This document shows, piece by piece, positions 1 through 64,000 of a DNA stretch of 64,000 nucleotides. A program made the translations under genes and the position numbers. The first letter of the stretch is position 1, and every line of letters starts with the position of its first letter. Location of the stretch: contig NZ_CP063779.1 in the NCBI RefSeq assembly GCF_021596945.1, positions 2,950,001-3,014,000 of the forward strand, read 5' to 3'. Source of the DNA: Mongoliitalea daihaiensis. GTDB taxonomy: Bacteria; Bacteroidota; Bacteroidia; Cytophagales; Cyclobacteriaceae. The notes beneath the pieces are model-generated. The model was not told the origin of the DNA, searched no databases, and saw nothing but the letters and a program-made list of their open reading frames with translations.

Positions 1-1
1 A

Positions 2-436
2 ATCATGGATTATGAACTCATCGAATTTGATGCAATGCAGGAAATCAATGGTCGGTTGAGTCCTATTTACCACACCAATGTAATGATGCATGTAGGCTCC
101 GATGTAGCTGTCATTTGTTTAGAAAGTATTCCCTCTTCTGCTGAGCGGTTGCAGGTGCAGGTGTATTTGGAGAAAACTGGTAAAAAAATAATTCCCATTA
201 CAACCAAACAGAAATTTGAATTTGCAGGTAACATGCTGGAGGTGCAAAACGAACAAGGGGAAAAATTTACGGTGATGTCCAACGCTGCTTTGAATTCCCT
301 TAGTACAGCTCAAGTGAAAAGTATTGAGAAGTATACTGAAATAATTGCTCCCCCAATCCCTACTATTGAAAAATTAGGTGGAGGAAGTGCACGGTGCATG
401 ATGGCAGAAATTTTCTTGCCTTTAGTGAAGGTCTGA
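2..436 (+). CDS. ctlX: Amidinotransferase / arginine deiminase-related protein, C-terminal part (ctlX-like)
   Basis: The reading frame is open from the left edge, so this is the last 144 codons of a longer gene. Visible signatures are an IYHTNVMM segment followed by VICLESI, and near the end GGGSARCMMAEIF, where the cysteine is the expected nucleophile of the guanidino-group-modifying fold. These match the arginine deiminase/amidinotransferase relatives called citrulline utilisation hydrolase type (ctlX). Such enzymes act on guanidino or ureido compounds; the substrate here cannot be told. The N-terminal half lies outside the window. Its stop overlaps the end of the convergent SulP gene by 15 bp, so both transcripts probably read into each other. 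Confidence 0.8.
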   Translation: MMDYELIEFDAMQEINGRLSPIYHTNVMMHVGSDVAVICLESIPSSAERLQVQVYLEKTGKKIIPITTKQKFEFAGNMLEVQNEQGEKFTVMSNAALNSLSTAQVKSIEKYTEIIAPPIPTIEKLGGGSARCMMAEIFLPLVKV

Positions 437-1963
437 GATTTTCACCTGTTCGATGTGGATGGTCTCCACTTCGATATTTTTAGTGCTGGCGGCAACCTTA
501 AAATTTTCGATCACTTCTAAGACATCGTAATCTATTACCTTGGAGTGTGAGCCATCGATAATCACTTTTCGGTCTTCTGGAATAGCATTTAAAGCCTTGA
601 TTAGTGCCCCTTTATTGAGAAAGCTTACTTCTTCCGATAGCGTGATGTATAAGGTCTTGCCATTTTCTTCCATGCGCTCTTCCATAAAATGGGAATTACG
701 CAAGTTGGCGAGGAGGATATAGATAATGGAAACACCAATCCCCAAAGCTATCCCAAAAAGTAAATCCAAAAATACTACGCCAAAAACAGTAATGAGGAAC
801 GGGAGAAACTGATTCCAACCCAATTTGGCTTGTGTTTTGAAGAGCGATACACGGGCAAGTTTGTAGCCTACCATAACCAAAATCGCAGCCAAGCTTGCAA
901 GAGGAATTAAATTTAAAATACCCGGTATCAGTATGAAGCTCAAAAGGAGTAAAAAACCATGAATAATTGCTGCTAATTTACTTGAGGCTCCTGCACTGAT
1001 ATTGGCAGAACTTCTTACGATTACCGCTGTCAATGGTAGTCCTCCGATGAATCCATTGATAATATTTCCTATTCCCTGTGCAAAAAGCTCCTGATTAGGG
1101 GGTGAAATTCGTTTATGTGGATCAATTTTATCCGCAGCTTCCACACTTAACAAGGTTTCCAAGCTTCCAATTACGGCAATGGTAATGGCAACAACCCATA
1201 GTTGACGGCTGAAAATTCCGGAAAAATTGGGCGTATGGAACAATGCAATAAATTCATTCCAAGATTCGGCATGTGGCAAGGTTACTCTCAAAGGATTTTC
1301 AAGATAGAATACAGGCCAGAAAGCTTTGAATCCTTCATTGAGTAAGATACCAGCGACAACTACCAAGAGTGGCGCAGGAATAAGCTTTTTCAGAATGAAT
1401 TTATTGACACTTTTACTATCCCATATTCGGAGGATACTGATGGATACCACTCCTATGATGAAAGCTCCTGTTTTGACTTGAGTAGGGGCAGCACCGAAAA
1501 TTTCAAAAGGATTTAAATCTGTCAATTGTGACAATTCTCCAAAGCCAAGAAGATAAGGCGACTGTTTGATTATTAAAATGATACCTATACCAGCCAGCAT
1601 TCCCTTGATCACAGATGTGGGGAAAAAGTAACCTATGACCCCGGCTTTGGAAGCAGCAAAAACCAATTGAATACAACCTGCAAGCACGACTGCTGCCAGG
1701 AAACTTTCAAAACTACCCAATTCTCCAATCGCTGAAAATACAATCACCGTCAAGCCTGCTGCAGGTCCTGAAACAGAGGTATGGGAGCCTGATACTATTC
1801 CAACGACTATTCCTCCAATGATACCGGATATAATTCCTGCAAATAAAGGAGCACCAGATGCCAATGCTATGCCTAAGCACAAGGGGAGAGCAACTAAAAA
1901 CACAACCAGGCCAGCTGGCAGGTCTTTGTGTAGGTTTGCGAAGAGGTCTTTCCCTCTATTCAT
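422..1963 (-). CDS. SulP family inorganic anion transporter with STAS domain
   Basis: A 513-residue integral membrane protein. The N-terminal ~410 residues form about ten to twelve hydrophobic segments, with the SulP-type start (DLPAGLVVFLVALPLCLGIA) and the glycine-rich VSGPAAGLTVIV segment near residue 65. The last ~90 residues are soluble and resemble a STAS domain (VIIDGSHSKVIDYDVLEVI). SulP proteins move sulfate, bicarbonate or related anions; bacteroidotal members often sit beside carbonic anhydrase, but none is seen here, so the anion is unassigned. The ATG lies 10 bp downstream of the purB stop, suggesting co-transcription with purB. Confidence 0.9.
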   Translation of the reverse strand: MNRGKDLFANLHKDLPAGLVVFLVALPLCLGIALASGAPLFAGIISGIIGGIVVGIVSGSHTSVSGPAAGLTVIVFSAIGELGSFESFLAAVVLAGCIQLVFAASKAGVIGYFFPTSVIKGMLAGIGIILIIKQSPYLLGFGELSQLTDLNPFEIFGAAPTQVKTGAFIIGVVSISILRIWDSKSVNKFILKKLIPAPLLVVVAGILLNEGFKAFWPVFYLENPLRVTLPHAESWNEFIALFHTPNFSGIFSRQLWVVAITIAVIGSLETLLSVEAADKIDPHKRISPPNQELFAQGIGNIINGFIGGLPLTAVIVRSSANISAGASSKLAAIIHGFLLLLSFILIPGILNLIPLASLAAILVMVGYKLARVSLFKTQAKLGWNQFLPFLITVFGVVFLDLLFGIALGIGVSIIYILLANLRNSHFMEERMEENGKTLYITLSEEVSFLNKGALIKALNAIPEDRKVIIDGSHSKVIDYDVLEVIENFKVAASTKNIEVETIHIEQVKISDLH

Positions 1964-1972
1964 GGCAGTTTT

Positions 1973-3319
1973 TTAAAAAATACCTGTATAAGTAAATGGG
2001 CTAATCACTCTCAATTCAGCTTTGATCGACTCAGAAACTTGTAATCCCTCAATAAAGGATTTGATGGACGTTTCTGTAATTTTCGTATTTGTCCGAGTCA
2101 ATTCTTTCAATGCTTCATATGGCCTTGGATAGCCTTCTCTTCTCAATATAGTTTGAATAGCTTCAGCAACTACAGCCCAGTTTTCTTCCAAATCAGTCGC
2201 GATGGCTTCCTCATTCAACTCCAGTTTATTCAACCCTTTGATCAAAGACTCAAAAGAAATCAGCATGTGTGCTAATGGAACGCCAATAGTCCGAAGGACT
2301 GTAGAATCTGTCAAATCCCGCTGAAGACGACTGATAGGCAGCTTAGCCGATAAATGTTCTAATATTGCATTGGCTATACCCAAATTACCTTCTGCATTTT
2401 CAAAATCAATCGGATTAACTTTATGGGGCATCGCAGACGAACCAATTTCTCCTGCTTTAATTTTTTGCTTGAAGTAATTCATAGCCACATACTGCCAGAT
2501 GTCTTTGGATAAATCCAATAAAATAGTGTTGATGCGTTTCAACGCATCAAAACAGGCAGCTAAATTATCGTAATGCTCAATCTGTGTTGTCGGATAGGAG
2601 CGTTCCAAATGCAGATAGGAGGATACAAAGTTCTTTGCAAAACCATTCCAATCGATCAAGGGATACGCAACATGATGCGCATTCATATTCCCTGTTGCAC
2701 CTCCAAACTTAGCCGAGAATGGCACTTGATGAAGCTGAGTTAACTGGTTCTCTAATCGTGTTACAAATACTTGGATTTCTTTTCCTAAACGTGTGGGAGA
2801 AGCAGGCTGTCCATGAGTCTTTGCAAGCATGGGGATATCTTTCCAAGCCTCAACTTGAGTTTTTAATTTGTTGACAACTTCCTGCAAAGAAGGTAGAAGT
2901 ACCTTTGCAAGTCCATCTTTCAGCATCATGGGGGTAGCTGTATTATTGATATCCTGGGAGGTCAATCCAAAGTGAATAAATTCTTGGTAGGCCCCCAGTC
3001 CAATGGAATCAAATTTTTCCTTGAGAAAATACTCTACGGCTTTTACATCATGGTTGGTGACTTTTTCCGTCTCTTTGATGATTTCAGCATCTTTTTCTGT
3101 GAAATCAGTTACGATCGCTCTCATTTCCCAAAACTTAGATGGGTGTATGGTTGCAAGCTGTGGGAGTGGCAATTCACACAATGCTATAAAATACTCCACT
3201 TCCACATGTACTCGGTATTTGATAAGGGCGTATTCTGAGAAAAAAGCACGGAGAGTGGCAGTTTTTGTTCCATATCTACCGTCGATAGAACTGACTGCTG
3301 TAAGTGTACTGAGGTTCAT
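1973..3319 (-). CDS. purB: Adenylosuccinate lyase
   Basis: PurB catalyses two beta-eliminations in purine synthesis: SAICAR to AICAR plus fumarate, and adenylosuccinate to AMP plus fumarate. The 448-residue protein carries the superfamily signature SSAMPHKVNPIDFENAEGN in the C-terminal half, the HGQPASPT segment near residue 165 and the TSQDINNTA segment. Length and the N-terminus MNLSTLTAVSSIDGRYG resemble the E. coli-type enzyme. I chose the ATG at 3319 because it matches that family start; a TTG six codons upstream is in frame but less likely. It is followed by the SulP gene after 9 bp and is divergent from the DUF5916 gene. Confidence 0.95.
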   Translation of the reverse strand: MNLSTLTAVSSIDGRYGTKTATLRAFFSEYALIKYRVHVEVEYFIALCELPLPQLATIHPSKFWEMRAIVTDFTEKDAEIIKETEKVTNHDVKAVEYFLKEKFDSIGLGAYQEFIHFGLTSQDINNTATPMMLKDGLAKVLLPSLQEVVNKLKTQVEAWKDIPMLAKTHGQPASPTRLGKEIQVFVTRLENQLTQLHQVPFSAKFGGATGNMNAHHVAYPLIDWNGFAKNFVSSYLHLERSYPTTQIEHYDNLAACFDALKRINTILLDLSKDIWQYVAMNYFKQKIKAGEIGSSAMPHKVNPIDFENAEGNLGIANAILEHLSAKLPISRLQRDLTDSTVLRTIGVPLAHMLISFESLIKGLNKLELNEEAIATDLEENWAVVAEAIQTILRREGYPRPYEALKELTRTNTKITETSIKSFIEGLQVSESIKAELRVISPFTYTGIF

Positions 3320-3468
3320 TGCTGGAATGTTTGTCAAGCTTCAAATTTAGTAGTTTAGGATGAAAATTTGGTGTTCCATCCAAATTTAAATATTGGTTTG
3401 CATACCTGATATTGACCGAAAGAAAAAAAGAACGCTTTCCAGATACCTAGCCTCCGTAAGTTTGCAGC

Positions 3469-5661
3469 ATGAAATATTTTCTTTTAGCGGCGTCCTTTCT
3501 TGTGGTATTTTCTGGTTTTTCAGCTAACAACAAAGATCGAGAGTTTGGGGTGCAAGTGAATGAAGCCATCAAAGTAGTTTCCTTGGATGGAAGTATAGGT
3601 GAGGAGGAGTGGGCCGATGCGGACTTGATTGAAGGATTTGTACAGCAAATTCCCAAGGAAGGAATGCCTGCCACCAACCGTACGGAAGTCAAACTAAAGT
3701 ACGATGAGAATTTTTTATATGTTGCAGCTAAGCTTTACCACGGAGTAGGTGAGGGGTATGTGGTTTCCTCTTTAAAAAGAGATTTTCGTTTTTATGAAAG
3801 TGATGCATTTGCAATTACCATAGGACCGTACGATGATGGTAACAATGGCTTTATGTTTGCAGTCAGTCCTTACAATGTACAAATGGAAGGACTCATTCAC
3901 AATGGAGATCGTGTTTCTGATGTCTGGGATAATAAATGGTACTCTTCTGTCAAGCGCTTTGATGACCATTGGGAGGTCGAAATGGCAATTCCCTTTAAAA
4001 CACTGAGATATACAGAAGGATCTCATTACTGGAGGGTGAATTTTATCAGAAATGATCGAAAAAACTTTGAACGTTCATCTTGGGTGCCTGTACCTCTCAA
4101 TCAACGCATTCAAGGCATAGCCTTTTCGGGTTACCTCAATTGGGATAAACCTTTGAAAAAGCCTGGGGCAAACATTGCAGTCATTCCCTATACTGCTGTC
4201 AATGGCTCAAAAGATTACAGGACAGAAGAACCTACGAATACTGGAGTTGCTGCTGGCTTTGACGCTAAAATAGCCATTACTCCGTCGATGAATTTGGACT
4301 TGACATTTAATCCTGATTTTTCCACTGTAGAAGTGGATCAGCAACAGACTAATCTCAATCGATTTGAACTCTTTTTCCCCGAACGCAGGCAGTTTTTCTT
4401 AGAAAATGCAGACTTATTTGGGGATTTTGGCTTTCGGCAAATTCGCCCTTTTTTCTCTAGAAGAATAGGGATTGCTACCGATAGTATTGGGAGAAGCTCT
4501 AACAATCGCATTTTGTATGGGGCAAGACTCAATGGAAATGTAGGGGATAATTTGCGTGTAGGATTGTTGAATATGCAGACTGCGGATGAGCTTTCTGTAG
4601 GATACCCTGGTCAAAATTATACGGTGGCTACTGCTCAAAAGAAAATTTTCAGTCGCTCCAATATAGCCGGTATCTTTGTTAATAGACAGACAACAGGAGA
4701 AATTCGTGAGGGAAGCCCCATTACCACGTTCAATAGAGTAGCAGGATTAGATTACAACCTCTTATCAGCCGATAACAAGTGGACTGGAAAGTTTTTTTAT
4801 CATCGTTCTTTTGGCCCAACCGCCAATATTGATCCCCAAGCCTTCGCCTCTCACTTGAGTTACAACACCAAAAAGTTTAACCTGCAATGGAACCAAGAGT
4901 TTGTGGGAGAAGATTATAATGCAGAAGTGGGTTTTGTCCCAAGAAGAAGTTATTGGAGATTGGAGCCTAATGCGATGTTTAGACTTGTAGCGAAACCTGA
5001 GAGCAAAGTATTTCAACAAACTTTTCAAGTACGCTATGACCTGTACAAAGATCAGGATTTTGGTCAGACATTGGATCAGAATGTGACCTTTGCCTATCGA
5101 TTGTATTTCAAAAATACGTCCACTATACAAGCTCGAGTGTTCAACGAATACATTTATTTATTCAGGCCTTTTGATCCGACAAGATCTGGCGGGAAGCAAT
5201 TAGAGGCTGGTACGGATTATCGCTATACTCGAGCAGGGATTACCTATACATCTGATAGTAGAAAGCTGTTTAATTATTCTTCCACCGTTTATACTGGAGA
5301 GTTTTTCAACGGAGAGCGTTTATATGTAAACACCAATTTAAACTACAGATTACAACCCTTCGGGAATATTTCTTTATATGCTGAATATAACAAACTGCAA
5401 TTTCCTGAGCCTTACAACTCAGCTGATTTATGGCTAATAGGTCCTCGAATGGAACTTTCTTTTACAGACAAACTGTTTTTGAGTACCTTTGTGCAATACA
5501 ATTCTCAGATTGAAAACATCAATATCAACACACGATTTCAGTGGAGATTCAAACCTGTTTCCGATTTGTTTGTTGTGTACACAGATAATTATTTGCCGGA
5601 GAACTTCCAAATTAAGAACCGTGCATTAATTTTGAAGCTTACTTATTGGATCAACGTGTAA
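3469..5661 (+). CDS. DUF5916 outer-membrane protein with N-terminal carbohydrate-binding-like domain
   Basis: A 730-residue exported protein with a signal peptide (MKYFLLAASFLVVFSGFSA). Residues ~30-215 look like a CBM9-type beta-sandwich (LDGSIGEEEWADAD, NFLYVAAKLY, HWEVEMAIPFKTLRY). The remainder matches DUF5916, a family predicted to form an outer-membrane beta-barrel, with FNPDFSTVEVDQQQ and FFPERRQFFLEN as recognisable segments and alternating aromatic strands to the C-terminus, which ends in a hydrophobic strand. Function in this family is not established. The next gene starts 14 bp later, suggesting an operon with the reductase. Confidence 0.82.
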   Translation: MKYFLLAASFLVVFSGFSANNKDREFGVQVNEAIKVVSLDGSIGEEEWADADLIEGFVQQIPKEGMPATNRTEVKLKYDENFLYVAAKLYHGVGEGYVVSSLKRDFRFYESDAFAITIGPYDDGNNGFMFAVSPYNVQMEGLIHNGDRVSDVWDNKWYSSVKRFDDHWEVEMAIPFKTLRYTEGSHYWRVNFIRNDRKNFERSSWVPVPLNQRIQGIAFSGYLNWDKPLKKPGANIAVIPYTAVNGSKDYRTEEPTNTGVAAGFDAKIAITPSMNLDLTFNPDFSTVEVDQQQTNLNRFELFFPERRQFFLENADLFGDFGFRQIRPFFSRRIGIATDSIGRSSNNRILYGARLNGNVGDNLRVGLLNMQTADELSVGYPGQNYTVATAQKKIFSRSNIAGIFVNRQTTGEIREGSPITTFNRVAGLDYNLLSADNKWTGKFFYHRSFGPTANIDPQAFASHLSYNTKKFNLQWNQEFVGEDYNAEVGFVPRRSYWRLEPNAMFRLVAKPESKVFQQTFQVRYDLYKDQDFGQTLDQNVTFAYRLYFKNTSTIQARVFNEYIYLFRPFDPTRSGGKQLEAGTDYRYTRAGITYTSDSRKLFNYSSTVYTGEFFNGERLYVNTNLNYRLQPFGNISLYAEYNKLQFPEPYNSADLWLIGPRMELSFTDKLFLSTFVQYNSQIENININTRFQWRFKPVSDLFVVYTDNYLPENFQIKNRALILKLTYWINV

Positions 5662-5675
5662 TCGGAAAAGCGGGT

Positions 5676-6782
5676 ATGTTTAATTTATTTAAGAAAAAAA
5701 AATCAGAGCCTAGCAAAGGCTCTCAGTATATCTCTTTAAAAGTCAGAGAAGTAGTCAAAGAAACAGCAGATACAGTTACTATTTATTTTGAGCAGCCGGA
5801 GCCATACCTAGAGTACAAGCCGGGTCAGTTTCTAACACTGATTCTTGAAATCGAAGGGAAAGAAGTTCGTCGCTCCTATAGCTTGTGTACTTCTCCTTTT
5901 GTGGATCCGTATCCCGGGATATCTGTCAAAAGAGTGGCAGGAGGATTGGTCTCTAATTATTTAAATGATCAAATTCGTCCAGGAAAAACCATCGAAATCA
6001 TGAAGCCTTTGGGCAATTTCACGACAAGTTTTCATTCACAAAACAAGCGAAACTTTGTGATGGTAGCTGGAGGCTCAGGAATTACGCCAATCATGGGAAT
6101 CCTTAAATCTGTGTTGATCAATGAGCCTCAGTCTAAAGTAAGTCTCCTCTATTGCAGCAGATCAGAGGAGCAGATCATATTTAAAAAAGCGCTGGAATCT
6201 CTTGGAGAAAAGTATGGAGACCGTTTGGAAGTGACACACAATTTGAGTCAGCCTGGGTCTGCTTGGACAGGTTGGTCAGGTAGATTGGAAGAGGCTAGAA
6301 TTACTGAATTCTATCATAAAGTGTCAGAAGATACAACCTTTGACCCCTTGTTTTTCGTCTGTGGTCCTGAAGGTATCATGGACGTGACCAAACAAACTTT
6401 GAGCGCCTTGGGAGTGTCCACTGAACAACTATTGAGCGAAAGCTTTTACAGCGATTTGGATGCTAAAGAAAAGACTATGGAGGCAGAGGGTAAATTAGCA
6501 CCCTCCCTGACCAGAGAAATAGAAATAGAATTAGAAGGTCAAACCTATCAAGTTGAAGTTTCTCCAGGAAAAACAATTCTGGATGCAGGATTGGATCAAG
6601 ATATTGATATGCCATATAGCTGTCAAAGTGGATTGTGTACTGCTTGCAGAGGTAGGCTTATTTCTGGGAAGGTGGACATGATCGAAGATGCCGGCTTAAG
6701 CCCAAGCGAGATTGCTGAAGGATTTATTTTGTGTTGCTCAGCAAAACCAGCCAGTGGAGATATAAAGATTAGAATTGAATAG
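5676..6782 (+). CDS. Ferredoxin-NAD(P)H reductase with C-terminal 2Fe-2S domain (PaaE/flavohaemoprotein reductase-like)
   Basis: A 368-residue flavin reductase. An FAD-binding domain comes first (PGQFLTLIL, then RRSYSLCTSP as the RxYS motif), then an NAD(P)-binding domain (GGSGITPIMGI, and CGPEGIMD), then a plant-type [2Fe-2S] ferredoxin domain with the C-x4-C-x2-C cluster in YSCQSGLCTACRG and a final cysteine in ILCCSA. This order is that of PaaE, the electron-transfer subunit of phenylacetyl-CoA epoxygenase, but no paaABCD genes are nearby, so a general electron-transfer role is equally possible. An in-frame TTG at 5646 overlaps the previous gene; the ATG at 5676 is preferred. Confidence 0.9.
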   Translation: MFNLFKKKKSEPSKGSQYISLKVREVVKETADTVTIYFEQPEPYLEYKPGQFLTLILEIEGKEVRRSYSLCTSPFVDPYPGISVKRVAGGLVSNYLNDQIRPGKTIEIMKPLGNFTTSFHSQNKRNFVMVAGGSGITPIMGILKSVLINEPQSKVSLLYCSRSEEQIIFKKALESLGEKYGDRLEVTHNLSQPGSAWTGWSGRLEEARITEFYHKVSEDTTFDPLFFVCGPEGIMDVTKQTLSALGVSTEQLLSESFYSDLDAKEKTMEAEGKLAPSLTREIEIELEGQTYQVEVSPGKTILDAGLDQDIDMPYSCQSGLCTACRGRLISGKVDMIEDAGLSPSEIAEGFILCCSAKPASGDIKIRIE

Positions 6783-6784
6783 CC

Positions 6785-7276
6785 TTGGAAATTACAGCAC
6801 TTAGAAATATATACGCAAAATTGGAACGGAACACCTTGATTTTGATAGCTGTTCCGCTTCCTTTTTTTGGCTTCGCCTATTTATATACGCAAAGTCCAAT
6901 TATGGAATTAAATCTGCCAGCAGAAAACTCTTTTTGGGGTGGATTTAGCTTAACCTTTCTCATTACGCTTCTTGCAGGACATTACATTGCCTTCCATAGT
7001 AATCTTGGCAAGGCAAAGAACCCATCCTTGGATATCACCCAAAAAGTCCAAATTTATGCCAAAGCTACTATGATTCGATTTTGGTTTTTGTTTGGGATTG
7101 CCATGTGGGGTTCATTTGCATTGATGATTACTCAAAACCCCCTCTTTACCATTATTTTAGCCTTAAACTTGATTTTTTTCTCCTTAGGCAAGCCTACCCC
7201 AGATAGGATTGTTCGTCTGCTAAAATTAAAAGGGGAGGAGCGTCAGCAGGTGGAAGAATTGAAAAAGAGGATTTAA
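6785..7276 (+). CDS. Small four-helix membrane protein, function unknown
   Basis: Predicted 163-residue inner-membrane protein with four hydrophobic stretches: around residues 18-36, 47-68, 98-118 and 122-140. The C-terminus is charged (KLKGEERQQVEELKKRI). The start is uncertain: the first usable codon is TTG at 6785, two bases after the stop of the reductase gene, and no ATG occurs before the second helix, so translational coupling to the reductase is the simplest reading. I recognise no family. The stop overlaps the convergent carboxypeptidase gene by 4 bp. Confidence 0.7.
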   Translation: MEITALRNIYAKLERNTLILIAVPLPFFGFAYLYTQSPIMELNLPAENSFWGGFSLTFLITLLAGHYIAFHSNLGKAKNPSLDITQKVQIYAKATMIRFWFLFGIAMWGSFALMITQNPLFTIILALNLIFFSLGKPTPDRIVRLLKLKGEERQQVEELKKRI

Positions 7277-8583
7277 AACTCCTCTTTTACAAATAATAAT
7301 ACCTTTTCCATTTCCCTTCTCACTTCAGAGGCTTTATTAAGATAATTGCTATTCATGAAAGCAAATGCATACACCCTACCTGAGTCTCCTTTGATATAGC
7401 CAATCAGCGAATGATTGTTGGACATGGTGCCAGTTTTGGCAAACACGTATGGTCTTTGAGCCTTGTAATTGTTTTTGATGGTTCCATTGATTCCTCCCTG
7501 AGGGAAAATACGCATCAATTCAGCGCGAGGCAATTCTTCTTCCAGCTTGCTAAGGAGCTGAATCATTGCTCGTGGTGTGCTGAGATTATGACGGGAAAGA
7601 CCCGATCCATCTACCCATTGTGCTTTGTCAGGCAAATCATTCAGGTAGGTTTTTTGGATAAATTCAATAGCTCTTTCGGCATCCAATTCTGCAAATAAAT
7701 AATCAGAAACCATTAGCAGTAATTGTTCGGCGATAAAGTTGTCAGATTCCTGCATCAATTCAATCCATAAGGGTCGAAGACTCCCGGACTTGAAGAGCTT
7801 GTGGTTTGCTGGAAGAGTCTGTGTATGCAAGCTTACTTTTTTCTTTAGCAGATATTCCATCAGCTGTTGGGTGAGTTCAGGAGATGTGATAAATGGAAGC
7901 TCTGCTCTTGCTTGATTATAGGTGTTTGGATTGTAAAAAAATGTATTGGAATGCAGGTCTCGCTCCATTTTCCAGGTAGATTTGTCATAGGTCTTGATCA
8001 TGGAAGCAAAGACAGGTACTTGAGCTTGTGGCTTTTTTTGCTGGATGTTGAAAATAGCAAGATTTCCGAATATAGGAAGGGGTGAGCGCTCAGCAGAATA
8101 GGCATAGTAATAATCATCCCATTGCCAACCATAGCCGAAGGCATGATCTTTCCAGTTGTTGTAGGAAAGCTGAATCTCAGAAAATCGATTCAAAAATTGA
8201 TCAATTCGGCTATTGTTATTGACCTTGTGGTATTGCCAACTTGGGTCACCTGCTCCCCAAATTTTGATGGTATTTCCTTCGGTTACATACCGAAAAGTAT
8301 GGGTGCTATCTCGAAGTGTTTTGAGGGTAGCGTAGAAAGTAAAAATTTTGACGGTGGAAGCTGGGATAAAGTTGAGATGGCTGTTTTTTTCATAGATAAC
8401 TTGCTGACTGTCCAGATCCACCAAGACAAAGCCGGTTAAGTGATTGTCAAAAAAGGAGCCTATGCCTAAAAGGTCATCGAATCGCTCATATTTTTGTCTG
8501 ATTTCTTCTGATTGAGCAAAAACCAAAGCAGGGACAAAAATGCTCAGTATGCAAGCAAGCCTAATCACATGAATTATACGCAT
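7273..8583 (-). CDS. dacB: D-alanyl-D-alanine carboxypeptidase/endopeptidase, PBP4 type (peptidase S13)
   Basis: A periplasmic penicillin-binding protein that trims or cleaves peptidoglycan stem peptides. The 436-residue product has a signal peptide (ending near VFAQ) and all three catalytic motifs: SxxK as S76-T-V-K79, SDN in ESDNFIAEQLL, and KTG in FAKTGTMSNNHS. S13 members have an extra domain between the first and second motif, and the spacing here fits that. The downstream end meets a small membrane protein gene convergently. It is transcribed after the yggS-DUF423 pair, with only 3 bp between it and the DUF423 gene, so the three may be one operon. Confidence 0.9.
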   Translation of the reverse strand: MRIIHVIRLACILSIFVPALVFAQSEEIRQKYERFDDLLGIGSFFDNHLTGFVLVDLDSQQVIYEKNSHLNFIPASTVKIFTFYATLKTLRDSTHTFRYVTEGNTIKIWGAGDPSWQYHKVNNNSRIDQFLNRFSEIQLSYNNWKDHAFGYGWQWDDYYYAYSAERSPLPIFGNLAIFNIQQKKPQAQVPVFASMIKTYDKSTWKMERDLHSNTFFYNPNTYNQARAELPFITSPELTQQLMEYLLKKKVSLHTQTLPANHKLFKSGSLRPLWIELMQESDNFIAEQLLLMVSDYLFAELDAERAIEFIQKTYLNDLPDKAQWVDGSGLSRHNLSTPRAMIQLLSKLEEELPRAELMRIFPQGGINGTIKNNYKAQRPYVFAKTGTMSNNHSLIGYIKGDSGRVYAFAFMNSNYLNKASEVRREMEKVLLFVKEEF

Positions 8584-8586
8584 AGT

Positions 8587-8958
8587 TTAGGCTTTTACTC
8601 GAATTAAATTTAACCATCCAGCTATGAAGGCTACTCCTCCAAGTGGAGTAATGGCGCCAAGCCACGTAATACCCGTAATGCTGAGCACGTACAGAGAACC
8701 TGAAAAAATCAAAATCCCAATCACTAACAGCCAATAAGAAAGTTTTATATTTTTGAGTGTTGGTTGCAGTGTGTTCCAAATAGCTAACACCAAGATGCCC
8801 AAGGCATGGTAGAAATGATATTTAACGGCAGTTTCAAATGTTTCCAATCTTCCATTGGCTTCTAAGATTGGTTGCAATCCATGCGCTCCAAAAGCACCAA
8901 TACCAACTGCCAATGCGAGCATCAGCGAAGCTACTGTAATCCAAGAATGCTTATTCAT
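8587..8958 (-). CDS. DUF423 family membrane protein (YgdD-like)
   Basis: A 123-residue protein with four hydrophobic helices and the typical DUF423 segments GAFGAHGL near residue 22 and YHFYHALGILVLA near residue 45. The family is widespread but its function is not known. An in-frame start further upstream would run through the yggS gene; I prefer ATG at 8958, which follows the yggS stop by one base and begins MNKHSWITVAS, like other members. The tight spacing suggests translational coupling with yggS upstream and with dacB downstream. Confidence 0.88.
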   Translation of the reverse strand: MNKHSWITVASLMLALAVGIGAFGAHGLQPILEANGRLETFETAVKYHFYHALGILVLAIWNTLQPTLKNIKLSYWLLVIGILIFSGSLYVLSITGITWLGAITPLGGVAFIAGWLNLIRVKA

Positions 8959-8959
8959 A

Positions 8960-9634
8960 TCATTGATAATTTCGTTCCCCAAAAATAGCGCTTCCCACAC
9001 GTATCATGGTGCTACCTTCTTCTTGTGCGATAAGGTAATCTCCACTCATCCCCATGGAAAGCTCTTGTAAAGATACGTTTGAAGGTAATGTTTCGTTTTT
9101 GAGTGCATCAGCGATGCTTTTCAAAGAGCGGAATTCACTGCGAATTTGCGCTTCATTTTCCGTATAGGTCGCCATCCCCATCAAGCCCACAATTTTCACC
9201 GAATCCAACTTGGCTGTTTCAGGGGCATGCAAGAGTGCTTTTAATTCGCTTTCATCTAATCCAAATTTGCTTTCTTCCTGGGCAATGTAGACTTGAAGCA
9301 AGACCTGTATGATGCGATTGTTTTTTTTGGCTTCTTTATCGATTTCCTTCAATAATTTGAGGGAATCAACACTGTGGATTAAATGCACAAAAGGAGCAAT
9401 GTATTTCACCTTATTTCGCTGTAAATGGCCAATCATATGCCAACGGATATCGGATGGCAATTGCTCGGCTTTTTCGCTCATTTCCTGAACTTTGTTTTCT
9501 CCAAAATCCCGAACTCCTGCTTCATAGGCTTGCATAAGCATTTCCTTGGGCTTAGTCTTACTCACCGCTACCAAGGTACAGGATGGATTTGCAAATGTAT
9601 TTTTTAGGGAAATTAGATTTTCTTTCAGGTTCAT
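8960..9634 (-). CDS. yggS: YggS/PROSC family pyridoxal-phosphate homeostasis protein
   Basis: A 224-residue PLP-binding protein of the alanine-racemase N-terminal fold that helps control free PLP and amino-acid pools. The PLP lysine lies in LVAVSKTKP near residue 25. Other family marks are DFGENKVQE, WHMIGHLQRNKVKY and the C-terminal LSMGMSGDY with GSTMIRVGSAIFG. The ATG at 9634 (MNLKENL) is chosen over an upstream in-frame start that would add nine atypical residues. It is divergent from the GH3-type synthetase gene, with about 50 bp between their starts, so promoters must lie in or near that gap. Confidence 0.93.
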   Translation of the reverse strand: MNLKENLISLKNTFANPSCTLVAVSKTKPKEMLMQAYEAGVRDFGENKVQEMSEKAEQLPSDIRWHMIGHLQRNKVKYIAPFVHLIHSVDSLKLLKEIDKEAKKNNRIIQVLLQVYIAQEESKFGLDESELKALLHAPETAKLDSVKIVGLMGMATYTENEAQIRSEFRSLKSIADALKNETLPSNVSLQELSMGMSGDYLIAQEEGSTMIRVGSAIFGERNYQ

Positions 9635-9683
9635 TCGCTTAATTTTGGTAAGTTGGAACAACGCTCAGCACACAGACAAAGAT

Positions 9684-11234
9684 ATGGCTATATTGGGTAC
9701 ATTGCTAAAAAAAGGCATAAGATTACGGGAATCGCTCGAACAGGAGTACAGCAATCCTTTAGAGCTTCAAAAGCAGTCGCTTAAAAAATTATTGATTGCA
9801 GCCAAAGATACTGAGATCGGTAAAAAATATGGATTTGCGGAGATTTTAAAATCATTCAAGCAATCAGGAGATGCTTTTCATCAAAAATTTTCCGAAAAAG
9901 TACCACTCTATAATTATGAGAAGATTTATGAAGAATGGTGGCATAGCTTAAAAGATGGAAAGAAAAACATCACTTGGCCTGGATCGATTCGTTATTTTGC
10001 GCTGACTTCGGGGACTTCTGGTGCTTCGTCCAAATATATTCCCATCACCAAAGACATGGTCAAGGCCATTCGTCGCACAGGCGTGCGTCAGATTCTCAGT
10101 CTATCCAAATATGATATCCCAGATGATTTATTCACCAAAGGAATTTTGATGTTAGGGGGCAGCACGGATTTGGAGTTTAATGGAACATTTTTCTCAGGCG
10201 ATTTGAGCGGGATCACTACAGGGAAATTACCTGTTTGGTTTCAACGATTTTATAAACCTGGAAAAAAGATTTCCAAAAATAAAGACTGGGGTGAAAAATT
10301 GGAGCAAATCGTGCAACAAGCTCCCTCTTGGGATATAGGAATTATTGTAGGAGTACCTGCATGGTTGCAGATATTATTGGAGAAGATTATTGATCGTTAT
10401 CAATTGCAGCATATTCATGAACTATGGCCTAATCTTCAAATTTTTGTGCACGGAGGTGTTTCTTTTGAACCTTACAAAAAAGGTTTTGAAAAGCTTTTAG
10501 GGAAACCGCTGATTTATATGGAAACCTATTTGGCCTCTGAAGGTTTTTTGGCTTTTCAGGCTTTACCTCATAGGAACTCCATGCGCTTGGTACTCAACAA
10601 TGGGATTTTTCACGAGTTTATCCCTTTCAACGATGCAAATTTTGATGAGCATGGGGAAGTAAAACCGGATGCCAGTATATTAAACATCAGTCAGGTGAAA
10701 GAGGGAGTAGACTATGCTTTATTGATATCCACCTGCTCTGGCGCTTGGCGATATATGATTGGAGATACTATTCGATTTGAAAGCAAGGCAGAGGTAGAAA
10801 TTAGGATTACAGGAAGGACCAAGCACTTTCTTTCCTTATGTGGAGAGCATTTGTCGGTAGACAATATCAATCAGGCTGTTAAGAGAGCGGAAGAGGAGTT
10901 AAATATCGATATTCGGGAATTTACTGTTACAGGTCTTCCTCATGGGACACTCTTTGCGCATCATTGGTTTGCTGGAACAGACTCAGCTGTTTCTGAGGAG
11001 ATATTAAGAGCTCGGATTGATGCCTATTTACACGAGTTAAACGATGATTATGCAGTAGAGCGCAAGCATGCCTTGAAAGAAATGCGCTTATCAAAAATTC
11101 CTAGTCATTTGTTTTATGATTGGCTCCGTGCACAAGGCAAGGAGGGCGGACAAAATAAATTCCCTAGGGTATTGAAGGGAGAAAAAATGAAGGACTGGCT
11201 TCAGTTCCTACAAAACAATGGCGTGCAACTATGA
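9684..11234 (+). CDS. GH3 auxin-responsive promoter family protein (acyl-acid-amido synthetase fold)
   Basis: A 516-residue member of the adenylate-forming GH3 family. Plant members conjugate amino acids to acyl acids such as auxin or jasmonate; bacterial homologues are common in Bacteroidota but their substrates are unknown. Visible marks are the ATP-binding loop ALTSGTSGASSKYIPIT near residue 110, the YMETYLASEGF segment, and ISTCSGAWRYMIGDTIRF in the C-terminal part. The longer open frame from 9546 would run into yggS; ATG at 9684 begins the recognisable protein. The stop overlaps the LysE-type exporter start (ATGA), so the two are translationally coupled. Confidence 0.88.
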   Translation: MAILGTLLKKGIRLRESLEQEYSNPLELQKQSLKKLLIAAKDTEIGKKYGFAEILKSFKQSGDAFHQKFSEKVPLYNYEKIYEEWWHSLKDGKKNITWPGSIRYFALTSGTSGASSKYIPITKDMVKAIRRTGVRQILSLSKYDIPDDLFTKGILMLGGSTDLEFNGTFFSGDLSGITTGKLPVWFQRFYKPGKKISKNKDWGEKLEQIVQQAPSWDIGIIVGVPAWLQILLEKIIDRYQLQHIHELWPNLQIFVHGGVSFEPYKKGFEKLLGKPLIYMETYLASEGFLAFQALPHRNSMRLVLNNGIFHEFIPFNDANFDEHGEVKPDASILNISQVKEGVDYALLISTCSGAWRYMIGDTIRFESKAEVEIRITGRTKHFLSLCGEHLSVDNINQAVKRAEEELNIDIREFTVTGLPHGTLFAHHWFAGTDSAVSEEILRARIDAYLHELNDDYAVERKHALKEMRLSKIPSHLFYDWLRAQGKEGGQNKFPRVLKGEKMKDWLQFLQNNGVQL

Positions 11235-11881
11235 GTACAGCGTTGCTAGAAGGAATCAGTATGGGCTTATTGCTGTCAGCAATGGTAGGTCCTGTTTTCT
11301 TTACACTCATTCAAAACAGCTTACAAAATGGTTTTCGACATACAGCTGTGTTGGCATCTGGGATTTTGGTTAGTGATTTACTCTATGTATTGATTACCTA
11401 TTTCAGCGTGAATCTATTTGCCAAAAGCAGTTATTTTGAAATTGTTTTGGGTTATGCAGGAGGACTTGTGTTGGGTGGATTTGGACTATCTTCCATTTTC
11501 AAAAAAAATGTTCACCGACCCAATTCAGGGGGGATTCCCGTTCTGAAGGATAGAAAAAGAAAGGGTTTTTGGAAGGGATTCAGCATCAATGGCATCAATC
11601 CCTTTGTATTACTCTTTTGGATTTCAATAGCTGGAGTAGTTGCAATCAAGGATAGTTTTGATGCCTTGGATATAGGCTTGTATTATACAGGGATCTTAGT
11701 GACGGTCTTTTCTATTGATTTGTTAAAAGCATTTGTATCCAAGCAGTTAAGTGGTTTTGTAACTCCCAAACTGATGCAAAAGTTGAATATTGGAGTAGGG
11801 ATATTCTTGGTACTATTCGGAATTCGTTTGGCTTGGTTTGCATATGAAAAACATCAAGCCCTTTTGGGAGGTTACTACTAA
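11231..11881 (+). CDS. LysE/RhtB family amino-acid exporter
   Basis: A 216-residue inner-membrane protein with about six hydrophobic helices. The N-terminal GPVFFTLIQNSLQNGFRH and the second-helix region GILVSDLLYVLITYFS are typical of the LysE/RhtB superfamily, which exports amino acids or similar small molecules. Another typical element is NGINPFVLLFWISIAGVV after the cytoplasmic loop. The ATG overlaps the end of the GH3-type synthetase gene by 4 bp. That coupling suggests, as an inference only, that an amino-acid conjugate or a related amino acid is the exported substrate. Confidence 0.88.
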   Translation: MSTALLEGISMGLLLSAMVGPVFFTLIQNSLQNGFRHTAVLASGILVSDLLYVLITYFSVNLFAKSSYFEIVLGYAGGLVLGGFGLSSIFKKNVHRPNSGGIPVLKDRKRKGFWKGFSINGINPFVLLFWISIAGVVAIKDSFDALDIGLYYTGILVTVFSIDLLKAFVSKQLSGFVTPKLMQKLNIGVGIFLVLFGIRLAWFAYEKHQALLGGYY

Positions 11882-11892
11882 AAGAAAAACAT

Positions 11893-12495
11893 ATGAAAAA
11901 TGCATTTCCTAAAATATTCATGACCTTTTGTTGCTTTTGGATGCTGGTACAATTGAGTCATGCTCAAGGCCAAAAGGAAATCCTTCAAGATTTCAATCAG
12001 GTCCGTATCGATTATAATAAACAAGGAATGATGATTTTGGGGTCTTGGGCCATAGGTAATATCATTTGGGGAGCCTCCATGGCTGGAAGAACCACTGGAG
12101 AAATCCAAGGATTCCATCAAATGAATGCTTACTGGAATTCCATCAATTTGTTGATTGCAGGATTTGGGTATTACTCGGCCATGAAGGAAGTGCCAAGCAC
12201 AGATTTTTGGGAGACTATGAGAAGTCAACAGTCCATAGAAAAGATTTTGTTGGTCAATGCAGGATTAGATGTGGCCTACATGGCAGGAGGGCTGTATATG
12301 CTGGAGCGAGGCAGAAGAACCGATAATGAGCGTTTGAGTGGCTTTGGGAAGTCGGTAATTTTGCAAGGTGCCTTTTTGATGAGTTTTGATGCGATCAAAT
12401 TTTTGATCCACAATAGCCATGGAAAGGAATTGCCCAAATTACTTGAAAATGTCAGCATGGGTCCTGGAGGTATAGGATTTCGAATGGTTTTCTAA
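11893..12495 (+). CDS. Conserved membrane protein, possibly DUF6992
   Basis: A 200-residue protein with an N-terminal signal peptide (MKNAFPKIFMTFCCFW to about SHAQ) and three or four further hydrophobic segments (MMILGSWAIGNIIWGASMAG, INLLIAGFGYYSAM, LLVNAGLDVAYMAGGLYML). The pattern of a secretion signal followed by G-rich helices resembles a Bacteroidota family I believe is DUF6992, but I cannot confirm this without a search. No function is known. It follows the exporter gene by 11 bp and is probably the third gene of that operon. Confidence 0.75.
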   Translation: MKNAFPKIFMTFCCFWMLVQLSHAQGQKEILQDFNQVRIDYNKQGMMILGSWAIGNIIWGASMAGRTTGEIQGFHQMNAYWNSINLLIAGFGYYSAMKEVPSTDFWETMRSQQSIEKILLVNAGLDVAYMAGGLYMLERGRRTDNERLSGFGKSVILQGAFLMSFDAIKFLIHNSHGKELPKLLENVSMGPGGIGFRMVF

Positions 12496-12509
12496 CCAAA
12501 TTTCTTTTG

Positions 12510-12881
12510 TTAGTTTATTCGTTGGGCACTCACGACCACCACAGGTCTCGGAGGGATGCCACGAGTGTTACAAGCAAACCCTAATTCACTTTCTAAAGGC
12601 TTGCGAATTCTTACCCGTAACCGCAAGTTTTCCTCCGCAAAGCGATTTCTGTCTAAGCTCAACCCCATACGTTGATTACGCCTAATGGCAGTGGATCCTA
12701 CTAACTCCTCCATGCGCTCTACATCATTCACGTCAAAAGTAAAGACCATAAAGCCACAATCACCATCAATACCCCAAGTGGTCACTTCGAATACATCTGT
12801 GGGTAATCCCATCGTTGGGTCGGATTCAGTGCAGGCCGTGTAAAGTCCAATCAACAAGAAAAACAGAAGGTTTTTTTTCAT
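12510..12881 (-). CDS. Putative small lipoprotein
   Basis: A 123-residue protein with a lipoprotein signal peptide: MKKNLLFFLLIGLYTAC, with the lipobox LYTAC giving a mature N-terminal cysteine at position 17. The mature part is short, with two further cysteines (DGDCGFM and FACNTRG) that could form a disulfide, and an arginine-rich middle. I recognise no family. A GTG two codons upstream is in frame, but ATG at 12881 gives a normal signal peptide. It is transcribed alone, convergent with the DUF6992-like gene. Confidence 0.7.
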   Translation of the reverse strand: MKKNLLFFLLIGLYTACTESDPTMGLPTDVFEVTTWGIDGDCGFMVFTFDVNDVERMEELVGSTAIRRNQRMGLSLDRNRFAEENLRLRVRIRKPLESELGFACNTRGIPPRPVVVVSAQRIN

Positions 12882-12993
12882 AGACACACTTTTTCATAAA
12901 GACGTAGTTACCCATGTTTTTGTCTTGCCTTTTTATAATAATTTTTTTGTTGAAGAAGCAATCAGGCTTAAAGTAAATAAAGAGTTAAGTATA

Positions 12994-13018
12994 TAAAAAA
13001 AGGGGCGCTTCGCCCCTT
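12994..13018 (-). terminator. Rho-independent terminator after lepB
   Basis: On the minus strand an 8-bp GC-rich stem (AAGGGGCG / CGCCCCTT) with a three-base loop is followed directly by a run of seven T. It lies 11 bp beyond the lepB stop and should end the parA-to-lepB transcript. Confidence 0.9.
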
Positions 13019-13028
13019 CATTTTTTTC

Positions 13029-14108
13029 TTATTTGATTCCATTAAAGAATCGATTCCATCGGATTTTGCTGAACATGGATTTATGCTTATCCAAAGACAG
13101 CCATAAGAACCAGGCTTTGCCAACGACATGGTCTTCCGGAACAAATCCCCAATAGCGGGAATCGTAAGAGTCGTGACGGTTATCCCCCATCATGAAGTAG
13201 TAGTTTTGTTTGAAGGTGTAGGAAGTCACCTCTTGGCCATCAATAATGAGTTTGTTATTTTGAACCTGAACATCTTTTAGGCCTTCGTAGTATTGGATTG
13301 TACTTGCATACTTAGCCATGGTCTCATCGTTGATTTCGATCGTCCAACCTTTTCCTGGGATTTCTAGTGGACCGAAATTGTCTTTGTTCCATCCGAAGTA
13401 AGCTCCATCAGGAAAAATACGAGGATCTCCCATATCGGCTCTTTCGGCACGCAACATCACATTTCCAACTGCAGGGGATTTCTTTAGCTGATCAATATTT
13501 TCTTGAGTTGACATCGCCATATAGCCTACTCCATTGCTGAATGGCATGTAGCTGTCTTTATTGATACCATAATCGTCAAAGAATTCCTCATTAAGGTTTT
13601 TGTCCGTCAGTATATCATAAGAAAACTGCATTTTAGGAGGATCGGTACCTCGTTCACCATTGATATAGATATCTGTATTCCTGATTTCCAGAATATCTCC
13701 TGGAACTGCTACAGCTCGTTTGATATAATTTGTCCGCAAATCTACAGGAACATCCAACTCCTCAGGGAAGTTAAATACGACTACATCATTACGTTTTACT
13801 TTAGTGAATCCTGGAAGCCGCATGTAAGGCAATTGGATCCAATCTACGTAGGAGCTTATCTCTGTTCCCCAAATTTTTTGATGGGTCAAGGGCATTTGCA
13901 AAGGAGTCTTAGGCACACGCGTACCATAATGCATTTTGCTCACAAAGAGAAAATCACCCACTAAAAGTGATTTTTCCATAGAACCCGTAGGGATAGTGAA
14001 GGGCTCTAACAGCAACCAACGAATTAAACTTGCGGCTATGACTGCAAATACTAGGGCATCCACCCATTCTCGGGTTGCAGACTTTTTTTTCTTTTGTTCT
14101 TCTTGCAT
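13029..14108 (-). CDS. lepB: Signal peptidase I
   Basis: The type I signal peptidase cleaves signal peptides from exported proteins on the outer face of the inner membrane. The 359-residue protein has one N-terminal helix (~18-35), then the catalytic serine in IPTGSMEKSL (Ser43), the box with the general-base lysine in YIKRAVAVPGD, and the C-terminal box GDNRHDSYDSRYWGFV. A large insertion of roughly 140 residues sits between the last two boxes, as is usual for Bacteroidota LepB. ATG at 14108 is preferred to a TTG three codons upstream. It is the last gene of the par-dapB run. Confidence 0.95.
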   Translation of the reverse strand: MQEEQKKKKSATREWVDALVFAVIAASLIRWLLLEPFTIPTGSMEKSLLVGDFLFVSKMHYGTRVPKTPLQMPLTHQKIWGTEISSYVDWIQLPYMRLPGFTKVKRNDVVVFNFPEELDVPVDLRTNYIKRAVAVPGDILEIRNTDIYINGERGTDPPKMQFSYDILTDKNLNEEFFDDYGINKDSYMPFSNGVGYMAMSTQENIDQLKKSPAVGNVMLRAERADMGDPRIFPDGAYFGWNKDNFGPLEIPGKGWTIEINDETMAKYASTIQYYEGLKDVQVQNNKLIIDGQEVTSYTFKQNYYFMMGDNRHDSYDSRYWGFVPEDHVVGKAWFLWLSLDKHKSMFSKIRWNRFFNGIK

Positions 14109-14122
14109 GATTTTCAAAAATA

Positions 14123-14845
14123 TTAGAAAGATAGGAAATCATCCATGGACAACACACCTTTTTTATCTTTGATCCATTCTGCAACTAAAACCGCGCCCAT
14201 TGCAAAGCCTTTGCGGCTATGTGCAGTATGGGTGATTTCGATCGTATCAATCTCGGAACTATAAGTTATGGTGTGTGTACCAGGGGCTGGGTCAATTCTT
14301 TTGGAAGTAATGGGAAGCAGGTCATGGGCGATAGGTTGCCCTTCATTCAGGATCCACTGCTTCAACGAAGCTTTTTCTGAAAGAATGCCTTCTGCCAAGG
14401 TAATAGCTGTACCGGAGGGTGCATCTTTTTTTTCTGTGTGGTGAATTTCTTCTAGGGAAATAAGGTATTCACTTTGATCTTTCATCAGGGATGCCAAAAA
14501 CTTATTCACCTTGAAAAAGATATTTACCCCAACGCTAAAATTGGAGGCATAGAAAAATGCAGTTTCCTTTTCCTGCGTAAGTTGTTCTATATAGGGTTTT
14601 TCTTCCAACCAGCCCGTAGTACCTGAGACTACAGGGATTCCTCTACTGATGGCCCAAGATATATTTTCTACAGCTGCTTCAGGTTGTGAAAATTCTATCG
14701 CCACATCGATGGATGCTGGGGTTAATTTATCTAGGTCGGATCTATTATCGATATTGATGCGTCCTGCAATTTGATGGCCACGGGATTCTGCTATCTCAGC
14801 AATGATCTTTCCCATTTTCCCGTAACCCAGTAAGAGTATATTCAT
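14123..14845 (-). CDS. dapB: 4-hydroxy-tetrahydrodipicolinate reductase
   Basis: DapB reduces 4-hydroxy-tetrahydrodipicolinate with NAD(P)H in the diaminopimelate/lysine pathway, which feeds peptidoglycan synthesis. The 240-residue protein has an N-terminal dinucleotide-binding loop (LLGYGKMGKIIAEIA) and the catalytic segment EIHHTEKKDAPSGTA near residue 135, with the catalytic histidine and lysine present. SGTTGW and ASNFSVGVN segments also match. The start lies 2 bp after the DUF5683 stop, and lepB starts 14 bp after its end, so all are probably co-transcribed. Confidence 0.95.
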   Translation of the reverse strand: MNILLLGYGKMGKIIAEIAESRGHQIAGRINIDNRSDLDKLTPASIDVAIEFSQPEAAVENISWAISRGIPVVSGTTGWLEEKPYIEQLTQEKETAFFYASNFSVGVNIFFKVNKFLASLMKDQSEYLISLEEIHHTEKKDAPSGTAITLAEGILSEKASLKQWILNEGQPIAHDLLPITSKRIDPAPGTHTITYSSEIDTIEITHTAHSRKGFAMGAVLVAEWIKDKKGVLSMDDFLSF

Positions 14846-14847
14846 TT

Positions 14848-15381
14848 TTAGAAATTAATTTTTAAACTTAGCCCCAAGATATTACCACCTGCGGTAAGTG
14901 TTTCAAAACTTGGTTCAAATCGAAAGCTCAAATCTTCACTGACATCAAAAGAGGAGAGATGAGCATCAATATTGGCATCCAAGATATTCAATGCATAGAT
15001 TCCTATGAAAAGGAAGTAATTCAAATCTCTATTTCTTCTCCAGAAATTCGTATTTCTAACCAATCCGTCTCTATTAAGATTTGGAAAATCAGTTGGTTCT
15101 TGTCTATCTAAGCGCCGCAAGTTATTCAAAAACAACTGATAGCGTCGGTTATTAAAATCTATAAAGAAGATATTGGTTGCAAATCCTCCATAGATAATAG
15201 GCACTTTCCAAGCTTTGTTGTTGTACACCTGACCAGCACCAGGTAGCACCGCAGAAAGGATCGTTGCTACTTTTGGATCTTTAAACTCCCGGTTAGTTAA
15301 GCTGATACTCAGTGTATCATTGATTGTCAACTGCTGTGTAAAGCCATATACAAAGGAGAAGAAAAAAAACAAAAAAAACAT
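14848..15381 (-). CDS. DUF5683 family protein
   Basis: A 177-residue protein with a signal peptide or first helix (MFFLFFFFSFVYGFTQQ) and the DUF5683 core, marked by ATILSAVLPGAGQVYNNKAWKVPIIYGG and a later YFLFIGIYALNILDANIDAHL helix. The family is common in Bacteroidota and its function is unknown; it regularly sits between parB and dapB, as here. The open frame extends to 15507, but ATG at 15381 is preceded by an unusually good Shine-Dalgarno-like AGAGGGG and yields a standard signal peptide, so I chose it. Confidence 0.85.
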   Translation of the reverse strand: MFFLFFFFSFVYGFTQQLTINDTLSISLTNREFKDPKVATILSAVLPGAGQVYNNKAWKVPIIYGGFATNIFFIDFNNRRYQLFLNNLRRLDRQEPTDFPNLNRDGLVRNTNFWRRNRDLNYFLFIGIYALNILDANIDAHLSSFDVSEDLSFRFEPSFETLTAGGNILGLSLKINF

Positions 15382-15508
15382 TGATACCCCTCTTTTGGAG
15401 TAGAAGATTGTAGTCTTTTTAACAAAAATTATGCTTTTAAATACCTTTAGAAGGGTAATTTTCCAGCTGAACTGTTCCAATGTCAGCATCTTTGTAGGAC
15501 GGGTCAAT

Positions 15509-16423
15509 TCAGATAATTTCTAATATTTCCAAAATACGGTTTAAATCCGATGTGGAAGTAAAGGGAATTTTAATCTCTCCTTTATTCTTTTCGTTAGCTT
15601 TGAGTTGCACTTTACTCCCAAAATGAGAAGCCAAACGCTGTTGGATTTTATTAATTTCGTATTTTCTAACTGGATCTAATGCTGGCTTTTCTACATTGGT
15701 ATCTGACTTTGTTTCATTCAGAGATTTGACCAATGCCTCTACTGCACGTACACTTAATTCTTCTGCTAATGTTTTCTTGTAAATGGCTAATTGCTTTTCT
15801 ACATCTTCCACATTGATCAGGGCACGTGCATGCCCCATGGAAATTTGGGAATCGCGTAGCCCTGCCTGAATATCTGGAGGTAATTTCAGTAGGCGCAGGT
15901 AATTATTGACCGTAGTTCGGTTTTTGCCGACGCGATCACCTAATTCCTCCTGCTTTAATTCACATTCTGTTAACAAACGCTGGTAGGAATGGGCAATTTC
16001 CAGTGCGTTGAGGTTTTCTCGTTGGATGTTTTCAATGAGTGCCATTTCCAGCATTTGCTGATCATTGGCAGTTCGAACATAGGCAGGTACTTTTTGAAGA
16101 CCGGCAATTTTGGAAGCTTGAAATCTACGCTCACCTGAAATCAATTGGAACTCTCCATCTCCAAGTTTACGTACCGTGATTGGCTGAATGATTCCCTGTA
16201 CCTTAATTGACTCTGCTAATTCTTGCAGGGCTTCTTTATCAAAATGAGTTCTCGGCTGATAAGGATTGACGGATATTTCATCTAAGGAGACTTCGTAGAT
16301 TCCCGAGGCAGGAGTCGCAGGCATCAATTCCTGACTTTTTGCTTTCTGAGGAGAATCTTCTAACAAAGCCCCAAGTCCCCGGCCAAGTGCATTTTTCTTT
16401 GGTAATGGTTTTCTGTCAGCCAT
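15509..16423 (-). CDS. parB: Chromosome-partitioning protein ParB
   Basis: ParB binds parS sites near the origin and spreads along DNA as a CTP-dependent clamp to segregate chromosomes. The 304-residue protein has an N-terminal segment with ALGRGLGALL, the ParB/Srx CTPase domain (PYQPRTHFDKEALQELAESI, then ISGERRFQAS), a helix-turn-helix (KQEELGDRVGKNRTTVNNYLRLL) and a C-terminal dimerisation region. It lies 8 bp downstream of parA. I could not find a canonical parS site in the window by eye. Confidence 0.95.
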   Translation of the reverse strand: MADRKPLPKKNALGRGLGALLEDSPQKAKSQELMPATPASGIYEVSLDEISVNPYQPRTHFDKEALQELAESIKVQGIIQPITVRKLGDGEFQLISGERRFQASKIAGLQKVPAYVRTANDQQMLEMALIENIQRENLNALEIAHSYQRLLTECELKQEELGDRVGKNRTTVNNYLRLLKLPPDIQAGLRDSQISMGHARALINVEDVEKQLAIYKKTLAEELSVRAVEALVKSLNETKSDTNVEKPALDPVRKYEINKIQQRLASHFGSKVQLKANEKNKGEIKIPFTSTSDLNRILEILEII

Positions 16424-16431
16424 AAGTTAGT

Positions 16432-17211
16432 TCAATTTACTTTTTCCATTCCGTTTTTTGTAGCAATCTCTTGTGCTAGGTTAAGGTAAGCAACAGCTCC
16501 CTTTCCTTCCGCATCAAAAGCGATCACTGGCAAACCGAAACTAGGAGACTCACTGAGTCGCACATTTCTAGGAATGATGGTTTCAAATACTAAATTTTTA
16601 AAATGAAGTCTTACCTCATCGACTACCTGATTGGAAAGGCGGAGCCTTACATCGTACATAGTCAAGAGAATACCCTCAATTTCCAAGTCAGGATTGAGTC
16701 TGGTTTGGATGATCTTGATGGTATTTAATAATTTACCCAAACCTTCCAATGCAAAGTACTCACACTGCACTGGAATAATAACAGAGTTAGCAGCAGTCAG
16801 GGCATTGATGGTAATCAAACCTAAAGAAGGGCTACAGTCTATGATGATAAAATCGTATAGATCCCTGACGGTCGCTATGACAGATTTCATTTTTTCTTCT
16901 CTGTTTTCAAGATTGATCATTTCGATTTCAGCACCCACCAAATCAATATGGGAAGGAACCAAGTCCAAATGTTCAATTTCAGTCTGAAGAATGATGGTAT
17001 GTATGTCTACACCATCCACCATGCACTCATAAATACTGTTTTCAATGCTTTTTGGATCGTGCCCCAAGCCTGATGTAGTATTGGCCTGAGGATCTGCATC
17101 TATGACCAATGTTTTAAATTCCAAAACAGCCAAACTCGCTGCCAAATTCATAGCCGTAGTGGTTTTTCCTACGCCACCTTTTTGGTTTGCAATTGCAATT
17201 ACTTTTCCCAT
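16432..17211 (-). CDS. parA: Chromosome-partitioning ATPase ParA (Soj)
   Basis: ParA is a deviant-Walker P-loop ATPase that binds DNA non-specifically and moves ParB-parS complexes. The 259-residue protein begins [24 protein letters not shown], with the signature lysine and the Walker A lysine both present. Walker B-like [14 protein letters not shown] follows near residue 120. Length and lack of an N-terminal DNA-binding extension fit the small chromosomal Soj type. It is 9 bp downstream of the UPF0173 hydrolase gene. Confidence 0.95.
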
Positions 17212-17220
17212 GAGGCCTAT

Positions 17221-17904
17221 TTAAAGCTTGATAGTTTCTCCAATATTAAGCAAAATCAACTCTTTACCTGCTTTTGCTGCTAATTTTTTTGCTTTTTCTA
17301 GGTCAATTTCGATGTAAGGAAAGGTGTCGAAATGCATTCCCACGATCTTTTTGACGCCTACGAAATCAGCTGCGATGATGGCATCCTCTATCCCCATAGT
17401 GAAATTGTCCCCGATTGGGAGTATGGCAAAGTCTAAGTTGAATGACTCTCCAATTAATTTCATATCATAGGTCAACGCAGTGTCTCCAGCATAGTAGAAG
17501 GCACCTGTTTCATGTTTGATTACGAAACCACCAGGATTTCCTCCAGAAGCCCCATCAGGCAAAGTACTGCTATGCACAGCATGGACATATTTCACTGTAC
17601 CAAAGTCAAAGGTTTTGCTGCCTCCATGATTCATGGGATGGTATTTCTCAACTCCTTTTTGTGCAAACCAAATAGCTATCTCATAATTGGATACGAGGGT
17701 AGCATTGCTTGCTTTGGTGATTTTTTCAGCATCTGCCACATGGTCTTCATGTCCATGGCTTAGCAATACGTAATCGGCGCGGAGTGTATCCACATTGATG
17801 TGTGAGGCTTTGGCATTGGGGCTGATAAATGGGTCGAAGAGAATTTTTTTATCCTGAATTCCTACCAGAAAGGAAGAATGTCCTAAAAAGGTTAATTCAA
17901 TCAT
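17221..17904 (-). CDS. UPF0173 metal-dependent hydrolase (metallo-beta-lactamase fold)
   Basis: A 227-residue soluble protein of the metallo-beta-lactamase fold. It starts with FLGHSSFLV and LFDPFIS, then the metal-binding LSHGHEDHVADA near residue 50. Additional ligands appear as HSST, YYAGDTALTYD and MHFDTFP. Family UPF0173 has no assigned substrate. It is the first gene of the run into parA and parB, with a 9-bp gap to parA. About 210 bp separate it from the upstream yidC gene and its terminator. Confidence 0.9.
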   Translation of the reverse strand: MIELTFLGHSSFLVGIQDKKILFDPFISPNAKASHINVDTLRADYVLLSHGHEDHVADAEKITKASNATLVSNYEIAIWFAQKGVEKYHPMNHGGSKTFDFGTVKYVHAVHSSTLPDGASGGNPGGFVIKHETGAFYYAGDTALTYDMKLIGESFNLDFAILPIGDNFTMGIEDAIIAADFVGVKKIVGMHFDTFPYIEIDLEKAKKLAAKAGKELILLNIGETIKL

Positions 17905-18080
17905 GGCTTGAGGTGTTAACAGTTTTCGTAATACAAATATATCAATATTATCGTTGGTTCAATTGAATTGTTTTCCACAGAGAAATGTGGATAGCGTGTA
18001 AAAGGTTTAAAATAAAATGTTTACCTCGTTTTAGCTGTATTCAAGTGCCCAAATTTGTCATTCTATAACTTGAAAGGACG

Positions 18081-18113
18081 AAAAAAAAGCGGTAGAGTTC
18101 ATCTACCGCTTTT
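18081..18113 (-). terminator. Rho-independent terminator after yidC
   Basis: On the minus strand a 12-bp stem (AAAAGCGGTAGA / TCTACCGCTTTT) with a five-base loop runs into a tract of eight T. It starts 4 bp beyond the yidC stop. Confidence 0.9.
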
Positions 18114-18117
18114 GATC

Positions 18118-19914
18118 TTATTTTTTCTTTTTCGCTTCTGCCGCTTTCATTGCGTCTTCCAATCGCTGCTGGAACTTGGACTTTTTCTTATTGACATTGT
18201 TTTTGCTGTAATCGTCAATCTTTTGTCTGATTTTCTTATCATCTACAAAAGCTTTAATTAATGCCTGCTGACCAAAGGTCACCATATTGGAGACAAAATA
18301 GTAGAAGCTCAAAGCGGCAGGGAAGGAGTTCAATACAAACATAAACACTACAGGCATAATGTAACCAATATTTTTCATGGGGCCTGTTTGCGCTGTCAAT
18401 TGATTGTTAAAATGCGTATAAGCAATCTGAGAGACGGTCATCAAAATCGTGAACAAACTCACATGTGAACCATAAAACGGAATGGTAAAAGGCAAGTAGG
18501 CGATCGCATCGTATGTAGAAAGGTCATTTGCCCACAGGAATGCTTCTTGCCTCAATTCAATGGAATTAGGGAAAAAGAAAAACATGGCAAATAAGAAAGG
18601 CATCTGTAATACCATCGGCAGACAGCCGGAGATAGGGCTAACACCCAACTGACCAAAGAGCTTCATTTGTTCTTGCTGCATCTTTGTCGGGTCATCCCCA
18701 TACTTTTCTTTTAATTCATCAATCTCAGGCTTGATCAGACGCATCTTAGCCATCCCTACATAGGACTTATAGGTTAATGGAAATAGCACCAGCTTGATAA
18801 TCAATACGATCAAAATGATGATTACCCCGTAGTTACCTATGTACTTTTCCAAAAACTGGAAAAGGTTTACAATGATGTATTTGTTGACCCAGCTTACGAA
18901 AAAGTAACCCATATCCACGTTATTTTCAAAACCTGGAGTGATGGTCTTCAATAAATTATAGTTGTTGGGGCCAAAGAAATAACTCATCGAAGCATTTCCA
19001 TCTGTCAATGGGAGGAGAATGTCTGCCTTTACATTTTTGATGGATAGGGTGTCTTTGGGAGTAATTTGCTCTACTTGGCCTCGGCTAAAGGCATTGTCTG
19101 CAATGATCGCGGAAGTGAAGAAACGCTGGGAAAAACTTACCCATTTCAATGGTTCTTCAATGACATCATCTGCTTTTTCAGAAGTCAAACTCAAATAATC
19201 ATGACTTCCTGCAGCTGTAAAGAAGTTGACATTTGTTTTTCTACGTGATTCTTCAATATCTGCTTCCTGACGAATCAAGCGATCGTCCCACAAAATCTGA
19301 ACTTCATTGGTTTTTAATGCTCCTCCTAGACCTTTGAATGCGATGTTTTTACCCATCACATAACCTTCCGCAGGAAGTGTATAGGTACGAACAATCTGTG
19401 CTGACCCTGACTGTGCAATAAAAGTTAATACTTTTACCTCCATGCCATCTTCCAATTGGGAAGTAGCAGCAGTAGGAGAGAAGAACAACTGATTTAAGCT
19501 CAATGGCCCCTTATCTGTCTGCAAATTGAAGCTCAAATCTGAACTTTCTTCATCCAATATGACCAAGGGTCTCTGGTCCCAAGTTTTAAAGTCTTTTAAA
19601 GTAACTTTGGTGATTTCCGCACCTTTGGTAGAAAATTCCACCATTATCTGCTCATTCTCAAGAATTACCGTTTCTGCGATACCTTTGGTCATGGGTGCAA
19701 AAAGGCCAAACTGCTGTACGGCCAAAAGGTCCTGAATGCTGTCGGGTTGTGCTACGGGAGCAACTTCCAAGGTGCGTGTTTCCTCAACGGCGGTAACCAC
19801 TTCTTCGGTAACCACCTCTTCCACAAGAGATTCGGGTCCTTGTGCAAAAAAGAACGAATACACCAACAACACGGCTGCGAAAAGGATCAGTCCTGTCGCT
19901 TGATTTTTATCCAT
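18118..19914 (-). CDS. yidC: Membrane protein insertase YidC
   Basis: YidC inserts and folds inner-membrane proteins, alone or with SecYEG. The 598-residue Gram-negative-type protein has an N-terminal helix (~7-22), a large periplasmic beta-domain (about residues 60-350), and the conserved 60KD_IMP domain with five helices, including YGVIIILIVLIIKLVLFPLT and GCLPMVLQMPFLFAMFFFF. The C-terminal tail is strongly basic (QRLEDAMKAAEAKKKK), fitting ribosome contact. ATG at 19914 (MDKNQATGLILFA) is the family start; an upstream in-frame start is ignored. It follows pyrG by about 90 bp. Confidence 0.95.
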   Translation of the reverse strand: MDKNQATGLILFAAVLLVYSFFFAQGPESLVEEVVTEEVVTAVEETRTLEVAPVAQPDSIQDLLAVQQFGLFAPMTKGIAETVILENEQIMVEFSTKGAEITKVTLKDFKTWDQRPLVILDEESSDLSFNLQTDKGPLSLNQLFFSPTAATSQLEDGMEVKVLTFIAQSGSAQIVRTYTLPAEGYVMGKNIAFKGLGGALKTNEVQILWDDRLIRQEADIEESRRKTNVNFFTAAGSHDYLSLTSEKADDVIEEPLKWVSFSQRFFTSAIIADNAFSRGQVEQITPKDTLSIKNVKADILLPLTDGNASMSYFFGPNNYNLLKTITPGFENNVDMGYFFVSWVNKYIIVNLFQFLEKYIGNYGVIIILIVLIIKLVLFPLTYKSYVGMAKMRLIKPEIDELKEKYGDDPTKMQQEQMKLFGQLGVSPISGCLPMVLQMPFLFAMFFFFPNSIELRQEAFLWANDLSTYDAIAYLPFTIPFYGSHVSLFTILMTVSQIAYTHFNNQLTAQTGPMKNIGYIMPVVFMFVLNSFPAALSFYYFVSNMVTFGQQALIKAFVDDKKIRQKIDDYSKNNVNKKKSKFQQRLEDAMKAAEAKKKK

Positions 19915-20004
19915 AATTTTAAATTTAAATCCCTCATCAAAAGAAGAGGTAATGCCCGGCATTTTCAGACATTACCTTTCAAGCTTCGGAATATACAAAT
20001 ACTC

Positions 20005-21624
20005 TTATTTTAACTTTTTGTTCTCAATGGCAGCATTTATAAACTTCACAAACAAAGGATGTGGGTTCAATACTGTACTCTTGTATTCTGGATGAAATTG
20101 TGTTCCAATAAACCAAGGATGGTTTTTTAGCTCCACAATCTCTACCAATTGCGACTCAGGATTAATTCCCGAAGGAATTAGCCCTTTCTCTTCCATGTCT
20201 TTGAGGAAGGTATTGTTGAACTCATATCTATGTCTGTGTCTTTCAGATACTTTTGTCTTTCCGTATGCTTGAGCAGCTTTGCTTCCTTTTTTCAACTCAC
20301 AAGGATAAGAACCTAATCGCATGGTTCCACCCATTTGTTGAATATTTTTTTGATCTTGCATCATATCGATAACAGGATATGCAGTAGCAGGATCCATTTC
20401 TGTACTGTTGGCATCACTTAGTCCAAGCACATTTCTTGCAAATTCAATAACAGCAACCTGCATTCCTAGGCAAATACCAAAGAACGGTAGGTTATTTTCG
20501 CGAGCAAATTTAACAGTTTCTATCTTACCTTCAAGCCCTCGCTCACCAAATCCTGGCGCAACGAGGATTCCGTCCAAATCATGTAGGCGCTCTCTGACCG
20601 TTTCCGGCTGTAATTCTTCCGAAGAAATCAATTTCAAACGCACTTTGCATTCAGCTGCAGCACCTGCGTGAATAAACGCTTCAATAATGGATTTATACGC
20701 ATCTGGAAGGCTTACATACTTTCCAATCAAACCGATATTGACTTCTTGGGTAGGGTTTTTGAGTTTGCCCAAAAATGCCTTCCACTGATCTAAATCTGTA
20801 TTGGTTTTGGAGGTCAACTTCAATTTAGACATCACCCGCTCGTCCAATTTTTCTTTTTTCATCAACAATGGCACATCATAGATGGTCTCAGCATCCATGG
20901 CCTCGATCACACTGTTAAGTTGCACGTTACAAAAAAGAGCCAATTTTTTCTTGACATCCAAGGGTAGGTGATACTCGGTTCTGCAGACCAAAATATCTGG
21001 TTGTATACCGGCTTCTAATAATTGTTTGACCGAATGTTGGGTAGGTTTGGTTTTGAGTTCCTTGGCAGCGGCAAGATAGGGGATCAAGGTGAGGTGAATG
21101 ACTAAGAAGTTGTTGGCTCCCAAATCCCATTTGGCTTGTCTTACAGCTTCAATAAATGGAAGGGATTCAATATCTCCCACGCAACCGCCGATTTCTGTGA
21201 TGATGACATCAAATGCATCGTCGTGTCCTAGTTTGAAAAAATTTCGTTTGATCTCGTCGGTGATATGGGGAATCACCTGTACAGTTTTGCCTAGATACTC
21301 TCCTTTTCTTTCTTTGGTAATAACATTATTGTAGATTCTTCCCGTAGTAACATTGTTGGCTTGTGAAGTAGGGTTATTTAAGAAACGCTCATAGTGACCT
21401 AAGTCCAAATCAGTTTCTGCTCCATCTTCAGTGACATAACATTCTCCATGCTCATAGGGATTCAGTGTGCCTGGATCGATGTTGAGGTAAGGATCAAATT
21501 TTTGGATAGTCACTCGGAAGCCTCTGGATTGAAGCAATTTGGCCAAGGATGCGGCAATGATGCCTTTTCCGAGTGAAGATGTAACACCTCCGGTGATAAA
21601 GATGTATTTGGTGGATGACGCCAT
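20005..21624 (-). CDS. pyrG: CTP synthase
   Basis: PyrG aminates UTP to CTP using ATP and glutamine. The 539-residue protein has the N-terminal synthetase domain ([42 protein letters not shown]) and a C-terminal class I glutamine amidotransferase domain with the nucleophile in FFGICLGMQ and the catalytic histidine in [10 protein letters not shown]. The reading frame continues upstream to 21720, but ATG at 21624 ([13 protein letters not shown]) is the conserved start. It marks the left border of the accessory island. Confidence 0.96.
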
Positions 21625-21942
21625 AAGAAGGGTGGGTAGTTTTTTTGCTGGAATTCTTATGGGATTCAAAGGTAGGTATATGTTTCCACTAATCAAAAGG
21701 TAATTGCTCGCAGAAAGCACGGAAGCCGCAGAAAGAAAAGGAAATTGAACCTTTGAGGTCTTTCAGACCTCGAAGGTTTTTTAGAATATTTATTTTAGAG
21801 ACAATAATTCTATAGAAGATATCTTTGGGGTATTTCAAAACCCAAAAATCTAATTTTGGAACAAATTACTTTCGTTGAGTGAAAAAAGAGCATCATTCTT
21901 TTTATTTTATCTAGAAGATTTAGGTAGCTAAAAGGTTTTTTA
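21625..21942. other. Intergenic region between the K+ channel gene and pyrG
   Basis: About 320 bp without a convincing gene. It must hold the pyrG promoter. The only clear structure is the 31-bp palindrome at 21748-21778, annotated separately; the rest is AT-rich. Confidence 0.6.
21748..21778. repeat. 31-bp palindromic element
   Basis: Two 14-base arms, AACCTTTGAGGTCT and AGACCTCGAAGGTT, pair with a single G-T type mismatch around the loop TTC. A six-T run follows on the plus strand, which is terminator-like, but no plus-strand gene lies upstream. Short palindromes with an AGGTCT/AGACCT core are, as I recall, dispersed in many Bacteroidota genomes, so this may be a REP-like element. Confidence 0.6.
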
Positions 21943-22581
21943 TTATTCTGAACTTTTAACAAAAATTGATGCGATATATGCAGTAATTACACCGAATACT
22001 GATATGCCATAAGTCATAAGAAACATTGCTAAAATTCTCCCTAAGGTTGTAACTGGGTATTTATCTCCATAACCAACTGTAGTTATTGTAGTGTAGGACC
22101 ACCAAATTGCATCTTCTGCATTTGTTATATTACTTTCAACATCATTTTCAAGAACTAGTATTGCTATCGAGGAAAAAATTAAAACAAAAAATCCCAAAAT
22201 AATTACAGAAAAGACTGATCCTTTGGCAGTATCAGGAAATAAGTTTTTCAAGAAACTATTAAAAGTGTTGTATGCTTTTATTACGCGAATAAGTCTAATT
22301 AATCTGAACACGCGGCCATATCTAAGACTATCTAACATAGGAATGCTGGATATTAAATCTATCCAACCCCATTTAAGATATTTTAGCTTATTTTCTGCTG
22401 TTAATAGATTATAAAAAAATTCTGACAAAAATATTAAACAAATAAAGTAGTCAAAATAGCTTAAGATTTTAGATATTTCCTAATCAAGACTTATAAACGA
22501 ATCGACAACAAGTGCTATCAGAACATAAATTGAAAGTAATAAGATTAAAACATTTATAAGAGATAATTTTTTGTTATTCAT
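21943..22581 (-). pseudogene. Voltage-gated K+ channel with in-frame TAG after codon 33
   Basis: Read from ATG at 22581, the frame encodes a first membrane helix (NVLILLLSIYVLIALVV), meets TAG at 22482-22480 after 33 codons, and then continues open for another 178 codons to 21943. The downstream part holds helix S2, an arginine-rich S4-like voltage sensor (GRVFRLIRLIRVIKAY), the pore with selectivity filter TTVGYGD, and the last helix. The total of about 212 codons fits a small six-helix channel. A C-to-T change of a CAG codon would explain the stop. Reinitiation at TTG 22428 could still give a shortened channel lacking S1. The start overlaps the small upstream ORF. Confidence 0.8.
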
Positions 22582-22702
22582 TTGATACTACTTCTATTTT
22601 TTCTGTTAAATCAGAGTCTTCTTTAATGTTTATTTCATAAATCAAATAACTTAAAACCCCAGCAATTAATAAAGCTAAGAGACCTTTTAGTACGAAAATC
22701 AA
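22574..22702 (-). CDS. Putative 42-residue single-helix membrane protein
   Basis: A short open frame lying between the unknown membrane protein gene and the channel gene. It encodes one hydrophobic helix (LKGLLALLIAGVLSYLIYE) followed by an acidic tail with NIKEDSDLTEKIEVVSNE. The start is uncertain: TTG at 22702 is used here, with no ATG in frame. Its stop overlaps the channel's ATG by 8 bp (ATGAATAA), a typical coupling arrangement that supports it being translated. No family is recognised. Confidence 0.45.
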   Translation of the reverse strand: MIFVLKGLLALLIAGVLSYLIYEINIKEDSDLTEKIEVVSNE

Positions 22703-22722
22703 TTTTTCTTTTTTATTAGGTA

Positions 22723-23232
22723 TTATGGAAGCTTCTGAATATATTTTTTTTCTTTATGACCCTCAATTCTTTTACCTTCTGAATATCTCTTATCTTGTTT
22801 ATAAATGGGTACTTTCTCTATTCTGTAGAATGGGATTGTAGTTTTTAAAAGATTTTTTAAACCAAGGTAAAACCAATAAACAGCCGTAACTATAGATACT
22901 GGGTAAATTAATAAGGTTGCGAACGATCCAATCAAAACAAAAAAATTTGATAAAAACGAATTAGAAAAAAGTTCTGGTTGAAACCCTTTTGAAATTAATT
23001 GATTTCGATTTATTAAATGAATATTATCATCATTCGATGAATCTGAATCAATCTTAGATATGGTAGGATTTTGAATATCCCATATCTCTTGGTTATTGTT
23101 AACATTTCTAATTGGGATTGAATGATTATCTTTATATACTTTATTACTTACGACTCTTCCTCCGTCTCTACCTACCTGATTAACCGCAGACCTGATAAAT
23201 CCTTTAAATAGTTTGTTTAAAAAGCTAGACAT
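22723..23232 (-). CDS. Unknown protein with a C-terminal-half membrane segment
   Basis: A 169-residue protein, unrecognised. The N-terminus (MSSFLNKLFKGFIRSAVNQV, then GRDGGRVVSNKVY) could be an amphipathic helix. A polar asparagine- and serine-rich middle (residues ~45-80) follows, then a hydrophobic stretch around 94-130 that could span the membrane once or twice, and a basic C-terminus rich in lysine. ATG at 23232 is chosen over an upstream in-frame start. It is the first gene of a probable three-gene operon ending in the interrupted K+ channel. Confidence 0.65.
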   Translation of the reverse strand: MSSFLNKLFKGFIRSAVNQVGRDGGRVVSNKVYKDNHSIPIRNVNNNQEIWDIQNPTISKIDSDSSNDDNIHLINRNQLISKGFQPELFSNSFLSNFFVLIGSFATLLIYPVSIVTAVYWFYLGLKNLLKTTIPFYRIEKVPIYKQDKRYSEGKRIEGHKEKKYIQKLP

Positions 23233-23411
23233 CTTAATTGAATAATAGTGTGAAATAGTATTTAAAAAAAGGCTCAATATCGAAATTCATTTAACCCTCA
23301 CCTTTTTTTAAAAATAAAACTTATATCTTAATTATTGAGCTTTTGAATCGTTTTTTTTCTTTGATTTTTAATTTTAGGATTTCACGAGAAATATATTCCT
23401 TATTTTTTAAT

Positions 23412-23746
23412 ATGGAAACACTTTATACGTGCCCTTCATGTGCTTCTCCTTATGGTTATGAATCAGATGGAATTATTTCTTGTCATGAATGGTGTTTACT
23501 TGGAAGGAAGAGACAACAACTTTGAGTTCTACATTTCAAGTCAAAGATGCTAATGGGAATATGCTGGAAAATGGTGATTCGGTCGAAATAGTTAAAGATT
23601 TACCAGTCAAAGGAGCACCTAAGCCGATTAAAGCTGGGACAAAAGTTAAAAATATCCAATTGGTAGAAGGATATCTTAATATTGATTGTAAGATTACCGG
23701 ATTTAATTCAATGGCTCTTAAGTATGAGATTTTAAAAAAAGGTTAA
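23412..23746 (+). pseudogene. phnA: phnA (yjdM) zinc-ribbon protein gene, frameshifted
   Basis: The N-terminal zinc knuckle METLYTCPSCASPYGYESDG begins at 23412 in one frame, which ends at 23525. The typical PhnA C-terminal domain ([47 protein letters not shown]) is in the +1-shifted frame reading to 23746. Between them the second zinc knuckle expected as CPECxxEW is reduced to SCHEW, so about 12 bp appear lost and the frame changes around 23478-23520. PhnA-type proteins are about 110 residues and of unclear function despite the phosphonate name. The product is probably non-functional unless the sequence is in error. Confidence 0.85.
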
Positions 23747-23860
23747 ATTTTTTAATTAGATTTTCAGTATAAAATAAGTCTATTGGAAGGGTGGTTTTAT
23801 ACTTCCTGTCCGATGTTTAAAGAGTTTCAATATCGCTTTGCGTAGAATAAGTCTGGTATA

Positions 23861-23889
23861 TAAGGATTGATTTCTAGTCCTTATTTTTA
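23861..23889 (+). terminator. Weak terminator candidate after phnA
   Basis: A 6-bp stem TAAGGA / TCCTTA with an 11-base loop, followed on the plus strand by ATTTTTAC. It lies about 115 bp after the phnA stop and just before the end of the convergent HTH gene. The stem is short, so confidence is low. Confidence 0.3.
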
Positions 23890-24093
23890 CTCCTCCCTAA
23901 ACTCCAAGATATCCCCTGGTTGACAATCTAATACTTTGCAGATGGCTTCCAAGGTGCTGAACCGTATAGCTTTGGCCTTGCCAGTTTTTAAAATGGATAG
24001 GTTTGAGAGGGTGAGGTCCACTTTTTCGGAGAGTTCGTTAAGGGACATCTTTCGCTTGGCCATCATCACATCTAAATTTACAATTATGGGCAT
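23887..24093 (-). CDS. Small Xre/Cro-type HTH regulator
   Basis: A 68-residue protein that is almost entirely a helix-turn-helix domain: MMAKRKMSLNELSEKVDLT followed by LSNLSILKTGKAKAIRFSTL and AICKVLDCQPGDILEF. This is the compact YozG-like Xre type. It lies 3 bp downstream of the DUF2975 gene. DUF2975-HTH pairs are common in Firmicutes and Bacteroidota; the regulator presumably controls its own operon, which is an inference. Confidence 0.9.
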   Translation of the reverse strand: MPIIVNLDVMMAKRKMSLNELSEKVDLTLSNLSILKTGKAKAIRFSTLEAICKVLDCQPGDILEFREE

Positions 24094-24096
24094 AGT

Positions 24097-24657
24097 CTAG
24101 ACGGTTAACTCGTTTTCAGATTGTATTTCTATGCCTCGCTTGAAAACCTGTGCAATAGCGAATATCAGTATGCCCATAAAGATAAATTCCATCGCACCCC
24201 CAACGAAACCTGTCATGGCAGGTATATCAAACCCTCGTTTGATTAACCATTTGATACTGGAAGAGGTGATGATGATGAGAAAACCTATTTGCAAAGCTGT
24301 ACTGCCCATTTGTGAAAGATAGTTGCCCACTTTTGCATTAAATGGATGTTGTAAGTCAATGCTCATGAAAATCCTAATCATCAGATAAAACAAATAGGCT
24401 TTGGAACACGCTACACCGAGCATCAAACTGATTAGCCCTACGTAATACCATGGATTTTCCTGCATGAGATTGTAAAGGTTTAAACCTTCATAAAGGTCCT
24501 GCGCAACTGGAGCATTGAAAAAGCTCATGATTGCTACAAATGTGAGCGTACCTGCTTTGATGCATAAGCCAATAAATACAGACCAAATGATTACTGTGGT
24601 CAGCATCAGCGTGGGTTGGTTGACCCATTTTTCTTTCCAATTATTTTGAGTGTTCAT
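24097..24657 (-). CDS. DUF2975 family membrane protein
   Basis: A 186-residue membrane protein with four hydrophobic helices, around residues 18-40, 70-88, 116-137 and 145-167 (TLMLTTVIIWSVFIGLCIKAG; WYYVGLISLMLGVACSKAYLFYLMI; ALQIGFLIIITSSSIKWL). The helix pattern and the following small HTH gene are typical of DUF2975, whose role is unknown. The chosen ATG at 24657 starts MNTQNNWKEKW; two more in-frame ATGs upstream would add a hydrophobic leader of 9-17 residues. Confidence 0.8.
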   Translation of the reverse strand: MNTQNNWKEKWVNQPTLMLTTVIIWSVFIGLCIKAGTLTFVAIMSFFNAPVAQDLYEGLNLYNLMQENPWYYVGLISLMLGVACSKAYLFYLMIRIFMSIDLQHPFNAKVGNYLSQMGSTALQIGFLIIITSSSIKWLIKRGFDIPAMTGFVGGAMEFIFMGILIFAIAQVFKRGIEIQSENELTV

Positions 24658-24708
24658 AGTGATGTTGTTTGATAATGCAAACATCAATAAAAATTTATTG
24701 ATAAACAA

Positions 24709-25028
24709 TAAAAATGTACTGTAAAAAAGTAAAAATTTTGCTCAATGGTAGATGGCTGGGTTAGTGAATTGGTTGATTGAGTTGAATAAGTTATTAGTGG
24801 AAGAAGACTTCTTTTTCTAGCTATGAGTCTCAATTATGAAAAGAAAAAACACCTGCATTTAGGATTTATAATTTTATAATGAATTAAAATATTATTTTCT
24901 CCCGAAAATTTACATATTTATGTATGTTTGAATAAAATAATTTATAAGCAAGATCATTAATTATTGAGGTTTAGAATCTTAGTTATTTAAAAAGCTATTC
25001 TTGTTTGTTTTCTAGATTTTAAAAAATC
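24709..25028. other. AT-rich intergenic region
   Basis: About 320 bp with no convincing open frame, RNA gene or repeat. It must contain the promoter of the DUF2975-HTH operon on the left side and the 3' end of the nuclease-like gene on the right. Confidence 0.5.
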
Positions 25029-26468
25029 TTAAAAAGGTAATTCACCATCGTCTGTAAAAGTTCTATTATTCATAATTATACTTTTCTTCAATTCTCTTTT
25101 AACTTCTTGTTGCATTTCCTTCGGAAGATAGGTATTTCGGAAATTAGTCTCCATCATAATCATGCTTTCTTCATAAGTCCATTTTTTTATAATTGGGCCA
25201 TAAAAATATAAATCAAAAGTTTGTTTTTGAATCGATTCAAGTAGGTCTGAAATCAATAATGCACAAGATAAGGGGTATTTAATTATTTGTAATTCAGAGA
25301 ATCTAATTACTCCCCAGTTATTTTCTAAAAAGGCATTATTTCTAAACCCATCAAGTGATCGGTCATGATGAATTGGTTTGCCAGGTGTAAAAGAATATGG
25401 TTCATCGATTTCAATGTCTAAATGAAAACCAGTTTTATTACACACTATTGTAAAATCAGGTTCAAAAGATTTGTTATTTAAAGTTATAGATAAGTCAATT
25501 AGGACTTTGAAATCCTTTTCTAAGAGATATTTTAAAAAAAATAATTCTGTCTTGCCTCTTGAAAGGTTTTCAGTTTTTTTCAAATAATTATTTTGAGATT
25601 TAGTGAGTTTTTTGAACAAATTTTTACGAACTAAAGGTCTGAACAAGTTAATTTTATTTTTGAAGCTTTCAATTTCTATTTTATAGTTGTTTTCTAGTTC
25701 TGAATTCTTGTTTAAAATCATCAACTTTTTTCCCTCATAGTCGGAGGAAAGTTTCTGGTATTCTTCATCCGTAAGTTTTATTTCATCATATTGTATATAT
25801 TTATAGAATCCTGAAGTAACTAAAGAAACTAACCATATAAAAGCAATTATTAATAGACCTAGCCCTATTGGATTTGTGTTTTCTGAATAATTAATTACGA
25901 ACAAGAATAAATTAACTAAAAATAAAACAATTATTTTCAGTTTGTTACCATTCCATTTTAATATTTGAGACTTAATAAGCTTTGTTTTTTTGGGTGGAAT
26001 GGGAAAAGGTAAAAGCTTCAATTCAGGTTTTGTGATTTTGAAATTAGAAACAATTTCTTCTTCAGGTATAATAATACTTGATAAGTTGACCAAACTCTCA
26101 TTAAGTAAAATTTCAGGATAAATTTTATTTTTATCATTAATTGATAAATGGGTTGATTCAACGACTAAGTAACATATAAAGCTATAATCCTCGAAGTTTA
26201 AACCTTCATTTATTTCAGAAAAAAGTTCATTAAAAGTTTCATGATTATTTACAATTTCAGCTGTAAAGTTAACATTGAAATTTAACAATAGTTTCGGGTT
26301 AAAATCTTTAAACTTTAAAATAAACCGTAGGGCATGATTATAGGGATTAGAAAGATAAAAGTTTCCTAAAGAATCCTTTTTTAATGGTAAACTATATTCA
26401 GCATTTGATTTTAAATCTGATATATCAAGGCCTATCGCATCAAAAAGGTCATAAATATCAATATTCAT
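25029..26468 (-). CDS. Membrane protein with C-terminal PD-(D/E)XK-like domain
   Basis: A 479-residue protein of unknown role. Residues 1-165 are soluble and unrecognised. Two adjacent hydrophobic helices sit around 178-222 (KIIVLFLVNLFLFVINYSE; GLGLLIIAFIWLVSLVTSGF), followed by a charged coiled-coil-like stretch (~230-295) and a soluble C-terminal domain. That domain has a conserved acidic layout: SRGKTELFF, then FEPDFTIV, then DIEIDEPYSF, IHHDRSLDGFR and WGVIRFSELQ. The PDF...IEID pattern resembles a restriction-endonuclease-like fold, although the usual lysine after ExD is not evident. Low GC and lone position suggest horizontal acquisition. Confidence 0.6.
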   Translation of the reverse strand: MNIDIYDLFDAIGLDISDLKSNAEYSLPLKKDSLGNFYLSNPYNHALRFILKFKDFNPKLLLNFNVNFTAEIVNNHETFNELFSEINEGLNFEDYSFICYLVVESTHLSINDKNKIYPEILLNESLVNLSSIIIPEEEIVSNFKITKPELKLLPFPIPPKKTKLIKSQILKWNGNKLKIIVLFLVNLFLFVINYSENTNPIGLGLLIIAFIWLVSLVTSGFYKYIQYDEIKLTDEEYQKLSSDYEGKKLMILNKNSELENNYKIEIESFKNKINLFRPLVRKNLFKKLTKSQNNYLKKTENLSRGKTELFFLKYLLEKDFKVLIDLSITLNNKSFEPDFTIVCNKTGFHLDIEIDEPYSFTPGKPIHHDRSLDGFRNNAFLENNWGVIRFSELQIIKYPLSCALLISDLLESIQKQTFDLYFYGPIIKKWTYEESMIMMETNFRNTYLPKEMQQEVKRELKKSIIMNNRTFTDDGELPF

Positions 26469-26568
26469 ATATTTTATAAATTATGTATATTTTTAAATAT
26501 TTTTAAGAGCTATATAACTATAAATATACCTTAAATATTTTATATTGATTTAAACGTAAACATATATT

Positions 26569-27045
26569 TTATTTAAATTTTTGATTCAACCCTTCATCAA
26601 ACCCAAAAGCTCTTGAAGAAACCACGGAAATCAACTTTGCATCAGGGTGAGATGGGTTGATAAGGTAATTGAATTCCTCAGGGATGATGCTAGATGGGAC
26701 CCGTAATACCGCGCTTGCTTGACTTTGGATAAAATCATCTCCAATAAGTTGGGTTAGTAATTGGGGTGGCTTGGCATCCCAATCATAGGGGAGGTACTCC
26801 GGTGAAAGTGTACTGATTACAACTGAATCAGGGATTTCTATGGTAACTAACACACGGTCTTTTGGGAAATCAGTTGCTAAATCCATATGCACAGCTACTT
26901 CCAAAGATGCAAGCGCTCTGGACTCTGAAGTGTACACCATAAAAGTATTCAGACTGTTCCAGCGGAAACCTTTGGATTTGGATGCGCCAATACCTGTAAG
27001 GGTGTCAGGGAGATATTTTCTCCGCTCTATCCTAAATACCAACAT
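26569..27045 (-). CDS. RES domain toxin
   Basis: A 158-residue RES-family toxin. Characterised RES toxins degrade or phosphorolyse NAD+, and the fold resembles ADP-ribosyltransferases. The family's Arg-Glu-Ser positions can be matched to VFRIERRKY at the N-terminus, RWNSLNTFMVYTSESRALASLEV near residue 35, and the late SSIIPEEFNYLINPSHP segment. ATG at 27045 shares one base with the antitoxin stop (TGATG), indicating coupling; an upstream in-frame extension is ignored. The pair is complete and has no visible lesion. Confidence 0.88.
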   Translation of the reverse strand: MLVFRIERRKYLPDTLTGIGASKSKGFRWNSLNTFMVYTSESRALASLEVAVHMDLATDFPKDRVLVTIEIPDSVVISTLSPEYLPYDWDAKPPQLLTQLIGDDFIQSQASAVLRVPSSIIPEEFNYLINPSHPDAKLISVVSSRAFGFDEGLNQKFK

Positions 27046-27527
27046 CAGGCAAGATTCCCATATGCTATGCGATGTAAACAATTACGAACCTCTTCTATAC
27101 CGGTAACAGAATCGAAAAGACTCTCAGGGCTTACTCCTCCCAAAGAAATATTAGGCTTTTTGAGCCAAGCTAAAAAATCATTCACTTCACCATTAAAAGT
27201 ATCCACACCCAAGTCCATCAATTCAGAAAGAACGAGAATCAACTCACTATCTCTACTGCTGAGCTTTTCTTGGTCTTTCTTCTTTTTATTGTAAGTGGTC
27301 TGTGGAATATCCATCACCATAAGGACGTTCTTGACAGGCATTTTATAGGTGACAGCTACTTTTTCAATAGCATCAAAGGGCAAACCTTCTCTAATCAACT
27401 CCACCCGCTCAGCATTGGACTTCCATTCGACGGTTTTGTCGGAAAAGTCCAGTGAATAGGAAGGGTTGGAGCTAAGCTTAGCTGCTTTTAGGGTGTCCTG
27501 ACTTGGCTTAAATGGAATCGTCTTCAT
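27045..27527 (-). CDS. Xre/MbcA/ParS-type antitoxin (DUF2384)
   Basis: A 160-residue antitoxin for the RES toxin. The N-terminal two thirds hold a degenerate HTH region (LIREGLPFDAIEKVAVTY, then MPVKNVLMVMDIPQTTYN). The C-terminal ~55 residues form the toxin-binding domain (FNGEVNDFLAWLKKPNISL, GGVSPESLFDSVTGIEEV, and the closing RIAYGNLA). Such antitoxins block the toxin active site and repress their operon. A dyad repeat 21 bp upstream of the start is a likely operator. Confidence 0.9.
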   Translation of the reverse strand: MKTIPFKPSQDTLKAAKLSSNPSYSLDFSDKTVEWKSNAERVELIREGLPFDAIEKVAVTYKMPVKNVLMVMDIPQTTYNKKKKDQEKLSSRDSELILVLSELMDLGVDTFNGEVNDFLAWLKKPNISLGGVSPESLFDSVTGIEEVRNCLHRIAYGNLA

Positions 27528-27547
27528 AGCAATATTTTTGCTACTAA

Positions 27548-27569
27548 TATACAGCAGATTTGTTGTATA
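27548..27569 (-). promoter_or_regulatory. Candidate autoregulatory operator of the Xre/RES operon
   Basis: A 22-bp dyad: TATACAGCA, four central bases, then TGTTGTATA; the arms match at 8 of 9 positions. It lies 21-42 bp upstream of the antitoxin ATG, where an operator overlapping the promoter would be expected. Binding by the antitoxin is inferred from family behaviour. Confidence 0.6.
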
Positions 27570-27599
27570 AAAAACTCTTCTGCAATTTTATCCAAAAAC

Positions 27600-27920
27600 T
27601 TACTTTTCGTAAAAGACCTTTCCAACCCTTTCAATATGATCTAGAAAATCAGGATTCTTCAAGTGCGAAAAAATTGAAATATCACATGTGTAGGGAAGAA
27701 ATAATTCATCAAGGTCTTCTTCAATAGCGAAAAGTGTATCTAATGTAACATCAGAACCGATCAACGTTAGGTTAATATCAGAACCAGTTCTATAATTACC
27801 CTTGGCTCTAGAGCCATAAACTATCACTTTTTCTACTTCGGGATATTTTCCAAACACAGAATTAATCTTTTCCAGTGTTGTATGGGAGAGGCCAAATTTT
27901 TCAAGCTCTTTAGTTTTCAT
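27600..27920 (-). CDS. mntA: MNT nucleotidyltransferase antitoxin (HEPN/MNT pair), second catalytic Asp replaced by Asn
   Basis: A 106-residue minimal nucleotidyltransferase. MNT antitoxins AMPylate a tyrosine of their HEPN toxin. The catalytic motif should be GSx10DxD; here it reads GSRAKGNYRTGSDIN, so the first aspartate is kept and the second is asparagine (codon AAC where GAC is expected). That change would be expected to weaken metal binding and catalysis. The rest (YPEVEKVIVYG, and FSHLKNPDFLDHIERVGKVFYE) looks intact and full length. Its ATG would overlap the repaired HEPN frame by 11 bp, the classical arrangement. Confidence 0.88.
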   Translation of the reverse strand: MKTKELEKFGLSHTTLEKINSVFGKYPEVEKVIVYGSRAKGNYRTGSDINLTLIGSDVTLDTLFAIEEDLDELFLPYTCDISIFSHLKNPDFLDHIERVGKVFYEK

Positions 27921-28372
27921 GGTTTAAGGTGTCCATTTTCGAATTAAACGCTTGAAATTCCTGAATATAATCTTCGATGATCTTAAAAAAAAATAGCATC
28001 AGCTGTTTCCTCATTGTAGGTATGAGAAGTCTTGTTTCGACTTTTGATCATATCCATCCAAATGTTTCCATTGGTAATCAATCCTGCTGAAAAGGCAGCT
28101 CTTTTAGCATCTTTGGAACCATAAATCTCAATATTTCCAGCAGCCGCTAGGAAGTCTTTCATGACATTCCAAGCGAGCTCATGAGTATATTCAAAACGTT
28201 GGATAAGTCCTTCTTTTAAAATATCATTCAAAAAAGAATCTTCCGCAATACTTCCGTCTTTGCCGGTAGGATAGTCTTCTTTTATCCTCGAAACGGCTTC
28301 ATCCAGTTTAGCTAAAGCCTTTTTATAATTACTAAACCGTTGTTCCCAACGAATGTCTTTTGATTCCATCAT
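27910..28372 (-). pseudogene. hepT: HEPN toxin of the HEPN/MNT pair, frameshifted in a T9 tract
   Basis: The zero frame encodes 129 residues (28372-27983) and stops right after a run of nine T. The protein shows the HEPN motif Rx4HxY as RNKTSHTY, where the tyrosine is the known AMPylation target in related pairs. Removing one T restores a C-terminal helix reading AIFFKIIEDYIQEFQAFNSK up to a stop at 27910, overlapping the MNT ATG. That helix is present in normal HI0074/HepT-like proteins of about 140-150 residues. The lesion may be real decay, slippage-prone expression or a sequencing error. Confidence 0.8.
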
Positions 28373-28490
28373 ATGTTTATTGAATCATGACAAGTTAAAG
28401 ATTTCCCCCCCATCTTCCCAACAATAATTTCTTATAAACGAAACTTACTGTCGATTGACAATCTCTATTTTTTTGAACGATTCACAAATA

Positions 28491-28686
28491 GGGGGTTAGT
28501 CCTGCGTTCTTCGTAGCAAATTTGTTAAGAGCAGATCTCTAGAGAGGCGTCAGCCCTGAGGTCTAAGGGCTAATTGGTTAACTGTTGGCTAAAGATCGCA
28601 TTATACGATAGTAAAGACCTCAGCGCTACGCGCCTCTGATGATATGGTATTTTATCTAAGCTACGAAGGTGTCAGGCCTAACGGCC
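28491..28686. repeat. Nested imperfect palindromic element (MITE-like or structured RNA)
   Basis: Outer arms of 27 bases (28491-28517 and 28660-28686) pair at about 20 positions, including GCTACGAAG against CTTCGTAGC. Inner arms (28543-28564 and 28615-28637) pair nearly fully, with AGAGGCG and CTGAGGTCT on the left matching AGACCTCAG and CGCCTCT on the right. The core between the inner arms is about 50 bases. The whole can fold as one long hairpin with a bulged middle. It has no open frame and no obvious flanking target duplication. Confidence 0.6.
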
Positions 28687-28801
28687 CTAGGTGTCTCCCC
28701 ATGAATCAAGGAAGACTAAGGAGATCAAAATATTTCAACTTTATTTCAATCTCTCAGCCTTGGCTAATCTATCCAAAAATACAGTATCAACTAATATCCA
28801 A

Positions 28802-28816
28802 TCCCGAAAATCGGGA
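28802..28816. repeat. Short perfect hairpin TCCCGA-AAA-TCGGGA
   Basis: A 6-bp perfect stem with a three-base loop. Hairpins of this sequence are frequent in Bacteroidota intergenic regions in my recollection. No T-tract follows, so it is probably not a terminator. Confidence 0.45.
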
Positions 28817-28926
28817 CAAGTTATCCATCATTATCAACATGTTTCAACCAATTAATATGAGATAATCTATCTGCCAATCCAATATCAATTAAATATCCAT
28901 TATCTACGAATATCTATAAAATCCAT

Positions 28927-31557
28927 TCAAGACAACTTCCTCAAAGCCTCCTCCAAGGCATTTATCTTCGCCTCTGCATCGGCCTGCTTTTTCTTTTCAT
29001 TGGCTACCACAGCTTCAGGGGCACCAGCGACAAAGCGCTCATTGCTTAGTTTTTTGATCACAGACTGAAGGAAGCCTTTGGTGTACTCCAGTTCTTTGCT
29101 GATGTTTTCACGCTCTTCTTCCACATTTACCTGACCAGCCAATGGAATAAAGCACTCGTCGGCTTTTACCACAAAGCTGACGGCATTTTCCAAAGAGGAT
29201 CCAAAGGATACAGAATCAAGGTTAGCCAACTTCTTCAAAACCGCTTCAAATCGCTGATACAATTCCGCTTGTTCGGTTTTGATTGTTAGGTTAAAGGCCT
29301 CTTTCGGTGAAATTCCCTTGGAAGCGCGGATGTTTCTGATTTGGGAAACCACTTCAAAAACTTGGGACGCTTCTGCAATGTTAGCTTCGTTGAAACGCTC
29401 TGGTCTTGGCCATGCAGCAATGATCAAGGAGTCTTCTACGGAACGCTCTTTGATCTGATGCCAGAGTTCTTCTGTCAAGAATGGCATAAATGGATGCAAG
29501 ACCTTCAGGATATTTTCGAAAAACGCTATGGTCTTGGCATGAGTAGCTGCATCAATTGGAGCCTGATAAGCAGGTTTGATCATTTCCAAGTACCAAGAAC
29601 AGAAATCATCCCAAATCAGCTTATAAGTTGCCATCAAGGCATCCGAAATTCTAAATTTATTAAAATGATCTTCAATTTCAGTTAAGGCCTGATTGAATCG
29701 ATTTTCAAACCAGGTAATAGAGGCTTGGTTAGCATCTCCGCTCAAGGAAGGATCAATTTCCCAACCATGAACCAAGCGGTAAGCATTCCAGATTTTGTTG
29801 GCAAAATTTCTACCCTGCTCCACTAGTTTCTCATCAAAGGGCAGGTCATTACCAGCAGGGGAGGAGAAGAGCATTCCAACACGGACGCCATCTGCTCCAT
29901 AGCTTTGAATTAGCTCCAATGGATCTGGGGAATTACCGAGGGACTTGGACATTTTCCTACCCAATTTATCTCGGACAATGCCTGTCAAGTATACGTTTTT
30001 AAATGGCTTATCGCCCAAGTATTCATAACCTGCAATGATCATTCTGGCTACCCAAAAGAAAAGAATCTCTGGTGCTGTCACCAAGTCATTGGTAGGGTAA
30101 TAGTATTTCAAATCCTCATTGGGCTTTCCAGTCGTGAAAACCTCCGAATCAAAAACCGAAATCGGCCACAACCAAGAAGAAAACCAAGTATCCAGCACGT
30201 CTTCGTCCTGAGTCAAATCAGCTAAGCTATAGGCTGTACCGAATTGTGTGTTTGCTTGTGCCAAGGCTTCTTCTTTCGTTTTGGCAACCACATATTCACC
30301 GTTTGGAAGGTAGTAGGCAGGGATCTGATGGCCCCACCACAATTGACGGGAAATGCACCAATCGCGTACATTCTCCATCCAAGAACGGTACATGTTTTTA
30401 AACTTTGGTGGATGCAATTGGATGATGTCCTCCATTACCGAACTCAAAGCAGGCTTGGTAATATCCTCCATTTTTAAAAACCACTGCAAAGATAATTTCG
30501 GTTCTACCACGGCATTGGTTCGCTCAGAGTGGCCTACGTTGGACTTGTACTCTTCAATTTTTTCCAATTGATCAGCCTCATCCAATAGCTTTCCTATTTT
30601 TTTACGGGCGATGAAGCGGTCTTCACCAACCAAAATCTGTGCTTTTTCATTGAGAGTCCCGTCATCATTGAGGATATCGATGACCGCTAATTTATGTTTG
30701 ATGCCCAACTCATAGTCATTGACATCGTGGGCAGGGGTTACTTTTAAGCAACCTGTACCGAATTCCATATCCACATACTCGTCTTCGATGATGGGAATGG
30801 CTCGGTTGATTAATGGAATAATGGCTTTTTTACCTTTGAGATGGGTAAAGCGTGGATCGTTTGGATTGATACAGATCGCTACATCGGCCATGATGGTTTC
30901 AGGTCGGGTGGTAGCGATGGTTAGGGACGATTCTGTTCCTTCGATTTGATACTTGATGTAATACAGCTTAGACTGCACCTCTTTCATGATTACCTCATCG
31001 TCAGAAAGTGCTGTTTTTCCTTGAGGATCCCAGTTGACCATGCGAATGCCTCGGTAGATTTTACCTTTTTTGTGCAAATCCACAAATACAGAAATCACCG
31101 CATCACTCAAGTCAGCATCCATGGTGAATTTGGTTCTATCCCAATCACAGGAAGCTCCCAATTTCTTCAATTGCTCCAGGATGATTCCTCCATACTTTTC
31201 TTTCCACTCCCAAGCATATTTCAAAAAGTCCTCTCGTGACAGGGATTTTTTATCAATCCCCATGTCTCTGAGCATCGCCACTACTTTGGTTTCTGTCGCA
31301 ATGGAAGCGTGATCTGTTCCGGGTACCCAGCAGGCATTTTTACCTTCCATACGGGCTTTGCGGACCAATACATCCTGAATGGTATTGTTGAGCATGTGTC
31401 CCATGTGCAGTACACCTGTCACATTTGGTGGAGGAATGACAATAGTGTAAGCTTCTTTACTGTGATCCACTTGGGAGGAGAAAAATTTATTTTCTATCCA
31501 ATACTGATACCATTTTGCCTCAACGGCTTCAGGTGTATATTTTGTAGCTAATGACAT
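28927..31557 (-). CDS. valS: Valyl-tRNA synthetase
   Basis: Class I synthetase that charges tRNA-Val, with editing of threonine. The 876-residue protein has the HIGH-type motif in [16 protein letters not shown] near residue 40, the editing CP1 domain (about 200-400), the KMSKS motif in [19 protein letters not shown] near residue 530, an anticodon-binding domain, and a C-terminal coiled coil of lysine/glutamate heptads ([20 protein letters not shown]). ATG at 31557 ([20 protein letters not shown]) is chosen; an in-frame extension of 11 codons is ignored. It borders the accessory island on the right. Confidence 0.96.
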
Positions 31558-31632
31558 GTTTGAGACGATTGTATAAAACTCGAAGCGCAAAATTAAGAGA
31601 AAAATAGAAACGGGGATAGGAAGTCGGCTTCT

Positions 31633-33135
31633 TTATCCCCCAAAAGCTTCGAATACTACTTGCTGATTCTCTTCAAAGCCATGATAAGCCACTGTTATCG
31701 AGCGCATGGCTTCCCAGGAAGGTATCAGTCGAAGGCACAAAGGGTTTCCGAATAGGTAAAGGTCCACCAAGTAGTGTCGGGTCAATTTGTCTAAATTTTC
31801 AAGATCACTCATCTCCAAACCAAAGTTTTTGACGGGCTTCGCAGAAGGGACAAAAAGACTTACGGTCACTGCACGTGTTGGAGGAATTGCAGCCATAAGT
31901 TCATCGATAGAATGAAAGACCGGGTAGCGTGCATCTTTGCGAAAATGATTTTGTTGGATAGGACCAATAATCAGGCCAGCACTAGCGCTTATTTGGTCAA
32001 GGTCCGACCGCCTATGGAAAACATGTATGTATTTTTTTGCCAATTGCTTGTTGAACGCATGTACTCCTTGGAAGTCAAAAGAAGGGACTGCCAAAGGTTT
32101 GTGTGCCAGTAATCCCAAAGAAATTTTAAGTTCTTGAATGCGCTCAAAACTGCGTTCGATTTGATCTTGGTTACCGAATTGGACTATTTTTGCAATTCCC
32201 TCTGCAACATGCTCTGAAAAGCACAAGAGATCTGTTCCTGCTGCAAAGGCTTCAAATTCTAATTGTCCCGGTTCGCTAAACATGTTTGCAACGGCTTTCA
32301 TATTGAGTGCATCCGATACTACGATTCCGTCAAAGCTCAATTCTTGCCTCAGTAGCCCTGTAATGATTGCTTTGGAAATAGTTGCAGGGATAGACTCTCC
32401 TTTCGTGAGAGAGGGAATAGCTAAATGGCCTACCATGATCATATCTATGCCGGCAGCAATTCCTTGGATAAATGGGTACAACTCCTCTTCCAGTAAAACC
32501 GCTTTGCTTTTGTTAATAATCGGAAGCCCCAAATGAGAGTCAACCGCAGTATCTCCGTGACCGGGAAAATGCTTGTAACAGGCTGCTATTCCCGCTTTTT
32601 TCATTCCCTGAAAACAAGCCAACGCAAAAGCACTGACTTTCTCCCGATCAGTACCGAAAGATCGGTAGCCAATGACCGGATTTTTGGGATTGGTGTTGAT
32701 ATCCGCAACAGGGGCGAAATTAAGATGGATGCCACACGCTTTTAAGTCTCTTCCAATTCGTTCTCCGTAAGCTTCTACCCATGATAAGTGCTCCATGGTC
32801 AAAGCACCCATCGCGATGGAAAAAGGATAGTGGGGAGTGTCTTCGATCCGCATAGCTAGTCCAAATTCCGCGTCGATGCTGATAAGTAAGGGGATTTTGG
32901 ATAGCGCTTGGTAGCGATTGATCAAGGCAATCAACTTTTCTAAGGTTTGTTCGTAGCTGAGTTGTTCCTGCCTTTGCTCAAAGTTGGCAGCAGCAGAATG
33001 TCTGCTATGGAAAAAAGTAATCCCACCGATACCCTGCTCGGTAATCAAGCGCTCCATGGCTAGGATGTTTTCTTCGGTATCGTGTATGTAAGCAGCTGGA
33101 GTAAATAGCTGCCCGATTTTCTCATGTAAATTCAT
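31633..33135 (-). CDS. nagZ: Glycoside hydrolase family 3, NagZ-like beta-N-acetylglucosaminidase
   Basis: Cleaves terminal beta-GlcNAc, in peptidoglycan recycling from GlcNAc-anhydroMurNAc. The 500-residue protein has no signal peptide, fitting a cytoplasmic enzyme. The NagZ signature KHFPGHGDTAVDSHLGLP lies near residue 190, carrying the catalytic Asp-His loop, and the nucleophile aspartate is in IVVSDALNMKAV near residue 270. The C-terminal ~150 residues form an extra domain beyond single-domain NagZ. It is the last gene of the nine-gene cluster, 17 bp after the AmpG-like permease gene. Confidence 0.9.
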   Translation of the reverse strand: MNLHEKIGQLFTPAAYIHDTEENILAMERLITEQGIGGITFFHSRHSAAANFEQRQEQLSYEQTLEKLIALINRYQALSKIPLLISIDAEFGLAMRIEDTPHYPFSIAMGALTMEHLSWVEAYGERIGRDLKACGIHLNFAPVADINTNPKNPVIGYRSFGTDREKVSAFALACFQGMKKAGIAACYKHFPGHGDTAVDSHLGLPIINKSKAVLLEEELYPFIQGIAAGIDMIMVGHLAIPSLTKGESIPATISKAIITGLLRQELSFDGIVVSDALNMKAVANMFSEPGQLEFEAFAAGTDLLCFSEHVAEGIAKIVQFGNQDQIERSFERIQELKISLGLLAHKPLAVPSFDFQGVHAFNKQLAKKYIHVFHRRSDLDQISASAGLIIGPIQQNHFRKDARYPVFHSIDELMAAIPPTRAVTVSLFVPSAKPVKNFGLEMSDLENLDKLTRHYLVDLYLFGNPLCLRLIPSWEAMRSITVAYHGFEENQQVVFEAFGG

Positions 33136-33152
33136 GCGTTCAGTTGGTCTTT

Positions 33153-34430
33153 TTAAGTGTTGGATTCTTGTTTTTTACCAAAATCAGCAGGTATTTTGAT
33201 ATACCTGACCAGGTAGATTCCCGGTATAGCTGATACCAATACCCAGAGGAAAAATTGTTCGTAACCCAACCATTCTTGAATGTATCCAGAGGCCATACCA
33301 GGAATCATCATACCCAAAGCCATAAAGCCCGTAGCAATGGCATAGTGGGAAGTTTTGGCAGGTCCGTCGGACACATAGATCAAATACATCATAAAGGCCG
33401 CAAAACCAAAGCCATAACCCAATTGTTCGATGACCACTACAGCGCCTGCAAAAAACATGGATTCCGGTTGAATGTAAGCCAATACATAGTAGAAAAAATT
33501 AGGAACGTTGAGAGCCAAAATCATAGGAAGAATCCATTTTTTTAGGCCGTCTTTTGAAATTACGACGCCGCCTACAATTCCACCTAAGGTCAGGGCAATT
33601 ACCCCGAAAGTCCCATATATCCACCCTACATCCGAGGTGCTCATAGCCAATCCGCCTGTCTCTCTACTATCTAAGAGGAAAGGAGAAACCATCTTTACCA
33701 GTTGAGATTCTCCCAAGCGATACAAAAGGATAAATGCCAAGGCCAAACTGATTTCTTTCTTTCTGAAAAAACTCGCAAATACTTCTAAAAACGTCAATGA
33801 TTCCTGTTTTTGATAATCAGCCTGCTTTTCAACATTGGGTGTAGTAAGGAAATTGATCAGCGTAAGGATGAAAATCAATGCGGCTACCAAAAGCATGGTG
33901 ATGGACCAAGCCTTGGAGTTGTCTCCGTAATGCGTTTCTAGGTAACCCGCCAAAATCACGATCAATCCTTGACCTGTGACAGATGCAATGCGGTAAAAGG
34001 TACTTCTTAAGCCTATGAAAAAGGATTGTTGATCTTCTTTCAATGCCAATAGGTAAAATCCATCCGAGGCAATGTCATTGGTAGCAGAAGCAAAAGCACC
34101 CATCCAGAAAAATGCTAAGCTGATCACAAAAAACTGATTGGTAGGAATGGCTAGACCAACACCCAAAAAGCAGGCTGCTAAAACCAATTGCATCCCTAAA
34201 AACCATTTACGTTTGGTAGCAATCAAATCCACCATTGGTGACCAAAACGGTTTTATTACCCAGGGGAGGTATAATAAACTGGTGTAAAGTCCAATGTCTG
34301 AATTATCTATACCCAGATTTTTATACATAATGACAGAGACCACAATGATGATGACATAGGGGAGTCCTTCGGTCATGTACAAGGGCGGTACCCAGTACCA
34401 AGGATTATTTTGGGTTTGTTGGGTTTTCAT
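33153..34430 (-). CDS. ampG: AmpG-like muropeptide permease (MFS)
   Basis: A 425-residue, twelve-helix major facilitator. AmpG imports GlcNAc-anhydroMurNAc peptides from the periplasm by proton symport. Family-like features are the start WYWVPPLYMTEGLPYVIII, the loop LPWVIKPFWSPMVDL after helix 2, and the ASATNDIASDGFYL segment in helix 4-5. Its start overlaps the GNAT gene by 4 bp, and nagZ follows after 17 bp, so transport and hydrolysis are encoded together. Confidence 0.88.
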   Translation of the reverse strand: MKTQQTQNNPWYWVPPLYMTEGLPYVIIIVVSVIMYKNLGIDNSDIGLYTSLLYLPWVIKPFWSPMVDLIATKRKWFLGMQLVLAACFLGVGLAIPTNQFFVISLAFFWMGAFASATNDIASDGFYLLALKEDQQSFFIGLRSTFYRIASVTGQGLIVILAGYLETHYGDNSKAWSITMLLVAALIFILTLINFLTTPNVEKQADYQKQESLTFLEVFASFFRKKEISLALAFILLYRLGESQLVKMVSPFLLDSRETGGLAMSTSDVGWIYGTFGVIALTLGGIVGGVVISKDGLKKWILPMILALNVPNFFYYVLAYIQPESMFFAGAVVVIEQLGYGFGFAAFMMYLIYVSDGPAKTSHYAIATGFMALGMMIPGMASGYIQEWLGYEQFFLWVLVSAIPGIYLVRYIKIPADFGKKQESNT

Positions 34431-34906
34431 GGTTTTTTTCGGATCAAATGCTGGTAAATACTGACTTCCGAACCGGGAATCAGCTGAGCGCCCACAGCGG
34501 CTTCATAAAAGGATGCAGGTCCTACACCGCCAATGATGGCATAGGTATAGCCCATATCCTTCATGGCTTCCAAGCTTTTGATGAGGAGTACTTTTCCAAT
34601 ACCTTTACCCCGTTCAGACTCTTTGGTTCCAGTAGGTCCAAAGAAGTTTTTAGCAGATGTCTCAAAACATGCAAAACCGAGGATCTCATGTCCTTGCTGT
34701 GCAATAAAACAGCGCACGGGTAGGGAAGAAAAAGCAGTCTCAACTTCATTTTTCCAATACTCACCAAAGTGTTCAAACACCCAGTCTACCACAAAAGACT
34801 TCTCGGGGGGAATTGGTCTCCTAAACACCACGCCTTTCTTTCCAAGAGAGTTTTCCGTGTCTTGGACATCGGGTAATCCCAGTAATCGAACCAACATGTC
34901 TTTCAT
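34427..34906 (-). CDS. GNAT family N-acetyltransferase
   Basis: A 159-residue acetyltransferase. The acetyl-CoA-binding loop is visible as TKESERGKGIGKVLLIKSLEAM near residue 97, and beta4 as GHEILGFACFETSA. The acceptor is unknown; within this cluster an amino sugar or a peptide amine is conceivable, but that is inference. It is packed between the GHL10-like gene (4-bp gap) and the AmpG-like gene (4-bp overlap). Confidence 0.85.
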   Translation of the reverse strand: MKDMLVRLLGLPDVQDTENSLGKKGVVFRRPIPPEKSFVVDWVFEHFGEYWKNEVETAFSSLPVRCFIAQQGHEILGFACFETSAKNFFGPTGTKESERGKGIGKVLLIKSLEAMKDMGYTYAIIGGVGPASFYEAAVGAQLIPGSEVSIYQHLIRKKP

Positions 34907-34910
34907 AGCT

Positions 34911-36572
34911 TTAGGGGATTACAGGATTCAATTCAAATACCATAGGTTTGCTCTCTTTCCCAAATCGGTCAATAAAGCTTAAAGAAACATATTTGGAGTG
35001 CACAGAGCCTAGAACAGGGATAGTCTTTCGATTGGTCATGTCAACGTGGATTTTTCTCCATTCTACTCGGTCGGTGTGGCCTTGAAGATCTGCCAAATTA
35101 CCGGCTGTTTGGATAATTGCAAAGCGCACATCTGGCCCTAGCATCTCAGGGAATTCAAAGGCAAACCCATTTCCATGAGGCACCATCTGAACCTGAGTAG
35201 GCAATATGCTGTTGGATTGGGACGCCAAGGGTGCTGGAGGAAGGGTCGGTCTTTGGTAATGATTGCGTTTGATTAAGTCTGCCACGTCGCGGTTTTTGCT
35301 GTACATGGACTTGGCAGAGAAAAAGGCATTTCCTTGAACATGGGTAGCTAATCGGGAGTAAGTTAGCTGATTGGGGATTTCCATAGGGTTTTCCCAGGCT
35401 TTATCAGCATTGTCACGGATTTTGTACGGGCCATTTCCTATATAAATATGTGTATTGTTATGATTTTCATCCCACCAGTCTACCAAGATTCGGTGTGAAG
35501 CCAAATTATAATCCATGCTCCAATATAATTGTGGAATCAGGTAATCAATCCAACCATTTTTCATCCACAGAAGAACATCTGCATACAGTTCATCGTAATT
35601 GGTTTGCCCAGCACGGGTATTGGAGCCTTTAGGGTCTTTGTCTTTATTTCTCCAAACACCAAAGGGGCTGATACCAAATTGAACCCAAGCTTTCTCTTGT
35701 CGGATCATCTGACTAATATCACGGATTAGAATATTGACATTTTCTCTTCTCCAATCATCCAGTTTTTGTCCTTTTTGTCCATATTTTTTGAAGCTCGCTT
35801 GGTCTTCAAACTTCAATTTTGGTACTTGGTAGGGGTAGAAGTAATCATCGAAGTGAATCGCATCGATGTTGTAGTTTTTGACCACTTCACGAATGACTTC
35901 TGTTAAGTGTGCACGCACTTCGGGTCTTCCAGGATCATAGTAGTACTTGGTGTCGTACTTGATCATCCAATCCTTGTGTTTGAAAAAGTCATGATCAGGA
36001 CTTAGGAGCTTGGTGTCCAAGTTCATAGTAGCTCTGTAAGGATTGAGCCAGGCATGGAATTCTAAGCCTCTATTATGTGCTTCTAAGATCATCCAAGAAA
36101 GTGGGTCTTCGGAAGTATTCGGTTTTTGTCCTTCTTTGCCGGTTAAATACCTAGACCAGGGGGCAAAATTGGATGGATAAAGAGCATCTCCTGAGGTACG
36201 GATTTGCACGATGACTGTATTGAAATTCAGGGCTTGATAGTAGTCTAGCAATTTTATAAACTCCTCTTTTTGTGATGCAAAGGAAGCCGTGGATGAGGTT
36301 GGCCAATCAATATTTGCTACCGTGGCGATCCATACAGCTCTCATTTCCCGTGGACTTTCAGGGATAGAGATGGGTAATTGGCGGTAAAACTCTTTTGGAG
36401 GTGGCGGAGTCACTGTTTTCGGTGGAATAGGTGCTTGTGTAGATGGACGTGTAGGTGTTTCCACACTTCTTTTGGGTTGAGAAGTGGGTGTCCGAGAGGT
36501 TTTACATGCTTGTAATCCCAGCATTACGACTAAAAAAAGGAATAATTGGGTTTTGAGTTGACGAGTTTTCAT
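34911..36572 (-). CDS. Family 10-like glycosyl hydrolase lipoprotein (GHL10, YngK/DUF187)
   Basis: A 553-residue lipoprotein with signal peptide and lipobox LQAC at residues ~20-23, then a threonine/proline-rich linker (~27-60). The catalytic-type domain starts with MRAVWIATVANIDWPTS near residue 79 and continues with LNFNTVIVQIRTSGDALYPS, EFHAWLNPYR and AIHFDDYFYPY, which carries candidate catalytic acids. A C-terminal beta-domain follows. GHL10 proteins are thought to act on peptidoglycan or related glycans, but specificity is poorly known. It sits 15 bp after the amidase gene. Confidence 0.87.
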   Translation of the reverse strand: MKTRQLKTQLFLFLVVMLGLQACKTSRTPTSQPKRSVETPTRPSTQAPIPPKTVTPPPPKEFYRQLPISIPESPREMRAVWIATVANIDWPTSSTASFASQKEEFIKLLDYYQALNFNTVIVQIRTSGDALYPSNFAPWSRYLTGKEGQKPNTSEDPLSWMILEAHNRGLEFHAWLNPYRATMNLDTKLLSPDHDFFKHKDWMIKYDTKYYYDPGRPEVRAHLTEVIREVVKNYNIDAIHFDDYFYPYQVPKLKFEDQASFKKYGQKGQKLDDWRRENVNILIRDISQMIRQEKAWVQFGISPFGVWRNKDKDPKGSNTRAGQTNYDELYADVLLWMKNGWIDYLIPQLYWSMDYNLASHRILVDWWDENHNNTHIYIGNGPYKIRDNADKAWENPMEIPNQLTYSRLATHVQGNAFFSAKSMYSKNRDVADLIKRNHYQRPTLPPAPLASQSNSILPTQVQMVPHGNGFAFEFPEMLGPDVRFAIIQTAGNLADLQGHTDRVEWRKIHVDMTNRKTIPVLGSVHSKYVSLSFIDRFGKESKPMVFELNPVIP

Positions 36573-36587
36573 CCCTGAAGGAGTTGG

Positions 36588-37244
36588 TTATGGTTTGCTT
36601 TTGAAGTTCAATGGCTGTAGGCGCTTTCGGAGTTTTTTCATAAATCGATCTCCTGGGTCAATTTTTTGAGTCAAGTAATTAGGGTCGGTTTCTTTCCATA
36701 ATTGAGAACCTTGAAAGTCATAGTATTCATGATGTCCAATGACATATTCAATGCCGTGTTTTTTATGTAAATAGCGGATCAATTCTGCATTGGCTTTTAC
36801 CTGCGCTTTGGTTAATGGTGCATCTGGTCCTCCGATATTTTCAATACCAATCGCCATGTAATTCAATCCAATCGTGTGGCGGGCAAATGTGGTGTCGGGC
36901 AATAAGCGAAAGACGGTGCCATCTCTATCTACCAAAAATTGAGCGGATACATTTAAGTTGCTAGCAGTAGTCAATTCGGGTCTTCCTCCGAGATGCACGG
37001 GGTTAAAAACGTCAAAGGTGCTCTCTAAAGTAGGAACAGCCGTCCAATGCACAACCACCATTTTTGGGTTGATAGTAGCGGTTTCCTGAATGATTCCGTG
37101 TCTTTTTTCTAAATATTCCAGCGAAAGTCTTTCCCGCTCTTCATTGAAGATAATGGGTTTATCGAAAATCCTAAATGTCTGAGCAGTGACCAATTGACTA
37201 CTCAACAGAAATAGAACTAGTGAAATCAGTCGATATATATGCAT
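36588..37244 (-). CDS. N-acetylmuramoyl-L-alanine amidase (Amidase_2/PGRP fold)
   Basis: A zinc amidase that cuts the bond between MurNAc and the stem peptide. The 218-residue protein has a signal peptide (ending near VTAQ) and thus acts outside the inner membrane. Zinc-ligand segments are MVVVHWTAVP near residue 62 and the C-terminal region with VIGHHEYYDF; the family pattern LNYMAIGIENIGG is also present. A tryptophan-rich stretch GSQLWKETDPNY precedes the end. It fits removal of peptides from muropeptides before or during import by the neighbouring transporters. Confidence 0.88.
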   Translation of the reverse strand: MHIYRLISLVLFLLSSQLVTAQTFRIFDKPIIFNEERERLSLEYLEKRHGIIQETATINPKMVVVHWTAVPTLESTFDVFNPVHLGGRPELTTASNLNVSAQFLVDRDGTVFRLLPDTTFARHTIGLNYMAIGIENIGGPDAPLTKAQVKANAELIRYLHKKHGIEYVIGHHEYYDFQGSQLWKETDPNYLTQKIDPGDRFMKKLRKRLQPLNFKSKP

Positions 37245-37290
37245 AGGTTAGATGTATTTGAAATCAAAGATAAAAGGAAAATCGGCCCAT

Positions 37291-38310
37291 TTATTGACCG
37301 ATTTCTTCTTTTCTTAAGCGACGTTGATCTTCGAGGAAGTTTTTGTATTCTTGAATTCTCTCTCTTTCGAGGTTATCTTCGGGTTCTAACTGTGCCTCCC
37401 AAACATAAGAGATGCGCTTCCAGCTTAGTTCTTCACCTCTCACTTCAAGTAATGTGAATCCAGGTTCGTATCCTTTCCAGTTACCTCCCCACCATGCTGC
37501 GCTCACAGATTGGCTGGTGATATACCAGATGTCATTGAACCGATAGTCTTCGGGAATATGGCTATGTCCTTGAAGGACTGCTTTGACAGTATGTCGTTCG
37601 ATTATTTCCCTGAATTCTTTTGTGTCTGCGACCACCATATGGTTCATGGCCAGTAGTTCTGGACTTGCATTGATTTGCCCGATATTGTTGAAGGCAGCGA
37701 TATGGGTGACAATGACCGTAGGCATGCCATGATGCTTGCCTAAATCAAAGCGTAGCCATTCCAGTTGTTCTTTTCCGAAAGCATGGGTTTGACTTGGACC
37801 GTGGTCTGCGTCTACTTCTAGTAAGGAATCCATTATGACAAAATGCCAACCCTGATGATTGAAGGAGTAATAGCTTTGCTCCATCCCAACCGTATCCATG
37901 TAAAGTTTCTTTCCGATATCTGGATCATTGGGACTGGTTTTCCTTCTGCTACTCCTGCCAAAGATATCATGGTTGCCTATGCAGTGATAGGACGGCATTT
38001 GCAACTTAGATGATATGCTTGAAAATAAACTCAACTGGTCCAAATATTCCTCTTTTTCCGTGTACATACCATCAAAGACTTGGTCTCCCCCGTACAGAAC
38101 AAAGGATGGTTGTGGACTCAAGGAATTGACCTTTTGCACACATGCCTCAAATCCCAGATCTCCTTTTCGCTTCCTTCGCACATGTGCATCGGTCAAGTGT
38201 AAAAAGGAAAAATTTGCTTCAGAAAAGGAATTGGCCATTCCTTGGGAAGTTAGACTTAATCCAACCCCAGAAATGGCCAATTTTTTTAGAAATGATCGTC
38301 GTTGGGTCAT
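37291..38310 (-). CDS. Tat-type calcineurin-like metallophosphoesterase
   Basis: A 339-residue exported phosphoesterase. The N-terminus MTQRRSFLKKLAISGVGLSL carries a twin-arginine signal (RRSFLK). Metal-binding motifs follow: LHLTDAHV, YGGDQVFDG, CIGNHDIFG, VTHIAAF and LQGHSHIPEDY, matching the metallophosphatase pattern DxH-GDxx-GNHD-H-GHxH. The substrate is unknown. The start shares one base with the end of the upstream lipoprotein gene, so it belongs to the same transcript. Confidence 0.9.
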   Translation of the reverse strand: MTQRRSFLKKLAISGVGLSLTSQGMANSFSEANFSFLHLTDAHVRRKRKGDLGFEACVQKVNSLSPQPSFVLYGGDQVFDGMYTEKEEYLDQLSLFSSISSKLQMPSYHCIGNHDIFGRSSRRKTSPNDPDIGKKLYMDTVGMEQSYYSFNHQGWHFVIMDSLLEVDADHGPSQTHAFGKEQLEWLRFDLGKHHGMPTVIVTHIAAFNNIGQINASPELLAMNHMVVADTKEFREIIERHTVKAVLQGHSHIPEDYRFNDIWYITSQSVSAAWWGGNWKGYEPGFTLLEVRGEELSWKRISYVWEAQLEPEDNLERERIQEYKNFLEDQRRLRKEEIGQ

Positions 38311-38774
38311 TATCTAACGGTTACGTTCACTGTTCGGGTGACCGGAAAGTTAGGTAAATTTTTATTTGTAACCCTAGCTTCCATTCCAACAACTGTACCG
38401 ACTGGTAAAGCAGCTGGGATCGTATAATTGATCAACAGGGAGTCCGTTTTGCTTATATTGGAGAAAGCAGGTGCATAGGGTCTGTCGTCTACCAAAACAG
38501 GATCTGCTGTACCGAGTTTTACCCAAAACTGTACGCGATCAATTTCGCCCTCTGACCAATAGCGAAGGTCAAAGGTGCAATTGGTTCCTGCTGTTGGGGC
38601 AGTTGCTGAAGCAGTAGGACTTGCCAGAGTAAAGTTGGCAATGACTGGGATAAAGCCCAGATCTTCCTTGATGATTTCCATAAGTGCGTCTGTGGGTGCG
38701 ACATCACAGGAGTACATGCTTCCCATTCCAAAGATGAGCAATAAACTACTTGCAATTATTTTTAACTTTTTCAT
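38310..38774 (-). CDS. Putative outer-membrane lipoprotein of the SusCD locus
   Basis: A 154-residue lipoprotein with signal MKKLKIIASSLLLIFGMGSM and lipobox SMYSC. The mature part is mostly beta-strand-like, threonine/alanine/proline-rich, and resembles an immunoglobulin-like domain such as those in SusE-type glycan-binding lipoproteins, though I cannot assign a family. Being third after SusC and SusD is the usual position for such accessory surface binders. It starts 12 bp after the SusD stop. Confidence 0.75.
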   Translation of the reverse strand: MKKLKIIASSLLLIFGMGSMYSCDVAPTDALMEIIKEDLGFIPVIANFTLASPTASATAPTAGTNCTFDLRYWSEGEIDRVQFWVKLGTADPVLVDDRPYAPAFSNISKTDSLLINYTIPAALPVGTVVGMEARVTNKNLPNFPVTRTVNVTVR

Positions 38775-38786
38775 AGCCGATTAATT

Positions 38787-40214
38787 TTAATTGTCAAACA
38801 ACCATAATTTGATTCCCTGATTAGGGATTACTGGGATGCAGGTATTGGTTCCTGGTTCATCATCTGCAATGTTGGACCGTTGGATCCAAGGCTCTCCAGG
38901 GATTTGATTGATAACAGGCTTGGCCAATCCTGGGTATACCGCTGTGTCATACTGATAGCGTCTCATGTCATTCCATGTTTCAATCTGTAAATACAGGGCA
39001 ATGTATTTTTGCAGCATAATGTCTTTCAGTTGAAGATTGGTCGCCCCCATAGAGATTTGAGGATCATTGACGTAGGTATTTATCGCCTCCATACCGACCC
39101 CATGCTTGGTCATACTGCCTCTGATTCCGTTTAGATAAGCCTCGTATGCAGCCGCTCTGTTTGTGCTGAACAGTGCTTCCGCCTTGATAAACTGAGCCTC
39201 CGCATAAGTGATCATTTGGAGGGGTGCAATATTTCTACTGTGCCAAGTGGTAGTAGTTAAATTGACATTGACAGCTGGATCATCTCCCACTAATCTTCCT
39301 GGAACAACACCAATGAATTGATCAGGATTAGTAGAACTCATGAATAAAGGAAGTCTTGGATCGACCAAACCAGGATACTGAGCAGTACCGTTCATCATAT
39401 TGGTGATGTAGGAGGTTGGCTGTTGTGTTTTGTTGACTGGATTCCCCAAGAAACTCCACCAAGGGTTTTGGATATTTGCTTCATAGACAAGTTCCAAATC
39501 CTGTGTAGGTCCTGTAAATGCTTGGTCAACATCAGCTGCAGCGGCAGCTAACAATGCTTGATTTTTTACAGATAATTGGAGGTTGTAACGAGCTCTTAAG
39601 GCAAAAGCTGCCCTTCTCCAACTTTCTAAATTTCCATTGTATACATAATCATTTCTGACAATTCTCAACGTTGGGAGATCAGGTAAGGGTCTTTGCAAGT
39701 CTTCAATAGCTGAATCAATCAATTGTGGGATATGAATCTGGTATAAGTCCTGCATAGGGTCATAGCAAGGGTTCAATAAACTTGTCCCTCTATTGGCTTG
39801 GGTATATGGCAGGTCTCCATAAATAGAAGATGCCGTTAACATATTCATCGCTAACATGACTTTTGCGATCCCACTGTAGTTGAAAGCCCCTTGGGCTTCT
39901 GCCCGCGTGATGATTTCTTGTAACGTAGGAAGAGCATCTGTATACAGTGGTCTCCACAATTGGTCAAAACCATAAGGCGTATATTGGCTGATTGCCTGCC
40001 CACCTAAATATTGTGGATATTGAGAGCCAAATTGAGATGCGCCAAACTGCACATTGGCTGTAAACCGAATGGCAGAAGGAAGTAAGTTTTGGACGGTCAC
40101 TTGATCGGATGATATTCTCCCAGGATCAACATTGATGTCCAACAAATTGTCGCAAGAACTTACAGTAAATACTGTAACCAATGCTATGCTTATTTTTTTG
40201 AAGAATCTATTCAT
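38787..40214 (-). CDS. SusD/RagB-type nutrient-binding lipoprotein
   Basis: A 475-residue surface lipoprotein that caps the SusC channel and binds substrate. The lipobox is VSSC at ~18-21, followed by DNLLDINVDPGRISSDQ. The body shows helical repeats (SGIAKVMLAMNMLTASSIYG, ALRARYNLQL) and the SusD-like arrangement of a C-terminal domain, IETWNDMRRYQYD. The pattern is close to the SusD-like group with an LDINVDP... NLLPSAI start. It is 6 bp downstream of the SusC gene. Confidence 0.9.
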   Translation of the reverse strand: MNRFFKKISIALVTVFTVSSCDNLLDINVDPGRISSDQVTVQNLLPSAIRFTANVQFGASQFGSQYPQYLGGQAISQYTPYGFDQLWRPLYTDALPTLQEIITRAEAQGAFNYSGIAKVMLAMNMLTASSIYGDLPYTQANRGTSLLNPCYDPMQDLYQIHIPQLIDSAIEDLQRPLPDLPTLRIVRNDYVYNGNLESWRRAAFALRARYNLQLSVKNQALLAAAAADVDQAFTGPTQDLELVYEANIQNPWWSFLGNPVNKTQQPTSYITNMMNGTAQYPGLVDPRLPLFMSSTNPDQFIGVVPGRLVGDDPAVNVNLTTTTWHSRNIAPLQMITYAEAQFIKAEALFSTNRAAAYEAYLNGIRGSMTKHGVGMEAINTYVNDPQISMGATNLQLKDIMLQKYIALYLQIETWNDMRRYQYDTAVYPGLAKPVINQIPGEPWIQRSNIADDEPGTNTCIPVIPNQGIKLWLFDN

Positions 40215-40220
40215 GACGGA

Positions 40221-43200
40221 TTAGAAGTTAAAGTTTAACCCAAAGAACACACTACTTGTCGCTGGTACATTAGTTCCAACGTATCCAAAGACATTACTGC
40301 CTGGTCCATACGCACTTTGCTCTGGGTCAAAACCAACAAATGGTGTTGTCAGCCAAAGGTTATTAGCGGTTACTGATGCAGTGATTGAGTTGAACGGAGT
40401 CTTGTCGATCCAGCGGGTAGGTAACGTGTAATTCAAGGCTACGTTTTGTAATCTTAGCCAACTGGCTTCCTGGAAGCCGTTAAACTCAGACGCCAATCGG
40501 TATCTGAAAGCCTGTCCGTAAAGGGTGCTAACTCCAATAGGCACAGGTTGATCATTTGGAACCCATACTGGGTTTTCTATGGTACCTGTATTTCGTACAC
40601 CATTAAAGACAACCAATCTATTTCTCAATTCTGTTTCTGCTCCTGTTGGTGCTTCTCCTCCAGCTTGACCGTAACGTAATCTTCTATTGATGTCAAAAAC
40701 ATATCCACCTTTTCTAAAGGTAAAAAGGAATGACAATTCGAGATTTTTATATCGAATAGAGTTATTCCATCCCCCTTCCCAATCAGGGAATGCGTTTCCA
40801 ATGAAACTATCCTCTGCTAGTGGTACACCTCTCCATTGGTTATTTACGTTGGGATATCCATCTACAATAACAGGCTGTCCGAAGAAAGGAGAGTTGGGGT
40901 CTTCTACGCGGCTAAGGGGCCAACCAAACCAATCACCCGGTCTTCCTCCCACTTGTACGCGTTGTTTGACCCATGGCGTTTCAGGTTGGAAAGTAATTTG
41001 ATCCAGTCCCTCAGGTAAGGAAATTACTTTTCCTCTCAAACGAGACCAGTTGAAAATAGAGTTCCAAGAGAAATCCTTTTTTTGTACTACTGCAATATCC
41101 GCTGTCAGTTCCCAAATATTATTTCTGATTTCTCCAGCATTGACTACAAAATTGGTAAACCCAGTAGCTCTTGAAACAGGTATTGGGATAATTTGATCAA
41201 TAGAGGTTTGGATCGCATAATTGGCATCGATGCGTAATCTGTTTTTGAATAATCCAATGTCTAGACCAAATTCTAAACCTCTCGTTCTTTCAGGTCTTAG
41301 ATTTTCTGAACCAATGGTGCCATTTCGTGCCACACCAACAATTCCTCTAAATGGCACCAAAGTGCTGTAATAATTACCAATTAAAAATGGAGCTGCATCT
41401 TTCCCAACTTCTGCAAACGAACCTCTCAATTTACCATAGCTAAGTACAGAAGATGGAGATAGTTTTAACGTTTCAGTAAAGATGTAAGACATACTTACAG
41501 ATGGATAAAAGAAGGATCTGTTTTCTCTTGGTAAAGTTGAAGACCAGTCATTTCTGCCTGTAATATTCAAAAAGAGTGTTTGTTTGTAATCAAACTTTGC
41601 ATCAGCAAAGACACCAATAATAGTTCTGCTACTAGGGAAGGAGCGTGCTTGATATTGGCTTAGGTTGTTGACAGACCAGAAATCAGGGATTACAAAGTTT
41701 GATCCAGAGGCCGTAAGACTTGTAGAATTGATTGTAGTCAATTGATTACCAATCGTTACGACCATGTTTAGATTATCGGATAGTTTTCGCTCACCTGTCA
41801 ACAAGAAATTAGAATTGAGTTCCTGGTAGCCAATGATTTGTTCGGAAATACTTCCGTTGGCACCTGCTCCAATCAACGTAGTAGGAGAGGTTAAGATAAA
41901 TCGTTTGTCAGTATATTGGTCAATACCTACACGGTAGCTTGCTGTCAACCAATCATTGATCAGATAAGTTGCTCCCAAATTCCCTAATAAACGGTTGACA
42001 GACTCTTCTTGAAAAGCATTTTGAGCAAAATACAAGGGATTATCAAGAATGGTAGAATAACGGATTTGAGAGCCATCTGGATTTATAAAATCACTTATGT
42101 TTACATCCGGTGCATATCGAGAAGCATAGGAAATAACCCCTGCACCACCTACGCCCATTCTTGGGTTGATCCCATTAGAATTGATGAAGGTAGCAGAACC
42201 GTCTAAGGTAAGTTTATCCGAAGCCTTGAGTGAACCTGCAATTTTGATATTGGTTCGGTCAAAGTTTGAGTTAGGTAGAATACCTGATTGGTCTAAACGG
42301 CCCAAGGAACCAAAGAAGGTGGCTTTGTCACTCCCTCCTGAGAATGAAAAATTATTTTGGAAAGTATTACCTGTTCTAAAAGTTTCATCCCATTGATTGA
42401 ATACAGGAGTTCCCGCTGGAACAGGCGGACCATCAGAGCGATAGTCAGTAGGGTTGTAGAGACCATTGAAACCCCTTAAATAATTTTGTTGCATAGGAGG
42501 AGTGCGCCCTACTTGATCAATACTAGCACTTGTTCTATAGTTGAAGGTGGTTTTTCCTGCTTTTCCCGATTTGGTAGTAATGATAACAGCACCATTAGCT
42601 GCTCTCAATCCATAAAGAACCGAGGCTGCGGGACCTTTTAGGATACTGATTGATTCGATGTCGTCAGGATTGATATCGGCAGCACGGTTGGTATTGGTGA
42701 AATTGGAACCACCTCTACCGCCCGTAATATTGGTTTCATTCGAAATAGGGATTCCATCAATTACGAATAAAGGTTGGTTATCAGCATTTGGGTTTAAGGA
42801 ATTGATCCCCCGAATGACAATATTAGTTCCAGCACCCGGGGCCCCAGAGCTACTGGTGATATTTACACCGGCTATACGGCCTCTTAGCGCATTTAATGCA
42901 TTTGGTTGGTTGGTTTCTAGGATTAATTTGTTGTCGATTTCTTGAACTGCATAGCCCAAAGATTTTCGATCGCGCTCTATACCGAAGGCTGTGACTACCA
43001 CCTCATTTAAGGCTTCTGTAGACGGGTCTAAACTGATAGTTATATCAGTTTGATTACCAACTCTTACCTCTCTGGATTTGAAACCAATGAAGGAGAATTG
43101 TAAAATACTTTCCTGAGATGGGACAGTGATGTTGAACCGACCATTAATATCGGTTACTACCACCCTGTTGGTGCCTCTCAAGACCACATTTACTCCTGGC

Positions 43201-43313
43201 AATTCCTCTTGATTATCAGAGGCAACTACCGTACCTGTAATTGCTATTTGGGCAAAACCCTCTGAGGTAAGCCCAAAAAACAGCAACATCACTGCAAGTA
43301 AGTGTCTTTTCAT
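40221..43313 (-). CDS. SusC/RagA-type TonB-linked outer-membrane transporter
   Basis: A 1030-residue TonB-dependent transporter. Order: signal peptide (~1-21), carboxypeptidase-D-like beta-domain (ITGTVVASDNQEELPGVNVVL), the SusC plug with the box ALNEVVVTAFGIERDRKSLGYAV near residue 105 and NPLFVIDGIP-like QPLFVIDGIPI, then a barrel of about 22 strands to the C-terminal FFGLNFNF. SusC proteins import oligosaccharides or peptides bound by SusD. It is the first gene of the nine-gene cluster and is divergent from murQ. Confidence 0.93.
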   Translation of the reverse strand: MKRHLLAVMLLFFGLTSEGFAQIAITGTVVASDNQEELPGVNVVLRGTNRVVVTDINGRFNITVPSQESILQFSFIGFKSREVRVGNQTDITISLDPSTEALNEVVVTAFGIERDRKSLGYAVQEIDNKLILETNQPNALNALRGRIAGVNITSSSGAPGAGTNIVIRGINSLNPNADNQPLFVIDGIPISNETNITGGRGGSNFTNTNRAADINPDDIESISILKGPAASVLYGLRAANGAVIITTKSGKAGKTTFNYRTSASIDQVGRTPPMQQNYLRGFNGLYNPTDYRSDGPPVPAGTPVFNQWDETFRTGNTFQNNFSFSGGSDKATFFGSLGRLDQSGILPNSNFDRTNIKIAGSLKASDKLTLDGSATFINSNGINPRMGVGGAGVISYASRYAPDVNISDFINPDGSQIRYSTILDNPLYFAQNAFQEESVNRLLGNLGATYLINDWLTASYRVGIDQYTDKRFILTSPTTLIGAGANGSISEQIIGYQELNSNFLLTGERKLSDNLNMVVTIGNQLTTINSTSLTASGSNFVIPDFWSVNNLSQYQARSFPSSRTIIGVFADAKFDYKQTLFLNITGRNDWSSTLPRENRSFFYPSVSMSYIFTETLKLSPSSVLSYGKLRGSFAEVGKDAAPFLIGNYYSTLVPFRGIVGVARNGTIGSENLRPERTRGLEFGLDIGLFKNRLRIDANYAIQTSIDQIIPIPVSRATGFTNFVVNAGEIRNNIWELTADIAVVQKKDFSWNSIFNWSRLRGKVISLPEGLDQITFQPETPWVKQRVQVGGRPGDWFGWPLSRVEDPNSPFFGQPVIVDGYPNVNNQWRGVPLAEDSFIGNAFPDWEGGWNNSIRYKNLELSFLFTFRKGGYVFDINRRLRYGQAGGEAPTGAETELRNRLVVFNGVRNTGTIENPVWVPNDQPVPIGVSTLYGQAFRYRLASEFNGFQEASWLRLQNVALNYTLPTRWIDKTPFNSITASVTANNLWLTTPFVGFDPEQSAYGPGSNVFGYVGTNVPATSSVFFGLNFNF

Positions 43314-43528
43314 GCTGATTTAGTTTAGTGAAAGAAATGATTAGGTTTTTTGGTTGATATAATTGTTTGGTTAAAAAAACCAAAAACTGCACATTAATGC
43401 AAGAAAAAAACGCATTTATTTTATAATAATCTCGAAAAATGGATGAAATCAAAAATAAACGGCTATTTACTTGCTGTTTTATGCCGTTTTTGATAATTTT
43501 TGGTTTGGTTTAATTAACGATAGATCTT

Positions 43529-44341
43529 ATGCAAAAAATAACCGAGCAAAGTTCGCTTTATAACAACTTGGAGCAGATGAGTTTGAAAGAACTCCTAGCA
43601 ACCATCAATCAAGAGGATCAAAAAGTAGCGATAGCAGTAAAAGCTGTTATTTCTCCAATAGAGCAATTTATGGAAGCTTTTCTTCCTAGGTTTGAGAAAG
43701 GTGGGCGCTTAATTTACATAGGTGCGGGTACAAGTGGAAGGCTTGGGATTTTGGATGCCTCTGAGATCCCACCCACATATGGAATGCCTGCTGACCGTGT
43801 AGTTGGAATCATTGCAGGAGGAGCACAGGCTATTCAATCATCTGTTGAAAATGCAGAAGATGATGTAGATGCTGCTTGGAAGGCTTTAGAAGCCATAAGT
43901 ATTCAGGAAATTGATACAGTGATTGGAATTGCAGCGTCAGGATATACCCCGTTTGTTGTTGGGGGAGTTCAAAAAGCTAGGGAGTTTGGTTGCCTTACAG
44001 CCTGTATTACCAATAATCCCGATACACCTCTAGCCGAGGCGGTAGAATTCCCTATAGAGATCATTGTTGGCCCTGAAGTTGTCACGGGAAGTACACGAAT
44101 GAAAAGCGGCACAGCTCAAAAATTGGTATTGAATATGATCAGTACGAGTTTGATGATCAAAATTGGAAGAGTCAAAGACAACAAAATGGTCCATATGAAA
44201 CTTGCTAATCAAAAGCTTTTTCGTAGAGGGGTTGATATTTTGGTGAATGAATTGCAAATTACACCACTAGAAGCAGCCCATTTATTGAAGTTATATGGGT
44301 CTGTCGACAATTCATTGAAGAATTTTGTCAAATCTGTTTAA
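43529..44341 (+). CDS. murQ: N-acetylmuramic acid 6-phosphate etherase
   Basis: MurQ cleaves the lactyl ether of MurNAc-6-phosphate, giving GlcNAc-6-phosphate and D-lactate in the cytoplasm. The 270-residue SIS-domain protein shows YIGAGTSGRLGILDASEIPPTYG near residue 55, then ENAEDDVDAAW, GIAASGYTPFV, and VVTGSTRMKSGTAQK near residue 185. It is slightly shorter than the ~300-residue E. coli enzyme because its C-terminal tail is short. It is divergent from the SusC gene across a 215-bp gap and is followed by a DeoR-type regulator gene after 16 bp. Confidence 0.94.
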   Translation: MQKITEQSSLYNNLEQMSLKELLATINQEDQKVAIAVKAVISPIEQFMEAFLPRFEKGGRLIYIGAGTSGRLGILDASEIPPTYGMPADRVVGIIAGGAQAIQSSVENAEDDVDAAWKALEAISIQEIDTVIGIAASGYTPFVVGGVQKAREFGCLTACITNNPDTPLAEAVEFPIEIIVGPEVVTGSTRMKSGTAQKLVLNMISTSLMIKIGRVKDNKMVHMKLANQKLFRRGVDILVNELQITPLEAAHLLKLYGSVDNSLKNFVKSV

Positions 44342-44357
44342 TGCTTAGTCCCAAAAA

Positions 44358-45104
44358 ATGCTTAAAGAAGAACGGCAACGGCTCATTTTGGAGCAAGTTC
44401 ACCTCCATAACCGTGTTTTGCTCACAGATCTGTCCGAGCAATTGGATGTCTCCATCGATACTGTCAGGAGAGATGTCAAGGAATTAGATCATTTAAAAAA
44501 ACTAAGAAAAGTCCACGGAGGAGCTATTTCTAGAAGTTTTCTTACCCCTAATTTAGATGAACCGATTTACCTGCAAAACGAAAAGCAGCAAATTGCTGCC
44601 AAAGCAGTAAAGTTACTCAAAGAAGATCAAGTGGTATTGATGAGTGGGGGTACGACAAATTTAGAGGTAGTGAAATTTTTTCCACGCAAAATCCCTTTGA
44701 CTGTCTTTACACCGAGTTTGCAGGTAGCATCTGAGTTGATGAATTTTCCAAATGTGGAGGTGATTTTCCTCGGAGGAAAACTATTGCATGAGGCTAAATT
44801 CGCTGTGGGAGGGATGGTAACCAATGTGCTCTCTCAAATAAAAGTAGACCTATGTTTTTTAGGTACAGGCTATCTGGATCCAAGCAGTGGTTTGACTGAA
44901 TTTGACTGGGAAGTGGTCCAAGTCAAACGGGCTATGATTGCAGCTACTAAAAAGTTGGTATTACTTACTGTTTCCAATAAGCTATTCAGTGTGCAGCGCT
45001 ACAAAACCTGTGATCTGAATGCCGTAGATATTTTGATTACTGAATTAGAGCCTGATTCCTCAAAACTTCACCCTTTTCGGGAATACATTGATGATATTTT
45101 GTAG
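44358..45104 (+). CDS. DeoR/GlpR family transcriptional regulator
   Basis: A 248-residue repressor-type protein. The N-terminal winged HTH is MLKEERQRLILEQVHLHNRV followed by LTDLSEQLDVSIDTVRRDVKELD. The C-terminal sugar-phosphate sensor domain has VLMSGGTTNLEVVKFF and later FLGTGYLDPSSGLTEFDWEVVQVK. DeoR members usually respond to phosphorylated sugars. The place next to murQ suggests control of the locus by MurNAc-6P or GlcNAc-6P, an inference; MurR in E. coli belongs instead to the RpiR family. Confidence 0.9.
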   Translation: MLKEERQRLILEQVHLHNRVLLTDLSEQLDVSIDTVRRDVKELDHLKKLRKVHGGAISRSFLTPNLDEPIYLQNEKQQIAAKAVKLLKEDQVVLMSGGTTNLEVVKFFPRKIPLTVFTPSLQVASELMNFPNVEVIFLGGKLLHEAKFAVGGMVTNVLSQIKVDLCFLGTGYLDPSSGLTEFDWEVVQVKRAMIAATKKLVLLTVSNKLFSVQRYKTCDLNAVDILITELEPDSSKLHPFREYIDDIL

Positions 45105-45115
45105 GTGGATAGTAA

Positions 45116-45144
45116 AAGACCCCAAGTCAAAAACTTGGGGTCTT
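45116..45144. terminator. Terminator after murQ and the DeoR gene
   Basis: A 12-bp perfect stem, AAGACCCCAAGT / ACTTGGGGTCTT, with a five-base loop CAAAA. It lies 12 bp beyond the regulator stop. The trailing T-tract is short on the plus strand, and AAAA precedes it, so it may act from both sides. Confidence 0.75.
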
Positions 45145-45169
45145 CCCTATGAAAAAAAATTCAATCAAC

Positions 45170-45299
45170 CTACTTAAACCCATTCACTGGGCGTCCTCTG
45201 TTAAATACATCAATGCCTTCATTTTCAATACCTAAAAATAGTAAATTAGATTGATTAAGAGATTGACGAGGATCACATTGATAGATGATTATCGTCAGG
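45170..45299 (-). pseudogene. Possible gene remnant downstream of hutG
   Basis: A minus-strand frame open for about 43 codons, with no ATG, GTG or TTG start, ends at TAG 45172-45170. Its composition looks coding: after CDPRQSLNQSN it reads LLFLGIENEGIDVFNRGRP and ends VNGFK. I recognise no family. The frame differs from that of hutG just upstream, so it may be the 3' end of a lost gene or a small protein with an unusual start. Confidence 0.3.
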
Positions 45300-45305
45300 A
45301 CTATG

Positions 45306-46247
45306 TTACATTTTACGGACGGAATATTCTACCAATCGAGCTGCTAGTTTTGCAGTACAATTATCTTGATCAAAAATGGGATTAAGTTCTACGATGTCTA
45401 AAGAAATCATTTTTTTACTAGCCAAAAGCCAATCAATTACTTTCATTACAAGGACAGGGGAAAAACCAAGAGGAGAAGGAGCACTCACACCAGGGGCATA
45501 TGCCGATGAAAAGCCATCCAAATCAATGCTCAAATAGAGTTTGTTTTTATCAGAGCAAAAATGTTCCAATTGGTCTTGAATTTCATTCCAATTTTCTAAC
45601 TGAAAATCAATTATATCAATAAGATGTGCACCTATTTTTTTTGCATAAGTAAGTAATGTGGTTGGATTGGAAGCAGGTTGCATTCCCAAGCAGCAATAGT
45701 GAAAGTCTTTACCATAAGCTTCTGCCAATTGGAAGAAAGGAGAGCCGGAATGACCTTGATCGTTTGCTAAAGTTCTTAAGTCCAAATGTGCGTCTAAATT
45801 GATGATGCCAACTTTTTCATTTTTTGCCAAGCAATGATCAATGACTGCTTTCCCGTGAGGATATGCCAAATCATGGCCTCCTCCAAAAATTACTGGAAAG
45901 TAATTATGCGCTAACAGGGAATAGATATGTCCATAAAGTTCATCATGACCTTCCTCTAAATTTCCATCATGATCCCAACAATTTCCGAAGTCTTGAATAT
46001 GCTCAAATCGGGCATGATAGGCTAGGGGACCAAGTGCCTGTCGAATGGTATCAGGTCCATTTTTTGCCCCTATCCTCCCTTGGTTTCTTTCAATCCCTGT
46101 ATCCGAACAGAAACCTAAAAGCGCTGGTTTTTTTCCTGCTTCTATTTTATCAAGGGCACTTATGTTCGTCTGCCTGATACGTTCATGCCAGTATTCTTGA
46201 TTGGTTGAAGTTCTTCCATGGTAACTGTTTTCCGAAGGATGAAGCAT
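45306..46247 (-). CDS. hutG: Formimidoylglutamase (arginase family)
   Basis: Hydrolyses N-formimidoyl-L-glutamate to glutamate and formamide in histidine degradation. The 313-residue protein has the ureohydrolase manganese motifs: FGGGHDLAYPHGKAV near residue 125, NLDAHLDLR near residue 152, and SIDLDGFSSAYAPGVSAPSPLG near residue 230. The GGGHD, DAHxD and SxDxDxxxP patterns match, and the Bacteroidota HutG type is most similar. No other hut gene is visible here, so agmatinase-like activity cannot be excluded. Confidence 0.85.
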   Translation of the reverse strand: MLHPSENSYHGRTSTNQEYWHERIRQTNISALDKIEAGKKPALLGFCSDTGIERNQGRIGAKNGPDTIRQALGPLAYHARFEHIQDFGNCWDHDGNLEEGHDELYGHIYSLLAHNYFPVIFGGGHDLAYPHGKAVIDHCLAKNEKVGIINLDAHLDLRTLANDQGHSGSPFFQLAEAYGKDFHYCCLGMQPASNPTTLLTYAKKIGAHLIDIIDFQLENWNEIQDQLEHFCSDKNKLYLSIDLDGFSSAYAPGVSAPSPLGFSPVLVMKVIDWLLASKKMISLDIVELNPIFDQDNCTAKLAARLVEYSVRKM

Positions 46248-46425
46248 AGTTGTCAGGAGTTTTAGGTGGAAATTGGCAATTTATTCACTCAGGTAAAAAT
46301 AGATTAAAATTTATAATCTTGTTAAATCATTCATTTCCTGAAAGTCATTAGTGAAAATAAATTTCACCAAACACTTGCTCTTTTTAGTTTTTGGAGGGTA
46401 GTTTTAGAAAACTAATTTATTTGTT

Positions 46426-46917
46426 ATGGAAAATCTAAAATGTATTTGCCTCATTTTTCTCATGCTCGTCTCGTCTTATGTTTTTGGGCAGCATGCAGCA
46501 CCAACATTTTTGGAGAGAACTAATATAAAGGATATCGACGGTGTTTGGCTTGGGCTTTCAGATAAAGGTGATTCCCTTCAATTGGATTTAAAAGTTTCTA
46601 AAGTCGCCCTAAAGGGGAATATTATTATGGATCAACTGGTAGGAGAGGGGTATTTAAACGGTAATAAAGTTGTTCTAATTGATGGGGTTGAGGATAGTGA
46701 ACAAAATGAATTTTTAATGCTCAAGTTTTGGGGGTATGATATTGCAAAAGATAAAAGAATCTATCTTCATTTGAAGTTACTAACGTCAGAACCTTTTTCT
46801 GGAGAACTAGAGGTGACCAATAGAGAAACAGTTTTGGTTAATGGCAAGTCAGGTAACAAAACTTGGGACCCCGAAATCTCTATCGATACAAAGTGGAAGT
46901 TAATTAAGAAACGATAA
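46426..46917 (+). CDS. Secreted protein of unknown function
   Basis: A 163-residue protein with a cleavable signal peptide (MENLKCICLIFLMLVSSYVF, cut near FGQ). The mature domain looks all-beta and lipocalin-like: DIDGVWLGLSDKGDSLQLDL, then LKGNIIMDQLVGEGYLNG and ISIDTKWKLIKKR. Similar small beta-sandwich proteins occur in Bacteroidota, but I cannot name a family. It stands alone between hutG (divergent) and the TonB receptor gene (convergent). Confidence 0.7.
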   Translation: MENLKCICLIFLMLVSSYVFGQHAAPTFLERTNIKDIDGVWLGLSDKGDSLQLDLKVSKVALKGNIIMDQLVGEGYLNGNKVVLIDGVEDSEQNEFLMLKFWGYDIAKDKRIYLHLKLLTSEPFSGELEVTNRETVLVNGKSGNKTWDPEISIDTKWKLIKKR

Positions 46918-47085
46918 GGCGTTAAGAATTTATCTTTTCCTGTTTTTTTGCTCCCTTCCGAAAAATATCAGGAGGGATTTGATTATGGAGAGAAATCCAT
47001 GATTCTCTAGTAGCACTCCTGATCTTCATGACATGATTTAGTCAGTTTTTATGCTGTTTTTATCGCAAATTAGCATCCCAATAGC

Positions 47086-47123
47086 AAAAAAAGCCCCCAA
47101 AAACTATCTAATTTTTTGGGGGC
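47086..47123 (-). terminator. Terminator after the TonB receptor gene
   Basis: On the minus strand an 11-bp stem GCCCCCAAAAA / TTTTTGGGGGC with a 9-base loop runs into TTTTTTT. It lies about 45 bp beyond the receptor stop. Confidence 0.88.
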
Positions 47124-47167
47124 ATTTCATGTCTAAATTAATTTTTTTTGTAAAACCTTTGGTTTTT

Positions 47168-50100
47168 TTAATTCAAGAACTCATCAAATGTGATGGATAC
47201 GAAATACATCGTTCCAACTGTTGGGTTACCCCAAGCTTGGCGATAGCCTGAACTGTTGAATAGGTTTTGTCCACCTACTTTTACAATTGATTTCATAGAC
47301 TTGATTTTGTAGCTCACTTGAGCATCCAAGGTACCGAATGCTGGCATTACTGACAATTGCTGCGTTGACACAGCAGGTGCTACGAAAGAAGACTGCCATA
47401 CAAACTCATCTTGCCATCTGTAGGCAATATTGAAACCAATGTTTTTGTTGTTAATATTTCTGTTACCAAAGGTGATGTTTGTTCTGTATCTCGGCGCATT
47501 GAATGCAGGCTGGAAACCATCAAGGTCTTCAATATTGGCCAATACATCGGAAGAAATATTACCACCTACAGTATATCCTTTAGGTAATTGGTAGTCTGCT
47601 CCTAAAGCCCAACCGTAAGATCTGATAATTTCTGTACGATTAACAGGCATGGAGAATACATTTCTTGTATTAGCAGACAATAAGTTAAGACCTAGAGCCG
47701 ATGCAGGGTTTTGAGGATTGAAATTAGCATCCTGAATCAAGACCTGTCCACCGATGAAGTTTTCAAATCGGTTGTAATAGAAGTATCCGTCGATTAGTAA
47801 CTTGTTTTTAGCTAGCAAACTCTTGTAACCAATTTCATAAGAACGGACAGTTTCAGGTTTAAACTCTGATAATTCATACTCTGACTTTAAACCTTGGTTG
47901 GCAGCGGCTGCATTTCCAGGGACTAATTGAGCGGCAATTTGAGGTACAAGTGCAGCAATAGCAGCAGGAGCTTGTTCAGGAGTGATTATACCAGCCTGTA
48001 CTTGTTGCATAACAATTGCCGTGGCTTGTTGTGTCGCCTGCTGAATGCTTGCTTGAAATACAGGCGAGTTAGGCTGAGTATCTGCAAAAACAGCATTTCC
48101 AAAAGCAGTAACTGTTGCCAATGAATAAACAGGGTTATTGGCAAAGTTATAGCGTTGTCTCAATAATGGTAACCCACCAATCAATCGAGCTTGTGGAGTC
48201 AACAAATCAATGTATTGATCTTGGGTAGTAGGGATACGGAATCCAGTTTGGTAAGATGCTCTGAAGTTATGTTTACCAGCAGAGTATACGGCAGAAACTC
48301 TTGGGGACCACTGCCCTTCAAAGTTTTCGTTTTTATCATAACGTATAGACGCTGTTAACTTCAAATTATCGTTTAATAAAGACTTAGCACCTTGTGCATA
48401 ACCACCAAATTCACGGATATTGAATTCATTTCCCGCGTCATCAGTTGCAAATAGGGTTCTTTCAGAATTTAACTGAAATACTCTATAGTTAGCGCCGACT
48501 ACAAAGTCTGCAAATTTGATGTCTTTAAATGCATAAGAACCTTCTAGATGATAAAGATTTGTTTTGTCTACAAATCGAGCACCTACACCCTGTGCATTAC
48601 CTGGAATAGGTCTAGAAGTAACGTCAGCTAAAGCACGTCTAAACTCAGGAGATCCGGGTGCAAATCTACCCTGATCGGCAAATGCTCTTGCGGCTCCATG
48701 AGCGGCATCTACACTTGCACCTTGAGAAAGAGCAGATACGAATCCACCTACATATTCAGGGAACCATTGTGTACTTGGCTTCCAAGCTTCATTGATTCCT
48801 TGACCAGCGATACCTATGGCATAGGAATCTCCGGATCTTTCTTGGGTAGTGTATGCTCTAACAAACCAGTTAGCACCTTTCAATTCTGCTTTGTACTGAC
48901 CGATACTAAATCCAGTAATGGAATATCTGTCAGCTCCAGTGTAGACAGTGGTACCTGTACCAAAATTACCTTGAAGAATCGCTTCTACATTATCATTGAT
49001 TCTGTAGTGTAAAGCTGCATTCAACTTCAATGATTTGGTATCATAATCAGCTAGCTCTCTTTCTAAATATCCTGTTCTAGATACAAATGTCTGAGGAACC
49101 AATGCTAATGCTTGTTGAGGTAGTGCACCAGCCGCTACCATTTGTTGCGCGATGCTAAACATATTGACGTTGGTTTCATCACCATATACGTTTACACCGT
49201 TGAAACCAGGATTATTTTGTCTAGTTCCGCCTTCTATGGTAGAGCCATTCAATAAAGATTGATCTCTAAAGTCATTGGCTTGCCAGTCATCTGCCCTTAG
49301 GTAGTTAACATTTACCTTCAATGCTAACTTATCGTTGAAGGCAGTAGCGTAGCGGGCAGCAAAATCATAAAAACCAGTAGTAGGGTTTGAACGGTTGTTT
49401 TGATCCATGACACCTGTTTTCATCTGTGCAGAGAAACCCTGATATTGGAATGGGTTTTTACTATTCATCAATAAGATACCATTCAAGGCATTTGGACCAT
49501 ACAATGCAGAAGCTGCACCTGGTAGTAATTCCACAGATTCTAAGTCTAATTCTGAAATACCAGCGATATTACCCACTGAGAAGTTCAAACCTGGTGCTTG
49601 ATTATCCATTCCATCAATTAATTGTACAGTACGAACGTTACCGTTGGCATTGAAACCTCTAGTGTTGAAGGATTGGAATGTTAAGGATTGAGTGGACATC
49701 TCTACTCCTTTAAGGTTTTTCAAACCATCATAAAAGCTGGCTTGAGGAGCCTCTCGAATGGCAATGATATCCATTCTTTCTACAGTTACTGGGGATTTGA
49801 GTACATTTTCTTCTACTCTTGAAGCCGACACTACGACTTCTTGACCTAGAATAGATGCCTCTTCCAGCGTAACATTTAGGTTACTTACATTTTCAGAGGT
49901 GATTTCAACTTCTTTGCTGGAGAAACCCACCATAGAGAAAATCAAGGTAAAAGGTGGCGCTTGGTTAACGCGCAGGTTAAATTTACCGTTTAAATCAGAA
50001 ATGGTTCCCACCACTCTTCCTTTTACGACAATATTGACCCCTATGAGTGTCTCCTTGGTTCGTTCCTCAGTCACTGTACCAGATATGGTAGTAGTTTGAG

Positions 50101-50182
50101 CAATGACCTGTGCGGCACTAAGGGAAACTATGACGAATAGCAGGGAAACTATACGCCATGTACTTCTAGTAAATGTTTGCAT
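47168..50182 (-). CDS. TonB-dependent receptor with carboxypeptidase-like N-domain
   Basis: A 1004-residue outer-membrane receptor without a SusD partner. It has a signal peptide (ending near VIAQ), a carboxypeptidase-D-like domain (ISGTVTEERTKETLIGVNIV), a TonB plug (GQEVVVSASRVEENVLKSPV; VRTVQLIDGMDNQAPGLNF; ELLPGAASALYGPNALNGIL) and a barrel to the end. The substrate is unknown. Around residues 700-755 an unusual loop is rich in Gln and Ala (QQATQQATAIVMQQVQ, APAAIAALVPQIAAQL). Distance to gldC upstream is about 235 bp, with its own terminator behind it. Confidence 0.9.
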   Translation of the reverse strand: MQTFTRSTWRIVSLLFVIVSLSAAQVIAQTTTISGTVTEERTKETLIGVNIVVKGRVVGTISDLNGKFNLRVNQAPPFTLIFSMVGFSSKEVEITSENVSNLNVTLEEASILGQEVVVSASRVEENVLKSPVTVERMDIIAIREAPQASFYDGLKNLKGVEMSTQSLTFQSFNTRGFNANGNVRTVQLIDGMDNQAPGLNFSVGNIAGISELDLESVELLPGAASALYGPNALNGILLMNSKNPFQYQGFSAQMKTGVMDQNNRSNPTTGFYDFAARYATAFNDKLALKVNVNYLRADDWQANDFRDQSLLNGSTIEGGTRQNNPGFNGVNVYGDETNVNMFSIAQQMVAAGALPQQALALVPQTFVSRTGYLERELADYDTKSLKLNAALHYRINDNVEAILQGNFGTGTTVYTGADRYSITGFSIGQYKAELKGANWFVRAYTTQERSGDSYAIGIAGQGINEAWKPSTQWFPEYVGGFVSALSQGASVDAAHGAARAFADQGRFAPGSPEFRRALADVTSRPIPGNAQGVGARFVDKTNLYHLEGSYAFKDIKFADFVVGANYRVFQLNSERTLFATDDAGNEFNIREFGGYAQGAKSLLNDNLKLTASIRYDKNENFEGQWSPRVSAVYSAGKHNFRASYQTGFRIPTTQDQYIDLLTPQARLIGGLPLLRQRYNFANNPVYSLATVTAFGNAVFADTQPNSPVFQASIQQATQQATAIVMQQVQAGIITPEQAPAAIAALVPQIAAQLVPGNAAAANQGLKSEYELSEFKPETVRSYEIGYKSLLAKNKLLIDGYFYYNRFENFIGGQVLIQDANFNPQNPASALGLNLLSANTRNVFSMPVNRTEIIRSYGWALGADYQLPKGYTVGGNISSDVLANIEDLDGFQPAFNAPRYRTNITFGNRNINNKNIGFNIAYRWQDEFVWQSSFVAPAVSTQQLSVMPAFGTLDAQVSYKIKSMKSIVKVGGQNLFNSSGYRQAWGNPTVGTMYFVSITFDEFLN

Positions 50183-50360
50183 AAGGTATTTGGGTTATTG
50201 GTTTGATAATTGACGCTTCCAATTAATTGTAGTGATTTTGGCGTGAAATTTAGATGAAATTCAGCATTTCTAAAGGAAATCCCAAAAAATATTTTTAAGA
50301 AATTTTAAGAATTCCTTAATTAATTTGGAAACTGTCTCATAATCAACTAAAAAAATATGT

Positions 50361-50395
50361 AAAAAAACCTCAGCTTTTGAAAGATAGCTGAGGTT
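50361..50395 (-). terminator. Terminator after gldC
   Basis: On the minus strand a 10-bp stem AACCTCAGCT / AGCTGAGGTT with a 10-base loop is followed by seven T. It lies 21 bp beyond the gldC stop. Confidence 0.88.
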
Positions 50396-50416
50396 AAATA
50401 GTAATTTTAAGAAATA

Positions 50417-50761
50417 TTATTGGGTGTTTTTCTTATTTTCTTCATTCACATGTTGCACCAAGCGATCGCACAACTCTTTCATTTCTTCTGCCATAAATTC
50501 ATCTCCCGTACTATTTAGGATGGTCTGGGCCATACCCCCAATAATGTCGATGTAAAAGCGTTTCATTTCTGCTACAGACATATCCTCCGTCCAAAGGTCA
50601 ATTCGAAGGGTACTGTGGTTTAAATTATCCCAAACATTCAATGATATACTTTTGGTGCTTTCTGCATCTCCTCCTTCTTTGTCCGTTGCCTCCCACTGAA
50701 TGGATTTTGGCAAATTTTTATCATCAAGCTGTACGTTAAATTTTATTTCTGAATTTTTCAT
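50417..50761 (-). CDS. gldC: Gliding motility protein GldC
   Basis: A 114-residue soluble protein matching GldC, first described in Flavobacterium johnsoniae gliding. Typical segments are EIKFNVQLDDKNLPKSIQWEA, LNVWDNLNHSTLRIDLWTEDM and KRFYIDIIGGMAQT. GldC homologues occur across Bacteroidota, including non-gliders, so gliding cannot be inferred from this gene alone; no other gld gene is in the window. It is monocistronic, with its own terminator. Confidence 0.9.
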   Translation of the reverse strand: MKNSEIKFNVQLDDKNLPKSIQWEATDKEGGDAESTKSISLNVWDNLNHSTLRIDLWTEDMSVAEMKRFYIDIIGGMAQTILNSTGDEFMAEEMKELCDRLVQHVNEENKKNTQ

Positions 50762-50900
50762 ATATCTGATCTAAATTTCCATGCAAAACTATGAAGGTAT
50801 TCGTATAGTTCCATTAATTTTTACAGAATTGTACCTTACTATACATAATCTTTGTCGGCTATCCTTAATTTCACGTCCAAAATAAAATAAATTAATGCTT

Positions 50901-51233
50901 ATGAAAACGTATTACAATCCAGAGGATCTTAAAAAATTTGGTAAAATTGGGGATTTCCAAAAAGAAATGGCTGACAAGTTTTTTGCATATTATGGAGAGG
51001 TATTTAAAGAAGGGGCTTTGACTGCCCGTGAAAAATCACTGATTGCTTTGGCAGTTGCTCACGCCATTCAATGTCCTTATTGCATTGATGCCTACACAGT
51101 AGATACAATGGAGAAAGGTTGTGATGAGGCTCAACTGATGGAAGCGGTGCATGTAGCAGCCGCAATCAGGGGAGGGGCGTCTTTAGTTCACGCCACTCAA
51201 ATGATGAATAAGGTATCGGATTTATCAATGTAA
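50901..51233 (+). CDS. AhpD-like protein, arsenosugar biosynthesis-associated peroxidase-like type
   Basis: A 110-residue carboxymuconolactone decarboxylase/AhpD fold protein with the redox CxxC in IQCPYCIDAYT near residue 56. The start MKTYYNPEDLKKFGKIGDFQ, the LTAREKSLIALAVAHA helix and AAIRGGASLVHATQMM closely resemble the peroxidase-like protein found next to the arsenosugar radical SAM gene arsS. Neither arsS nor arsM is nearby. ATG at 50901 is preferred to ATG at 50895, two codons earlier. A DUF819 membrane protein gene follows 19 bp later. Confidence 0.85.
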   Translation: MKTYYNPEDLKKFGKIGDFQKEMADKFFAYYGEVFKEGALTAREKSLIALAVAHAIQCPYCIDAYTVDTMEKGCDEAQLMEAVHVAAAIRGGASLVHATQMMNKVSDLSM

Positions 51234-51252
51234 TTCACGACTATACTCCTCT

Positions 51253-52497
51253 ATGATTGGTCTTGCGCTATTTTATCTTTTATTTCCTGCAGTTATATTG
51301 ATCGCCTGCCGCAAGTATTCTTGGTTGGATAAAATAGGTGCTGTGATGTTGTCATATGCCGCAGGATTAATTATTGGAAATATTGGGATTTACCCACTCT
51401 TGAGTCCAGATATACACGATCTTTTGACATTGGATTCTGCTTCCGTTAAGAAGCAAGCGAAAGATCTTTTTGCCTCTGGTGAGTGGACAGCTCAACAGTA
51501 TGCTGCGTTGTCCATTTACCAGTTGCAAGATACGCTTATGAGTATCAGCATTCTTGTAGCATTACCTTTATTGTTGTTTTCTACCGATCTAAGAGTATTG
51601 GTAAGATCTGCTAAAACTACGCTTCAATCACTCCTCATTGCGGTAGTTGCTGTCAGTAGTATGGTTTTTGTAGGGTTTATTATATTCAGAGGAATATACG
51701 GAGAACAGCTTTGGAAGGTAGGTGGTATGCTCGTGGGAGTTTATACTGGTGGTACGCCCAATTTAGCATCTTTAAAAATGATGCTAAATGTGGAGCCAGC
51801 TACCTACATTTTGATCCATAGTTATGATTTGATCGTGTCATTTACTTATTTGGTTTTTTTATTGACTATTGGAAAAAAGATCTTTCGTAAGTTATTGCCC
51901 CCCGATCATCAGCAAGTTGCATTTAGCAATGCAAAGGATGAACCTGATAGTTTGGTAGTTAAATTTGAAAAAAAACATCTTCCTTCTATCGCAAAAGGAT
52001 TAGGTTTAGCACTGATCATAGTGGCAATCAGTGCAGCTGTGGCATTTCAGGTGCCGCCATCGGCATTGATGATTACAATCATTTTGATAATTACTACACT
52101 TTCTTTGCTTGCATCTTTGAAAGAGTCGGTCAGAACACGCTTGTATACTTATGAAACAGGTATGTATCTTATTTTGATATTCAGTTTGATTGTAGCATCT
52201 ATGGTAGATGTACAAACACTGCTAGGAATTACTCCTGTTGTTTTTGGATATCTCGCGTTGGTGGTTTTTGGATCTCTTTTGCTACAATTGATTTTTAGCA
52301 AGATTTTTAAGATCGACTCGGATACGCTCATGGTAACCTCTGTCGCGTTTATTTGTTCTCCTCCGTTTGTTCCAGTAATTGCTGGAGCACTTAACAACCG
52401 AAAGATTATTGTACCGGGAATAACTATCGGTGTAATTGGTTATGCTTTGGGGAATTATTTGGGGTTTCTAATGGCCGAATTGCTTAAGATTTTTTAG
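51253..52497 (+). CDS. DUF819 family membrane protein
   Basis: A 414-residue integral membrane protein with about ten to twelve helices. DUF819 marks include MLSYAAGLIIGNIGIYPL near residue 32, MLVGVYTGGTPNLASLKMML near residue 158 and the late FICSPPFVPVIAGALNNRK with IVPGITIGVIGYALGNYLG. The repeated N- and C-half glycine-rich loops suggest an inverted-repeat transporter fold, but the substrate is unknown. It is probably co-transcribed with the AhpD-like gene. Confidence 0.88.
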   Translation: MIGLALFYLLFPAVILIACRKYSWLDKIGAVMLSYAAGLIIGNIGIYPLLSPDIHDLLTLDSASVKKQAKDLFASGEWTAQQYAALSIYQLQDTLMSISILVALPLLLFSTDLRVLVRSAKTTLQSLLIAVVAVSSMVFVGFIIFRGIYGEQLWKVGGMLVGVYTGGTPNLASLKMMLNVEPATYILIHSYDLIVSFTYLVFLLTIGKKIFRKLLPPDHQQVAFSNAKDEPDSLVVKFEKKHLPSIAKGLGLALIIVAISAAVAFQVPPSALMITIILIITTLSLLASLKESVRTRLYTYETGMYLILIFSLIVASMVDVQTLLGITPVVFGYLALVVFGSLLLQLIFSKIFKIDSDTLMVTSVAFICSPPFVPVIAGALNNRKIIVPGITIGVIGYALGNYLGFLMAELLKIF

Positions 52498-52510
52498 GAT
52501 AGGAAAAGAA

Positions 52511-52544
52511 TTGACCTAGATATGCAACAAGTTTTATAAATTCG
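52511..52544 (+). promoter_or_regulatory. Candidate Bacteroidota-type promoter of the DUF2911 gene
   Basis: TTG at 52511-52513 and TAAATTCG at 52537-52544, which matches the TAnnTTTG -7 box at five of its six fixed positions, are separated by 23 bp. The start codon lies 41 bp downstream of the -7 box. Spacing is at the upper end of the usual range. Confidence 0.4.
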
Positions 52545-52585
52545 TGTTTAAACACCTAAATTTAAACCCAATTAAATTCACAACT

Positions 52586-53188
52586 ATGACAAAGTTCAAC
52601 ATGTTTATCGCAGCATTTGCGATGATTATTCTAGCTTTCACAAACGAAGTATCCGCACAAATGATGACGCCTGTTGCAAGTCCAGCAGCCTCTATCAGTC
52701 AAAATGTTGGATTTACTAAAATTAGCATTGACTATTCATCCCCGGCAGTAAAAGGAAGAAAGATATTCGGTGAGATTGAAAAGTATGAGGTGACTTGGAG
52801 AGCAGGAGCTAATGCTGCAACAACGATCGAATTCAGTACAATGGTGAATATTGGTGGGAAAAATATTCGCCCAGGAAAGTATACGCTCTTTATGACTCCA
52901 AGAGCTAATGGAGAATGGACTGTTCGATTAAATTCTAAAGGAAATTCTGTTTTTGCCTACATGAAGGATGGTAAAATTGATGAAGAGGCTTTGGCAAAGG
53001 ATGATGTGGTTACAGTAAATGTAAAAGCAGAACCTACCACATCAACATATGAGCGCTTGCAATACGCCATATCAGCAGAAGACAATAAAGTTGCTAAGAT
53101 CACCATGAAGTGGGAAAATGTAAAGGTTTCCTTTATGGTGGATACACAAGTAGATCAAAAAATGGAAGGTTTCAAAAACGCATTTTAA
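52586..53188 (+). CDS. DUF2911 family secreted protein
   Basis: A 200-residue exported protein; signal peptide MTKFNMFIAAFAMIILAFTN, with cleavage near VSAQ. The DUF2911 domain is clear: ISIDYSSPAVKGRKIFGEIE near residue 50, then WRAGANAATTIEFS, IGGKNIRPGKYTLF and the GEWTVRLN segment. The family is widespread in Bacteroidota and has no known function. The ATG at 52586 is chosen over an upstream in-frame start because it gives a clean signal peptide. Confidence 0.9.
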   Translation: MTKFNMFIAAFAMIILAFTNEVSAQMMTPVASPAASISQNVGFTKISIDYSSPAVKGRKIFGEIEKYEVTWRAGANAATTIEFSTMVNIGGKNIRPGKYTLFMTPRANGEWTVRLNSKGNSVFAYMKDGKIDEEALAKDDVVTVNVKAEPTTSTYERLQYAISAEDNKVAKITMKWENVKVSFMVDTQVDQKMEGFKNAF

Positions 53189-53211
53189 GACCTTAGCTTA
53201 TTTGATAATCG

Positions 53212-53244
53212 AGTTGGCGGAATTTTTTCGCCAACTTTTTTTTT
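53212..53244 (+). terminator. Terminator after the DUF2911 gene
   Basis: An 8-bp stem AGTTGGCG / CGCCAACT with a 9-base loop, followed by a run of nine T that overlaps the stem end. It lies 24 bp beyond the stop. Confidence 0.9.
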
Positions 53245-53294
53245 GTCCGCTTTTTGGATAAATTTCGTACATATGTATACATTCTTTCAATTGA

Positions 53295-56200
53295 ATGGAA
53301 AATTTAACAGGCCCTACTATGAATATTTTTAAAAACAGTCAGCATATTGCCTTTGCTAGTATTTGTACGAAGCCGACTTTAGCCATAACAGAAGCAAATA
53401 ATAAATTTTTCAACTTGTTTAAAAGTGATGAGGATAAGATTTCGAATAATACGCTGAGTGAACTTGATGAAAAGTCATCTATCATACATTTTTTAAAAGA
53501 GCACTTACCGGATATTCAGCACTTGGAAAAGGAATTGATCGAACACATTTGGATTAAAGGGGATTGGTATGAGGTCATTCTTTATCCCTTTAGCCAAGAA
53601 GATGTACATTTAGTCTTTAGAAAAGAAAGTTTTCTTGAATCCATGCAGGATACTACTGCTGATATGAAAAAGAATGAACTAGAGAATCAAACCCTTCCGG
53701 GGGCGATTTATCGGTGTAAGTTTGATCAGGAGTGGACAATGCTTTATGCGACACGTAATATTTTTCATATTTGCGGATATACATCAGATGAATTAACAAA
53801 AAAAACCTTTCAAGGATTAGATCAGCTAATTGTAGATGAGGATAGAGAATTTGTTGCTGAGGAGGTTCAAAAAGCCATTGACGGAAAATCAGCTTGGGAA
53901 ATTGAGTATAGAATTATTCACAAATCAGGTGAACTCCGATGGATTTTTGAACGCGGTCAGACAGTAAGTGACAAAAATGGTAATACACTCTTTTTAGAGG
54001 GTTTTTTATTGGATGTCACAGAACGGAAAAAAAGTGAACTCTCAATAATTGAAGAGAAAAGACAGTTTGAAGACTTAATAAATGCCCAGCCTTCGGGAGT
54101 TTACAGGATAGTTTACAAAAAATTTAAAGAGCTTCAAGGAAAAGATTGGTTTACAATAAATAAATCTCTTGATATAGAAATTCTAAATCGTCGCATGACC
54201 GAATTGACTGGTTATGATTTAGCCACGTTGAAGCAAGATATTTATTTAATTACCCAATTGATTCATCCCGATGAGCAGGAAGATTTTGCGAAAAAAAATC
54301 AATACTGTGTACAAAACTTAACCCCTTTTTTTTGGGAAGGAAGAATGCGTCAATCAGGTGAGAGAGAGTATTTTTGGATACAATTTCGGGCTACACCCCG
54401 GCTTCGGGATAATGGTGATTTGGTGTATACGGGGATTTTGACCGATGTTAGCGAACAGAAGCATGCGGAACTCCGAGAAGAGCATTTTAAAAATTTGCTA
54501 AAATACATTGTCGAAAATATGGATAGTACCGTAGCTTTGATTGATAAGGACAACCGATTTGTGTATACCAGCCAAAAGTATTTAAGAGACTTTGGAATTC
54601 TTGATAAAAAAGTAATTGGAGAATATTCTTACGATATCTTTCCAAATCTTCCGGAAAATATTATCCAAGCCCACGCTCAAGCTTTGCAAGGCATTTCTTC
54701 CAGAAGCGAAAAAGATAAAATTGTTTTACCAGATCAAATTCAATATAATAAATGGAGCTGTATTCCATGGTTTGAAGCCGATGGAACAGTTGGAGGTTAT
54801 GTGGTGTATATAGAAGATATCACATCAAAAGTACAGATGGAGCAAGAACTTGAGGACAGGCAAGAGAAACTTGTGGAGGCTCAACGAATTGCGAAATTAG
54901 GAAGCTGGGAGTTCGATCTTCAAACCCAAGAGGTTTTTTGGTCAGATCAGATTTATCATTTATTAGGAATTGACAAAAAAAACAACTCCATTACCTATGA
55001 TGATTTTTTAGAAGTAGTTCATCCAGAAGATCGAGTCAAAGTTGATCAAGCATTTAATGATGCACTTTATCACAAAAAGCCCTATGAAATCATCCATAGA
55101 TTGTTGGATAAAAATGGTCAGATCAAAGTGGTTCAAGAAAAAAGTGAGATAACCTATGATGAGTTTGACAAACCCATAAAGGCGACTGGTACAATGCAAG
55201 ATATTACCGAAACGGTAAAGACGGAGGAGGAATTAAAGAAAAGCAATCAATATCTTAATAATCTATTCACATACGCCAACGCCCCAATTATAGTTTGGGA
55301 TAAGGATAATAAGATCACCAAGTTCAATAAGGCATTTGAAAACTATACGGGGAGAATAGAGAGAGATGTCATTGGGAAGGGGTTGGAGATTTTATTTCCT
55401 CCAGATGCCATCGAGTCTTGTATGAGTTTAATTCAACATACAAGTGATGGGGAACGACTAGAAACTGTAGAAATCCCTATTCAGCATATTTCGGGAAAGG
55501 TTTTCACATTCATATGGAATTCAGCTCCTATTGTGGATTTTGAAGAAAAGCAAACAGTGGGAACAATTGCTCAAGGCCAGGATATCACCGAAAGAAAACG
55601 CATAGAAGAGGAGATAAAGCGCCTCAACCTTAATTTAGAGCAGTTAGTAGAAGAGCGAACTAAGCAATTGAATGATTCCTTAGAGATATTGAATAATACT
55701 TCTAGTAGAGTTCCTGGAATGATATTTCAGCTAAAAAGGACCAAGGAGGGAAAGTTAAGTTTCCCATATGTCAGTCCCGGAATCAAAGAGTTATGGGGTC
55801 TTGACCCAGAAAGCGTCGCCTTTGATGCTTCAAGTATTCTCGATAAAATCCATCCAGATGATATTGAAATGGTTTCGAATTTATTAAGGTCTTCCCTTCT
55901 TGATCCCAAGGCATTGAGTTATGAATACCGCGTTTTAGAGGAGAATGGAAAAATTAAATGGGTATTTACCAATGCTTTGACCTATGTAGATGAGGAAGAA
56001 AGTGTCCACTGGTATGGACATACCTATGATATAACGAGTAGGAAAAAAGCAGAAAAAGAAATTTTACAGGCAAAAGAAGAAGCTGAGATTGCCAATCAGT
56101 CAAAAAGTAAGTTTCTTTCTCGCATGAGTCATGAACTGCGGACACCTTTAAATTCTATTTTAGGATTTGCGCAATTAATGGATCTAGGAGAGCTCTCAGC

Positions 56201-57218
56201 TTCTCATAAAAAATCATTGGATTTTATACTTTCCAATGGTAGACATCTATTGCAATTAATCAATGAGGTGTTAGATATTACAACTATAGAGTCGGGTAAC
56301 TACAAGATGTCCCTAGAGGCGGTGGCAGTCAAACCTATTATTCAAGAAGTGATTGATTTGGCCAAGCCTACTTTTCAAAAGAGAGGTATTAGTGTTCAGA
56401 TTTCAGCAGATTTCCCCAATGATTTAGTTGGGCTTCTTGATAAGCTTAGGTTTAAGCAGATTGTCCTGAACGTATTAGATAATGCCATCAAGTATAATTA
56501 TGAAAATGGTAAGGTTTGGATCAATGGGGGGGTAGATCCATCGAATTCCCAAAGATTAATGATTGTGGTAATGGATACGGGGTTGGGAATAGCTAAAGAG
56601 GATTTAAGTAAATTATTTGATCCTTTTCAAAGACTTGGAGCAGAAAGTTCGTTAGTCGAAGGTTCGGGTTTAGGCTTGACAATTGTCAAACAATTGGTAG
56701 AGGTAATGCACGGAGAAGTGGAGGTAGTCAGTGAGTTGGGTAAAGGAACAATATTCACTATGTATTTCCCTATTGTAGAATGGTCGGAATCCTTAATATC
56801 CCAAGCATCTACAGTAAGAGAGGATTCAGTCATTTTGACGAAATCAGAAAGCCAAAAAGTGGTCTATATTGAAGATAATCTATCAAATATTGAATTGGTA
56901 AAAGATATTTTTGAATTATCACTTCCTAATGTAAAACTAATTCATTCAAAGTTTGGGCAAGAGGCGGTGGCCTTAGCCATGCAACATCAGCCACAAATCA
57001 TTTTGTTAGACTTGGATCTGCCTGATATCAATGGTGCTGAGGTTTTGAAGCAACTTTTAGCAAATCCACAAACATCAACCATTCCAGTAATAATTGTAAG
57101 TTCAAATGCTATGCCAGAGCAAGTAAAAAACCTATTGGATAGTGGTGCTAAAGATTATTTGGTAAAACCTTTACAGATCAAAGATTTTGTAAAGAAAATC
57201 AGTGTTTATATTGAATAA
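53295..57218 (+). CDS. Hybrid sensor histidine kinase with multiple PAS domains and C-terminal receiver
   Basis: A 1307-residue cytoplasmic hybrid kinase without membrane segments. I count about seven PAS/PAC units from the start to residue ~915, recognisable by PAC ends such as GFLLDVTERKKSE, GILTDVSEQKHAE, VYIEDITSK, GTMQDITET and AQGQDITERKR. A coiled coil (~775-800) lies within. The phospho-acceptor histidine is in FLSRMSHELRTPLNSILGF near residue 945, followed by an ATPase domain (LDNAIKYN, MDTGLGI, GSGLGLTIVK). The last ~120 residues are a receiver domain with acceptor Asp in ILLDLDLPDI and lysine in DYLVKPL. No partner regulator is adjacent. Confidence 0.92.
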   Translation: MENLTGPTMNIFKNSQHIAFASICTKPTLAITEANNKFFNLFKSDEDKISNNTLSELDEKSSIIHFLKEHLPDIQHLEKELIEHIWIKGDWYEVILYPFSQEDVHLVFRKESFLESMQDTTADMKKNELENQTLPGAIYRCKFDQEWTMLYATRNIFHICGYTSDELTKKTFQGLDQLIVDEDREFVAEEVQKAIDGKSAWEIEYRIIHKSGELRWIFERGQTVSDKNGNTLFLEGFLLDVTERKKSELSIIEEKRQFEDLINAQPSGVYRIVYKKFKELQGKDWFTINKSLDIEILNRRMTELTGYDLATLKQDIYLITQLIHPDEQEDFAKKNQYCVQNLTPFFWEGRMRQSGEREYFWIQFRATPRLRDNGDLVYTGILTDVSEQKHAELREEHFKNLLKYIVENMDSTVALIDKDNRFVYTSQKYLRDFGILDKKVIGEYSYDIFPNLPENIIQAHAQALQGISSRSEKDKIVLPDQIQYNKWSCIPWFEADGTVGGYVVYIEDITSKVQMEQELEDRQEKLVEAQRIAKLGSWEFDLQTQEVFWSDQIYHLLGIDKKNNSITYDDFLEVVHPEDRVKVDQAFNDALYHKKPYEIIHRLLDKNGQIKVVQEKSEITYDEFDKPIKATGTMQDITETVKTEEELKKSNQYLNNLFTYANAPIIVWDKDNKITKFNKAFENYTGRIERDVIGKGLEILFPPDAIESCMSLIQHTSDGERLETVEIPIQHISGKVFTFIWNSAPIVDFEEKQTVGTIAQGQDITERKRIEEEIKRLNLNLEQLVEERTKQLNDSLEILNNTSSRVPGMIFQLKRTKEGKLSFPYVSPGIKELWGLDPESVAFDASSILDKIHPDDIEMVSNLLRSSLLDPKALSYEYRVLEENGKIKWVFTNALTYVDEEESVHWYGHTYDITSRKKAEKEILQAKEEAEIANQSKSKFLSRMSHELRTPLNSILGFAQLMDLGELSASHKKSLDFILSNGRHLLQLINEVLDITTIESGNYKMSLEAVAVKPIIQEVIDLAKPTFQKRGISVQISADFPNDLVGLLDKLRFKQIVLNVLDNAIKYNYENGKVWINGGVDPSNSQRLMIVVMDTGLGIAKEDLSKLFDPFQRLGAESSLVEGSGLGLTIVKQLVEVMHGEVEVVSELGKGTIFTMYFPIVEWSESLISQASTVREDSVILTKSESQKVVYIEDNLSNIELVKDIFELSLPNVKLIHSKFGQEAVALAMQHQPQIILLDLDLPDINGAEVLKQLLANPQTSTIPVIIVSSNAMPEQVKNLLDSGAKDYLVKPLQIKDFVKKISVYIE

Positions 57219-57220
57219 AA

Positions 57221-57248
57221 AAAACTAACCACAGATGCAGTTAGTTTT
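57221..57248. terminator. Bidirectional terminator between the hybrid kinase and NlpE-META genes
   Basis: A 9-bp stem AAAACTAAC / GTTAGTTTT with a 10-base loop lies 2 bp past the kinase stop. A-runs precede it on the plus strand, so the longer T-tract serves the minus-strand lipoprotein gene, and TTTT follows for the kinase. Confidence 0.7.
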
Positions 57249-57274
57249 CTTCTAAAGAAATTCCGCTTTCTATC

Positions 57275-58063
57275 CTATTCTTCTTCAACTAACTGGAAGC
57301 GGGCTAATGGTGCCATGCGCGCTTTGTTTAAGGAGAGTTGATCATCACCAATGCTATAATTATCTACTTCTTTGAGGAGAGAACCAATGATTTGATCATT
57401 TTCCAGAGAAGGGCAAGCCATCATGGTGCTTGCTACATTTCCAAAGGTGATTCGGTAACCATCTTGGAGTTCATATCCTCCATTGATGGAATTGCAACCT
57501 GTATTTCCATAAAACCGTGATGTTTCATTATCAAAGAATAAGAATGCCTCTTTGTCATCAGATCTTTTTTCATAGGGAGTGCCTCGCAATTCAATTAAAA
57601 TCCATTTCTTATTTTCTAATTCGTAATCTGTAAAGTTTTTTACCAACGTATACATCTCGGCCAAATCTCCTGTAATTCGATTACCATCCTGATCTAATTG
57701 AAATAAGATATTTTCACCTACTTGATATGATTGTTTCTCATCAGATTCATTGGTAAGGGTAATTGTTCTTCCCAAATCATCCCACTCAAACGTTCCCTGA
57801 TCAAAAAAAAGATCGTCTTCCTTACCAAGATACTTCATTGACCTCTCAAATGTTTCATCGGATTTGATGATGATTTTGGTTTCAATACCTGCGCAATCTG
57901 CACAAGGCAAGGTGCCTTTATACGTTCCATTCCAATCAACACTGCTGCGGCTATTATCGCCCATCGCAAAAGTCATATCTTCGCTGGTTTCTACGGTTGA
58001 TTTTTCCGACTGACAGGCTGACATCAATAGGCAAATCATTGCTACAATACTGGTCTTTTTCAT
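57275..58063 (-). CDS. Lipoprotein with NlpE-like and META domains
   Basis: A 262-residue lipoprotein: signal MKKTSIVAMICLLMSAC with lipobox MSAC. The first domain resembles the N-terminal domain of copper-stress lipoprotein NlpE (DWNGTYKGTLPCADCAGIET, with its CxxC, near residue 45). The second is a META/HslJ-type domain (YELENKKWILIELRGTPY; FYGNTGCNSINGGYEL; STMMACPSLEND). The fusion is typical of Bacteroidota envelope-stress or META proteins, with unknown role. The upstream in-frame start at 58096 would overlap the next gene; ATG at 58063 is chosen. Confidence 0.9.
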   Translation of the reverse strand: MKKTSIVAMICLLMSACQSEKSTVETSEDMTFAMGDNSRSSVDWNGTYKGTLPCADCAGIETKIIIKSDETFERSMKYLGKEDDLFFDQGTFEWDDLGRTITLTNESDEKQSYQVGENILFQLDQDGNRITGDLAEMYTLVKNFTDYELENKKWILIELRGTPYEKRSDDKEAFLFFDNETSRFYGNTGCNSINGGYELQDGYRITFGNVASTMMACPSLENDQIIGSLLKEVDNYSIGDDQLSLNKARMAPLARFQLVEEE

Positions 58064-58092
58064 AGTTATTAGGTATGTTGTAAAGAAAATAA

Positions 58093-60363
58093 TCAAGATT
58101 TTTTTAGAGGACTTGATAACTCAACAATCGAACGGATGATCTCATCCAACTCCTGTGTAGATTCTAAGAGATGCTCTAAAAAGCTGCTATCATGAGTGCC
58201 ATTAAATTCCTCTTTGATGAGCGTTGCCAAGCCCATGATTCGTGCCAAAGGAGCACGGACAAGGTGAGATTGTTTCCAAGCAATCTCTCTTAACTTACTG
58301 TTTTGTTCTTCAATTTCCCTGATATACACCATATTGCTTGTATTGTCCTTTGCAAAAATGGATGCACCAATAACCTTTTTGTCTACTAATATGGGCATAA
58401 TATTCACTTCGTAATTTTTAGTAGCTCCTGCATTTGGTAAATCAAAATTGAAGTTTGCCCGTTGCCCATTGAATGCAATTTGATAATGTTCTATCCACAT
58501 GTTGACGATTTCTTCTGGAAGCAACTCAATGATATTCATGTTCGTGGCTATTTCCAGATTAAAGTTTTCTTTGAAAAGCTTTTTGAATGTTTCATTTACA
58601 TAAATAAGATTGTATTCTAGGTCTATTGACCAAATCGATTCACTTGAGCTTTCTAGGATAGAGGAAAGTTTCGCTTCATTTGCTTTTAGTTTATTTTCTA
58701 TAGAGATTAATTCAGAAATATCAGTAAATGTAGCCAGTACCCTGTAGGGTTTTTCTCTTTTGGGATCATTAAACTCAGGAAGGGCATCGACTAAAATCCA
58801 GCGATATGAATTGGTTGATGGGACAAATATTCCCATAACATTCCCTGAATTTGGTAATCCTGATTTTAAAGCGATCATGGCTGGATGCTCTTCCCCAGGA
58901 TAAAGACTCCCATCCAAGTGGATCGCGTGCCACCGAGGATCAATGGAAGTCCTGCCTAACATTTGATCCAGTGAAAGTCCCAAAATTATCTCTGCCGCGG
59001 GATTAGCTTTAATGATTTTACCTTGATTGTCTTGATAGACTACCCCTTGATTCATTTGATTAAATAGGTACTCGTATTCTGCTGTTTTAAGTAAAATTTC
59101 ATCTTCGTTTTTTTTAGCAGCTGAAATATCCTGAAAAATACCAAAAACACCCACACAGTTACCATTTTCAAAAATAGGTTTCCCATTAGTTCTGACCCAT
59201 TTTTCATTGCCTCTAAGAGTAGTGACTTTTAATTCCAGGTCATAAGAAACACCTTCATAGATAGCCTTATTGAAAGCTTTGGTTAATTTTTCCAACCCTT
59301 CAGGATCACTTCGATAAAGATTGATTCCTTCTTCAACCGAAGGGATGGGATTATCTCCAAGTTCCATGATTTCTTTAGTGACTTCGGACCAAAGATGCCT
59401 ATGATTTATAAAATCTACTTCCCAAGCGCCTACCTTGGCCATTTTTCCCGCTTCTAAGAGAATATCTTTGGTTCTAAATAGCTCCTCCTCTATGGCTTTG
59501 GTATTGGTGATATTCCGAATACAAATTAAAACTTTATCCTGATCAAACGGAGCAAAGTTTGCTTCAAAGGTTTGTATGCCTTTGATAGTAGTAAGCTTGT
59601 ACTCTAGCAGCCTAAATGGTTGATTGAGTTTGATTTTTTTTAATTTTTTTTGAAACAGTTCAAAAACATTTTCTGGTAAAATATCCCTAATATTCCGATG
59701 GATCAAATCATCGGCATTCGTTATAAAATCATCTTTTTTACCTGACTTGACTTCAAGAATTGTCCCCTCAAAATTCATGACCATTAAAATATCAGGGATG
59801 GCTTTAAATAAGGATGCGTTGTAAGCAAGCTGCCGTTCCAAATTTTCTTGATAGGCAGAAATATTAATTTTTGCTTTTCTTAATTTGAGTAATTTTTCAA
59901 CTTGATTTGACAGTTTTTTTAAATGTGCCAGTTGCTTTTCTGTCAAAATTCTTGGTTGGTAGTCCATTACACATAGTGTCCCTAATGGCATTTTTTCATC
60001 AGATAAAACCGGAATACCAGCATAGAATCGGAATTGAGGACCTTCTTTTACAAATGGATTCTCTTGGAATCGAATATCTTTCGATAAATCCTCAATAATA
60101 AAAGGCTCATTTGGCGAATCAAATGCATGCGCACAAAAGGAAAACTCTTTAGCTGTTTCTTGAATATCCAACCCCGTATGTGATTTAAACCATTGTCTAG
60201 TATCGTCTAAAAATGTTATCAAAGAAATGGGTGTTTCACAGATATCTGAAGCAAGTTGAGTAATGTTCGTGTAGTCTTCATCTTCCTCGGAATCTAAGAT
60301 TTGATAGGAAAATAGATTGGCTAATCTTTCTTTTTCGTAGGTAGGAAGTGATTTTTTTCGCAT
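58093..60363 (-). CDS. GAF-PAS protein ending in a histidine-kinase phospho-acceptor helix, no ATPase domain
   Basis: A 756-residue soluble signalling protein. A GAF domain covers about residues 10-165 (ILDSEEDEDYTNITQLASDI; FSFCAHAFDSPNEPF; FYAGIPVLSDEKMPLGTLC). Four PAS/PAC units follow to residue ~680. The end holds a DHp-like helix pair with the H-box in AWKQSHLVRAPLARIMGLATL near residue 700, and the protein stops at ~756 without any HATPase domain (no N, G1 or G2 box). It could be phosphorylated in trans by another kinase, such as the neighbouring hybrid kinase, but that is inference. Confidence 0.88.
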   Translation of the reverse strand: MRKKSLPTYEKERLANLFSYQILDSEEDEDYTNITQLASDICETPISLITFLDDTRQWFKSHTGLDIQETAKEFSFCAHAFDSPNEPFIIEDLSKDIRFQENPFVKEGPQFRFYAGIPVLSDEKMPLGTLCVMDYQPRILTEKQLAHLKKLSNQVEKLLKLRKAKINISAYQENLERQLAYNASLFKAIPDILMVMNFEGTILEVKSGKKDDFITNADDLIHRNIRDILPENVFELFQKKLKKIKLNQPFRLLEYKLTTIKGIQTFEANFAPFDQDKVLICIRNITNTKAIEEELFRTKDILLEAGKMAKVGAWEVDFINHRHLWSEVTKEIMELGDNPIPSVEEGINLYRSDPEGLEKLTKAFNKAIYEGVSYDLELKVTTLRGNEKWVRTNGKPIFENGNCVGVFGIFQDISAAKKNEDEILLKTAEYEYLFNQMNQGVVYQDNQGKIIKANPAAEIILGLSLDQMLGRTSIDPRWHAIHLDGSLYPGEEHPAMIALKSGLPNSGNVMGIFVPSTNSYRWILVDALPEFNDPKREKPYRVLATFTDISELISIENKLKANEAKLSSILESSSESIWSIDLEYNLIYVNETFKKLFKENFNLEIATNMNIIELLPEEIVNMWIEHYQIAFNGQRANFNFDLPNAGATKNYEVNIMPILVDKKVIGASIFAKDNTSNMVYIREIEEQNSKLREIAWKQSHLVRAPLARIMGLATLIKEEFNGTHDSSFLEHLLESTQELDEIIRSIVELSSPLKKS

Positions 60364-60485
60364 ACGATATGAAGCAAAATAATATTGCTCAGTTAAATGA
60401 AATCAAAATACTGGTAATTTCATAATTTTTTAAAGTAAAAGGCTGTCGATTTTATAGAAAGGATAATTCATTGCGAATTAGTTTT

Positions 60486-62159
60486 TTAAAATAAGCCCGT
60501 GATGTTTCCATCTTCATCAATATCAATCAGTTCTGCAGCTGGTGCTGATGGTAGTCCCGGCATTCGCATAATAGTGCCAGCAATAGGAATGATAAACCCT
60601 GCTCCAGCAGCAATGTCAAATTCACGGATTTTAATGGTAAACCCTGAGGGACGATTGCTAAGCTTGGGGTCGTCCGATAAAGAGTATTGGGTTTTAGCAA
60701 TACAAACCGGTAATTTATCCAAGCCAATTTTACTAAATATACGCATTTGTTGCTTGGCTTTTACACTGTACTCAACTTCTGCTGCTCCGTAAATTTTACG
60801 AGCAATTGTATCTATTTTTTGTTCAATACTCCAGTCAAAATGATACAATGGAGTAAAATTACTAAATCCACCTTCGGCTACTTCTCGCACTGTTTCGGCC
60901 AGTTGCTCACAGCCTTCTCCTCCCTTTTCCCATGCCTCACAAAGTTCCACTTTTACGCCTACCTGCTTGCAATGGTTGCGGACGATTTCAATTTCTTCGA
61001 TTGAATCAGTATTAAACCTATTGATAGCTACCACAGGTTCCAATGTAAAATGCCGCATGTTTTCAATGTGCTTATCCAAATTGGCAAGACCTGTATGGAC
61101 AGCCGATGGATTAGGTTCTTTAAGATTGGATAGGGGAGTGCCCGCGTGGGATTTCAATGCCCGTATAGTAGCTACAATCACAGCCACATCAGGTTTCAAA
61201 CCACCGTATTGACATTTTAGATCAAGAAATTTTTCTCCTCCCAAATCAGAAGCAAAACCCGCTTCTGTTACTACATAATCTGATAAGCTTAACCCCATCT
61301 TGGTAGCAATAATCGAATTGGATCCTTGAGCGATATTAGCAAAGGGGCCTCCATGGATAATGGCTGGATTACCTTCTATGGTCTGAACAAGATTGGGCAT
61401 GATGGCATGTTTAAGAAGAGCGGTCATTGCTCCATGAGCTTTGAGCTGATTTGCTCTTACAGGCTCATCTTGGTGGGTGTATCCTACAATTATATTTCCA
61501 AGCTTTTCTTTTAAATCCATCAAACTATTGGATAGACAAAGCGCAGCCATTACCTCGGAAGCAGCAGTAATGTCAAAACCGGATTCCCTTGGGACGCCTT
61601 GAGCGGAACCTCCTAGGCCGATTACAATATCTCGTAAAGCACGTTCATTCATGTCCATCACCCGTTTCCAGATTATTTTTCGAGGATCGATGTTCAAGGT
61701 GTTTTTTTGACTATGGATATGATTGTCAAGCAGGGCAGCTAATAAATTATGCGCTTTTTCAACTGCTGAAAAATCACCTGTGAAGTGTAAGTTGATGGAC
61801 TCCATGGGTAAAACCTGAGAGTATCCTCCACCTGCGGCACCTCCTTTCATTCCAAAAACAGGGCCTAATGAGGGTTCTCTTAAGACTACCGTTGTTTGAA
61901 CTCCAATCCGATTCAACCCTTCGGATAGGCCAATGGAAACAGTCGTTTTGCCTTCACCTGCCGCGGTTGGGGTAATGGCAGTGACCAAAATGAGCTTTTT
62001 CCCTTTCATCTGCTCAGGATTTATCAACTTGAGCGGGAGTTTGGCAGTGTATTTTCCGTAAGGTCTTAAAATGTCCTCCGAGATCCCCAATTTAGATGCA
62101 ATTTGGGTAATGGGCTGCATTTTGGTGGCTTTGGCAATTTGAAGGTCTGTAAGATTCAT
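60486..62159 (-). CDS. fhs: Formate--tetrahydrofolate ligase
   Basis: Fhs makes 10-formyl-tetrahydrofolate from formate, THF and ATP, feeding one-carbon metabolism. The 557-residue protein has the P-loop-like TPTAAGEGKTTVSIGLSEGL near residue 65, and the family segments REPSLGPVFGMKGGAAGGGYSQV and VVTEAGFASDLGGEKFLDLK. The C-terminus ends in PGLPSAPAAELIDIDEDGNI as usual. The gene appears monocistronic, with no close neighbour on the same strand. Confidence 0.95.
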   Translation of the reverse strand: MNLTDLQIAKATKMQPITQIASKLGISEDILRPYGKYTAKLPLKLINPEQMKGKKLILVTAITPTAAGEGKTTVSIGLSEGLNRIGVQTTVVLREPSLGPVFGMKGGAAGGGYSQVLPMESINLHFTGDFSAVEKAHNLLAALLDNHIHSQKNTLNIDPRKIIWKRVMDMNERALRDIVIGLGGSAQGVPRESGFDITAASEVMAALCLSNSLMDLKEKLGNIIVGYTHQDEPVRANQLKAHGAMTALLKHAIMPNLVQTIEGNPAIIHGGPFANIAQGSNSIIATKMGLSLSDYVVTEAGFASDLGGEKFLDLKCQYGGLKPDVAVIVATIRALKSHAGTPLSNLKEPNPSAVHTGLANLDKHIENMRHFTLEPVVAINRFNTDSIEEIEIVRNHCKQVGVKVELCEAWEKGGEGCEQLAETVREVAEGGFSNFTPLYHFDWSIEQKIDTIARKIYGAAEVEYSVKAKQQMRIFSKIGLDKLPVCIAKTQYSLSDDPKLSNRPSGFTIKIREFDIAAGAGFIIPIAGTIMRMPGLPSAPAAELIDIDEDGNITGLF

Positions 62160-62451
62160 AAGGGTTTTATTTGACGTGTTAAAAGTAGCTTTTTAAAACT
62201 GGACTATTCCTGACTTTTGGCAGGTTTTAAATCAAAAATTCAAATTTTTTACTTCCGTATTTCACTGACGGCACTTGTTTGAAATAATATCTTTTATGGA
62301 TGCATATGAATCTATCCTACAGTAAATAGCACTCAAAAATAGTTCCGAAGACCATCTCGAGTCCCAACAGCCATGATAGTTTTCCATTAATATAAAACCG
62401 AGGGTATTTCAAAGCATTCTTTATTTACTTGTCATTAAATTTAAACGAATC

Positions 62452-64000
62452 ATGATACATAGAAAAAAATACCTGTTAGGCTTACTTTTCTTTTGTACTG
62501 TCCTTAGCATTCAAGCACAGCAAAAAAGAGCCCTGACTCACGCTGATTATGACGGTTGGGAATCCGTTTCTTCAGATAAAATCTCAGCCAATGGACAGTG
62601 GGTTGGTTTTGAAGTCAATCCACAAGATGGAGACGGAAGACTTGAAATTGTTAACCATAGTAATGCACAAAAAAGATTTGTCATTCCTCGAGCGAATAGA
62701 ATGTCATTTTCACATGACAATAATTTTGCTGTAGGTAGAATTGTAGCTGCAAAGGATACGATCAAAATGCTGAAACTTAAAAAGACAAAAGCAGATGACA
62801 TGCCGAAAGACAGCCTTTTTATCATCAACCTTGCATCGGGTAACGTGGAGAAGATGGCTAGGGTGAAATCATTCGCCACACCCGATAAAGAGGGGAATTG
62901 GTTGGCAGTGCATTTTGAAAAAGAGCTGCCCAAAAAACCAGCAAAAAAAGAAGAAGGGGATACTACCAAGGTAGCATCACCCGAAAAGCCTAAGAAAACC
63001 GATGGAACAACCTTACTCGTAAGATCTTTTGATGGAAAAGTTAGCTATGAAATTGACCGCGTAAAGTCTTATGGATTTTCTGAAAATGGCGGGTATTTGC
63101 ATTTCGTGAAGGCTACCGAGGATACGTTAAAAAATGCAGGCATATTTTTATTAGACCTAAAATCCGGTGTTACCCAAACCATCGATACAGGAAAGACAGA
63201 TTATATGTCTCCAAAAATATCTGATTCCAATAAGTTATTTGCCTACATAACGACTGAGGATTCGTTGAAAGCTAAAAAGCCATATTATGACCTTTATTTA
63301 TATGATGTCACGAAGGCGACCAATCAAAAAATAGCGGATAAAAATACAGTAGGAATTCTTGCAGGTGGAATGGTCAGCAAGTCGGGAAGAATTAATTTTT
63401 CAGCTGACGACAGTCAAGTTTATTTTGGTACCACTCCAGATTATAGGGACTTTGATTATGAATCTGATACCACCATTTTGGATGAGGAACGGGTGAAATT
63501 AGATATTTGGGGATGGCAAGATGCTGAAATTCAGCCCATGCAATTGAGAAATAAGGGTAGGGAAGAAAATAGAAGTTTCCTAGCTGCTTACAATATTAAA
63601 GACAAGAGAGTGATTCAAATCGGCGATGAGCAGATGTACAGCATCAACTACGATCCAAAATCAACACTTAAAATCGCTTTGGCTACAGATGATTCCCCTT
63701 ACAGAAGGGAATACAGCTGGAATATTCAAATCGGAAGAGATACGTACTTGGTGAATTTGGAAACAGGTTCCAAAACATTGATCAAAAAAGCATTGTCAGG
63801 AAATCCGCAGCTGTCACCTGCCGGAAAATATGTTTATTGGTATGATGCCAGCGATAGTGCTTGGGTTGCTTTTGACATTGCAAGCAAGACATTCAAAAAT
63901 TTAAGTAAAAACTTGGATGTGAATGTTTACAATGAACAACATGATTCACCATCTCTCCCAAGCAGCTATGGCGCTGCAGGTTGGTTGAAGGATGATAAAG
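62452..64000 (+). CDS. S9 family peptidase (prolyl oligopeptidase), N-terminal part
   Basis: An open frame of 516 codons running off the right edge. ATG at 62452 gives a signal peptide (MIHRKKYLLGLLFFCTVLSI, cut near AQAQ). The visible part is the N-terminal beta-propeller with repeated motifs such as FAVGRIVAAKD, YLHFVKATEDTLKNAGIFL and ANGQWVGFEVN; the closing GAAGWLKDDK is typical for S9 dipeptidyl-peptidase-like proteins. A lysine/proline-rich linker (KELPKKPAKKEEGDTTKV, about 162-182) interrupts the propeller. The catalytic alpha/beta-hydrolase domain lies beyond the window. Confidence 0.82.
   Translation, partial: MIHRKKYLLGLLFFCTVLSIQAQQKRALTHADYDGWESVSSDKISANGQWVGFEVNPQDGDGRLEIVNHSNAQKRFVIPRANRMSFSHDNNFAVGRIVAAKDTIKMLKLKKTKADDMPKDSLFIINLASGNVEKMARVKSFATPDKEGNWLAVHFEKELPKKPAKKEEGDTTKVASPEKPKKTDGTTLLVRSFDGKVSYEIDRVKSYGFSENGGYLHFVKATEDTLKNAGIFLLDLKSGVTQTIDTGKTDYMSPKISDSNKLFAYITTEDSLKAKKPYYDLYLYDVTKATNQKIADKNTVGILAGGMVSKSGRINFSADDSQVYFGTTPDYRDFDYESDTTILDEERVKLDIWGWQDAEIQPMQLRNKGREENRSFLAAYNIKDKRVIQIGDEQMYSINYDPKSTLKIALATDDSPYRREYSWNIQIGRDTYLVNLETGSKTLIKKALSGNPQLSPAGKYVYWYDASDSAWVAFDIASKTFKNLSKNLDVNVYNEQHDSPSLPSSYGAAGWLKDDK

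Follow-up and report, generated by a model that had tools for sequence, protein, structure and literature searches.

A predicted K+ channel gene with an in-frame TAG, probably a young pseudogene, in a low-GC segment of Mongoliitalea daihaiensis

Known channels and the window gene

Six-helix voltage-gated-type K+ channels of bacteria and archaea (the Ion_trans family, with PDB entry 1orq, a 'potassium channel' that we take to be KvAP) are the closest described systems to the gene analysed here, which lies in a window of 64,000 nucleotides from Mongoliitalea daihaiensis (contig NZ_CP063779.1, positions 2,950,001 to 3,014,000). The window channel shares with them the helices S1 to S6, the S4 arginines, the TVGYGD motif and the lack of a large C-terminal domain, whereas it differs from them in carrying an in-frame stop codon in the loop between S1 and S2. 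With the NCBIfam model K_channel_Meth it scores 49 bits, short of the cut-off of 300. Over nearly the whole of its read-through frame, the window channel aligns with an unnamed, Bacteroidota-centred clade of K+ channels, mostly at 45–56% identity, whose members come from Runella, Flavobacterium, Pedobacter, Prevotella and others. A second comparison is with decaying acquired genes, the pseudogenes of accessory islands. The segment around the channel gene resembles these in its low GC content, its absence from the same-genus genome G001 and its several damaged neighbours, but differs in that each gene bears a single lesion. A literature search at the level of abstracts returned no publication bearing on the window channel gene.

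Our results support a model, to which we give a probability of about 0.8, in which the channel is a young pseudogene in a small, acquired and decaying segment. The low-GC segment with its six-helix K+ channel gene was probably gained by horizontal transfer, and one nonsense change would have fallen in the variable S1–S2 loop. Translation would yield a peptide of 33 residues that contains S1 alone. Loss of the channel is probably tolerated; the genome has two other K+-channel-type genes (with the PF07885 pore domain), and neighbours in the segment are breaking too. Most likely this is an ordinary recently dead gene and not a new kind of channel, and no new mechanism is required. A pseudogene of this sort carries little weight in itself, and a clean stop in a well-preserved gene is to be judged beside its neighbours.

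The channel frame, its stop codon and the decoding of TAG

21943..22581, minus strand: predicted K+ channel gene (S1–S6, TVGYGD) with one TAG, probable pseudogene (from the frame, Pfam and homologues)
22480..22482, minus strand: in-frame TAG in the S1–S2 loop, codon 34 (from the frame and the homologue column)
22426..22428, minus strand: TTG inside S2, first in-frame start codon (of ATG, GTG and TTG) after the TAG, a possible but unsupported restart

The minus-strand frame runs from ATG 22581 to a terminal TAA at 21945-21943 and is interrupted by a single in-frame TAG, at 22482-22480, so that no continuous open frame leads from S1 to S6. With helices numbered S1 to S6 as is customary for such channels, the translation has a hydrophobic S1 before the TAG, and the S4 arginines and TVGYGD selectivity filter after it. 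An earlier note, made from the letters alone, had described these same elements (start codon, S1, stop, open channel, S4 arginines and filter), and all of them, coordinates included, were borne out. Between the TAG and the terminal TAA lie 178 stop-free codons, a run with a chance of about 3e-7 at this composition, and the Pfam Ion_trans match of the read-through translation (4.4e-21, residues 8–209, 75.6 bits against a cut-off of 25) covers both sides of the TAG; for these two reasons the frame is not a product of chance. Ion_trans_2 matches the same translation over residues 131–208 (5.2e-17, 61.9 bits against a cut-off of 22.5).

Channel homologues were sought in 98 relatives, in 390 genomes of the family (E limit 1e-25) and in a named genome collection. 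We examined 97 loci and set three aside (L009–L011; 31–33% identity, S1 present, no stop). Of the remaining 94, 14 came from the relatives and family genomes, being a part of all matches there, and 80 from the named collection, where they were retrieved by peptide patterns taken from the window's own channel. Leaving out three damaged loci (L120, L127 and L128) and merging four duplicates gave 87 distinct rows. A stop at the TAG column occurs in none of the 94 loci (L128 being judged from its N-terminal piece), and the disruption is thus one that the relatives lack, as in a pseudogene. No damage was seen in 90 of the 94, the other four being damaged elsewhere or otherwise: L120 and L128 carry frameshifts, a stop falls within S1 in L127, and L100, discussed below, is the only locus without S1. 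No relative above about 56% protein identity was found in the genomes searched, so the age and direction of the lesion cannot be checked.

Judging from the alignment, the TAG column is a variable position of the S1–S2 loop. Its residues among the 87 distinct homologues are P (29), K (15), S (12), D, E and A (8 each) and seven others once each, glutamine included, making 13 kinds in all. The earlier note had explained the stop by a change from CAG. That ancestor is possible and is not favoured, since glutamine stands in only one of the 87 homologues and TAG can arise by one base change from codons for K, E, S and Q alike.

The breadth of residues accepted at this column would suit some degree of readthrough at the TAG that yields the full-length channel, as the earlier note had also suggested. 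Against this, RF1 is encoded in the genome (above its curated cut-off), TAG is an ordinary stop that terminates 5 of 43 window ORFs, and the column is free of stops in all homologues. A CTA anticodon is present in none of the 41 tRNA genes read by ARAGORN (out of 42 RF00005 matches), a list that is incomplete in that it contains neither Ile-GAT nor Ala-TGC. Nor could readthrough cure the lesions of the neighbouring genes. With RF1 present and no suppressor tRNA in this incomplete list, we found no sign that TAG is reassigned or suppressed, and we regard readthrough as the least probable account of the stop. The 42nd tRNA-like gene (L179; G000:C1:3422564-3422644) scores 50.6 bits with RF00005 but was passed over by ARAGORN; the anticodon loop seems enlarged, and no CTA was seen in it by eye.

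Preservation past the stop and a possible restart

The remainder of the gene is conserved. Among 67 homologues with at least 45% identity, 45 positions after the stop are conserved in at least 95%, and the window channel departs at none of them; in a leave-one-out comparison, 34 of the 67 homologues likewise show none. At a looser level of 90% conservation, the window channel departs at 3 of 54 positions. Because 80 of the loci had been found by patterns from the window channel, which partly biases the set of sites, the test was repeated with the 14 pattern-free homologues, against which there is one departure (T to N, position 154) at 41 invariant sites. Applying the rule of three, we bound the neutral divergence that has followed the lesion at about 3% from the conserved sites and about 10% from the lack of a second stop. 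Such preservation fits either a young lesion or a remainder still used under continued selection. One lesion in an otherwise well-preserved sequence is consistent with the recent event that the earlier note had put forward, and that note was right in seeing no further damage in the channel gene itself; the claim does not extend to the neighbouring genes, which are damaged.

Continued use could come about by restarting translation at TTG 22428, which lies in frame with no stop after it and would yield a functional channel without S1 and half of S2. K+ channel pore modules can function without a voltage sensor. One homologue, L100, also starts at the S1–S2 loop. The abstract opening of PMC12332018 is consistent with pore modules that work in this way. 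However, the putative restart site lies 51 bases past the stop, within S2, the next in-frame start after it being ATG 22338 at the end of S3 (residue 82), and 93 of the 94 homologous loci retain S1. The earlier note had proposed such a reinitiated, S1-less channel, and this distribution of S1 speaks against it; we consider the restart very doubtful. Even less credible is a four-helix channel from this TTG, perhaps together with the S1 peptide, that is maintained by continued selection. If a truncated channel did work, it would offer a natural test of the minimal voltage sensor for a K+ channel.

L100 does not serve as a natural S1-less homologue. It (L100:1608-1868) comes from a Cyclobacteriaceae metagenome bin in which unrelated DNA stands in place of the channel S1, and its upstream DNA resembles, by eye, opposite-strand coding DNA of another gene. 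The locus is more likely broken, rearranged or chimeric. It is the sole candidate for a homologue that begins after the stop, which the earlier note had named as a ground for refuting its reading, and there is no convincing case. We return to the young pseudogene as the preferred reading, under which the channel's function would have been lost.

The low-GC segment, its broken genes and the control genes

21907..23890: extra segment of 1,984 bp, GC 0.283; the same-genus genome G001 has 2 bp there
22574..22720, minus strand: open stretch with a TM helix, in another frame, after the A8 run (tail match 4.2 bits, weak)
22723..23277, minus strand: ORF1, encoding a small membrane protein (KGF-RSAVNQVGRDGGRVVSN family; ATG 23232 is the likely start; profile match 1–143 of 179)
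23412..23519, plus strand: phnA/yjdM, the half with the zinc ribbon, in a frame of its own (PF08274, weak match, E 0.054)
23489..23746, plus strand: yjdM, its PhnA domain, in the adjacent frame (PF03831, 1.1e-27; TIGR00686, 28–108 of 109)

The earlier note had overlooked that several genes of a low-GC accessory block are damaged, the channel among them. Segment 21907-23890 holds three genes, namely the channel, ORF1 and phnA/yjdM, and its GC content is 0.283, the window as a whole having 0.391 and the adjoining CTP synthase-like ORF, which we take to be pyrG, 0.409. Neither the channel nor phnA/yjdM was found in G001, the one genome of the genus in the comparison, and the segment was presumably gained here rather than lost in G001. 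The phnA/yjdM gene (23412-23746, plus strand) is frameshifted at its zinc ribbon, judging from its two domain matches, and there is no homopolymer at the lesion site. ORF1 has no C-terminal TM helix, its match to an 11-member family profile ends at position 143 of 179, and it stops shortly after an A8 run (22744-22751). The stretch at 22574-22720, which terminates within the start of the channel gene (ATGAATAA), is probably the displaced ORF1 tail, and ORF1 is probably frameshifted and cut at the A8 run. About 5 kb from the segment, a gene for a HepT-like (NTase substrate-binding) protein (27913-28384, minus strand) carries a frameshift at a T9 run close to the C-terminus, and its copy in G001 is open. 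Each of these genes has a single lesion, so decay would appear to be at an early stage.

Homopolymer runs are typical places of read error. The position of the ORF1 and HepT-like lesions at such runs, together with the good preservation of the damaged genes otherwise, would fit a sequencing or assembly error at the TAG as well, in which case the channel gene would be intact in the living cell. We consider this unlikely. The channel lesion is a stop of the substitution type and the phnA lesion lies away from homopolymers, and a uniform error would strike shared core genes too.

As a control, we took the 43 ORFs of the window that reach 150 aa, excluding the channel remnant and ORF1; these had been chosen as long open frames. 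A G001 counterpart was found for 37 of them (counting ORF 43529-44341, whose match covers just its final 40 residues), and internal damage is absent from all of these. In G001, stops relative to the control ORFs are confined to the first 37 residues of the mechanical ORFs, whose true starts we place further downstream. In the reverse test, among 53 G001 ORFs with a syntenic match (antisense included), only the HepT-like gene is frameshifted in the window; internal stops belonged to antisense frames or lay near mechanical starts in the three cases inspected. Lesions affect three of the eight genes of the accessory block firmly, or four with ORF1, versus none of the 34 window genes outside it that have a G001 counterpart (post hoc Fisher p 0.005 with three lesions and 0.0006 with four). 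This clustering speaks for decay of dispensable DNA over uniform sequencing error, and we infer that the TAG lesion is probably real, a local error being less likely.

Several further observations concern the surroundings of the segment. A second block absent from G001, at 24847-26585 of the window, has a GC content of 0.247, and its 479-aa ORF has no Pfam match. Promoter-like sites number 12 against 12.5 expected, and no terminator was found. A plasmid origin was considered and dropped, as a plasmid collection gave no match for the channel (tblastn, E limit 1e-20) or for an ORF1-family N-terminus.

The ORF1 family, with its striking N-terminal KGF motif, is rare and was found in 4 of 395 sampled genomes. 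The family is also present in 12 viral-contig loci (L196–L207), which are closer to the window ORF1 than the distant relatives L165, L166 and L192; in two of the viral loci (L206 and L207), other sequence precedes the ORF1-family protein in the same frame. A K+ channel gene stands directly beside L166 and L192, and not beside L165. The idea of a constant pairing between ORF1 and K+ channels was abandoned, a motif scan having found a channel in none of the 12 viral-contig loci. In L165 and L166, two of the three distant relatives, the frame is broken at long runs of A, for which phase variation, programmed shifting or decay could be responsible.
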